From the NCBI RefSeq assembly GCF_037975245.1, contig NC_092562.1:23243554-23307553 (forward strand): a DNA stretch of 64,000 bases. Direction: 5' to 3'. The DNA comes from Apostichopus japonicus. Its lineage: Eukaryota > Echinodermata > Holothuroidea > Aspidochirotida > Stichopodidae. Both the position numbers and the translations under genes were made by a program. This document shows positions 1 to 64,000 of the stretch, piece by piece (the stretch's first letter is position 1; every line of letters starts with the position of its first letter). The notes under the pieces were generated by a model. The model worked only from the letters and a program-made list of their open reading frames with translations, had not been told where the DNA came from and made no database searches.

Positions 1-2317
1 GAGAACCGTTGATTTCATTTCCTGGAAAAGTATATTTCCTGCCATACGTATGCTGCCATATAGGGGAGAAAACTAAGACACCCACCCACAGAACAAAGAA
101 GGCATGTGTATCAATAGGAACAGCTGTTAACAGCACTGTCTCCTCTTTATTGTATGAAAACAACAACTATAGGTAGACTGAAAGAAATCTAAATCCATTG
201 CTAACAGGAAATAGAGAGATAAAACTTAACTATGTAATACCTACAGTTGGACTTGGTAGAGATGAGAACAAAAGTAGACAATTGTCATTTAATTAGTACT
301 CATACACATACCCTACTACCCTATATTGTGACAAATCTCCAATCTAAGCCTCAAATCGTTCCAATGCCGTCGATAAGGATGGCAATGTCAAGTGAGTAGT
401 ATGTTTAATGTATTATTTGCACATTGTCAGATAGGCAGAAGTCACCATATAGAGTTACCATATGTTTGCATGGATCAACAGTGTACTTAAGCATTCAAGG
501 AAATGACTTTTGATGTACATGTTGTTGTGCAATGTTTGCCAATATGTAATGATACTATTAAAGGTTTGCTGTGCCAAGTAGCGCCAATTTCGACTGCCTC
601 AATACAATGTTACAACTGTTTTTGGTTATATGAAACCATAAACCTGTGCACTTATGATGGCATGGGTGTTTGTAATACCCTGTTTGTGAATGACACATTG
701 TAAGCAGGAAAGCTTAGAGAGATCTCATAGCAAGTATGAAGGTGTTACACATTGTCTACAAATGGCCTACTGGTTTTGATGAGGTCAAAGATCACTTAGG
801 GGCAAGACAGTTCAATTTTGTTTTAAAACCTTGTGAACAGATCGTGAGGCAGCTCTCATGTTTAGTTTGCTGATTTATCATACAGAGTACAAAAAGTCTA
901 CCAGTTGTTATTTTGGGGTTATCAACTGTCATTGTTAATACGTTTGTCTCATGAATATCAATGCTACTTGCTGTTTTACGTTTATCAAGTAAATTTTACA
1001 TCTTAATTGTTAAGTATTTCAGGTTCATACAAAAATAACCCAGCTTATATTATCAAAACCATAAAGAAACTTTCTGATTATTTAACTGAAATTGGAATGT
1101 GTGAAAATAAAATAATTCAACTGTTATGTACTCTCACAGATTGACCGCAAAATATTCCAAGGCGACCTGAATGGCATCCAATACCCGTCAAAGTACCCAT
1201 GGACTACAGCTACATACCAGTGTTCCTGAAGATAATTGTAGCGTCTGTGTTGCCAATCCAATTCCACTACAATAAGTAAGTTATCCTGGTCCTGATGATC
1301 CCCAAAAATATCAGGCCCAGATTGACGAATGTTTCAAACCTTCTATTGAAGAAATGCAGGAAAGGTTCCAAAGTAGGTTCAGTGGTGACATGAAGTTCAG
1401 CAACTAGTGTGTTTTTCATTTCAGATATGGTCCACAACAGTTTTAACTCCTGATGTTGGCAATCGTGTTTAGGAGTTATAATGGCAACAAGAAGCCAATA
1501 ATTTACTGTTTGATTGGAGTCGATGTTCATATTAATTTTAAGCAAAATGTATCATCTCTCAAATCTCTTGTGAGGTAATTCTCTCAAGTGTTAATGGATA
1601 TATATTCTGCTAGCTGTTGTAGAAGTTGTCACAAAAGGCCATGGTCAATTATGTAACATCAAGGGAATAAAACCATTATTTGTAAATAGCATGATGCCAA
1701 TGTTATAGCACATTTGGTTTCCGTCCAGAATACCTCGAATGCCTAGTGCAATGCCCCAGGTTTTTTTTTCTCACCAAGTAGGATGTAACTAGCTGTTATT
1801 TCTCCATTATATATGCCAACAGTGCCATGTTACGTTACATATAACAGTATATATATATATTGTGTATTTAGTATATAACCATATTTCACTTTCACCCAAA
1901 CCATATGCAGCATTCCTTAAAAAGTCAGCTGTAGAGATCCCCCCCCCCCCAAAAAAAAAAACAAAAAAAATCATATAGAAATAGTGTGTTCACATAGTAT
2001 GGTATGGCTTATTCCCCTGTTCATGACATAGGTTTAGGTGTCAAAGGCCTTTTGCCAAATGCTTTAACTGTTATAATTAGACTCTACCGACTTGACTCTT
2101 TTTTAGGTGGGATTGAAAAGGGAGTCTGCTATTCAGCGCAGTATTTCCAACTAGCTCCCCTTCCTGACCCACAAATTAAAGGATTGATTAAATCAATGCA
2201 TGTTACCCAAAAGGAAGAACTTTCACTCTGCATTTTTTTTATTTTCTATTTTTTTTAAAACTATGTATAACTTCATTCAGTTTCTCCCAGGTTAAATAAA
2301 GTGTTCAATGTAAGATC

Positions 2318-2318
<1 letters not shown>
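1..2318. other. Non-coding stretch, no gene recognised
   Basis: I see only short open frames (for example 503-703 plus, 1267-1545 minus, 2004-2258 plus). None has a recognisable family, a coherent splice pattern or a domain. A stretch at 1139-1275 has an acceptor-like CTCACAG before it and GTAAGT after it, but no frame stays open through it. Homopolymers (C10 then A-rich, about 1939-1968) and a short TA run near 1850 are present. Confidence 0.6.

Positions 2319-2379
<61 letters not shown>
2319..2379. repeat. (TA)n microsatellite at left array edge
   Basis: About 30 TA repeats with a single TG interruption. They abut the first minus-oriented 373-bp unit at the position where that unit internally carries a short TA run, so the tract looks like an expansion of the unit's own sequence. 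Confidence 0.95.
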
Positions 2380-4438
2380 GAAAATCGTAATGAGTTGGAA
2401 AATCAAGAACAGTGAAAAAACTTTCAGCCTCCACCGGGATTCGAACCACGGGCCTCCCGCTCTGTACGCGGACACCCTAACCACTAGGCTATGGACGCTG
2501 ATTGTATGTCCAGAGGTTCGAAACCGGTAAGGAAGATCGTAATTCCACTGTAGGCGTTTGTCACCTATATCGAACAATACTAGTTCTGTTTTTGGTGACA
2601 TATTTTGCCCTACTCTAGAGATCAAACATGATGCTATCCAACTCGAAAATCATTTGTGATTCCTAAAGCCGGATCTCGAAAGAGATACTTTGAACAGACT
2701 TTATGTTAATGCAATGGAGGTAAACGACAAAGGCAAATGAATATATATAAATGAAAATCGTAATGAGTTGGAAAATCAAGAACAGTGAAAAAACTTTCAG
2801 CCTCCACCGGGATTCGAACCACGGGCCTCCCGCTCTGTACGCGGACACCCTAACCACTAGGCTATGGACGCTGATTGTATGTCCAGAGGTTCGAAACCGG
2901 TAAGGAAGATCGTAATTCCACTGTAGGCGTTTGTCACCTATATCGAACAATACTAGTTCTGTTTTTGGTGACATATTTTGCCCTACTCTAGAGATCAAAC
3001 ATGATGCTATCCAACTCGAAAATCATTTGTGATTCCTAAAGCCGGATCTCGAAAGAGATACTTTGAACAGACTTTATGTTAATGCAATGGAGGTAAACGA
3101 CAAAGGCAAATGAATATATATAAATGAAAATCGTAATGAGTTGGAAAATCAAGAACAGTGAAAAAACTTTCAGCCTCCACCGGGATTCGAACCACGGGCC
3201 TCCCGCTCTGTACGCGGACACCCTAACCACTAGGCTATGGACGCTGATTGTATGTCCAGAGGTTCGAAACCGGTAAGGAAGATCGTAATTCCACTGTAGG
3301 CGTTTGTCACCTATATCGAACAATACTAGTTCTGTTTTTGGTGACATATTTTGCCCTACTCTAGAGATCAAACATGATGCTATCCAACTCGAAAATCATT
3401 TGTGATTCCTAAAGCCGGATCTCGAAAGAGATACTTTGAACAGACTTTATGTTAATGCAATGGAGGTAAACGACAAAGGCAAATGAATATATATAAATGA
3501 AAATCGTAATGAGTTGGAAAATCAAGAACAGTGAAAAAACTTTCAGCCTCCACCGGGATTCGAACCACGGGCCTCCCGCTCTGTACGCGGACACCCTAAC
3601 CACTAGGCTATGGACGCTGATTGTATGTCCAGAGGTTCGAAACCGGTAAGGAAGATCGTAATTCCACTGTAGGCGTTTGTCACCTATATCGAACAATACT
3701 AGTTCTGTTTTTGGTGACATATTTTGCCCTACTCTAGAGATCAAACATGATGCTATCCAACTCGAAAATCATTTGTGATTCCTAAAGCCGGATCTCGAAA
3801 GAGATACTTTGAACAGACTTTATGTTAATGCAATGGAGGTAAACGACAAAGGCAAATGAATATATATAAATGAAAATCGTAATGAGTTGGAAAATCAAGA
3901 ACAGTGAAAAAACTTTCAGCCTCCACCGGGATTCGAACCACGGGCCTCCCGCTCTGTACGCGGACACCCTAACCACTAGGCTATGGACGCTGATTGTATG
4001 TCCAGAGGTTCGAAACCGGTAAGGAAGATCGTAATTCCACTGTAGGCGTTTGTCACCTATATCGAACAATACTAGTTCTGTTTTTGGTGACATATTTTGC
4101 CCTACTCTAGAGATCAAACATGATGCTATCCAACTCGAAAATCATTTGTGATTCCTAAAGCCGGATCTCGAAAGAGATACTTTGAACAGACTTTATGTTA
4201 ATGCAATGGAGGTAAACGACAAAGGCAAATGAATATATATAAATGAAAATCGTAATGAGTTGGAAAATCAAGAACAGTGAAAAAACTTTCAGCCTCCACC
4301 GGGATTCGAACCACGGGCCTCCCGCTCTGTACGCGGACACCCTAACCACTAGGCTATGGACGCTGATTGTATGTCCAGAGGTTCGAAACCGGTAAGGAAG
4401 ATCGTAATTCCACTGTAGGCGTTTGTCACCTATATCGA
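2380..4438 (-). repeat. 373-bp satellite array, minus-oriented block
   Basis: About 5.5 tandem copies of a 373-bp unit, apparently identical by eye, all reading on the minus strand. The unit holds a tRNA-like sequence, a T6 run, a short TA run, and a 7-bp inverted pair TGTCACC/GGTGACA. The block ends abruptly at TCGA (4435-4438), where orientation flips. The 111-codon open frame running through each unit is an accident of period and composition: it crosses the tRNA-like sequence and a TA microsatellite and shows no protein features. Confidence 0.97.
2426..2498 (-). tRNA. tRNA-like sequence, first of 6 minus-strand copies
   Basis: This is the first minus-strand copy; the others start every 373 bp at 2799, 3172, 3545, 3918 and 4291, each 73 nt long. 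The cloverleaf, anticodon-loop and terminator features are those of the plus-strand copy at 4583. The homopolymer run acting as T6 terminator lies just 3' of the copy on the minus strand. A diverged tRNA-derived SINE head is the main alternative to a real tRNA gene. Confidence 0.5.
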
Positions 4439-4511
4439 GTTGGATAGCATCATGTTTGATCTCTAGAGTAGGGCAAAATATGTCACCAAAAACAGAACTA
4501 GTATTGTTCGA
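4435..4511. other. Inversion junction of the satellite array
   Basis: The minus block stops at TCGA (4435-4438). The plus block resumes 69 bp before its own matching TCGA (4508-4511). Left of 4438 and right of 4508 the sequences are reverse complements for about 2.06 kb, so this is a very long inverted repeat with a 69-bp spacer. The break point falls where the unit has TCGA in two places, consistent with joining at 4-bp microhomology. Confidence 0.9.
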
Positions 4512-4522
4512 TATAGGTGACA
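4481..4522. repeat. Inverted repeat inside each 373-bp unit
   Basis: TGTCACC and GGTGACA form a 7-bp stem around an inner AACA/TGTT pair and the palindrome ACTAGT. This is the first plus-strand instance; it recurs in every unit upstream of the tRNA-like sequence. Role unknown. Confidence 0.6.
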
Positions 4523-4582
4523 AACGCCTACAGTGGAATTACGATCTTCCTTACCGGTTTCGAACCTCTGGACATACAATCA

Positions 4583-4655
4583 GCGTCCATAGCCTAGTGG
4601 TTAGGGTGTCCGCGTACAGAGCGGGAGGCCCGTGGTTCGAATCCCGGTGGAGGCT
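4583..4655 (+). tRNA. tRNA-like sequence, first of 32 plus-strand copies
   Basis: Copies start at 4583 + 373k for k = 0 to 31, the last at 16146-16218. A cloverleaf can be drawn. The acceptor arms GCGTCCA and TGGAGGC pair in 6 of 7 positions, with one G-G clash. The D arm starts GCC. The anticodon stem TCCGC/GCGGG is complete, and the loop GTACAGA has U33 and anticodon ACA. The T loop is TTCGAAT, and its stem closes only if one T is bulged (CCG-T-GG against CCCGG). An A-box-like TAGCCTAGTGG and the B box GGTTCGAATCC are intact. A T6 run follows at 4661-4666, a good Pol III terminator. The ACA anticodon, purine at position 32, bulged T stem and acceptor mismatch argue against a normal translating tRNA. 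Pol III transcription is plausible. Confidence 0.55.
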
Positions 4656-4660
4656 GAAAG

Positions 4661-4666
4661 TTTTTT
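4661..4666 (+). terminator. T6 Pol III terminator downstream of tRNA-like copy
   Basis: Six T residues begin 6 nt after the tRNA-like 3' end. The run recurs in each copy I inspected, and also in both diverged relics near 49.9 and 50.3 kb, where surrounding bases have changed. Confidence 0.5.
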
Positions 4667-6447
4667 CACTGTTCTTGATTTTCCAACTCATTACGATTTT
4701 CATTTATATATATTCATTTGCCTTTGTCGTTTACCTCCATTGCATTAACATAAAGTCTGTTCAAAGTATCTCTTTCGAGATCCGGCTTTAGGAATCACAA
4801 ATGATTTTCGAGTTGGATAGCATCATGTTTGATCTCTAGAGTAGGGCAAAATATGTCACCAAAAACAGAACTAGTATTGTTCGATATAGGTGACAAACGC
4901 CTACAGTGGAATTACGATCTTCCTTACCGGTTTCGAACCTCTGGACATACAATCAGCGTCCATAGCCTAGTGGTTAGGGTGTCCGCGTACAGAGCGGGAG
5001 GCCCGTGGTTCGAATCCCGGTGGAGGCTGAAAGTTTTTTCACTGTTCTTGATTTTCCAACTCATTACGATTTTCATTTATATATATTCATTTGCCTTTGT
5101 CGTTTACCTCCATTGCATTAACATAAAGTCTGTTCAAAGTATCTCTTTCGAGATCCGGCTTTAGGAATCACAAATGATTTTCGAGTTGGATAGCATCATG
5201 TTTGATCTCTAGAGTAGGGCAAAATATGTCACCAAAAACAGAACTAGTATTGTTCGATATAGGTGACAAACGCCTACAGTGGAATTACGATCTTCCTTAC
5301 CGGTTTCGAACCTCTGGACATACAATCAGCGTCCATAGCCTAGTGGTTAGGGTGTCCGCGTACAGAGCGGGAGGCCCGTGGTTCGAATCCCGGTGGAGGC
5401 TGAAAGTTTTTTCACTGTTCTTGATTTTCCAACTCATTACGATTTTCATTTATATATATTCATTTGCCTTTGTCGTTTACCTCCATTGCATTAACATAAA
5501 GTCTGTTCAAAGTATCTCTTTCGAGATCCGGCTTTAGGAATCACAAATGATTTTCGAGTTGGATAGCATCATGTTTGATCTCTAGAGTAGGGCAAAATAT
5601 GTCACCAAAAACAGAACTAGTATTGTTCGATATAGGTGACAAACGCCTACAGTGGAATTACGATCTTCCTTACCGGTTTCGAACCTCTGGACATACAATC
5701 AGCGTCCATAGCCTAGTGGTTAGGGTGTCCGCGTACAGAGCGGGAGGCCCGTGGTTCGAATCCCGGTGGAGGCTGAAAGTTTTTTCACTGTTCTTGATTT
5801 TCCAACTCATTACGATTTTCATTTATATATATTCATTTGCCTTTGTCGTTTACCTCCATTGCATTAACATAAAGTCTGTTCAAAGTATCTCTTTCGAGAT
5901 CCGGCTTTAGGAATCACAAATGATTTTCGAGTTGGATAGCATCATGTTTGATCTCTAGAGTAGGGCAAAATATGTCACCAAAAACAGAACTAGTATTGTT
6001 CGATATAGGTGACAAACGCCTACAGTGGAATTACGATCTTCCTTACCGGTTTCGAACCTCTGGACATACAATCAGCGTCCATAGCCTAGTGGTTAGGGTG
6101 TCCGCGTACAGAGCGGGAGGCCCGTGGTTCGAATCCCGGTGGAGGCTGAAAGTTTTTTCACTGTTCTTGATTTTCCAACTCATTACGATTTTCATTTATA
6201 TATATTCATTTGCCTTTGTCGTTTACCTCCATTGCATTAACATAAAGTCTGTTCAAAGTATCTCTTTCGAGATCCGGCTTTAGGAATCACAAATGATTTT
6301 CGAGTTGGATAGCATCATGTTTGATCTCTAGAGTAGGGCAAAATATGTCACCAAAAACAGAACTAGTATTGTTCGATATAGGTGACAAACGCCTACAGTG
6401 GAATTACGATCTTCCTTACCGGTTTCGAACCTCTGGACATACAATCA

Positions 6448-6520
6448 GCGTCCATAGCCTAGTGGTTAGGGTGTCCGTGTACAGAGCGGGAGGCCCGTGG
6501 TTCGAATCCCGGTGGAGGCT
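6448..6520 (+). tRNA. tRNA-like copy with anticodon-stem variant
   Basis: Same sequence as the other copies except C to T at 6478 (GTCCGC to GTCCGT). This turns the last anticodon-stem C-G into a wobble-type T-G, so the fold is weakened but kept. It appears only once in the array. Confidence 0.5.
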
Positions 6521-9500
6521 GAAAGTTTTTTCACTGTTCTTGATTTTCCAACTCATTACGATTTTCATTTATATATATTCATTTGCCTTTGTCGTTTACC
6601 TCCATTGCATTAACATAAAGTCTGTTCAAAGTATCTCTTTCGAGATCCGGCTTTAGGAATCACAAATGATTTTCGAGTTGGATAGCATCATGTTTGATCT
6701 CTAGAGTAGGGCAAAATATGTCACCAAAAACAGAACTAGTATTGTTCGATATAGGTGACAAACGCCTACAGTGGAATTACGATCTTCCTTACCGGTTTCG
6801 AACCTCTGGACATACAATCAGCGTCCATAGCCTAGTGGTTAGGGTGTCCGCGTACAGAGCGGGAGGCCCGTGGTTCGAATCCCGGTGGAGGCTGAAAGTT
6901 TTTTCACTGTTCTTGATTTTCCAACTCATTACGATTTTCATTTATATATATTCATTTGCCTTTGTCGTTTACCTCCATTGCATTAACATAAAGTCTGTTC
7001 AAAGTATCTCTTTCGAGATCCGGCTTTAGGAATCACAAATGATTTTCGAGTTGGATAGCATCATGTTTGATCTCTAGAGTAGGGCAAAATATGTCACCAA
7101 AAACAGAACTAGTATTGTTCGATATAGGTGACAAACGCCTACAGTGGAATTACGATCTTCCTTACCGGTTTCGAACCTCTGGACATACAATCAGCGTCCA
7201 TAGCCTAGTGGTTAGGGTGTCCGCGTACAGAGCGGGAGGCCCGTGGTTCGAATCCCGGTGGAGGCTGAAAGTTTTTTCACTGTTCTTGATTTTCCAACTC
7301 ATTACGATTTTCATTTATATATATTCATTTGCCTTTGTCGTTTACCTCCATTGCATTAACATAAAGTCTGTTCAAAGTATCTCTTTCGAGATCCGGCTTT
7401 AGGAATCACAAATGATTTTCGAGTTGGATAGCATCATGTTTGATCTCTAGAGTAGGGCAAAATATGTCACCAAAAACAGAACTAGTATTGTTCGATATAG
7501 GTGACAAACGCCTACAGTGGAATTACGATCTTCCTTACCGGTTTCGAACCTCTGGACATACAATCAGCGTCCATAGCCTAGTGGTTAGGGTGTCCGCGTA
7601 CAGAGCGGGAGGCCCGTGGTTCGAATCCCGGTGGAGGCTGAAAGTTTTTTCACTGTTCTTGATTTTCCAACTCATTACGATTTTCATTTATATATATTCA
7701 TTTGCCTTTGTCGTTTACCTCCATTGCATTAACATAAAGTCTGTTCAAAGTATCTCTTTCGAGATCCGGCTTTAGGAATCACAAATGATTTTCGAGTTGG
7801 ATAGCATCATGTTTGATCTCTAGAGTAGGGCAAAATATGTCACCAAAAACAGAACTAGTATTGTTCGATATAGGTGACAAACGCCTACAGTGGAATTACG
7901 ATCTTCCTTACCGGTTTCGAACCTCTGGACATACAATCAGCGTCCATAGCCTAGTGGTTAGGGTGTCCGCGTACAGAGCGGGAGGCCCGTGGTTCGAATC
8001 CCGGTGGAGGCTGAAAGTTTTTTCACTGTTCTTGATTTTCCAACTCATTACGATTTTCATTTATATATATTCATTTGCCTTTGTCGTTTACCTCCATTGC
8101 ATTAACATAAAGTCTGTTCAAAGTATCTCTTTCGAGATCCGGCTTTAGGAATCACAAATGATTTTCGAGTTGGATAGCATCATGTTTGATCTCTAGAGTA
8201 GGGCAAAATATGTCACCAAAAACAGAACTAGTATTGTTCGATATAGGTGACAAACGCCTACAGTGGAATTACGATCTTCCTTACCGGTTTCGAACCTCTG
8301 GACATACAATCAGCGTCCATAGCCTAGTGGTTAGGGTGTCCGCGTACAGAGCGGGAGGCCCGTGGTTCGAATCCCGGTGGAGGCTGAAAGTTTTTTCACT
8401 GTTCTTGATTTTCCAACTCATTACGATTTTCATTTATATATATTCATTTGCCTTTGTCGTTTACCTCCATTGCATTAACATAAAGTCTGTTCAAAGTATC
8501 TCTTTCGAGATCCGGCTTTAGGAATCACAAATGATTTTCGAGTTGGATAGCATCATGTTTGATCTCTAGAGTAGGGCAAAATATGTCACCAAAAACAGAA
8601 CTAGTATTGTTCGATATAGGTGACAAACGCCTACAGTGGAATTACGATCTTCCTTACCGGTTTCGAACCTCTGGACATACAATCAGCGTCCATAGCCTAG
8701 TGGTTAGGGTGTCCGCGTACAGAGCGGGAGGCCCGTGGTTCGAATCCCGGTGGAGGCTGAAAGTTTTTTCACTGTTCTTGATTTTCCAACTCATTACGAT
8801 TTTCATTTATATATATTCATTTGCCTTTGTCGTTTACCTCCATTGCATTAACATAAAGTCTGTTCAAAGTATCTCTTTCGAGATCCGGCTTTAGGAATCA
8901 CAAATGATTTTCGAGTTGGATAGCATCATGTTTGATCTCTAGAGTAGGGCAAAATATGTCACCAAAAACAGAACTAGTATTGTTCGATATAGGTGACAAA
9001 CGCCTACAGTGGAATTACGATCTTCCTTACCGGTTTCGAACCTCTGGACATACAATCAGCGTCCATAGCCTAGTGGTTAGGGTGTCCGCGTACAGAGCGG
9101 GAGGCCCGTGGTTCGAATCCCGGTGGAGGCTGAAAGTTTTTTCACTGTTCTTGATTTTCCAACTCATTACGATTTTCATTTATATATATTCATTTGCCTT
9201 TGTCGTTTACCTCCATTGCATTAACATAAAGTCTGTTCAAAGTATCTCTTTCGAGATCCGGCTTTAGGAATCACAAATGATTTTCGAGTTGGATAGCATC
9301 ATGTTTGATCTCTAGAGTAGGGCAAAATATGTCACCAAAAACAGAACTAGTATTGTTCGATATAGGTGACAAACGCCTACAGTGGAATTACGATCTTCCT
9401 TACCGGTTTCGAACCTCTGGACATACAATCAGCGTCCATAGCCTAGTGGTTAGGGTGTCCGCGTACAGAGCGGGAGGCCCGTGGTTCGAATCCCGGTGGA

Positions 9501-12500
9501 GGCTGAAAGTTTTTTCACTGTTCTTGATTTTCCAACTCATTACGATTTTCATTTATATATATTCATTTGCCTTTGTCGTTTACCTCCATTGCATCAACAT
9601 AAAGTCTGTTCAAAGTATCTCTTTCGAGATCCGGCTTTAGGAATCACAAATGATTTTCGAGTTGGATAGCATCATGTTTGATCTCTAGAGTAGGGCAAAA
9701 TATGTCACCAAAAACAGAACTAGTATTGTTCGATATAGGTGACAAACGCCTACAGTGGAATTACGATCTTCCTTACCGGTTTCGAACCTCTGGACATACA
9801 ATCAGCGTCCATAGCCTAGTGGTTAGGGTGTCCGCGTACAGAGCGGGAGGCCCGTGGTTCGAATCCCGGTGGAGGCTGAAAGTTTTTTCACTGTTCTTGA
9901 TTTTCCAACTCATTACGATTTTCATTTATATATATTCATTTGCCTTTGTCGTTTACCTCCATTGCATTAACATAAAGTCTGTTCAAAGTATCTCTTTCGA
10001 GATCCGGCTTTAGGAATCACAAATGATTTTCGAGTTGGATAGCATCATGTTTGATCTCTAGAGTAGGGCAAAATATGTCACCAAAAACAGAACTAGTATT
10101 GTTCGATATAGGTGACAAACGCCTACAGTGGAATTACGATCTTCCTTACCGGTTTCGAACCTCTGGACATACAATCAGCGTCCATAGCCTAGTGGTTAGG
10201 GTGTCCGCGTACAGAGCGGGAGGCCCGTGGTTCGAATCCCGGTGGAGGCTGAAAGTTTTTTCACTGTTCTTGATTTTCCAACTCATTACGATTTTCATTT
10301 ATATATATTCATTTGCCTTTGTCGTTTACCTCCATTGCATTAACATAAAGTCTGTTCAAAGTATCTCTTTCGAGATCCGGCTTTAGGAATCACAAATGAT
10401 TTTCGAGTTGGATAGCATCATGTTTGATCTCTAGAGTAGGGCAAAATATGTCACCAAAAACAGAACTAGTATTGTTCGATATAGGTGACAAACGCCTACA
10501 GTGGAATTACGATCTTCCTTACCGGTTTCGAACCTCTGGACATACAATCAGCGTCCATAGCCTAGTGGTTAGGGTGTCCGCGTACAGAGCGGGAGGCCCG
10601 TGGTTCGAATCCCGGTGGAGGCTGAAAGTTTTTTCACTGTTCTTGATTTTCCAACTCATTACGATTTTCATTTATATATATTCATTTGCCTTTGTCGTTT
10701 ACCTCCATTGCATTAACATAAAGTCTGTTCGAAGTATCTCTTTCGAGATCCGGCTTTAGGAATCACAAATGATTTTCGAGTTGGATAGCATCATGTTTGA
10801 TCTCTAGAGTAGGGCAAAATATGTCACCAAAAACAGAACTAGTATTGTTCGATATAGGTGACAAACGCCTACAGTGGAATTACGATCTTCCTTACCGGTT
10901 TCGAACCTCTGGACATACAATCAGCGTCCATAGCCTAGTGGTTAGGGTGTCCGCGTACAGAGCGGGAGGCCCGTGGTTCGAATCCCGGTGGAGGCTGAAA
11001 GTTTTTTCACTGTTCTTGATTTTCCAACTCATTACGATTTTCATTTATATATATTCATTTGCCTTTGTCGTTTACCTCCATTGCATTAACATAAAGTCTG
11101 TTCAAAGTATCTCTTTCGAGATCCGGCTTTAGGAATCACAAATGATTTTCGAGTTGGATAGCATCATGTTTGATCTCTAGAGTAGGGCAAAATATGTCAC
11201 CAAAAACAGAACTAGTATTGTTCGATATAGGTGACAAACGCCTACAGTGGAATTACGATCTTCCTTACCGGTTTCGAACCTCTGGACATACAATCAGCGT
11301 CCATAGCCTAGTGGTTAGGGTGTCCGCGTACAGAGCGGGAGGCCCGTGGTTCGAATCCCGGTGGAGGCTGAAAGTTTTTTCACTGTTCTTGATTTTCCAA
11401 CTCATTACGATTTTCATTTATATATATTCATTTGCCTTTGTCGTTTACCTCCATTGCATTAACATAAAGTCTGTTCAAAGTATCTCTTTCGAGATCCGGC
11501 TTTAGGAATCACAAATGATTTTCGAGTTGGATAGCATCATGTTTGATCTCTAGAGTAGGGCAAAATATGTCACCAAAAACAGAACTAGTATTGTTCGATA
11601 TAGGTGACAAACGCCTACAGTGGAATTACGATCTTCCTTACCGGTTTCGAACCTCTGGACATACAATCAGCGTCCATAGCCTAGTGGTTAGGGTGTCCGC
11701 GTACAGAGCGGGAGGCCCGTGGTTCGAATCCCGGTGGAGGCTGAAAGTTTTTTCACTGTTCTTGATTTTCCAACTCATTACGATTTTCATTTATATATAT
11801 TCATTTGCCTTTGTCGTTTACCTCCATTGCATTAACATAAAGTCTGTTCAAAGTATCTCTTTCGAGATCCGGCTTTAGGAATCACAAATGATTTTCGAGT
11901 TGGATAGCATCATGTTTGATCTCTAGAGTAGGGCAAAATATGTCACCAAAAACAGAACTAGTATTGTTCGATATAGGTGACAAACGCCTACAGTGGAATT
12001 ACGATCTTCCTTACCGGTTTCGAACCTCTGGACATACAATCAGCGTCCATAGCCTAGTGGTTAGGGTGTCCGCGTACAGAGCGGGAGGCCCGTGGTTCGA
12101 ATCCCGGTGGAGGCTGAAAGTTTTTTCACTGTTCTTGATTTTCCAACTCATTACGATTTTCATTTATATATATTCATTTGCCTTTGTCGTTTACCTCCAT
12201 TGCATTAACATAAAGTCTGTTCAAAGTATCTCTTTCGAGATCCGGCTTTAGGAATCACAAATGATTTTCGAGTTGGATAGCATCATGTTTGATCTCTAGA
12301 GTAGGGCAAAATATGTCACCAAAAACAGAACTAGTATTGTTCGATATAGGTGACAAACGCCTACAGTGGAATTACGATCTTCCTTACCGGTTTCGAACCT
12401 CTGGACATACAATCAGCGTCCATAGCCTAGTGGTTAGGGTGTCCGCGTACAGAGCGGGAGGCCCGTGGTTCGAATCCCGGTGGAGGCTGAAAGTTTTTTC

Positions 12501-12788
12501 ACTGTTCTTGATTTTCCAACTCATTACGATTTTCATTTATATATATTCATTTGCCTTTGTCGTTTACCTCCATTGCATTAACATAAAGTCTGTTCAAAGT
12601 ATCTCTTTCGAGATCCGGCTTTAGGAATCACAAATGATTTTCGAGTTGGATAGCATCATGTTTGATCTCTAGAGTAGGGCAAAATATGTCACCAAAAACA
12701 GAACTAGTATTGTTCGATATAGGTGACAAACGCCTACAGTTGAATTACGATCTTCCTTACCGGTTTCGAACCTCTGGACATACAATCA

Positions 12789-12861
12789 GCGTCCATAGCC
12801 TAGTGGTTAGGGTGTCCGCGTACAGAGCGGGAGGCCCGTGGTTCGAATCCAGGTGGAGGCT
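12789..12861 (+). tRNA. tRNA-like copy with B-box-proximal variant (HOR marker)
   Basis: Carries C to A at 12851, just after the B box, which breaks one T-stem pair. The same unit has G to T at 12741 upstream. Both changes recur together in the unit 8 periods downstream (15725 and 15835; tRNA-like copy 15773-15845). Confidence 0.5.
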
Positions 12862-15800
12862 GAAAGTTTTTTCACTGTTCTTGATTTTCCAACTCATTAC
12901 GATTTTCATTTATATATATTCATTTGCCTTTGTCGTTTACCTCCATTGCATTAACATAAAGTCTGTTCAAAGTATCTCTTTCGAGATCCGGCTTTAGGAA
13001 TCACAAATGATTTTCGAGTTGGATAGCATCATGTTTGATCTCTAGAGTAGGGCAAAATATGTCACCAAAAACAGAACTAGTATTGTTCGATATAGGTGAC
13101 AAACGCCTACAGTGGAATTACGATCTTCCTTACCGGTTTCGAACCTCTGGACATACAATCAGCGTCCATAGCCTAGTGGTTAGGGTGTCCGCGTACAGAG
13201 CGGGAGGCCCGTGGTTCGAATCCCGGTGGAGGCTGAAAGTTTTTTCACTGTTCTTGATTTTCCAACTCATTACGATTTTCATTTATATATATTCATTTGC
13301 CTTTGTCGTTTACCTCCATTGCATTAACATAAAGTCTGTTCAAAGTATCTCTTTCGAGATCCGGCTTTAGGAATCACAAATGATTTTCGAGTTGGATAGC
13401 ATCATGTTTGATCTCTAGAGTAGGGCAAAATATGTCACCAAAAACAGAACTAGTATTGTTCGATATAGGTGACAAACGCCTACAGTGGAATTACGATCTT
13501 CCTTACCGGTTTCGAACCTCTGGACATACAATCAGCGTCCATAGCCTAGTGGTTAGGGTGTCCGCGTACAGAGCGGGAGGCCCGTGGTTCGAATCCCGGT
13601 GGAGGCTGAAAGTTTTTTCACTGTTCTTGATTTTCCAACTCATTACGATTTTCATTTATATATATTCATTTGCCTTTGTCGTTTACCTCCATTGCATTAA
13701 CATAAAGTCTGTTCGAAGTATCTCTTTCGAGATCCGGCTTTAGGAATCACAAATGATTTTCGAGTTGGATAGCATCATGTTTGATCTCTAGAGTAGGGCA
13801 AAATATGTCACCAAAAACAGAACTAGTATTGTTCGATATAGGTGACAAACGCCTACAGTGGAATTACGATCTTCCTTACCGGTTTCGAACCTCTGGACAT
13901 ACAATCAGCGTCCATAGCCTAGTGGTTAGGGTGTCCGCGTACAGAGCGGGAGGCCCGTGGTTCGAATCCCGGTGGAGGCTGAAAGTTTTTTCACTGTTCT
14001 TGATTTTCCAACTCATTACGATTTTCATTTATATATATTCATTTGCCTTTGTCGTTTACCTCCATTGCATTAACATAAAGTCTGTTCAAAGTATCTCTTT
14101 CGAGATCCGGCTTTAGGAATCACAAATGATTTTCGAGTTGGATAGCATCATGTTTGATCTCTAGAGTAGGGCAAAATATGTCACCAAAAACAGAACTAGT
14201 ATTGTTCGATATAGGTGACAAACGCCTACAGTGGAATTACGATCTTCCTTACCGGTTTCGAACCTCTGGACATACAATCAGCGTCCATAGCCTAGTGGTT
14301 AGGGTGTCCGCGTACAGAGCGGGAGGCCCGTGGTTCGAATCCCGGTGGAGGCTGAAAGTTTTTTCACTGTTCTTGATTTTCCAACTCATTACGATTTTCA
14401 TTTATATATATTCATTTGCCTTTGTCGTTTACCTCCATTGCATTAACATAAAGTCTGTTCAAAGTATCTCTTTCGAGATCCGGCTTTAGGAATCACAAAT
14501 GATTTTCGAGTTGGATAGCATCATGTTTGATCTCTAGAGTAGGGCAAAATATGTCACCAAAAACAGAACTAGTATTGTTCGATATAGGTGACAAACGCCT
14601 ACAGTGGAATTACGATCTTCCTTACCGGTTTCGAACCTCTGGACATACAATCAGCGTCCATAGCCTAGTGGTTAGGGTGTCCGCGTACAGAGCGGGAGGC
14701 CCGTGGTTCGAATCCCGGTGGAGGCTGAAAGTTTTTTCACTGTTCTTGATTTTCCAACTCATTACGATTTTCATTTATATATATTCATTTGCCTTTGTCG
14801 TTTACCTCCATTGCATTAACATAAAGTCTGTTCAAAGTATCTCTTTCGAGATCCGGCTTTAGGAATCACAAATGATTTTCGAGTTGGATAGCATCATGTT
14901 TGATCTCTAGAGTAGGGCAAAATATGTCACCAAAAACAGAACTAGTATTGTTCGATATAGGTGACAAACGCCTACAGTGGAATTACGATCTTCCTTACCG
15001 GTTTCGAACCTCTGGACATACAATCAGCGTCCATAGCCTAGTGGTTAGGGTGTCCGCGTACAGAGCGGGAGGCCCGTGGTTCGAATCCCGGTGGAGGCTG
15101 AAAGTTTTTTCACTGTTCTTGATTTTCCAACTCATTACGATTTTCATTTATATATATTCATTTGCCTTTGTCGTTTACCTCCATTGCATTAACATAAAGT
15201 CTGTTCAAAGTATCTCTTTCGAGATCCGGCTTTAGGAATCACAAATGATTTTCGAGTTGGATAGCATCATGTTTGATCTCTAGAGTAGGGCAAAATATGT
15301 CACCAAAAACAGAACTAGTATTGTTCGATATAGGTGACAAACGCCTACAGTGGAATTACGATCTTCCTTACCGGTTTCGAACCTCTGGACATACAATCAG
15401 CGTCCATAGCCTAGTGGTTAGGGTGTCCGCGTACAGAGCGGGAGGCCCGTGGTTCGAATCCCGGTGGAGGCTGAAAGTTTTTTCACTGTTCTTGATTTTC
15501 CAACTCATTACGATTTTCATTTATATATATTCATTTGCCTTTGTCGTTTACCTCCATTGCATTAACATAAAGTCTGTTCAAAGTATCTCTTTCGAGATCC
15601 GGCTTTAGGAATCACAAATGATTTTCGAGTTGGATAGCATCATGTTTGATCTCTAGAGTAGGGCAAAATATGTCACCAAAAACAGAACTAGTATTGTTCG
15701 ATATAGGTGACAAACGCCTACAGTTGAATTACGATCTTCCTTACCGGTTTCGAACCTCTGGACATACAATCAGCGTCCATAGCCTAGTGGTTAGGGTGTC

Positions 15801-16265
15801 CGCGTACAGAGCGGGAGGCCCGTGGTTCGAATCCAGGTGGAGGCTGAAAGTTTTTTCACTGTTCTTGATTTTCCAACTCATTACGATTTTCATTTATATA
15901 TATTCATTTGCCTTTGTCGTTTACCTCCATTGCATTAACATAAAGTCTGTTCAAAGTATCTCTTTCGAGATCCGGCTTTAGGAATCACAAATGATTTTCG
16001 AGTTGGATAGCATCATGTTTGATCTCTAGAGTAGGGCAAAATATGTCACCAAAAACAGAACTAGTATTGTTCGATATAGGTGACAAACGCCTACAGTGGA
16101 ATTACGATCTTCCTTACCGGTTTCGAACCTCTGGACATACAATCAGCGTCCATAGCCTAGTGGTTAGGGTGTCCGCGTACAGAGCGGGAGGCCCGTGGTT
16201 CGAATCCCGGTGGAGGCTGAAAGTTTTTTCACTGTTCTTGATTTTCCAACTCATTACGATTTTCA

Positions 16266-22139
<5,874 letters not shown>

Positions 22140-25100
22140 ATGAACGCAACATGCTTGAAGGTAGCGAGCATAAAGAGCGGACATGAAGAGCGGACAATAA
22201 GAGCAGACAATAAGGAGAAAAGCGAAGAGCGCCATCTAAATTCTAGCGGACGATAATCAACGATGAAGGTGCAGTGGTACTCAATAATTGTTTGTACGTA
22301 AAATTTAAGACAATTCATCCCACTAATGAAATGTTTATACGAATAGCTAAGAAGTGCGATACACATCACGAGAAAGAGAAAAGTCCCTTCTATCACTCGA
22401 GTAATGTTTGATATCGGTGAAAAATTTGAATTTGTGATTGCGGTAAATTGCACTACATCATGTACAAACTGCCGTTACGTACTAACGAAATGTTTAATTT
22501 AATTATCTTTAGTTATAGAAATAGTTAGGTAATGCGACACACGTCACGGAATAGAGCAAGGTGTCCTCTATCACTGTATTGATGGTTGATATCGGTGACA
22601 TAACTTCTATCTTTGCCAAAATTTCGATTGAAAAAGATAAAAATACTAATTGCTATTAAGTTAAGTACTAACGAAATGTTTAAAGTGAATTATCTTTAGT
22701 TATAGAAATAGTTAGATAGTGCGACACACATCATGAAGTAGAGAGATGTCTCTCCTATAACCCTGATGACATTTGGTATCGGTGACATAACTTCTATCTT
22801 CGCCAAAATTTCGATTGAAAAAAAATATGTTTTATTTATGATTGCGTTAAATTCCGCTACATCGTGTACAAACTGAAGTAACGTACTAACGAATTGTTTA
22901 AGATTAATTCTCTTTAGTTATAGAAATAGTTAGGTAGTGCGACACAAATCACGAAATAGAGCAAAGTATCTTGTATCACTCTTTTAATGTTTGCTAACGG
23001 TGACATAACTTCTATCTACGCCAACATTTCGATTGAAAAAATTAATATAATTTATAATTATACTTACTTCCAATAAAGCGAGTGTAATTATCGCTACAGA
23101 TCAGTTACTAATGAAATTTTTATGTTTAATTATCTTTAGGCCTACTTATAGAACTTTCCAATGAAATATACCCTTTGTCTCTTAGAAGGTTCTTGGGGGT
23201 GCAACAATACTTGGAATATTTACTTTTCATTGCTAAGGCATTCAGAGGATGGCTATGACTAACCACATTCGTACACACATGAGATGCAACAGGTTGCCAT
23301 CTGTTATCAAGCCTGAGGATTTCATGGAATTAAGACAAGGGGGCAAGTGCGAATGTGATGTGGGTGAGTGGTGAAAGAACTTTGGAACAGCAAGTGAGTA
23401 GTTACTAAGACAATGAAAGAAAAAAAGCACTGATTTAAAGTGATATACAATTTCGATATAACTTCATTTTACGTTACATACCGTATGGAATTTTGCTTAA
23501 AAATTGAACTGAAATAAAATTTTAAAGCAAGAAAAGTAAAACGGAACTTATAATGAATACGAAGCGGGAAATGAAAATATGTTTATAATTATTTATAAAG
23601 GTTTTAGTTTTAGAGATTGTTTGATGTTTAAATTTTTAGTCGGTAACATTGTCTCATATAGGCCTACTGAGAGCGTTTATTTTTAAACCTGCCAGTTTTT
23701 GACGTGGTTGATCACCTCTCTTTAATCCTGAACGTTTTTATGTCTCAATGCGGTAACGTTCCTTGGCCCATGGGACACATTTCCAGTTTTGCACGCCAAA
23801 TACATCGCTGAGGACAAGCGGTGTGACAAATGGGGTCAAGAAGTTCAACACCGAAGAAGAAGACAAAGCTATATGCTCAGATATGAAGATTTTGTATCAG
23901 TCACTACCTGAATTAACTTCAAGAGGCTTTGAAGAAACCAGCTAGATATTGCTCTTTTTTCGTGGAAATGAACACAATCATAAACAGTTTTACTTTCTTT
24001 CCAAATTGTGGCGCAGATAGAAGTTGTGTCACCGATATCAAATATTATTATTATTATTATTAGAGTGATTAAAAAGACATTGCTTTATTTTGTAATGTGC
24101 ATCGCATTTCTTAACAATTTCTTTAACCACCGATAACCACCGATAATTAATTACAAAAGAATCATTACTGATTGAGTTGAAACTGTACTTTGTACACGCT
24201 GCCATTGTTATGGACTTTATCGCAATCATAAATAGAACTATTATTTTTTCAATTGAAATTTTTAGCGAAGTTAGAAGTTATGTCACCGAATAAAAACATT
24301 AATATGGTATAAGAAGAGACAGTGCTCTATTTCGTGATGTGTATCGTAGTATCTAACTTTTTCTATAACTAAAGATAATTAATTTTAAACATTTCGCTAC
24401 TGACTGAGTTCTAATGGCAGTTTGTACACGCTGTAATGGAATTTATCGTAATCATAAATATAACTTATTATTTTTATCAATCGAACATTTTGGCGAAGAT
24501 AGAAGTTATGTCACCGACATCAAACATTATTAGGGTAATAGAAGGGACATTGCTCTATTTCTTGAAGTGTGTCGCACTATACCTAACTATTTCTATAACC
24601 AAAGATAACTAATTTTAAGCATTTCGTGAGTAACTGAGTTGTAACTGCAGTTGGTACACACTGTACTCGAAATCAACGCAATCATAAATAGAATTATTTC
24701 TTTCAATCGAACTGTATGCGAAGACAGAAGTTATGTCACTATTATCAAACATCAATACAGTAATAGAGGACACCTTGCTCTATTCCGTGATGTGTGTAGC
24801 ATTAACTAACTGAATCAACAACTAAAGATAATTAACTTTAAACATTTCGTTAGTACGTAACGGCAGTTTGTACATGATGTTTTGGAATTTAACGCAATCA
24901 TAAATTTAATCTTTTTTTTCACCGATATCAAAACATTACTCGAATGATAGAAGGGACTTTTCTCATTTCTCGTGATGTGTATCTCACTACTAAGCTATTT
25001 ACTTTAGAAAGATTATTAATGATAAATATTCCATTAGTGGTATGAATTGTACCTCAAATTTGATTTACAAACAATTATTGAGTACCACCGCACCTTCATC

Positions 25101-25227
25101 GTTGCTTATTGTCCGCTCTAGAATTTAGATGGCGCTCTTCGCTTTTCTCCTTATTGTCTGCTCTTATTGTCCGCACCTAAAAGTCCGCTGTTAATGTCCG
25201 CTACTTTCAAGCAGGTATGGACGCAAC
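22140..25227. mobile_element. Fold-back DNA element with subrepeated inverted arms
   Basis: The left arm (about 22151-23130) and right arm (about 24000-25216) are inverted relative to each other. Outer ends share TGCTTGAA plus several GCGGACA-type motifs and a well conserved block of about 100 bp around GAAGAGCGCCATCTAAATTC. Inward, each arm is a series of degenerate ~190-225-bp subrepeats marked by TTAGTTATAGAAATAGTTA and ATCGGTGACATAACTTCTAT, about four copies on the left and five on the right. The ~870-bp centre has no recognised gene. The 11-bp repeats ATGAACGCAAC (22140-22150) and ATGGACGCAAC (25217-25227) flank it and look like a target-site duplication with one mismatch. That length is in the Mutator/fold-back range. 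No transposase is visible, so it is probably non-autonomous. Confidence 0.8.
23131..23999. other. Central spacer of the fold-back element
   Basis: Lies between the inverted arms and does not match them. It contains short frames (23763-23945 plus, 60 codons; 23242-23430 minus) that I cannot assign. It could be the remnant of a transposase or of captured host sequence; no catalytic motif is visible. Confidence 0.4.
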
Positions 25228-26700
25228 CATCTTGTTTGATAACAGCGGGCGCTATCCCCTAATATAGTAAGATGTACAAGTCATTAAAGATATTTCACCT
25301 TCAGAAAGAAACGTCACACTGTTGATTTACTGTGTATTTGGATGTAACGTTTAAACGAGAGTCACCATACTGGGGAATAGTGCCCGCATAAAGTTGGGGG
25401 GTAAACTGACTAGAAGAGACAGTGCAACGCTATGTGTTTTGATCGGTAGAGTCATGAAAGCATCGATTCCCAATCACTCCGTATCTCCTTTTTCCAACGG
25501 CGCTAGTGTTGCCATTATGAGAGAACAGTCTCGGGTACTTCCTGCTCATAAATAATGTGAGTTTTGCATTCTTTGTGCTCAGAGGCAGTCATGAAGATAT
25601 AGATTTAAAAGTAATGTAGTTTCTCAAGGTTTAGAAGCAAATGTTCGAGATTGCAGTAATTGCATTATTCTCACTTTCGATAGGATGTGAAACTGAAATA
25701 ACAAAGATATAGCCAAAATTAAATATATATATTTTTGTTTCAACAGGTTTAGTTATCAAAGCAAATTTCACGAATCATTAATTATCCAGCAAAAAGTATT
25801 AGTTCGTTGTCCATTATAGCACACAATGGAGATAGTTAACTACTATCATTCGTTTGCCATTGCCTTCAGTCTGCAATAAGAAAATTGTACACTGAATGCA
25901 GAGTTTTGGGATGTCCACTCACTTCTTCCTTCAGGTTGTATAGTTTCGGAAATAAATATAAAAATATGATTAAACACATTACATATCTTCTTTTTTGATA
26001 GGTAAGAATGTTAACAAGCAATTCAGTAATTAGACACTTGAGATGTCTGGAATTTACTACTGGGTATTCAGATAAAGCTGGTCTATTGTTTGTAGATTTA
26101 CCATTAACATAAGAATGGAAAAGGAGATTCAATATTTCAATTGACGGAATTTTTCATCAACAATAAACATACTGAACTGAAACATACAATAGATTCCCCT
26201 TTTATGTTAAAAACAGTGTACGTACGTAGGCCTTGAATGTTTACATACATAAGTTGCTGGTTACAATTTTATGAACTATACATTACACAACTTTGCGATA
26301 CAATAACATGATAACTGAAAATGGATCCAATAAGTTTAACTGAAGCAATGTAGCAACTAATTATGAAAACATACCTCAACAGACCTGTGTGCATGATAAG
26401 TTAATTGACCTTCTTTCACACATGAGATACCTTCAACATTTTTCTGTTTGCTTTAGAACTGCTTATTTTACAATTTTATCAGTTACTTTATCAAGCAGTC
26501 CTTTCTTTAAAATAAAATGACTTAATGAAGTAAACGGAACTTGACAAAAAAAGGTTACAAGTTCCTGCTCCCTCTCTACACTGCAAATATTTAGTAGTAC
26601 CTTCCTTACCTTGTGAGTAGCAGAAAGTCTGAACATTATTGTGTGGCAATGTTTGCAATGTGGAAAAAATTGTTAAAATATTTCACAAAAACATCCTCAC
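25228..26700. other. Non-coding stretch
   Basis: AT-rich with no gene I can support. A minus-strand open frame at 25866-26132 (88 codons) has no recognised domain. It lies about 600 bp beyond the 3' end of the transposase relic and could belong to the same old insertion. Confidence 0.5.
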
Positions 26701-27619
26701 AGAGCATAATGAAACTTGTGAAATTGTTAGTTGGCACAGTCACAATCTGAGTGTTGTGTACAGTATGCTTTGAAGTGAGTTATAAGCTCAGCTGGGCTAT
26801 CCAGGTTAGGGAAGATCTTCACAAGTGCTGTCTTACAAATTTTACGACCATGATTTGCAAGGACTTTCTTGCAGATACAACCGGCAACATATGTCATCAC
26901 ATTTTCTTGCACATCATCAATAATCTTTACATCCAAATGCTCTCTATTACACTTGTTAAGTACAGTATTAGTGGTGGAAATGGGGAATTGCAAAGCTAGA
27001 CATGTATCACCGTCTGTTTCACAGTTTGTGTTACTACCAAGTGGTATCATCAATTTGTTGTATATGACTTGCTTTATGGCAGATATGAATTCATTAGGTG
27101 TTGGGTTATCTCTATGCCCTCCAAACGCTTTGATTACAGAAAGCAAGTTATCAATACAGTTCTGGTTAAGCCGATTAGTCAGCAGATACTTGAAACCGTA
27201 AATTTGTTTGATATCATCATACAACTGAAGTACTACAGAAATTGTGAGAACCAATCCATTAACACGAGCAATTCTAGAAATTGGCATTGTAACAATTGTC
27301 TCCAATTGTTGATCCACTTCTTTGTATCATTCCAGGATTGTCATGTACAAATCCATCCTTAACTGCTCGTCAGTGAACCTTTACATCATTCATCATTTGT
27401 GGTTAAAAGCTATCAAAAAGCTTATCGATTTTGACAATAAATTTAGCTGTGTAAGCTGCATCAGAGGTTAATTTTCCAAAGATGTGTACGTCAGAATGAC
27501 ATATGCAACTGTATGACTTAAAACCTGAGCTGATAAAGGAACCCTCAGTTGCACTAATAAGTGGGAGCTCAATATGCTGTGAAGTTAGTTGGGTGCCATT
27601 CTACGAGGTAACTTTGAGC

Positions 27620-27875
27620 CATATTTGAAGAAATCAGCGATATCTTGCCACTTCACCTGATGCTCATCCATGACAAAACAACGTTTTTTCAAGTTGTTTC
27701 TAGTATTCTTCAGTATTAGTAGGTGTGCGCATTATAAGTCTTATTTGAAGTCATATTTGAAGAAATCAGCAATATCTTGCCACTTCACCTGATGCTCATC
27801 CATGACAAAACAACGTTTTTTTGTTCAAGTTGTTTCTAGTATTCTTCAGTAGTAGTAGGTGTGCGCATTATAAGT

Positions 27876-27880
<5 letters not shown>
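27620..27880. repeat. 132-bp tandem duplication inside transposase relic
   Basis: 27620-27751 and 27752-27880 are near-identical head-to-tail copies carrying the RNNLKK to DFFKY coding block. They differ by a 3-bp insertion in the T run and a few substitutions. Low divergence suggests that the duplication is much younger than the transposase. Confidence 0.92.

Positions 27881-27934
<54 letters not shown>
27879..27934. repeat. (ATT)n microsatellite splitting the transposase
   Basis: About 18 pure ATT units; on the coding strand this is in-frame AAT, giving a poly-Asn run right after KIYCMFD. It sits where the family normally continues with the PHLxK block, and it begins at the edge of the second copy of the 132-bp duplication. 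Confidence 0.95.
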
Positions 27935-28857
27935 CAAACATACAGTATATTTTCTGATGTTGGTTATGATTTTCCAGGATCAAGTAGGGTTCTTCATCTG
28001 TCACACCAAACAGAGAGTTCATGTTCGTGTTATTGGGACCTTGGTCACATACAACAACCTTATCTGTAAACCCAACATCTTTGAGTTTTTCTAGCGATCC
28101 ATGAGAAACCATTTCTGTTTTTCCACTGCAGTTGTCCCATTTGCCAAAAAAAGAGACCCATACATTGCTTCCATTTACTTGCAAGACCTCGCACTATAAA
28201 TACATGAGCTTGATTTGCTAGATTATTGGTCCTTCCAAGCTGAACTAAAATCGTCCATTCCTTGTATCTTATGTTTGGTTATATCATAATACAAGCCAGA
28301 TTTTAGGCTCGTTTCATCCAACGTACACATAATTTATCTCTAAGTGACATGTAATTGACCCTTTTATGTAATGATTGGAAGGTGGCTATTTTAAATTCAG
28401 GATGAATTTCGAAATTCTGTAACCATCATTGCAATGATCTCAAGCTTGGCAATACAAACGTTCTCCTACAAAATGTGTATGCTCGAGGGCTGTGGTAATA
28501 TAGAGCAAGTGCAAACACCCTGTCTCTCAGTGTATCGTATCCTCTTATAATTAAACTTTGAATCTCAGCTGACCAACTAAAAAAAACGTATGTTTGTGGG
28601 GACAGATATTTTCTCACCGACTTTAAAACAATATTCCCACTTACTTTATTACCAGCCTGTAATCGTTTAAGTTTAAATCTGTGACATTTCACTCGTAACT
28701 TATATGCCGTTATATTTTTTTCTTTTGAACTGACTGGTGCAATTTTTACCTGTTTCCCAGCATGCTTTCCACTGGCTTGTGTGCCTATGGACAGTCCTGC
28801 ATTTACTTGTGGTACTAACGACTCTTGCCGTAGCTGACAAAGCGTAAGTATGATCAA

Positions 28858-29506
28858 GGGCTACTTGGATGCTGTAAGAAATGCCTGTAATAAAATGAAG
28901 AAATGAAAATGGTTGATTTCAATGCATTAATTCATCTCAGAGTATAGTTAACAGTAGTGATTTAAAACTGATTAAGCTCTTCATTCTCTAGAACTTTTCT
29001 TTTTCAAGCATCCTACTCCCCCTTGAATCATCATACTCTTGGGAGTGCAACGCCAGTACGGGAAAACCTCTAATTTATATAAGGCCATTTGCCTGTTTAC
29101 TTTATACACCAATGCTTGATTATGTACGGGTGCCACATGACAGGAACAATGAACGTGAAGACACGTGAAGACAAGCACAAGGAATTTATAAGAGTAGATT
29201 TATGTCCAGTTATTAAAGAAGCTATTGTTCATCATTGGTTAGTTAGTTACCACGATAAGGTTCGGTTTGTGTTTCTTTTGAGTTGTTGTGGCATTGGAGT
29301 AGTTTGATCTACGTTGTCTCTTTCCTTGTGCTTTTGGGGCTAAAAAGAAGATTCCATCCTTGGACTATGTCTATCTTAGGCAATTAACACTAGCTAGGCC
29401 CTGTAGGTCACTCTTGTTTCTAGTCGTATGTCCTTGGATATAGGTAGGTCTAGATTTTCTAACTTTCGCTTCAATATTACTAAGGTTAGCAAGAATCTAG
29501 GATAAC
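28858..29506. other. Spacer, possible 5' flank of the transposase relic
   Basis: No THAP domain (C2CH pattern) can be read on the minus strand here, and no other gene is evident. Short frames on both strands (28981-29178 minus, 29089-29307 plus) lack recognisable features. Confidence 0.45.
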
Positions 29507-29508
29507 TA

Positions 29509-29640
29509 CACTCTAAAAACTGAAGTGCTAATTTAGTAGCTCCAACACGGTGCTAGTCATCAATTAGCACTTTAAGAGCTAGTATCTAAACCTTCAAGTG
29601 TTAAATAACTTGCACCATACCAAAGTGCTATCGCCGTAGT
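29509..29640. repeat. Left inverted end with AGTGCT subterminal repeats
   Basis: Starts CACTCTAAAAAC, followed by several AGTGCT/AGCAC motifs (AAGTGCTAATTTAG, TTAGCACTTTAAG, AAAGTGCTATCG). It mirrors the right end. Confidence 0.75.
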
Positions 29641-29689
29641 TGTGATGCACTGCACTTATTGAGTGCTGAAAGTTTCGTATTAACTTTTG

Positions 29690-29801
29690 ATTGGCTGAAG
29701 GCGGTGACGTCAGTAACATGCAACAACGCTATTGGTTATAACCAAGTAGTTGCATATCGCATCGCTAGACGTGACAACTGACGAACGTTCCAACGGCAGA
29801 C
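29690..29801 (+). promoter_or_regulatory. Promoter-like region and 5' non-coding exon of the cargo gene
   Basis: A perfect cAMP-response-type palindrome TGACGTCA (29705-29712) lies between two ATTGG boxes (29690-29694 and 29731-29735). Downstream, a consensus donor GTAAGT begins at 29802, so a short non-coding first exon probably ends at 29801. No TATA box is obvious. The start site is not determined. Confidence 0.45.
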
Positions 29802-30940
29802 GTAAGTTTCTGAATTGAAATCTGTGAATATTCTCCAGAGTAAGGAAATTTTGAAAGCTGATATGGCGACCTTAAATGAAATTTGAGTGATCATTCATGT
29901 TTTCAATAACCTAGCTTTGCTGATGACGTCGGGAATTCCCTTGAAATAATTGCTCTGTCGACGTCTTAGTGATGGTAGCCTACCACTGATTTCATAGGTC
30001 TATTCAGGTATGTAAATGCCAAATGCGCTCTGATATAACATTAGGCTATGCCAAGTTTATGATTAGGCGTTTATAGGCCTAGCCTACCTCCTTATTGTAA
30101 CATTTATAAGGCCTAACTTTATGGCCGCCAATGGGTGATTCGATTGAGGTGTGCTACTGGTACTACAGTTTACTATGTTTGCACAAGTGGCCATCACACA
30201 GTCTTAACGTATAAGAGAGGCAGGCCCAATGCAATAAGTATTGGTATTGGTTTAGGCCTATATGCCAATGCCTAAAGAATACGAGCCGATGGCCGCTACA
30301 CGACCACAAGAAAACGTTTAGGAAGGCCTGCCAACCCATATTACGCTTTGAATTTGTGGTAGCCTAGCCTAGGCCTAACAGTATTGTGGTAACAGGCCTA
30401 ACGTTGGTGTTGTTAATGTTACTTCGCAGTGTAAGGTCTGTGTATGATTACCAACTACAAAATGAAGTAGCCTACAAAGTACAAACCATACTTCACAGTC
30501 ATTCTCATACATTATTCAGGTTTAAAAAAAAATTAAAGTTAATGTAAACATAAAATAATGATCAGAGTAATTGTATACATCCTATTCTTATCTGACCTTG
30601 ATAGTGTTTCCCATAATTCATGCATCGCTTAATGTTGTGTACCCTAATGTTTGCCTTGTTTGCACCTATCAAGGAAGGCCTACTATAGGTATGTTTTCCT
30701 TTTGAAATGATGACTCCCAATGTAAATATGCTTCATTTAAGATGTTCTGTCATGAAAAGTGACAGAATATAGGTAGGCTAAATTTTCCAATTAATTTGAA
30801 ACAAATTTTGGTGAAACTTTAAACATGCTTTTTTTGGATCAAATCTGTTTATAGACTCAAGCTTTTGCAGAAAAATGAAAGAAACCTGACATGTTTTGGG
30901 ATTAATCGCATGTTTTCTTGTTTTATTCTTGTACTTGTAG

Positions 30941-33299
30941 ATTTCGCAAGACTTTGAGCAGATGTATGGAGATCAGGTCGCCAATAACTTTTTGATGAAA
31001 TGTGGGGAACATTCCCGCCTCATTTGGAAGTACATAGCATGTAGTACCAACTCAGCTCTGCGGGACCTTCAGTTTGAATTTGAAACAGAAAATTCTGAGG
31101 GTATGTTTAAAAAAAGTGCTAACATTTTGTAGTCATGTGACTCTCATTGTGCAAGTTCAGTCAAGTTTTCTGTAGTGAATATTTAGTATGTTAGCTCTAT
31201 AAAAGACTGCTATAGGTAAAATCATGTACAAAAAAGTGGCAATGCTGTTAACAGATTGTCTGGTACCCAACTTTCTTTAAACATACATGGAAGAAATGAA
31301 TGAAAGTGATTAAACTGAAACTGAATTACATTCCAATCTAGATTTTGAAGAAGACTTAAGTTCTGACACCATCGAAGCTGGTGGGAGTTTATATGATTGG
31401 TGGGCATCTACCTGTCTAACGATAGTTCATTAAGTGGTATTATCTCCTGCAGTCTTATATGAATTTTCAAGTACTGAAGCTAACTTGGCTTAACTGATCC
31501 ATGGGAGGGGACCCATCACAAATGTATCCAAAAATTGAGGTCAAAGATCATTTAAGTGTCAATTCAGGCTGCAGCGTGTGAATCAAAAATAGCCAGATCA
31601 TTATCAGATTGCTCGCAAATTGTTGAAATCAGTGGATTAAAACTTGTATCCAGATTTCAGATCAAAGGTTATAACTATTGGGTCTAAATTTGTAGCCAGT
31701 TCTTAGGCCCATGCACTAAAATTGACTAAGCTGGCAATCCTGTTCAGTTTTGCTTTAATTCCAGCTGTGGAGTAAGGGTAAACTGAAGGAAATTTGTTTC
31801 TTGAGCCACGTACTGTTAAAGCGCTGTGGGTGGAGGGGTGTGTTATTATTCTAGAAACATTCTAGAACCAATGGGTTGTACCTGTATAGCCACTTGCTTG
31901 GTTCATTCATTGATACAAGTTACTGTACCGCTTGATGCCTTAGTTTCCTCCATCCAAGAGTGTATTCAATAAGCAAAAGTATTAATTTCCTGGCCTAACC
32001 AATTTCAATTATAGAAGCATCCCAGAAATCCTTTCAGTCTTTCACCATATTTATTTTAGTGACTTTGAAAAGACCTATGACTGTGAAATTGACACAGGCC
32101 TTTGTAATTTGGGTTCAGTGGACATAAAAGTATATCAGAATAATGTTTTTTTTTTATCTTGGCTATATGTAATTTGTATATTGCAATTTCTAGAGCAAGT
32201 AGTAGGAACAAACAATTACTAACTGACACGTCACACTATTTTGTTGACATATACATCTGTTTTGTTGAGATATGTAATCTGTTTTTATGTTTTTCATGAT
32301 TAAGAAACTTTTTATTTTCTTCTTTAGAACATGCATCCATGTACGGTCTGTTTGCTTTGGTTCACCTATTGCCGTCTTTCAACACAAGGAAAAGTGGAAA
32401 ATGCAGTCGAGATGACAATGTCCGTTTCTTCATCGCCTGACAACCAGTAAGTTGTTTTGTGTGTTGAGTGTTGAGTGGGAAAGATCTGCCAAAATTCACG
32501 CAGAGTGATCATTCTTTAGCCATTTGAGCCTAGGGGATATTGGTGCTGACATTCTGTCCTCTAGGCCTCAGCCCCTTGGCTCAATCTGCGCTGGGCGGTC
32601 CAGGTAGGTGCTCTTATTAAATGTGTCTTTCCTTCAGGAGATAAGAGTCAACCACATAAAACTATCTGATACAGATGTGGGTCAATGTAGACTATTCTGT
32701 ACCTGAGCCAGATAATCCTTTATTATATATCAAGTTATACCTGCATATCTTTTTAGCTGGTTAGATATTAACATGAATTTTATATTTGGTTAAAATATGG
32801 CACTAGCCAGGCAGCAGTTCAGGCAAGATACATAATAGTACGGTAAGTGATGCAAGCAGGATGTGAACCAATTGTCACCCGGACTAGTTGAAGTTTTCAG
32901 AGGTTACTAGAGAAATTGGCAATATTTTGGAAATTAATGCTTGCTTAATTTATTTTCTTCTTAGATCGGCACAAATGTGGAAGAATATGCAAAGAAAAGC
33001 CAACTCAGCAGAAAACAGCCACACCTCCTGGCCATTGGAAGCAATGTGACTGACTTGCAGCAGTTTTTTTTGAAGTTCTGGATGGAGTTGCCCTACCTGT
33101 TTCCAGGCAAGCATGTGGAATTGTAGCAGCTTCAGATATTTTAATGAAAGTTCATTATGTTTTTATTGTAGCATATGCGGTGCAGCTCACAGATTTCTAC
33201 ACCTTTATCCAAACTGTGGTGTATGGCATACCCCTAACAGGTCAAAAGATAAGTAATCATGTTAAGGAGATAAGGATTGCTTTGCAAAATGTGGAGTAG
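30941..33299 (+). pseudogene. SAMD3-like/uncharacterised family protein, three exons, damaged
   Basis: Three exons with consistent phases: 30941-31100 (acceptor TTGTAG, donor GTATGT), 32328-32446 (acceptor TTTAG, donor GTAAGT) and 32965-33299 (acceptor TCTTAG). The translation begins with SQDFEQMYGDQVANNFL, continues with YGLFALVHLLPSFN, then GTNVEEY and LLAIGSNV, then LDGVALPVS. It ends with a YTFIQTVVYG-type tail and a stop at 33297-33299. This order matches, from memory, the C-terminal region of proteins labelled SAMD3-like or uncharacterised in fish and invertebrates; their function is not established. Two lesions are visible: an in-frame TGA near 32440 and a one-base frameshift in the T8 run near 33067. 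Any upstream exon, for example a SAM domain, was not found. A possible AATAAA lies at 34427. Confidence 0.55.
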
Positions 33300-34547
33300 A
33301 GACTGTTCACAGTGTAGTTTAAAAGCATTAAGGAAAGTTTGTTGCAAGCATGTCTTAAAATTTATTCGTTTTAATTACTAGCATTACAGTAATCTCTTTC
33401 AAGATTTCTCTTAACGTTTCTTAAGTTACAATGGCCATTTTGTAGTAGAAAAACATGCCGTATGTTTTTACTTTGGGATCAATGTTTCAATTCTAGTAAT
33501 CCTTTAGAGCTCAGTATGTACGTACCTATTATATAAAGTGTAGTTGGATTTTTGACATTAACAGAAATATAAGGCCTACAACACAGGGTTAACAAATACA
33601 AAACTGAACACTAGACAACTTAGACCCACATATATCTCTAAAATCATCTCCAGATGAACCTGGTTATGATGGATAAACTCAGGTTTTGACCAGTTATTCA
33701 GGTTGTACAGTTGATGACTTAAGTTTGGGCTTATAAAAATGGGAGGGATACTGCTTGCACCAGATCTCAGCCACAGCCACTCACACAAATTACTCATTAG
33801 TAATTAATGACTCACAATATGTCAGGTACTTGCTCGCCCTTCGGGAGCGTAGGTTTACCTAACTTAGTCTTGATTGGGTGTTGTCACTGTTAATTTTATC
33901 ATGTTTTAAAACATTCATTCAGACTGTTAGATGTTATTCAGTGTTATGTTTCAGTTTAATTTTGCCCCATTTGGGGATCAAGTTGGTGTTATTTTCATTT
34001 GACATCATTAAAAGAGTGGAGTGAATAGGTTTGAAGGTGTTGTCCAAAGTAAGGGACCATGGGAACAAAGCCTCATTGGGTGGTCAAAAATGTTTTTTTT
34101 TTTAAATTTAGTTTTTGTCCAATCTGAGATCTTTTCCAGTTGGAATCTGGATTTTACTGGATTTTAGGGGTGCATAGTCCCATCTCCTGTAAATATCACT
34201 CGGTACTAATACAGAAAATTAATATCATGTTTGAAAATTGTAACATCCATGGCTAAATGTAAACATAAAGTTAGGCTAGAACACTATGCATGGATATACT
34301 CTAGCACTTCTGGTCAACAGCCTTAAATTTTTATAGTAACCAAAGGGTTTAGCTGAGACACTTAAGCTAATCAGTCTACACTATAAGTCTAACTTATGAA
34401 TTTTTATTTCTCAAGTACAGGAAGCAATAAAAGGAAGAAAGAAAAGAAAAAATGTGTTCCCTTTTATTTCAGTCAGGAGATGCTGTGTTTTGACCTATGC
34501 ATTCCATATTTTGCAAGTGATACAGATTAATTAGGATTTGCACTTAC

Positions 34548-34748
34548 AGGTGCTATATTTGCTCTTTCCAGTGCTGGTGGTAGCACTTAAAGTGCGGGAC
34601 TGTTGTAGCACTTTTCAGGTGCTTGTACAGTTAGCACCTTTGAGAGTGCTGTTTATAGCACTTAGGGTGCTGTCCCTCTCAGGGCTCTTGGGAAGTGCTG
34701 TAAAATAGCACTCTATGTGCTGTTTTCAGCACTTTGGTTTTTAGAGTG
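34548..34748. repeat. Right inverted end with AGTGCT subterminal repeats
   Basis: Dense short palindromes such as AGTGCTGTTTATAGCACTT, AGTGCTGTAAAATAGCACT and GTGCTGTTTTCAGCAC, ending GTTTTTAGAGTG. Arrays like this are usual binding or pairing sites at transposon ends. Confidence 0.75.
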
Positions 34749-34750
34749 TA

Positions 34751-37581
34751 AGGTCAACAAATGATACTAACCTCCAAGATAAATTATTTACTTAGCCTGA
34801 CCATGCAGCTTAGATAGATAGGCCAGGGGTAGGCCTAGGGCAGTAAGGGGTAAACCTAAGATATAGACCTGTCCATTTAATAATTCTTTAAAAATTAACT
34901 TCGTTTTTACATGAATACAATATTCCATTAACAAGAGTTTACTCTATTTATCTTTTGGGTATCGAAACGAAATCTCTGGGTTTTTCTTTCCTGAATTAGC
35001 ACAATTCATGGCTGAATACCATACTTTCAATCCAGTCATATTGTCGTTCAACAGTATGTAGGTTCGAGAAAAGGTGTTTATGTACCAACCGTAAACGGGC
35101 GCTATTCGCCATGAGTCAGGTGATCGTGTTACAGTCTTTGGCGAGAGTGATATATCTTATCCGAACGTGAAATATCTTTGATTTCCCACACTAACAACAA
35201 CAACAAAAAGGAGTTTAACCCCTGATCGACCTCGCGAGAGAACATATGGGGGATAATAGCATTGTTCTTATAGAAAAGACAACTAGAGCAACTGTATTTG
35301 TATTCAAATACATGTCATTGTATTGCGCGGTGAAGGTTAAAGTTAGTAGTCTTTGTTACTGCAACCCTTTGGAAGTTATTTCGGTCACAAAGAAGCCAGT
35401 TCGGTGTTGGTCTTTTGCGTAGACCGATTAAAGTTATGCTATTATGTGCAATATCCGGTTATAAACATTACTCTAGGAAGCATGCGCCTGCGAATAGAAA
35501 CGAAGGAATGATGACTAAAACCGTCACATATTAACCAAGCTGTCAATCAAGAATCACGCCTGTTGCGGACGTGACAAGGAATAAACAGAGTCCTGGATAC
35601 TGATTGGTCAAATTGAACAACATATTAACGTTACTGTAACCTCGCTTGTAGTTGGCGACATTTTACGAACATACGGTGATTTACACCGAAGGCCTTGTGC
35701 ACTATCTGAATTAGTAGAGATAACGCCGAGTCGTTGCGGATAAATTAGACTAACATTTGTTGCTTACAACCTTTTTGCAGGCTGTTGTAAACTCAAATGT
35801 TACCTGTCTTGTTCAATTCGAAAACGAACTAAAGTAGAACATTTTACGTACTGTTTTGAAGAAGTATGCTACTCAAGGAGATCTATTTTCTTTACGTGTG
35901 CAAAATTTAATATTTATCGTAAATATGGATTCTTTCCCACGTAAGAAAATTTCAGATTGCTATGAAGAGTGTATGTTCAGCTGGCATTCACCAGCCAGCC
36001 ATGCAGACGATGGAGCGGGCTAGTAATCCCAATATTGAGCGAGCACGTGCACTACAATAACAATTCGCCGCAAAGCATGTTTTTAACCTAGACAATGAAC
36101 CACGATACCTTTGGTTATAATAATAACATGACATATAACCTCGTAATAAAAGAACTATACAAAGCTCAGTTCCCCCATTAAAGTCACTCAATTTAAAGTT
36201 GAATACCAATGTTATGCATCATTTGAAAACATGAAACTACCCACAGTCAGTCCCTGGCGAGCGATTTAATAAGCTCAGAGAGCAATTTCTTGTAGCCCCG
36301 CCCCCGAAATTTGGTCAGACGTATGACATTTTGCGAACCTGCTTGAGCCCTCTGGTTTAAATATTTGAATAATGCCAAAGAAGGCGTGTCTAGCCAACAT
36401 GACGCGGTAAGTTGATTCGCATATTTATTTTTCGTAAGAAAACAGTAAAAAATTATATTTTTGTCATACTTTCTGATAAATCTCCATTCAATTTGGCGCC
36501 TTTCTTCATGGCTCCAAAACTTGCCGTTAAATTTCCAATGAACTTAACTCGTTGCAGAAAATAATGCAGGTGTTTGGTAAAATTGGCTGAATTGGACTAT
36601 GCTCTTTTAATTGGTACCTAATTCGCGATTGGAAATGCACTATTCTTGTCAATAATTAACGTATTAACTTAAGGCAAAACACAGCATTATGTTATACAGA
36701 TGTTAGGACTTTGTATTGACTCTGCGTGTACATGTAATGATGTACATTGCTTTAGTTCGTGGAAAACGCCCATGTCAAACTATAGTGTACACACCTCATA
36801 CTTCATAGTCATTTTATTACCATAACCCTGAAATATAGGAGCAGAAAATGCACAACTTCTTTCAATACATAATCCAAGCTCCGAAAATGAAGTAATGCCC
36901 TAGGAAAAAATTACCTCAAACTAACCACGGCAAAATACCACCCCTTTTCCATGGAAAAGTGTTGTAGAATACCACAATTTAACTGGTATTTTGGTCCTAT
37001 GGATGCATTTTACCAGTTTTACCATAGAACACATACCCAATGTATCCATAGTTTATCGCTGTAACATTAGGGTACATTTTTTGTTGGGGGGAGGGGCATA
37101 TATAAAAACATGATTATATCTTATATACGGTGATATATTATTGCACTTACTTTTTATCTGTTCGACCAAACTTTCTTGCCATTCCTGGACTTGCCTTTCA
37201 TTTAAACATTCCGTCCCACTGCTTTACTTCCCACCAAAAGTCCCTCAAACTGACCTCATCGTGGTGTCAGAGTGGCAACCACTGTCTATTTTTAAGCCTG
37301 GCTAAATGCCCTATCAGGTGTCATATTTAAATGCCTGTGGTATAACCTGCTTGTTTCCACAAAACTATTTATGCTTGAAAATATATCCAGTAATAGGCCC
37401 CTGTTTCAATACCATCAAGGCTCCATAGGCTGAATACTACCAACCCAATCTACAATTTCAGGGTGAATTTGAAGGGGCACTGGCAGGGTTTGGACTCTTT
37501 GCAGTGGCAGGGCTTGTACTTGGAAGAGCTCCCGCATGGGTCCATTTCATGAGTGTCTCTAAATTAAGTTATTGCTGGCAG
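34751..37581. other. Non-coding stretch, possible upstream region of an unseen gene
   Basis: No gene is supported. 35090-36420 is somewhat richer in GC and CG dinucleotides than its surroundings. At 36372-36406 an ATG opens 11 codons (MPKKACLANMT), followed by a consensus GTAAGT donor at 36407; this could be a tiny first coding exon, but I find no partner exon. The rest is AT-rich. Confidence 0.35.
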
Positions 37582-38327
37582 GGGCGGCGATTTTTTTCAA
37601 ATATTGAGGGGGGGGGGGGGGTCATTTGCTTGGGTACAGGCGCGTAGCAACTTTCATCCCCAAACTTGTTCGCGCGCTTCGAGATATTTAGCGAGGAATA
37701 TGCCAAAGGAGGTGCAAAGCATGTGGGCCAACTATCTAAGCGTATCGCCACTATGTGTTGGCGTGGAGCGCAAAAGAACATTTTGTCTAAAATTTCTCCC
37801 AGATCGCTAGAAATGGCACTTCCCAGGGCAAACCATCTAAGCATATTGTCACTATGAGTTGGAGCCAAGCGTAAAAGAAAACTAGCGATATCATAAAAAA
37901 ATTCAAAAAAAAATATGCTCGGGAGGGGGGAGCGGTCGCACCCCCCCCCTTGGCCACGCGCCTGCGGTTAGAAATATTGTAGGAAACAGGCCAAATGGAC
38001 ACCCTATGAACCCATATCGACGTGGATCATATATATGATTGTACGTACTTACACTCATACACAAGAGATGTACAGACATTATGATAATAATCATGAGTGA
38101 CATCCTGCTGTACGGTCACAAAAACGACCACGAAGTCTCTTTACCTCATGCAACATGTGTTGGATGAAGTTTTAGCCAGCACCAAATATATCTCACGCAT
38201 TAGTTTGTATTGATAGCCACAAAAAACTATGCCACTAAATATGAGGGGGATATTACATACTATATCCCCCACCTAAAATATTGACGGGACATCCCCCCCA
38301 CCCGCCCTTCCCCCCTTATCGACGCCC
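37582..38327. mobile_element. Small inverted-repeat element (MITE-like), outer
   Basis: The left end GGGCGGCGAT (37582-37591) and right end ATCGACGCCC (38318-38327) are inverted, 9 of 10 matching. Both ends run inward into an AATATT block and G/C homopolymers. A second element is nested inside. No coding sequence of its own is visible. Confidence 0.5.
37637..37964. mobile_element. Nested inverted-repeat element with CAGGCGCGT ends
   Basis: Begins CAGGCGCGTAGC and ends GCCACGCGCCTG. The 328-bp interior includes two similar copies of CTAAGCRTATYGYCACTATG spaced about 110 bp apart. It lies wholly inside the element at 37582-38327, so it inserted later. The short open frames across it are not genes. 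Confidence 0.5.
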
Positions 38328-41300
38328 ATGATTGTTGGTGATAAATGCAAAGCAGTATTGAATGTCTGAATTCAGCGAGTAGTACTAAAAGTCGCGATTG
38401 TTACGATATGACATTGCTTGCATGTATTGTTATGTGTGGATACCGGAAGTACCAAATCCATGTATTGGCAGTGAGTATTTCATGATATCCAGGAGTCCTT
38501 ATGCCCCTATCCACACAGAAAGGTCATTTCACTGCCATGAAGAGTTCCTCTTATCATTCCATATTAGCATGGAGTTCTATGATGTAAGCAATTCAACTCC
38601 ATTAGGTTTATCACGCTTAGTTATGGCATTTGCGCAAAACTTACTGACGTGGAACGGAACAGTCACCACTTTACTCGTAACCTGTATTCGTGTTCGTATA
38701 TATTTGCCGTGAACTTGACTTCAATACAGGATGATTTGAAGAGAATGGATGTTAATTTGTGGTAAAGGAGTTTATTCAGCGAATATACCAGTTTACAAAA
38801 TTGGAAATGATGATAATTATGCCAGAAAAAAAAAACATTTTTCTAAACAGTTCGAAAGTGGTTAATTAACGTTTGATATTCCCTTTCCACTCCTTTTTTG
38901 TGTCTTTTGTCAATAATGATTTGATTAAACACCTTTCCTTTATCACATTCAACTATTACCAGACATGTATATTGGTTAATGACTAAGAAAATGACCTTCG
39001 AAAATGATAAGTTTTACCTAATATAAATATTAATGAAGAGTGACGTCAAGAAACCCCGTGCATATTCTACAAGAAAAGAAAAGCACTTGTCGCACCGCTG
39101 AAAACTAACTGCCCACTCGATACCATGAAAGGCTATACCACCACGCTAAGACCAGGTCCAACTTGTAGGCGAACAATTAAGGTAAGTTGTGGGCCTCAAA
39201 CTCAACAAGTTCCTTACTTATTCTACATTGAGCCTATGTTAAATATTAATAATCATAACAAGTACCTCAACCACGTCCAAAAAGGGATCTTCGGACAAAA
39301 CTCTACAACTCGACATTCGAATGAACGGATCGTAAGAGCGTATGTATGGTATATGTTCCTATGTTCCTGCACAGTACCGAACGCCAAAAGGAACGAATAC
39401 ACACCCAACACAGGGCTTCCTGTCAGATACACTACATTTAGTAGTACAGAAATATCGTTTCTTATATGACAAGTTTCAACTGTTTTCACGTTTCCAAAGC
39501 ATTTCACCAATGCTGTCATTCTACTTGAAATTACATGGACATGTCAATATTGCTTCTGATAGATTTATGGTTTAGTATAACCTTATAGTAATTGATATCT
39601 GCCAAACAAGCAGCCAAACTGATTCGGAAATGTTAGTGTCGATCAAAGTCCCGTTCTATAAAAGCCTTTGTCTATATAAGAAAGGAAGAAAGTAAACCAT
39701 CCGACAAAGTGATTTACATTACATGATCATTATTGTAATGATCACACAATTGTAACAAACACAAAATCACATATGACACTACGTACACATTTCACAAATC
39801 CATGTTTAAGAAGTACAAAATCATGTATTTACTAATTCTACTTGCGATTTCCTATACCGCTTATTTACCACTCTATTTAACAGGAAAGGGATATTTAAAT
39901 AATTTATTAATACTTAGTGTCTTATCCAAACAATCTGAATGAGTATGTGTCATTTGATCATAACATTATGGTTACTTCATACCCTACATATTTTCTTCTT
40001 TTCAACAATGGTACCTCATACACCTGGTAACAATGGAGATCTCTTAAGCAGATTCATCTTCTTCGATTTGATTTAAATCACATGGCATTGGTTCATTAAC
40101 TCTGTTAACTTAACATAGGATACCACATGCAATAAATTGCCGAGCATCAACAATTTCCATCTCATAGTAGATCTAAAAATACACCCTGAGTGAAAAACTC
40201 ATGTGTTTTATTTCATTTCATAATTAATTGTGGTGTCCCTCCTATCATGCATATCTTGGCAATTAACACCAACGTTCAAACCATGCAGACGCACCCATGT
40301 TGCTACTGCAGACAACTGTGTCACCTGCACATTCTTACACGTGTGCACAATGACAATTCTGTTAACAGTTACAGCTAAAATCGATGCGTGAGCTACAACT
40401 ACATTCTAACACACAGTGTTTTGAAGTGATGTTTTACCGCCTTTAAAGATCTGCTTTATTTGCTCCAATGGTAGCACGCTCTAGCTAGGAAAGTTTTGTG
40501 ATTACGTAATTGACCTGCACGGTCGATAGTCGACCTCAGGCTCTGCAATTACCTGCATTGCTTCTTAACAGCATTAGGCTAACACTGTGTGGAAATATGT
40601 ATATGTCTACAGTGTATTAATCAAACAGCGTTGACACAAAGACCTTCATACAAGAAAAAAATATGTGGCAGGCGTTGCAGACTAGTAAGTAGTAATATGT
40701 TATTTTACCACAAAGGCAGGTCGATTATACGTCTCAAGAAACTTTCCATGAAAACGTGCTATAGTTGGGGTCTATATAGCAAACCTTTAAGTTCCTATCA
40801 AACTCCTGCAAGGTCTTTAACCCTTTGCACTTTTGACCTTCAACTTTTCCCTCATTAATTCCCAATCTGCCCGAAGAAAGAAATACATTAGAAATTGTTC
40901 GGTCCATATTCAGACGTCTAGTTAAGGAGCCTGTATTTCAGACGAAGAAAAACATGACCAAATATTCGGACCACGTGTTGTTTTCTTTCTTACTCATGAT
41001 TGGTTCATTCAGTGATAGACCTGATGAATATTAATGACGTTCCGAAGTAGGTAGTATTTAACCAATCATGGATTCGTTCCCTCATCACGTGTGACCCCAA
41101 GCCTTGCAAATTTTGAACAATTTGAATATAGGCAAATGAGTTCTGAAATAGGAATCACCAGTGCTCACGATATTTGTCCATGGCCAAATAAGTTATACTC
41201 ATTTGTTTCCAAATCAACATCTAAAAATAATTTTACAGTGTGTTAATTGAACTTTCAAATGTATCAAGGAGAGAATAAATCATCATTAAATCAAAAAACC

Positions 41301-42846
41301 TTTGTCATCGTTTGTTTGAGTGGATCTTCTTGGAGTAAGGTTCCTGAAATAGCCTACCAAATAACTTCCCCTAGCTGGGGGTAACGATATTCGCCAGATT
41401 ACAATGGCTTGTGGTGTTAAGTTGTCTTTTAAATATATTTCGATTGAAAATGTGCTATACCCAAAGAAATATGTTCCTAGGCCAACCAAACCTTTTAATA
41501 GTTTGCTTCCATTTCAAACTTCCTTCATCTTCTACTGTGTGTTGTTTTTTTACGGAAGGATACCGACAGTCTAGAAAGCCTTCGCTAAGGCGTAAAATAT
41601 CAGTCTATTATATAAAACTGTGCACCGATTTTTATCGGTTGAATTGCAACCGTAAATTCATGTCGGTATACAAATGTACGGTATTAAATAATCTGTTGTA
41701 ATCAAGGGGAGGGGGGGGGGGGCAGGGGCAAAGAGTTCCAGCAGTGGGCCAAATTTCGCGCGCGACTAGCTCGATGAATAAGTACTTTTGCAGTATGCCC
41801 CATTCCCAAACCCTGGAAACCATAGTAAACGGTACAGCTATGAATGTTTCCTTACCCGAATTGAACATTTCCTTCCTGAGTTCCATCCGCTAAGTTGTTG
41901 AAGGGATCGTCCAAATAAACACATGAACTTCATATATTGTAGAGAAAGTCAAGCGCTTCGCCAGGATTAAATTGATAACCATGTGTACTCTGTCCTCATA
42001 CTGTTTGCAGTACATAAATATATCGTTCACACTTTGTCTACAAAAGCCCATATATTTCCTTAAAATTGAATGATTCATGTTTTCAGTAACATTTGTTATT
42101 GGCCGAATCAAATTTGGAAATGGATAAATCAAAACTGGGATTTCGATGGGGTTTTGACAATTGGGTTCAGGTTTTTGTCCTTTGGTCCATAAGTAGGATA
42201 TCGAAAAACACGTTCTACACCGCCTTTTCTATCCCCACCCTACGCTTTATCGGTAAACCCAACTTTAGTTAAACATTGAATATTTTAAATATTTAATGAC
42301 ACTCAACATTGTGACAAACATGTCATGTCATTCACCATTTTCGAAGAATGATGTAGATCGCTCTTGAAATGGACTTGAGAGTGACTATTCGAGCAACGTT
42401 TCGGAAAATAAAAAAGCGAAAATTTGCTTCATAGTTAGCATCATATACATTGAAAGGGAGAAATGTAATTTCTATGGAATTTGTTTCAAAGCCCTAACGG
42501 GCGTCCACGGGCCGAGGCCCCCGAAAGTTGTTGGATTTGAGATACTTCTCGTTCTCTCTTAGAAACTTTAAAAACACAAAAGCGCATGTCAGAAGTAAGG
42601 ATTTGAATTTCTGTGAAAGGTATACCACCCCGAAAGCTGCAATGTTTTCACATAGTTCCTATTGTAGCTCATGCTTTAACTTAAACATAAACACATTCTA
42701 GATACTCCAATTTGACTGGACTGTATTTCAAAGCACCTGCTCGGTCGCTTCAACAATATTCCAGAAAAAGGATTCTTTGCATTACAGTACGTTGCTTAAT
42801 CTGCTCATTCTGTCATCGTTTCACAACCACCCTTTCAGTCTTTAAT
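38328..42846. other. Non-coding stretch
   Basis: No recognisable gene. Open frames at 38398-38712, 39125-39469 and 41411-41701 have no domain signature. ATG at 39125 opens 19 codons and stops at a GTAAGT donor (39182), a weak first-exon candidate. A G14 run near 41709 and other homopolymers are present. Confidence 0.45.
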
Positions 42847-42874
42847 CAGGGAGTTGTTCCATAACAACTCCCTG
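42847..42874. repeat. Perfect 12-bp-stem hairpin
   Basis: CAGGGAGTTGTT and AACAACTCCCTG are exact inverted partners around a CCAT loop. No T-run follows and no gene ends nearby, so a terminator role is not supported. It may be a repeat end. Confidence 0.7.
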
Positions 42875-45495
42875 CTTTAATAACCTAAGTTATTGGATAT
42901 CATCAGTTTACGTTATATACTTACGGGTTATCATTCAACAATAACACAACGCAGCTGTTCGTCGTGTGATCCTTCAAATTTCGTGATGGTGTAGACTCCA
43001 AATTTTTCATCAACAGCAAGGCTTGTAGATATATAAAACTAGCTTCGCTGTAAAATTACTTTCTTCCTTTCTGTCATAAAATTGGGGAGTTTTATCAGTG
43101 AAACTGAGGCTATGTTTTTATAGACTGCCTTTCGGAAACTTGGGTATGGCAAACTGCAGACTCTGATTACATTGTTTGAAAACGCTTGTAGTCGAATCAA
43201 AATTATCGTTTATCTGCGGTCTCGTCACCAAGACAAAGATGGTCGAAAATGACTGGACTGCAAGAACAAAGAGAGTGTTTAGTTATTAATGCTGTATTAT
43301 TAACACACAGTATATGCTGTATCAGTCAACCAAAGAGAAAGGTCGCTAGAGAATTTGAATTGCATTAAATTCATTCAATCCAAAATTATTTAAAGCCTTT
43401 CAATTGAAGTAAAATCCAAAAAAAAAATCTTTTGAGATGCTATATTTTTTATGAGCATTTTTTTCTTCTCTCTATTTTATTGATTTCTATCATACCTTTT
43501 TCTCAATAAAGGATTGGTTTATGTAACTTCATCATTTATATGTCCTTCCTAAATGCACCTCTTCATATTGTATGCACGTATTGTATTTAACAGCTTAACT
43601 TAACAAACCCAAATTCGAACTACAGACTTAAATTACTACAACGTGACGATTGAAACGACATTCATGAGGAAATGAATATGGAAAATCCACTATCACCAAG
43701 TCGCCCTTTCTTAATGTTCAGACTTACAAGAAGCTAAAAGGTAGAAATTGAACCTATTGGAATAGCCTAAACCATGATGTACATGATGTACGGATGACGT
43801 AAAATACTGAATATTGCAAGTTTGTATCCATCAATTTGAGGCAGGGGCGTGGGGCATAGATTCTACCGTTTGATAGGTTTAGGTGACCACTGACAGAAGT
43901 CTTGAGACCTTTCTTTGAGCGAATGGAACAGTAAACCTTGTGAGTCTACAGATGGATGTGACAAAAAGTAACAGAAAACAGAAAATTATGCAAGCAGTTC
44001 GAATTGGTGAGGAAATAACTGAAAGAAGATTCGTGTTAAGTCAGTAAGGTGAACCAGGAAATAAACCTAGTTTCACTAGTCTGTTGAGTCTCTACTTAAG
44101 ATCAAGGAAAACAAACTTCGCTAACTTATACCTTACCACGGTACGACACAGTTACATTCTTACAAAACTGGCCGAAAGCACTGTCACACTTCCGTATGAA
44201 TTAAATAAATCCAAACATAAACTAAGACTTATTGTAGCCTATATATAGTATATATTATAGTTATAACTGTAACGTACCAGTTGTTTAGTTAGTGTGCACT
44301 CAGTTGACAAAATGTCCTTTCTGGTTTACTGCTATATAGATAACATTATGCACTTCCTTCCTTGTGAGAAAGTGAAGAAACACACCATTTCATTAAAAGC
44401 GGAATAGAACCAATAAAGTACGGTATCATGGTGCATTACTAAACGGAAATATGTGTGTGATGAATTTCTCTCCCATATTATAATCTCTCAATATTTAATG
44501 TGCAGGTTTAGGCCGATGTTAAATTTATTAGACATGAAATGTAATTAATATGGTTATATAGTGCAGAGCAATTATCGTATTTACACCACTAGGGTGATGC
44601 CTTTCTACTAATATTTGTGTACCCATGAAAGATGGAGTAGATCTACTTTTTACAGTTTCTTCAATTCCACAACATAAAATTAGGCAAATAAATTTATAGA
44701 CGACATTTATAAGCGCTCTTTTTGTACGTCATGTTTACTCGACGATTGAAAAAGATAAGAACTATAATAGTGTACAAGTGTGAAATCATTCAACCATACA
44801 TACACTGAACTTCGTTGTTAGGTTTCTCATCGATATGCAATAGTTGTCTTGACATCGTTATCAGAATGGCTAAACAAATATTGGAGATTTAAATATTTTA
44901 ATCACTAGAATGTATACTTTGCCTGAAATCCCTTTAATGAGATTTTAATGGAACACTCCGGGTTTAAATTGACAAATTTAAAGAAATTTCACATTTAGGT
45001 GAAACTCAGAACAAGTTATCCAAGGTTGTTGATCAATGGGATCGAATTCATTTCTCAGTCCTACGCTCATTGCAAGCATAAAAAAGTATAGATTTGCCAT
45101 ACGAACGTTACAGATTGTTATACCTATTAGGGGTCCTCGATTATACAATCAGCGTTCTTGCATGTAGTATGATCCGAACACTTCTGTAAATTGATTAGCA
45201 AAACCCGTGCATGACTATACATGTATACTTCCTCCTTTTTGGCTTTGGCCTACAAACTCTCACAAATTTAAACTATTGTAGTCAATACTTAAACCAACAA
45301 CTTCCCTTCTGTGGGGTCACGGAGAATTGCAAGAGGGTAGCGTTGAAAAGGTGAAATCGAGGGTCAAAAGAGATATAGTATGGTGATTCATCATTCACCA
45401 ACAAGATGATATTTATACATTGTGATATTGACGGTACAAAGTGTTTAATAGTTTGATTTAAATGTATCAAACATTATTTACCTGATAATTTACCT
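42875..45495. other. Non-coding stretch
   Basis: AT-rich, and I found no gene, RNA or clear repeat in it. Confidence 0.5.
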
Positions 45496-45526
45496 CTGAA
45501 GAGGATCCTGAATGGATCGAAACGTC
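45496..45526 (+). ncRNA. Degenerate hammerhead-like motif
   Basis: CTGAAGAG, then the complementary pair GATCC/GGATC around TGAAT, then GAAACGTC. This resembles a type I hammerhead core with the first conserved box altered (CTGAAGA instead of CTGATGA), so cleavage is not expected. It may instead be the end of a dispersed retroelement family sharing the ATCGAAACGTC motif. Confidence 0.3.
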
Positions 45527-45918
45527 ATGCCCGCCTTTAACTTGTACTTTATCTTTACATTAGTGTTATTTGAATAGGCTCTCTTACTCATCAGAAAAAT
45601 ATATATTAACTTAATATGAAGTTAACTAAACTTTTGGTTTAGTTCGATTCGTCTTCCATTTTTAGTAGGTTCCAGTTAACATTAAATATAATTATCTATA
45701 CTATCGCTATTGTTATTTAAACAAAAACAAACACGTTCATACAATTACATATATATACCACATGAACGTAGCAAATGCCTATGAGGTGGAAGGAAGCAGA
45801 AATTGGCATTTACTAAAGCCTAATAATACTAATTGGTAGCAAATTAGGTAAAACAAAAATTCCCACTCAAAGTTGGAAACAGAGGATAAAGCCTTTATAT
45901 ATGGTATCATGCTTTGCC

Positions 45919-46463
45919 CACACCACGCAAAGTGGCTACGAGCCTGTTAGTGCAGTTTGTTTTATTATATATTATCTGATCTTTGTCAAAGTTGTTAGAT
46001 TTTTAAACCCGGTAAAACATGATGAATTTAGGCTTGACAATGGAAAAGTCTACGACATACGTAGATGATCAGATATAGTGTTCGTATATTAGTCCTAATG
46101 TAATTGTGCATCTTTGGTATCTATGATTAGAAGGAACAAAGACGGTATGTAGTATAGTGTTCGTGATCTACGAATTTAATATACAAGCATATATCTCACA
46201 CCACGCAAAGTGGCTACGCACCTGAGTAATGTAGACCTTTTCCAATATTTTATCTGATCTTTGTCGACATTTAGACTTTCTGAACCCGGTGCGCATGATG
46301 AATTTAAGCTTGACAAAGGAAAATTATAAGAAAGGCATAGAAGGTCATTCAATGTTCGTATTAGTCCTAATGTTATTGTGCATTATTAGTATTGATGATT
46401 AGAAGGAAAAGTGTAGACAAAGACGGTACTAAGTAGAGTGTTCGTGATCTGCGAATTGAGTAT
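45919..46463. repeat. Diverged 278-bp tandem duplication
   Basis: 45919-46196 and 46197-46463 align along their length. They share CACACCACGCAAAGTGGCTA, ATCTGATCTTTGTC, CATGATGAATTTA, TATTAGTCCTAATGT, ATGATTAGAAGGA and GTGTTCGTGATCT, with many small indels. No coding potential. Confidence 0.85.
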
Positions 46464-46534
46464 CCAAACAACAAGTTGATGTTACCACGGGTCCCATGGG
46501 TAAGGCTGCTACTGGAGTAATTGTCTTTAGGGCT

Positions 46535-46593
46535 GCAGAAAGGAGACCGAGAACATATGAGACGAACAGCTCAATTGGCGAATATAGCAAGCA
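46535..46593 (+). repeat. 59-bp direct repeat, copy 1
   Basis: Shares GCAGAAAGGAGACCGAGAAC and AGACGAACAGCTCAATTGGC with copy 2, 665 bp downstream. It could be the duplicated edge of an old insertion or a short dispersed repeat. Confidence 0.8.
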
Positions 46594-47199
46594 ACTTTTA
46601 TTATTTGATCAACTGGCAGTTATTTAACTCATTTCCAGTGTAAAACACAATTAACACTGCAACATTGATCCTGGAATATTGATCTAGGGGAATCCCCTAA
46701 TTATACGAAAAAACGGGTGGCGCCCTTCAAGTACGTTAAAGAACAATACACACGCTGTGACTTATTACACGATAGGTCTGTGCCTACGCTGGACAGTAAA
46801 GGAACAGTGAGCCTAGCTTAATAGTACAAATTAACTGCCGTACCTCTACGTGATCAACATTTTATAAAAGACTCTAATTACCCTACTTGAATTACAATTC
46901 CTAATTGACTGTGTGTATATTTCCACATATCAAGTACTGCAACTACGAACCTTAGTTGACGCATCGACGAATAAGTGCTACTCGCTGACTAAATATACAA
47001 TATTATACGTAATATTCTGTAACATCGTTGCACGATTGGTAACATTTTTTTAATCTTGTATAATCCCATCGCTTGCTTTAACATCATCAACCAGCTTAAG
47101 ACTTAATCAAATCAAAACTAGATGTTTTTTTTTTATCACAACTGGTTAAAGTTTTGGTTTATAACATTATATAATTTATGTAAACTCACCTGCAGAACA

Positions 47200-47258
47200 G
47201 CAGAAAGGAGACCGAGAACATACTGAGACGAACAGCTCAATTGGCAGATAAAGCAAGC
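47200..47258 (+). repeat. 59-bp direct repeat, copy 2
   Basis: Matches 46535-46593 apart from a few bases and a 1-bp indel. The 606 bp between copies show no gene. Confidence 0.8.
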
Positions 47259-48756
47259 GCCAGCTGTGAACGTACGTTCCTGCATGGACACGCATGTACA
47301 CAGTAAGTGTGCGTTTAGGTGCTTTTAATTTATATGGAACGCCAATTTGATAAATTTTGTAGGGGTCCCTATTTTTTCCGCGCAACATTGATGTCTGTGA
47401 AATTGGTCTTTGATGGGATTACTATATATCGAGGCCTTACACGGGTGAATAAAAGACTCGAAGAGGACCGATGCCGTCCGCACATGTAGTAAGTCATTAA
47501 GTCTAACTCCTCCTTTGTCAAACTTACTTTCATTATACAGGTATATGACGGAGCCGGTAGTGGAAGGGCGGGGAGCTTTAGGCAGTGCTGTAGTCCAATA
47601 CTTCATCCGAGTACCGAGTACTGAAGGGTACGACTGCTTTTTCATCTGAGCACACTTTCGATTAAAACTGAGAAAGTTTCAATATCACGGACAATTTCTG
47701 ATATTGCAATTGAGAAGGTGACAGTAGCAAACAAAGTCCTGACGTGTATTCACACAGAGGTATTGAAATCTCACTGAATCCAAATCCGAGGATACTCGTC
47801 GATTGATTAAGTCGATGGAAGGAACGTTGATATTTGCAATTGCACATTTATAGTCTTTATTTATATATATTCTTTTCAGATCACCCTCGTCACTTTTGAT
47901 TGGTTTGGTTACTTCTTTGGTCAACCACATATTACTCAGAGAAGCTGAAATCATCACAGTAAATTTATTTAAATAACCGACAAAGACATTTGCACTTAAA
48001 ATGTATACTATTGTCAAAGAAGATAAAGCATCAAGGAATCCAAATAAAAAAAAAAATCGATTTTCTCTATGTAATGGTTTGATACATTTATCCCTACTAG
48101 ATCAGCAGACTTTAAATTTAAGCTATATGATATTGAACAAAACTAATACGTCTCGTTTTTTTTTTTTAGTGTTTTGTTTTAGCAGTGGTGGGATTGGGGT
48201 TGTTCCTTGGATATGATACAAATTCCGCAAAGTGTATATGTCGAATACATTGCTTTACTAAAGTTACTATCGATCCTTGTACATCCCCGTGACAGCTTAT
48301 TTAATTTCTTCTTCTTTCGTAGGCCAAAAATAATAATGCCTTTCATTGAGCTAAGTCCACCTTAAGTGTGTCTTCTGAGCTGTAACCAGAGAAACAAAAA
48401 GAGATAGTGAACACTAAATGATAGCGCTACTTTAAACCTCAACGCAACTTTTATAGAAAGTTACTTTTATTTCCTTCAAAAGCATCCATACATTAAAAGT
48501 TTAGTTCAGGTTGACCTAACCTATTTGCACATCTCCTTTGTTCTTTTGCAATATCAAGATGCACATCGACAGGTGATCCTAAGCCACAAAAAGTACCATG
48601 TCACCACCGACATTATTAACTCCAGCGTGCCTTAAACCTTAGCACGATTTAGACTACCACAGAGCAAGAGTTCTTCATCCGCCCCTGATAGTAACTAATA
48701 TTTGAAGACTTCAAGGAAGAGTATTCGAAAAGAAGTGTTGCATTTAATTACTTTAG
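47259..48756. other. Non-coding stretch
   Basis: Minus-strand open frames at 47325-47645 and 47685-48017 overlap each other's neighbourhood but have no recognisable domain or clear splice sites. I do not call a gene. Confidence 0.4.
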
Positions 48757-48821
48757 ATGGATTCGTCCCGGAATATAAGGTTACCAGTCCACCACTCTTC
48801 CAATTGAGCCACAAATGAATC
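48757..48821 (-). repeat. tRNA-like SINE fragment
   Basis: On the minus strand an A-box-like TGGCTCAATTGG is followed at normal tRNA spacing by GGGACGAATCC, a degraded B box, with GACTGGTAACC between them. It lacks a paired acceptor stem, so it is a tRNA-derived repeat rather than a gene. Confidence 0.45.
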
Positions 48822-49548
48822 AAAACTACAGTATGAAATGTTTCTCGAAATGAATGAGGGCGGTATTGAAGAACTGAACATGTTAGGCCTCCGGATGTGT
48901 GACCTTCTTAATTCACTTTGAGTGCAAAGTTTGTGTATGATACAGTGTTGGGACGAATCTAATCGTTATAGTGTCTACCGACTTAGCGATCCGCGATGTA
49001 GTCACTGCCGACTTCAGATGTCATTAAGTTATTTGTTGATCGTGACTGTCCTGGGGATCAGCAGTTAACATGAATAAACGTAGACGAAACAGAACCTACG
49101 GCATATAATACCGTAAACGGTTAACTCATGCAGTGATCATTCCGTCATCCGGATTATACTCATAGTTATTTGCAACTCTTAGGTTACATTGAATCGGATT
49201 AATCTGTGGGTATGCCTAAAGAGTTTATCAATCGTTTTCTAACAAGAGCACGGTGTCTCAATTCCGTTTAATCGGGTAATTAACATTACGGAGACTTTGG
49301 TAAAACTTCCTACGTGAAGGGTTTCATAAGTCAGTTCAAGAAGCTGTGCATATGTGCGATACTGTGAAAGACCAATACGAAGTATGTATGCGTGTGTGTA
49401 TGTATGTATGTATTTTAGATCCTCCTGCAAGTAGGAACTCGGGAAGAAACCATCATTGGCTTATCAAATCCGCAAACTGACCGAAGTCAGTCTCTCAAGT
49501 TCGAAATTTGGACGAATAGAAATTTCACGTTAGTTCTGAAATAGGAAT

Positions 49549-49643
49549 TATATATGTATATATGTATATGTATATGTATATATATTTATATATATATATA
49601 TATATATATCTTTATATATATATATATATATATCTTTATATAT

Positions 49644-49710
<67 letters not shown>
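49549..49710. repeat. TA-rich microsatellite, left edge of the relic
   Basis: Imperfect TA/TATG/TTTATA runs leading directly into a diverged copy of the 373-bp unit. Confidence 0.95.
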
Positions 49711-49810
49711 GTCACCAAAACAGAACTAGTTTTGTTCGATACAGGTGACAAACGCCTACAGTGGAATTACGACCTTCCTTACCGGTTTCGAACCTCTGGA
49801 CATACAATCA

Positions 49811-49882
49811 GCGTCCACAGCCTAGTGGTTCGGGTGTCCGCATATAAAGCGGTAGGCCCGGGTTCGAATTCCGGTGGAGACT
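49811..49882 (+). tRNA. Diverged tRNA-like copy with intact T stem
   Basis: Here the T stem reads CCGGG/TCCGG without the bulged T seen in the array. The anticodon loop is ATATAAA (anticodon ATA), and the acceptor arm has two mismatches. This suggests that the array version gained an extra T after the two diverged. Probably a pseudogene. Confidence 0.4.
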
Positions 49883-50181
49883 GGAAGTTTTTTCACTGTT
49901 CTGGATTTTCCAACTCATTACGTTTTCAATTATATATATTCATTAGCCTTTGTCGTTTACCTCCATTTCATTAACAAAAGTCTGTTCAAAGTATCCCTTT
50001 CGAGATCCGGCTTTAGGAATTACAAATGACTTCGAGTTAGTTAGAATCATATTTGATCTCTAGAATAAGGCAAATGCGTCACCAAAACAGAACTAGTATT
50101 GTTCGATACAGGTGACAGACGCCTACAGTGGAATTACGGCCTTCCTTACCGGTTTCGAACCTCAGGACATACTGTACATTA

Positions 50182-50255
50182 GCGTCCATAGCCTAGTGGG
50201 TTAGGGTGTCCGCGTACAGAGCGGAAGGCCCGTGGTTCGAATCCCGGTGGAGTCT
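50182..50255 (+). tRNA. Diverged tRNA-like copy, array-type T stem
   Basis: Keeps the array's GTACAGA loop and bulged T stem but has an extra G in the D loop (GTGGGTTA) and GCGGA in the anticodon stem. Followed by T6. Probably a pseudogene. Confidence 0.4.
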
Positions 50256-50302
50256 GAAAGTTTTTTCGTTGTTCTTGATTTTCCAACTCATTACGACTTT
50301 CA

Positions 50303-50630
50303 TTTATATATATATATATATACAAATATATATATAGATATCTATCTATATCGTTACATATATATAAATATATATCTATATATATATATATATAGATATC
50401 TATTTATATATATATATATGTATATATATTTAGATATATATCTATATATATCTACATCTATCTATATATATATGTGTATATATTAAGATATATATCTATA
50501 TATATCTATATACACATATATATATACATATATATATACATATATATATACATATATAAATACATATATATCTATCTATATATATCTATATACATATATA
50601 TATATATATACATATATATATACATATATA
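50303..50630. repeat. Complex TA-rich microsatellite
   Basis: Mixed TATA, TATC, TACATA and GATATC runs over about 330 bp, joining the 373-bp relic to the hammerhead-bearing dimer. Confidence 0.95.
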
Positions 50631-50704
50631 GTAAATCAATAAAGAAATAACACAACAGAAAAACTCCACTTCACGACCGGTTTCAGGCGAAGGTAGGAAT
50701 CAGG

Positions 50705-50778
50705 CGAAGGTAGGAATCGAACCCCGGATCTTTGTGTCACGAACCGAAGTCCGTACCACTCGACCACAGTGATTCTAC
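50705..50778 (-). repeat. Second tRNA-like sequence (SINE head type)
   Basis: On the minus strand A-box-like TGGTCGAGTGG (50766-50756) and perfect B box GGTTCGATTCC (50723-50713) are spaced as in a tRNA. Acceptor and anticodon stems do not fold well. It is unrelated to the 373-bp family's tRNA-like sequence and lies between the two hammerhead copies. Confidence 0.5.
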
Positions 50779-51007
50779 TGGTGTGTTAAAACGTATAAAT
50801 TGGCCTAGAATAACTGTCATTAAGGGCGTATGCCCTTAGTATTATGATTGTACAGAGTGCACCCCTGGGGCTTTGAATCTGACAATTCTACACAGAATAA
50901 CCACTCTTTATAGGCAAGCCAAGCCGTAAATAACAATTGAATGTGCAGCAAGTGGTATGACTGTCAGATATATAGTAAATCAATAAAAAATAACACTCCA
51001 GAAAAAT

Positions 51008-51060
51008 GCCACTTCACGACAGGTTTCGTCCTTTTGGGACTCATCAGGCGTTTAACACAC
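51008..51060 (-). ncRNA. Hammerhead ribozyme (type I, short stem III)
   Basis: On the minus strand: CTGATGA (51047-51041), stem-loop II GTCC-CAAAA-GGAC (51040-51028), GAAA (51027-51024), a very short stem III, then the cleavage triplet GTC (51020-51018). Stem I begins G-C, U-G, G-C between 51017-51015 and 51048-51050. All invariant core bases are present. With such a short stem III, dimer-mediated cleavage would be expected, as in Penelope-type and retrozyme hammerheads. Confidence 0.8.
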
Positions 51061-51065
51061 CAGTA

Positions 51066-53225
51066 TATTCTCCTTGATGTGAGTATTAGAGTATACGTGC
51101 AAGAATTTAAGCGCGAGTACTTAACGTTTTCCCTAGTACATCACATTGAAATTCCAAAACGCCCAAGTATACCGTACAGATCCGTGAAGTCGAGTACATG
51201 TAACTATACTAGAATACGAGAACGGACTGACTTCAAGTTTGCTATGAATTATTATATTCCAGCGTGAATTGATCTACAAAAGTATTCCTTTCCTTCATCA
51301 CCGGTCATCATGAGCGTGAATATATAGAATATTATTCGACTTCTGACTTCGAAATATGCAAATGATATCAAACAACCTACGAAGAAAAGTATACTATCGG
51401 CGCAGATAATAAGGCATGTTTTCAGGGATAATTTACCAAATATTAACATTTGTAATTGGTACGTTTGTAATTGATTGAGTTCTCAATGTAGCCCTTGAAA
51501 AGGAATATACAACAAAATATTTTCTCCTTATTTGATGGTCATTTTCATGACGTCATACCACCAAGCCCTTTCGATTTTCATTAATTGAGCTCAATTTGAT
51601 GAGGACAATAGAAATACTACCATTTTTGCACACAAAGGTAAATGTGCTCTGAAGCAATAAAGGAGACACGTTATAAGTCCGTTTTTAGATCACCTGTCAT
51701 TGATCGACTATACTCATTGTGCATGGCTTTGAATAGTCAGGTGGCTAAACCAAATATTATTTCATGATGACACTCTTTTCTCAACTTTAATATTAATTGA
51801 ATGTAGAAGGCATGTTGGAAAACTATACAAAAATGAAACCTATGTAAAACAGTTGACTGGTGAAACTGAAGAACTTCAGCATTTTGAGATGTTAGCATAT
51901 GTTATTGAAAAAAGACATACCAGAGTAAATTCAGGAGCTGTTTTAATCGCAAATACACATGAAAGACATTATGACGCTATCACAAGTTAAACTTGCACGT
52001 ACTATACTAAAATCCAACCTGATTGGTAAATGAGCCGAGTGCCAATCAAAATCATCCTTAAAACGGAAGCAATAAATATACCAGTAGCAATCGAAATATC
52101 TAGAGAAATAATAAATATTTTCATCTGGCCAGCTCCCAACATCCCCGCTCCTCATTAAAGGAAGATTGAAATAAATCAAATTATGTGTATTGATGTCATG
52201 CATCTGCAGGTAGGCCTACAACATTAATATCCGCCTATAACAAGTTTGAACTAAATGAAACGTATGCTCTAGATAAAAATGCAGGCATTTTTTAACCTTC
52301 TGCATTCATTAACCTCATAGCATATGACATTATATGTAGCTTAGTGCTCTCATAATTGAAACTCAATACCTGCATGAGTGAGACACACTCTCAGCGAATT
52401 CATCATGAGGAACGTGTATGATTTGCCTGAGCAAAAAACCAAGCTATTTATGACCAAGCCATTTCCACTAAAACATTTCATGTCTAGCAGCATGCATGTT
52501 ATTTTCGCGTCAAACATTTCACCTATCTACAACTTCCAAGTACAGCGAGTCAACGTACGGAATACGGTATTACATTGTTATGCAGCGTAACTCGTGTTAC
52601 AACTGTATGACCCCACTTCCTCGTTATAGCGACTGCGATATTCGCTGCAATCAGCAAATTGTAGCACCAAGCTGTTTGTGTGGGCGTTAAACAAATAATG
52701 ACGTGCCAGGTTTGAGTATTCAGTACGATTATTGTGATATGATGGGTCTTACTTTGGGAAAGAACTTCCGTTTTTAAGTGTAAATTAGTACGCCGTCAGT
52801 ATTATAACATTTCGAAGCGGGCATAAGGAAGTCGTAGATATAGTATCTACTTGAAAACAAGTGGAAACAAGTAGTAACAATGCAACATAATTTGTAAGTA
52901 CTGAATTATTGAGATATTAGTAAAGAGATATTACTGGTTACAGTGGGAGCGTACTGAAGCTGTGTAAACCAAACTTTTCCACGTTTGTCTTATCCTGTTC
53001 AAATCTACATCTACGTTATATGGCCCACTGCTGGCATACTGAAGGCTAAGCTAGCCTTTGTCAGGCCCAGCCGGAGTTAATGCGAAAAGCCTAGCCTTAT
53101 GATTTTATTTCATTGAAGAAGCCCCGTTCTCGCAAAACAACGTATACTTCCAGTAGCTTACCAAGGCTAAGACTTTACTAAAGAATACTTGTATATTTGC
53201 ATTACAAGTCTAACAAACTACCAAA
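51066..53225. other. Upstream region of the Tie-like gene
   Basis: No other gene is recognised. Open frames at 50941-51267 and 52378-52690 have no domain signature. The promoter of the downstream receptor must lie in the last part, but I cannot point to a TATA box or start site. Confidence 0.4.
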
Positions 53226-53325
53226 ATGTTTCGTGTGACACCTATTGACGTTTGTCTCCTACTGACTGTGATCTGTTTCATTTTACGGTATAATGTAGCT
53301 CAAACGGGAACATGTGGACGAAAAG
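53226..53325 (+). CDS. Tie-like exon 1: signal peptide
   Basis: ATG in an AAAATG context opens 33 codons. The hydrophobic run VCLLLTVICFIL is typical of a signal peptide, with likely cleavage near VAQTG. Ends at donor GTAAGT (53326), phase 1. Confidence 0.85.
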
Positions 53326-56300
53326 GTAAGTGGTATCTCTGAAAGTGAGAGTTTGTGAAATGAGCTATAGCCTATGGCTTGGACCTCGTAAGTTTGAGCT
53401 AAGAGCTATAAAATAAGACTATGTATCTCAGTAGCAGTAGTAGTATATTCAGATCTTGTATTTCAATGATGGTCATGATTCCATCCACATCATTCATAGG
53501 CTAAATGTCTCTCTGGCCCTGATTTTGATAATTCCTTTCCCCTTCCATCCCTCTAGAAATATAGCCATGACTTAAGTTGTATGGCAGAAAATGTTACCGT
53601 GGGTAACTTCTTTGACACAGGAAATCCTTGTGCTAAAAAACGTTCGATGAGGCACACTCAACAGCTGGGTGTCGTTGTGACTGTTACACCAGGTAGAGGA
53701 TTAAATATTATCACAACAAATGATGAAACATGGACTCGTATCAGTACCTTGGTGAATCTCAAGCTACAAAGTGGGACATTATTTGAATACATATGACAGC
53801 TGTAATTTATAATGTTTGGTACAGTGTACGTTTCACTTCTCAATTTTTTTGAACCCCATTAAGTGCAAAGCAAACCCAACGACAAAATGCTTTAGGTGAG
53901 AAACATGTAGACTAAGTAAATGTTTTGGAGTTCGTGTTTTTACTACGATTAATAAGGGACGGCTTGCAAATTTAACCGGCGTTGTTTGAAGGCCCAGCCA
54001 GCAGCACACAACTGCTCATGATGCAGCCTGCATATCGCTCACGCTTGAGTGCACACGATAAGCGCGACTTTGTACCCTTTCCCAAGTATGTATCTTGTGT
54101 TTAAGCTGCATAACGGGACACGTAAAATGGCATTATTACTCCATAACACTGCCTAAATCAAAGCGATCTTTCACTCAATGGAAATCTAAGGTTGACGAGC
54201 ATCTATCTTCGAACTGGTGTTAGGTGAAAGTCTGAAAACTGTTTGCTGCAAATCATGGTAGCGATATAGCAGCAACCTTGTCTCAAACTCCTTAAATTGT
54301 TGTAAATTTTCGAATTATGAAAGATAGCGTGTAGAACATGCCACAAGAAAATACTTTAGGATGTGTTTCGCTACCTTAAGTGCATTGTTATTCTGACACG
54401 AAACAATTTTTTCTTCATGTTTTTTGTGTTAATGAACCTAATATTATCCTACCGTTGAAAGTGTATCACACAGTGAAGCCTCACCAACTCGGCAGTTCCA
54501 TGCTTTCCTTCAAATATATTATACCAAAATCACATAATCGTGTACTGTGGTTTTCCTTTTTTGCTTTTTTTTCTAAAGGGTCGTGGTCATTAACTAAGGA
54601 AGTTTGATATCGCGAAACTCGGAATAGACTGGTTACAACTTGTTAAAGTTTTATTTATTGCAGTAATTAATGCTCTCATATTTAACATGGAATTGGGATA
54701 TCTACACGTGTATTGTTAATATAGCCTAGCTTTGCCGCTAGTACTATAGCTGTGTAGAGCTTGCCTGCACATATCCAAGTCATCATGATATCGATGTTTA
54801 CTAAACTTTTTTAATTCGTTAATTGTTTGAACATAAGATTCTTATCAATGCCTTCAAAACACATTACGTACTTCCTAAGCTCAAAATGTTACCTGTAATA
54901 AGTCGAATTTCACTGTATGTTTATAAAAGCTCTGTGAAGGAGGTGGAGGTGGCAGTAGTGTAGAGTTTACATTTGCACTGTATGTATGCTTTTTTGATAC
55001 AGTCCCTTTAGTATCTGAATATTAATGATTTACTCTGCATAGTACTGTTATCGTATAATGATGTAGGATGGTGTAGGAAAATAAACCTTAACCTGAAAGT
55101 CTTTGAGGCAGCCATTGTAACCAAGAATATTCTAAAATAATAAGGATATTATACAATTTAACGCAGTTCACATTGTACATATTTCCATGTCTTTAACTTT
55201 AAGCATCGTAATTTCAACTGCCTTATACTTTGAAGAAAACAAAAATTGTGATAACTGCTACATACACAGTGTACAAACATGCAAATTATACTTTCGCACT
55301 AGATGTCACTTCTTCATTGCACTTTTTGTATTTTATAAGATTTGAATGAATAAATTAATTTCCTATCTTGAAGTGTACTTGTAAGATATTCAGTATTACT
55401 GTACTATTGGTCTGGACCCTAAATTGACTTATCACAAAGAGACTATTACACTATGGTGATCGAATCATTCAATTATGTGACGTTGTCTTCCAGTCAATTC
55501 AAAGAAATTCAAATTTGAGTATTCTGTGGCTGAATCTATTGTTAATCTGTTCATTGAAAGTGACCTTCAGTAATTAATGTAAAAGTATATGACCGATTGA
55601 TTAATTATCACAGCAGCTTGGGTAGGAATTAAAGTGTAGCCATTTCAGGGCAAATTTTCAATGGTAGTCCGATAGTCTGATGATGACCAAATTTCTGTTC
55701 AGACAACCAAAATCAGTTATGGGTGTTTACATCAAAGTAGATAAGATTGAATGGAAAATATGCCCAAGTTGGTAAAATTATGAATTGCCATCACCCCAAA
55801 GCTGGTTTTTCTATTCACCAACTGACAGTACACATGTCTATTTCAGTGTACATCCACCCATACTGGTCATTGTTAGTTTTTTGGACCAAATTTGCTGTTC
55901 AGACAACCAAAGGCCTGGTTGTCCGAGGGATTATGTCAGACAAAATCCTTAAAAATTTGCCCAGCTGGTCCTTTGGAGAAATTTTCCAAAGCAGGCCATG
56001 CGTTCAACTACAAATAGAACCTATAAAAATTTCATACTGTAGGTCAACCGAAGAAGCTACAAAGTTTCTAAGTTTCATTGTTTTAATCTTTCCTGTTCTT
56101 AATCCGTTGAAAACTATCAGCTCGGTAAATAAATCATGCAGTCACTTGTTTCTAAACAAATGCAAGTTGTCAGTACATTACACATGGTGTGTTGATAATC
56201 TACTGACTCTAGTAATATTCAGTTGAACTAGACTTGCATTAACAGTAAAAGCTAAGCTTTATAACATGTACTAGAATTGTATTACTGTTATCTACAACTT

Positions 56301-59300
56301 ACAATCAATTGCAAACTTTGTGAGTGTTTCAAGCATGAACTTTAATTAGCAAACCTGGATGTGATTAACTCAATGATATGTGATCTGTTCAACTTCCTAT
56401 GGATGGCTTCATGTATTCACTTGAATTGTGCATTAATTGTTTGCGAACTAGTTTAAACCATTTATAAAGTTGCGTTTGCAAGCTGAAGTTACATATTGCA
56501 CGGCAAATTTCCAAGCTGAGCAATAGTAAACATGGATGAAAACTCTAGGAAAACTTTCCGTCTGTCCACGAGAGTTCTGTTTTAAGAGGAACCTGGTTAA
56601 TAGAGGTAACTAGGATATATATATATACCATCATTATAATATTGTTATTTTTCAGATAAGGTTCAGATGACTGTGATGTCATTCAAGTCAAAAGATGCTG
56701 GAAATTTTTCTACTCAGCCTCTTCCTCACTTTGAGTGTTATCTTGGAGCAGGAGATGATGATGCAGCTGTGACTTCAAGTAGAGCTTATAACACAGGAAA
56801 TAACAATCCTGATCCCACAGTGAGTGATACCATGATCTCAGGACTTCCTGCAAACATAACTGGATATAATGTTTCCATTGCCTCTGCTAAAGGCAATGCA
56901 TTTGGTGTTTTCAATTGTACAGCAACGAAGGCCGATAGAGAGGCTACTACCATCATGACTATCTTCCTGCATTTTAATGGTGAGTTTAATAAATTAAGCT
57001 CAAATACACAAAATATGTTCAAAATGTGACTGCGTTTTTGTAACAATGATTTGTTTCTATCATCTGTATGTAAGTGTATATGTATACCCTACAATAATTA
57101 TACAACCGATTAAAACAAGTCTAAAGTAACACCACAGAAATATCACACTAATAAGTAGTATCTTAGCTAATTGATGGAGTGCAGAAGCAATGCATTGATG
57201 GAATCAGTGCAAAAATATGAGGCAGAAGTAGTTATCACCTGTGGATAGTCTACCAATACAATAGCCCCATTCTAGCTGCTAGCACTCTTGAAGATTTGAC
57301 CGTCTTAGTACTACACATCCTTATCCACATGTAACTACCATATACAGAAATACTACTAAACGTACAGCTGTTTATAACGGAAACAGTCTTAACAAATAAA
57401 CAAAAGAAACCCTCAATTGTGTTCAAAGTTGAAAATTGACTCTACTATTGTTGATGACAAAGCCTGAACAAAAAAACAATTATGTCTTTTTGTGTGTGTG
57501 TGTGTTGTTGCTCAGCATGCCTACTGACATAGCAAAAATAAATCAAACATAAACATCTCAAAACTACGCATTATTCAGGCGCGTATCCAGGATTTTCTAA
57601 CTGGGATCACGAATTACTATGTAAGCAGAGAAGCGCAGGGTACACAAACATTTCTGGTTTTAAACCCCCCCCCCCCCCCCAGATCACCGATAATTGCACT
57701 TCTCTGGCTTGAAAATTACCAACCAGATTAACACTTTTGCCTGGGGACCAAGTGTTTCCCAATAGTTTTTTTCATCCATAACCTTTTGAAGATTGTCACC
57801 AGTCACACATCATATTCGACCTCATCGCATCTCCTGTGGATCATTGCTTTTGTAGTTGATTCTACGTCGCTGCCCACAATACCCGTCAGCCCCACTTTTC
57901 AAGGTTTTAAGCTTATTATTTGTTCAGAATTTGAATATCTTATGAATAAATTCACTTTAAAACATACCCATAATGTTGCAAAAAAATTCATCTATGGACA
58001 ACCAATATAGAAAACCTCATTCAACCCCCAACGAACCGGTCAAATTGCACGAGTAGAGGGAAGAATGATGACGAATGTTGGTCAGGGAAATTCGAGACAC
58101 AGTTAAATTATTGGTGTCAAATATTAAAACCTCTTATAATGGTTACAATAAAACTTCGTTGAAGGAAATGAAAAAATACCAGATATTTCCGAAACCGAAC
58201 ACTATACACAGACAGTTTGGAGGCTGAAAGACGCACAGTTTCAAGTTCATTACACACTGAAGGCTTCTATTCCCTATCTGCCTTCAGTTATGGGAAGATC
58301 TTGGGATTTTCATCCCTAGATATCGCTAGATATTGCTAGTCGGCATTTAAATATTTTTAGTTGATGAGCTATTTTAGCAAGATGAAAGTAGTCTTTAAGT
58401 TACATTGCATCCAGTGTATGCAAGTAATTATACATCAATCATATGTGGAAAAGTGACTTATGACAATGTTGATTGAAATATGGTTGAGGGACTTGCATAT
58501 TAAAACTTGTAACTGGTACAAATATTATCATGATGGCAGAACTCTGCAAAATTCAGATCGGAACGTGACACTCAAAATATTTTCTGCTGGCAGTTGAAAT
58601 CCATATACAGTAGACAAGATATTTTTATCTTGATTTCAGGCCTAGTAGCAATGGTGGTTTTGTATCATATTATTAAATGTTTTTTAACATGTAACAGAGC
58701 TGAAGTTTCAAGATATCACAATTCATTGTTGTGTAGGAATGTCGGTTGCAACAATAGCGCTATAAGCTGACTGTGCATTTGTGAGAATTCTGAGTTAATC
58801 CATGTGGGCTGCCTGCAAGGTTCCAGATCTTGTGAAACTTGGATAAAACAAGTTTGGCCTCTGCCCCTTAGATAATAGCTTACAGTAGATACCTTTCACC
58901 AACTATTTAGAAAATATTAAAAATTGGGATTTATTGCAATTGTATCTTAAACGTGTTTTATCTAGAATATGAATAATATTTCACCAACATAGGGTGCCAT
59001 CCATTGTGGTTCAACTATATTGATCCACAAAGGTGGCTGTTACTGTACTTGCTGAGCTGCAAAATGACTATTTGTTTCAAAGGAGAATTAAACACTAGGG
59101 TATTGCATGTAAACTTTCTAATAACTAACATTTGTGAAATAGCTCGTCAGAAAAATATTTCCCTGAGTATTCAGGATTTTTAAAATTATTTTTGAAGTGC
59201 CCTATAAAAGTGTCCATACTGTTACTTTCAATACCGAGAGTGCTACAAAAATGACATTTAAGGGAGCCACATTGATAACTAACTGCTACTGTCAGGCTAT

Positions 59301-62300
59301 GCAAGGTACAAGCCTGCCTGTTTGTCATATTTGTCCAGCACTTACAGTAGATCCTCTTCCTTGTACCTCAAATACTCCACAAATTCTAAAATAATTACCG
59401 TGGCTGCTAACACAACTTATATTCTGGCATATTGTAAACAACCGTCAACATCTAAGCATTCTAAACAATTGTCCGCTGCAGTACATGTTATTTACAGAGT
59501 CAATGCAACCATTGACAGAGGAAAACCCTTTGTCAGTATTTCTGTTTGTTCTCTTTACTTTCTCCCTTTATTTCTGGCTCCAAAGGATACAATTCTAAAT
59601 TCAAAGGTATCAATATTTTCCCCAAACAATCTTTAGACATGGAGGGCTTCTAAAATAAAATTTATGTCCAATCAAAGTGAACGTAAGTCACTGTGAAGAG
59701 CAGTAATGATAGTTGTTACTATGTAGGGAGTAATTTAGTGTTCACATTTTGTGTACCAGTTTTGAAGGATTCAGAATCTTGTTTTCTAGTATATATAATG
59801 GTTCCTGTGTACAAAAAATTCTGTTCATCTCTGATTCTTTGGACTTGTGTTGCAATTTTCTCAATTAGCTTAGCATTTTGTGCTGCGATCGTGGATAAAT
59901 TATTCCCTGATATGATGAAAAAGATATTCATCGTCAAAACCATTTTGATTGCCATATTTTGTCAATTCATTTGTGTGTGTTTTTTTTTGCAGTTGTGTAA
60001 AGTATTTTTAAGACATTCTAAATTACAGTAAACCTTTAATTTTATTTTGCTTAACATTTCTTACTTTCATTTTGTTGTGAGTGGGCAACTTCCTTTTCTT
60101 GAAACAGAATATAAGGCTCACTAGCATCACCTTTGATGTTCCCCGGTTAGTTGCAAAGTAGCATTATGGATCTTTACATAATGCACATGTATAGAAAAAA
60201 AATGGAAACTTCCGGGAAAGTTTTTCTAACTAGGTATTATTATGATTTTATTCTGAAAAATGTGAACACCGCAAAACCCTAGGGTTTAATTCTCCTTAAC
60301 TTTGTTTGGTTTGCTGCCAATTTCATTTCAATTCCCTTCTATACAGTAAACATGAAATGGTCAACTTGCATTAGAACCAATCTGAAAGGACATGACATTT
60401 GGAACACAGAACAATATAGCAAATAAATGAACACAAACCAGAAAATGTAGAAAATGTAAAAGTATGTACAGTATGTGAATTGTCAAAATCTTTTATTTTA
60501 CAGCTTATGTTGTTCCAGTCAATGGACAGTTTACTCAGACTGTTAATGCAGGAGATACTGGGGTCCAGATAGACATGGATTGGCCTGATATGGTAAATTC
60601 CAGATGGAGAATCAATAGTTCAATTGAAGATGATACGAGTGAAGACTATGATTACATCATAAACGGAGAAGCTGCTACTGGTGATAATGGTCTCTATGAG
60701 TGTCATATTAGCCGTCAAAGAAATCAAGCTCGCCATGGATTGAATAGATTGATTGTCCGTGGTAAGAATAATGTATTTGCTATACTAATTGATTCAGATA
60801 TAGTACTTGAAGCCTGTGATTACAACTAAAATCACAAATATTTTAGTCTTTGTCACCAATATTTTCTTGTACATTGGTCAATCCATGTCAAATGAACAGA
60901 TGCATGGAGGTGCCCATGTATTACTGATGCTGGTATGATGTGTTACCAGATGTCTAAAAGGAGGAACATTTGCAAAATAATGTCTGCATGTTTTGTTTGG
61001 TAGGATACGGCCGGCCCACACCCAGCAAAATCCCCGATAGTTTTTCTTATTTGGAGGATACTTTTTTATGTATGTAGAGTAAATCTTGTCCTACAGATTA
61101 ACATATATTGTGATCCAAAGACCTAGTCTTAAATTTAACTAATGTCGTCTTACAAACATTTCTGCTTCTTTTCGCCACAATTAAGGATTGTCAAAGAAAT
61201 GTGGAAGTCAACAATTTTTGGCAATTGAATTTTTGAAGTCCTCTGACTGTACATACCTTTAATAAATAATGCTTTAAATCAGTAAGCAAAATAGATAACC
61301 AGAATTGTCTCCCTTCTCCTCTTCCACTCCAACTTCCACCTCCCCCCCCCCCAAATGAACGTTCAAGGAATATCATATGTTACCACCTTTGTATAATTTC
61401 CACCACTATGTTCTCTTTGGTTTTCCTTTCTGTTAACAGCTTGTAGTTCTGGTAGATGGGGTCCACCAGGATGTACCGGTATCTGTGGCAATTGTTACAA
61501 TGGAGGAGTTTGTGATGATGAAACTGGAAGATGTATCTGTGCCCCTGGATTCATGGGACAAAACTGTCTGACAGGTTTGTTCAATTGTCTGTGAACTTGT
61601 TCCTTTCAGGTTGTCTTTGCATGACAGTGATTGGCAATATGGGACACTATTTTGTTAATTCCTGCTCTTCCCATTCCTCCAAGTAAACCTAAGTAATATA
61701 GTTTGAAATATTTATAAAACGCATCCACTAGGTTGGGAGTTCTTAACCCAGCCTTTGTTAGTAGTGTTCCCAATAGATCATCCATTTACCATTTTTTTGG
61801 GTGATGTTAAAATAAATTTGGTTCCCAGGTAATCTTATTATTTACTTATTGTAGTCCTTAAACTTTTTCTGTAGCACCTTGCATTAATCAAATTTTGTTT
61901 ATGCCCAAAGAATGTTTAATAGCGTGAACTCCATTAATACCACTAAATTTAAATTTAATGAAATTTCGACAAGCCCAAGGACAGTTTAACTTTCACCACA
62001 TTTTACTAAGTAGACACTGCTGAACTATGGATATGAATGAGAGGAACAGTAGCTACAATTCATCTTTTGGACAAACACCTGATGCTGAAATAGCCAACAT
62101 TGTCTCACATTATTCATATCAGAGGAAGCAGTATGTGAATAAGTGACTCTACACTGCCTTTCCCATCACCTATGCAAGGAAACTATACATGTGACTGTGA
62201 TATACACTATATATTCTGTACAAATATCATGATGTAGTCACAGGTAGCACATGAGTTGAAGAAGATCTCTCTTGGCATACAGTGGAACAACATGAAATAC

Positions 62301-63723
62301 ATTTTTTAAAACAATCAGGTGTGGGTTTCTTTATTTCAGGCAGAAAATGCTGATTAATTTTGCATTGAATGTGAAAACAACTCCAAAAATGTTTTCTTTC
62401 AGGGTGTGGTCCTGACAAGTTTGGCTATTGTTGTGAGTTTGAGTGTACCATTGGAAATGGAGCAGCTGATGACGGTTGCGGAGGGAGACTGTTTTGTCTC
62501 ATAGATCCTTTTGGTTGCAGATGTAACTCTGGATTCAAAAATCTTAGTTGTTCAGTGGGTGAGTATTTTGTTGATGCTTTTTGGTTCTTGGAAGTGATTA
62601 TCAACCAAATTTTGAGTCTGCAAATGAGAGCCATACTACCATATGGTAGTAAGATTGAGAAAGAATTAGCTTATTTGCTATGAGTCACGCCAGCTGAACC
62701 TGCAATTTTCACCATTTGTCAAAGTTGGAGGTTATCTGGATGTAAAATTTATTTTATAACGTACAGATAGTTCATAGTTCAGTACATGTTTCATTATGTG
62801 CATCAAGTACAGTATAGTGTACTGCATAGTGTGTCAGCATGTACACTTATTCGTGTTTATACAATTTTGTGCTGTAACAGTTTTAGATTCAATTCATTTC
62901 CTTTGCCTATCAACTCAGTGGTGCAGTATGAAACCACATGATGAGAAAATTTAGAGTATACTAACAGAATTTAGATTATCATAAAACAAAGTATACCATG
63001 TATGAGAAAGCATTGACTTTATCACTGCATGGAATGAAAGCAGAAGAAAAAAATGAAAGCAATTTTCTGGCTACCTATAAAAGAGTATTAGTATATAAGT
63101 GTAACTTACTTTGTACGATAATATGAATGGTGGGATGCAATCAGTTGAGGGAAATACAGAGTCTTTATTATTTAGCTTAAATCTTAGTCTTGATAACTGT
63201 TCCCAATTCTGGTTTTTTTTTAACCAATAGTTGGGTTTTAAAGATATATTCTTTCAAATCACAGCATAATTGACTCCATCTGCTGTGTCCAATTATTTGT
63301 GTGACATAATTTTATTGCATGGTGAAAATTAAATTCTTGTCAAGCGAATGTTAAATTAATACAATTTATGGGATAGCACACATTCTTTGCATTGAAATGG
63401 ATTTGGCTATAATCTAGGTCATACTATAATCATGATATTAGATCATATTGTGGTTTGCTATAGTACTCTCTCCTTTTGCACAGACATTCTATATTTTTGA
63501 TCTTGTGATCATATCAATAATTTCTATGAGTCAAATCTAATAAATTGTAAAAGAGCTAACACTCAAGTCTCATATCGTTTCTTTACAGAGTGTGAACCAG
63601 GTAAATATGGTGCTGGCTGTTTACAAGATTGTCACTGTCAGAATCAAAGCAGCTGTAACAGATTTACAGGAGAATGTGACACTGGAGGCTGCCAAGCTGC
63701 ATGGAGTGGGAATAATTGTCAGA
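53226..63723 (+). CDS. Tie-like (angiopoietin receptor family) receptor, 5' part
   Basis: Six exons give a continuous reading frame of 1108 nt, about 369 codons: signal peptide, Ig-like domain, second Ig-like segment ending YECHIS...RLIVRG, then three EGF-like modules. The run RLIVR, CxxGRWGP, NGGVCDDETGRCIC, PGFMGQNC, then LFCLIDPFGCRCNSGF matches the Ig2-EGF1-EGF2 order and cysteine pattern of vertebrate Tie1/Tie2 closely. The third module (YGAGCLQDCHCQ) also fits. Exons: 53226-53325, 56656-56979, 60504-60761, 61440-61574, 62403-62558, 63589-63723. All five completed introns and the last donor are phase 1. In vertebrates Tie receptors are endothelial receptor tyrosine kinases. Here the fibronectin III, membrane and kinase parts are beyond the window, so a secreted or kinase-less paralogue cannot be excluded. 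Confidence 0.85.
53326..56655 (+). other. Intron 1 of the Tie-like gene
   Basis: 3.3 kb, GT-AG. Open frames inside (53581-53796, 55747-56226) have no recognised domain. A ~30-bp motif with GTTCAGACAACCAAA occurs twice about 200 bp apart (55685 and 55885). Confidence 0.8.
56656..56979 (+). CDS. Tie-like exon 2: first Ig-like domain
   Basis: Acceptor TTTTTCAG, donor GTGAGT, 324 nt. Two cysteines (FECYLG and FNCTAT) about 65 residues apart fit one Ig disulfide. Asn-glycosylation motifs NFS, NIT, NVS and NCT indicate an extracellular domain. Confidence 0.85.
56980..60503 (+). other. Intron 2 of the Tie-like gene
   Basis: 3.5 kb, GT-AG. Holds a repeat copy near 57576, a C14 run near 57666, and open frames around 59197-60031 that I cannot assign. 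The last of these is strongly hydrophobic from T-richness and is probably not a gene. Confidence 0.8.
57576..57720 (+). repeat. Partial CAGGCGCGT-family repeat in intron 2
   Basis: Starts CAGGCGCGTATCCAGGATTT, the same terminus as the nested element at 37637, and runs into a C homopolymer. The matching right end is not found, so it is truncated or a different subfamily. Confidence 0.4.
60504..60761 (+). CDS. Tie-like exon 3: second Ig-like segment
   Basis: Acceptor TTTTACAG, donor GTAAGA, 258 nt. DNGLYECHIS is the usual Ig F-strand motif. Only one Cys is evident, and the tail RLIVRG corresponds to the RLIVR found just before EGF1 in vertebrate Tie2. Confidence 0.85.
61440..61574 (+). CDS. 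Tie-like exon 4: EGF-like module 1
   Basis: 135 nt between acceptor TTAACAG and donor GTTTGT. Eight cysteines in the Tie/laminin-EGF style, including NGGVCDDETGRCIC and PGFMGQNC. Confidence 0.9.
62403..62558 (+). CDS. Tie-like exon 5: EGF-like module 2
   Basis: 156 nt between acceptor TTTCAG and donor GTGAGT. Contains the Tie-specific LFCLIDPFGCRC stretch; the insert before it is longer than in canonical EGF. Confidence 0.9.
63589..63723 (+). CDS. Tie-like exon 6: EGF-like module 3
   Basis: 135 nt between acceptor TTTACAG and donor GTAAGT. CEPGKYGAGCLQDCHCQ followed by CNRFTGEC and WSGNNCQ. Phase 1 on both sides, like the others. Confidence 0.88.
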
Positions 63724-64000
63724 GTAAGTTGGATACTTTTATTGGAACCGTCAGTTAGGTTAGGTTTTATAAGGTACATGATAACAACCTTTTCATTGTA
63801 TTTATGTATGTTTAAGGCAATCATTACACATATTAGTTATATCAAGTGAGCTGTTGTAAAATGCTCACCTGTAAGTTTATTTCTTTGCAGTTATATACCT
63901 TGACACATTTCATTATGGAGGGTTTAAATGTATACCTAATCGCTTTGCATTGCTTTTACTCAAACTGACTACAAGTAGCTGAAACTTGTATTTCCTCCTT

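Follow-up and report, generated by a model that had tools for sequence, protein, structure and literature searches.

Satellites of tRNA type are a kind of repeat already described in amphibians and reptiles. The closest known system to the array reported here is PolIII/TAN (Hirt) of the newt Cynops pyrrhogaster, a tandem repeat of about 360 nt with a tRNA-like sequence that can be transcribed in vitro and for which, in the account cited, no similar SINE was identified (PMC10702118). The same account treats Xenopus OAX/satellite I and Rana/polIII, whose tandem units include a segment derived from or similar to a tRNA; the OAX unit is called too long for a proper satellite, and PolIII/TAN, OAX and Rana/polIII are judged inconclusive as links between SINEs and satellites (PMC10702118). 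In squamate reptiles, the satellite units derive from parts of known SINE families and have mean similarities of 63 to 97% (PMC10702118). Penelope-like elements are described as forming tandems or partial tandems and inverted head-to-head copies whose junctions carry palindromes, and as targeting simple AT-rich sequence (PMC3846280, PMC11167929). Metazoan retrozymes are short, low-GC tandem repeats of 150-450 bp with a type I hammerhead in each unit, found as dimers to large multimers (PMC7229834). Tandem units with tRNA-type modules are also known from Entamoeba (PMC2652664) and human 1q23.3 (PMC4041453), where the modules are genuine tRNA genes and the human units measure 7.3 kb.

We analyzed a 64-kb stretch of Apostichopus japonicus DNA, referred to here as the window. 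The original prediction was of 38 copies of a tRNA-like sequence, one in each 373-bp unit, and both programs we used recovered all of them: ARAGORN made 38 tRNA calls in the array, with anticodon ACA, plus a 39th at 50181-50256, and Rfam model RF00005 matched 38/38 copies. The 373-bp period runs over 2368-4438 and 4435-16276 with 99% matches, and the unit has 41.6% GC. According to ARAGORN, six copies lie on the minus strand and 32 on the plus strand; the inversion of these six left-hand copies did not figure in the prediction. The array has two head-to-head arms. The left arm (2378-4438, minus strand) carries the six copies, reads outwards to the left and matches the unit to position 121, after which it continues as TA; the right arm (4435-16272, plus strand) carries the other 32 and matches the unit to position 127, again followed by TA. 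They meet at a TCGA common to both arms (4435-4438), where the left arm begins at unit position 299 and the right arm at unit position 226 with a 4-bp overlap. The arm starts are 73 bp apart within the unit, so that the junction lacks mirror symmetry.

Like PolIII/TAN, the array repeats in tandem a unit that has its own tRNA-like Pol III promoter (38/38), as far as the two can be compared by description rather than by sequence; the head-to-head arms and TA borders go unmentioned for the newt repeat in the description cited (PMC10702118). It shares its general plan with OAX and Rana/polIII as well, although, again by description, its 373-bp unit differs from the roughly 250-nt unit of the latter. 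With the squamate satellites it has in common a tRNA-headed retroelement sequence amplified in tandem, long arrays being the more homogeneous ones (PMC10702118). Unlike them, it has no known parent, keeps the module and T run whole, and is identical in 28/36 full units. It resembles Penelope-like elements in its tandem and inverted head-to-head copies and junction palindrome, and its TA-rich borders may correspond to their AT-rich targets, but the 373-bp unit holds no reverse transcriptase, no endonuclease and no detectable hammerhead, and the tRNA-like module does not appear in the descriptions of these elements cited here (PMC3846280, PMC11167929).

In the first right-arm copy, our reference for unit positions 1-73, the tRNA-like module occupies 4583-4655 (plus strand) and encloses consensus A and B boxes within a tRNA-like cloverleaf. 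A T6 run at 4661-4666 (plus strand), a possible Pol III terminator, corresponds to unit positions 79-84; five bases separate it from residue 73, so that it starts at the sixth base. The predicted A box, B box and T6 proved intact throughout: TAGCCTAGTGG at unit position 8, GGTTCGAATCC at unit position 52 and exactly T6 at 79-84 were each found in 38/38 copies. A loose A box-B box-T4 pattern had 39 hits in the window, 38 in the array copies and one at 50189; with the array taken out, 100 mononucleotide shuffles of the window gave none. The satellite is therefore putatively Pol III-competent, judging from the internal promoter and terminator signals in all 38 copies. A low covariance score had been named as a possible refutation; instead, RF00005 gave 47.2 bits in 35 copies and 44.9-45.0 bits in three, well above its cut-off of 29, with E-values of 5.8e-07 to 2.5e-06 when the window was the search space. 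Folding energy does not single out the module, since 10/200 shuffles of an array copy fold as well. As for tRNA function, 20/21 pairs are standard and the score reaches 47.2 bits, yet the anticodon is ACA and the Rfam alignment places a G at position 32 and a bulged U in the T stem; the one non-standard pair is a G-G in the acceptor. These oddities had all been predicted, and a product that differs from an ordinary tRNA is plausible from the sequence.

The array is young. It contains five substitutions, and three of these reappear eight units away, a coincidence with a probability of 0.002 if the three common variants were placed at random. The same three substitutions mark two successive eight-unit blocks, one from 10551 and one from 13535 (together 10551-16272, plus strand), so at least one growth step was a block duplication. 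Rolling-circle copying of a single template as the sole process predicts singleton variants only and was rejected, since three of the five are common to several units; an earlier rolling-circle step may have preceded the block duplication. The tRNA part, 20% of the unit, contains two of the five substitutions, and the array therefore gives no sign of selection on that part.

A second, older locus, absent from the prediction, lies at 49711-50313 (plus strand). It holds about 1.6 units, is 91.6% identical to the array unit and starts at about unit position 273. Its tRNA-like modules, at 49811-49882 and 50182-50255, score 34.2 and 42.2 bits with RF00005. They have 3 and 2 non-standard pairs of 21, versus 1/21 in the array, and no pair has changed on both sides; in the folding test, 7/200 and 72/200 shuffles do as well. 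Both units retain the T6. With gaps not counted, divergence within the locus is highest in the first tRNA part (8/72) and lowest in the second (2/73), with 2.9-8.7% in the other long segments. Selection on the tRNA part was rejected as an explanation, there being no consistent sign of it in the array, the older locus or the base pairs.

Both loci sit between TA-rich tracts. For the array these are (TA)n tracts at 2321-2378 on the left and 16274-16411 on the right; for the older copy, TA-rich tracts at 49549-49707 and 50305-50630. In the window, 8/8 TA runs of at least 16 bp and 10/12 of at least 12 bp border the two loci. The outer array ends fall a few bases apart in the TA-rich stretch of the unit, each fused to (TA)n. 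Taking integrated ends as the last matching unit position, the four outer ends are at about 273, 121, 127 and 131, and none is the tRNA head. Three of these ends, the two of the array and the right one of the older copy, enter long TA tracts at or beside an internal TATATATA of the unit (4705-4712, plus strand). The older copy starts at the 5′ stem of a hairpin TGTCACC...GGTGACA (4854-4895, plus strand), and the left arm starts in the loop of this hairpin. At 4852-4895 the hairpin has a folding z of -3.85, matched by 0/200 shuffles of the 44 nt; within the longer stretch 4838-4955 it is not unusual (z -1.21, 25/200 shuffles as good). No target-site duplication was recognizable in the TA tracts, which may be older or younger than the insertions. 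A blastn comparison (E 0.01) of the 1-kb flanks beyond the tracts showed nothing in common between the loci. The repeat therefore gives no sign of belonging to a larger repeated unit, and on the same result we rejected a bigger mobile element, such as a Helentron, as its carrier. In the TA tracts and over the inverted junction, Rfam also reported miRNA and other families, all below their cut-offs (MIR6425, for example, had an E-value of 3.1e-06 and 37.6 bits against a cut-off of 142); we took these hits to be palindromes.

We think it reasonably probable that a tRNA-headed, non-coding mobile element, which may have moved in Penelope style, was recently amplified into this satellite array. One copy of it, which may have been tandem by that time, would have entered or joined a TA tract via the internal TATATATA, and the head-to-head layout may have come from fold-back or self-priming at the short TCGA palindrome. 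Against a simple fold-back, the arms are unequal, with 6 versus 32 copies, and growth after the fold-back would be required; the right arm could have been lengthened by unequal exchange or by some other process that copies blocks. Each unit could then be read by Pol III into a tRNA-like RNA of about 80-90 nt with the T run at its end; this RNA would probably be a by-product. Penelope-type machinery is the favored, though unproven, mover because partial tandems, head-to-head copies, junction palindromes and AT-rich targets have been described for Penelope-like elements. No reverse transcriptase or GIY-YIG endonuclease of Penelope type was found with Pfam in 9 of the 19 open frames of at least 110 aa outside the array; the only match above the cut-off in these nine frames was Tnp_P_element. 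The evidence for a family consists of two loci within the 64-kb window. Exact patterns from the window had 0 matches in viral and prokaryotic contig collections, a result that the content of these collections makes weakly informative.

An ordinary SINE-derived satellite, in which a tRNA-headed SINE with a TA-rich tail was duplicated by unequal exchange and homogenized as in squamate reptiles, is unlikely. The order of tRNA head, body and TA-rich stretch fits it, and satellites from SINEs are documented, with more homogeneity in longer arrays (PMC10702118). But two features of SINEs, a transcript that spans the element and copies that start at the tRNA head, are missing: the T6 five bases past the head, present in 38/38 units, would stop Pol III after about 85 nt, before the rest of the repeat is transcribed, and 0/4 outer ends at the two loci lie at the head, the older copy starting near unit position 273. 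In addition, about 240 bp separate TATATATA from the next head, and no parent SINE is known, the genomic sequence covered being that of the window. The proposal that the array was born from a tRNA-derived SINE is thus not supported as stated. Less likely still is an array of noncoding RNA or tRNA genes expressed and kept for their product, like those of Entamoeba or human 1q23.3: the intact promoter and terminator, the score of 47.2 and the low divergence of the second older tRNA part (2/73) would suit it, but the ACA anticodon, G-G acceptor pair and bulged T stem would not, nor would the high divergence of the first older part (8/72 versus 2.9-8.7% elsewhere) or older copies with 3 and 2 non-standard pairs and no both-sided changes. 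Recent amplification alone explains the homogeneity. We give a similarly low probability to an assembly artefact, with the inversion or the eight-unit block produced by mis-joined repeat reads. Near-identical repeats are hard to assemble, and junctions and block duplications are plausible points of failure; however, the arm starts are 73 bp apart in the unit rather than mirrored, the two flanks differ, and the older copy has TA borders independently.

A metazoan retrozyme of hammerhead type, with a ribozyme since decayed or replaced, seems the most improbable of the alternatives. A 373-bp unit with 41.6% GC is within the metazoan retrozyme range (PMC7229834), dimers and long tandems suit it as well, and a hammerhead-like element lies one TA tract away from the older copy, but an Rfam search of both strands of 4200-5400 found no hammerhead at E-values up to 5. 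As a decayed core we considered an antisense GGTTCGAAACC preceded by CTGATTG, before the tRNA head, and rejected it: the motif is incomplete, with no CTGANGA and no Rfam match, and by eye it is kept in the 49.8-kb unit and lost from the 50.2-kb unit. The hammerhead-like element itself (50.6-51.1 kb) adjoins the other side of the right-hand TA-rich tract of the older copy. Kinship between it and our unit was rejected, as the best local scores, 20 and 21 on the two strands, were reached by 110/200 and 87/200 shuffles. A tRNA-like segment in that element was noticed by eye only; ARAGORN and Rfam (E up to 5) gave no call.

It is also conceivable, if very doubtful, that the unit is a non-autonomous Penelope-type element in which the tRNA-like fold replaces the hammerhead ribozyme. 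A long multimeric transcript would come from another promoter or the opposite strand, the tRNA-processing enzymes of the cell would cut it at the tRNA-like fold, and the pieces would be reverse transcribed into TA tracts, so that mobility itself would make the tandem growth and head-to-head ends. The neighboring hammerhead-like element, unrelated in sequence and laid out on the same TA-bordered plan, could be the ribozyme-bearing counterpart.

Links between mobile elements and satellites are often proposed but seldom caught early. On our preferred reading, a recent satellite from a tRNA-headed mobile element, this array is young enough for the steps to be still readable in its TA-tract borders, head-to-head junction and eight-unit duplication, and a small copy of the element, older than the array, is found within the same 64 kb. 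Should the units be transcribed, the presence of 38 Pol III modules within 14 kb would also offer a natural test of what dense Pol III binding does to chromatin.

The 38 tRNA-like copies, one per 373-bp unit and each with an A box, a B box and a T6 run, were borne out. Tandem Repeats Finder gave a period of 373 bp over 2368-4438 and 4435-16276. Of the 39 tRNAs that ARAGORN called across the window, 38 fall inside the array, with 32 read from the plus strand and 6 from the minus strand. The original prediction also named a covariance-model check, and here the Rfam tRNA model matched all 38 modules (47.2 bits in 35 and 44.9-45.0 in 3), above the gathering score of 29; further matches lie outside the array at 49811-49882 and 50182-50255. 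Counting from the first base of the module, the A box at unit position 8, the B box at 52 and the T6 run at 79 are intact in 38/38. A loose A-B-T4 pattern appeared in 0 of 100 mononucleotide shuffles of the window minus the array. Folding energy alone is unremarkable, with 10 of 200 shuffles folding as well as the array copy. By consensus, the Pol III module has all its parts and could therefore plausibly yield an RNA of some 80-90 nt. By eye, a second B-box-like word, GGTTCGAAACC, lies on the opposite strand at 4556-4566 (unit 347-357), directly ahead of the tRNA head; none of the array's unit substitutions falls inside it.

The array consists of two head-to-head arms, with six minus-strand modules on the left and 32 plus-strand modules on the right. 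They meet at 4435-4438 in a TCGA common to both. Read outwards from this junction, the first base of the left arm is unit position 299 and that of the right arm is 226. The left outer end matches the unit to position 121, beside TATATATA (unit 123-130), and the right to position 127, within that word; both then run into (TA)n.

A second, diverged copy of the element, which we call the older copy, occupies 49711-50313 with about 1.6 units at 91.6% identity. It is flanked on both sides by TA-rich tracts. Its first unambiguous base corresponds to about unit position 273, where the 5' stem of a TGTCACC...GGTGACA hairpin lies; none of 200 shuffles folds as well as the 44-nt hairpin stretch, and 25/200 do so for the surrounding 118 nt. 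Its right end matches the unit to position 131, followed by TA. Divergence among its segments is highest in the first tRNA part (8/72) and lowest in the second (2/73), with the remaining long segments 2.9-8.7% different, gaps not counted. These two tRNA-like parts are equalled in folding by 7/200 and 72/200 shuffles. Standard cloverleaf pairs number 20/21 in the array and 18/21 and 19/21 in the older copies, and comparing the two revealed no paired change on both sides of a cloverleaf pair. All 8 TA runs of at least 16 bp in the 64-kb window, and 10 of the 12 of at least 12 bp, border the array or the older locus. The four 1-kb flanks beyond these TA tracts have no sequence in common.

We compared 36 of the 38 modules, each with the full unit after it, omitting the two outermost that run into TA. 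Twenty-eight units equal the consensus exactly, and eight carry one substitution each, with five distinct substitutions in all. Three of the five recur exactly eight units on, from right-arm units 16, 21 and 22 to 24, 29 and 30 (counted from 0); the probability that three random pairs have one common offset is 0.002. Barring a misjoin in the assembly, the right end of the array was therefore lengthened when a block of eight units duplicated; either this duplication or the arm junction may be an assembly error. Two of the five substitutions fall in the tRNA part, which makes up a fifth of the unit, so the substitutions give no sign of constraint on it.

Other repeats in the window include a large inverted-repeat element at 22149-25216 (arms 22149-23047 and 25216-24239, 78.8% identity), which contains tandem repeats of 187 and 230 bp. 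P-element transposase-like pieces lie on the minus strand at 26727-28860 (Tnp_P_element, E 4.1e-08, above cut-off; TNP-like_RNaseH_C, E 6.7e-05, just under it), and between them are a 132-bp tandem duplication and an (ATT)n run. A direct repeat of about 275 bp (76% identity) is found at 45919-46470. Two copies of a 59-bp sequence, 93% identical, lie at 46535 and 47200.

A hammerhead-like element (Rfam Hammerhead_1, minus strand, ~51060-50639) adjoins the older copy on the right, with one TA-rich tract between. Its core match, 22.3 bits with E 0.052, is under the cut-off of 34. A 15-base stretch right ahead of the core has its exact complement about 250 bases past it; in 2000 mononucleotide shuffles of this stretch no such match arose, and the pair could serve as helix I. 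Part of the element is duplicated (50624-50684 and 50968-51027, 90%). By eye, the bases near 50700-50770 look tRNA-like and include a B-box word; no tRNA was called there by ARAGORN, or by Rfam at E values up to 5. The element resembles the hammerhead repeats that have been associated with retrozymes and Penelope-like elements. It has no similarity above chance to the array unit, and the two are unrelated. They do have a common plan: a tail ending in TATATAT, a partial tandem and a TA tract. This plan is a weak ground for reading the unit as a Penelope-type element in which a tRNA-like fold replaces the hammerhead ribozyme.

How might such a unit have arisen? Birth from a tRNA-derived SINE, as first suggested, was not supported as stated. 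The T6 run would end the transcript ahead of the unit's remainder, and 0 of 4 outer ends of the array and older locus lie at the tRNA head; by these two features the element is not a SINE. SINE-derived satellites are established in squamates (PMC10702118). Given the T6 stop, we infer that any RNA copied to new locations must have come from read-through or another promoter. Penelope-like elements occur as tandem or partial-tandem copies and favor simple AT-rich targets; inverted head-to-head copies often accompany these tandems, with palindromes where the copies meet (PMC3846280, PMC11167929). The anatomy seen here agrees with that description, but no coding sequence or sequence kinship proves membership. 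The alternative is an origin at the DNA level, with repeat DNA joined at breaks in TA tracts and then multiplied by unequal exchange.

In the portions of the literature covered, we found no description of a TA-bordered, head-to-head tRNA-like array, and one may still be in print. The nearest description is of the newt PolIII/TAN repeat, a tRNA-like unit of about 360 nt that can be transcribed in vitro; beside it stand Xenopus OAX and Rana/polIII, all three as described in PMC10702118. We conclude that this is a tRNA-headed, non-coding element that occurs in A. japonicus in two forms, a small copy with TA borders and a young satellite array.
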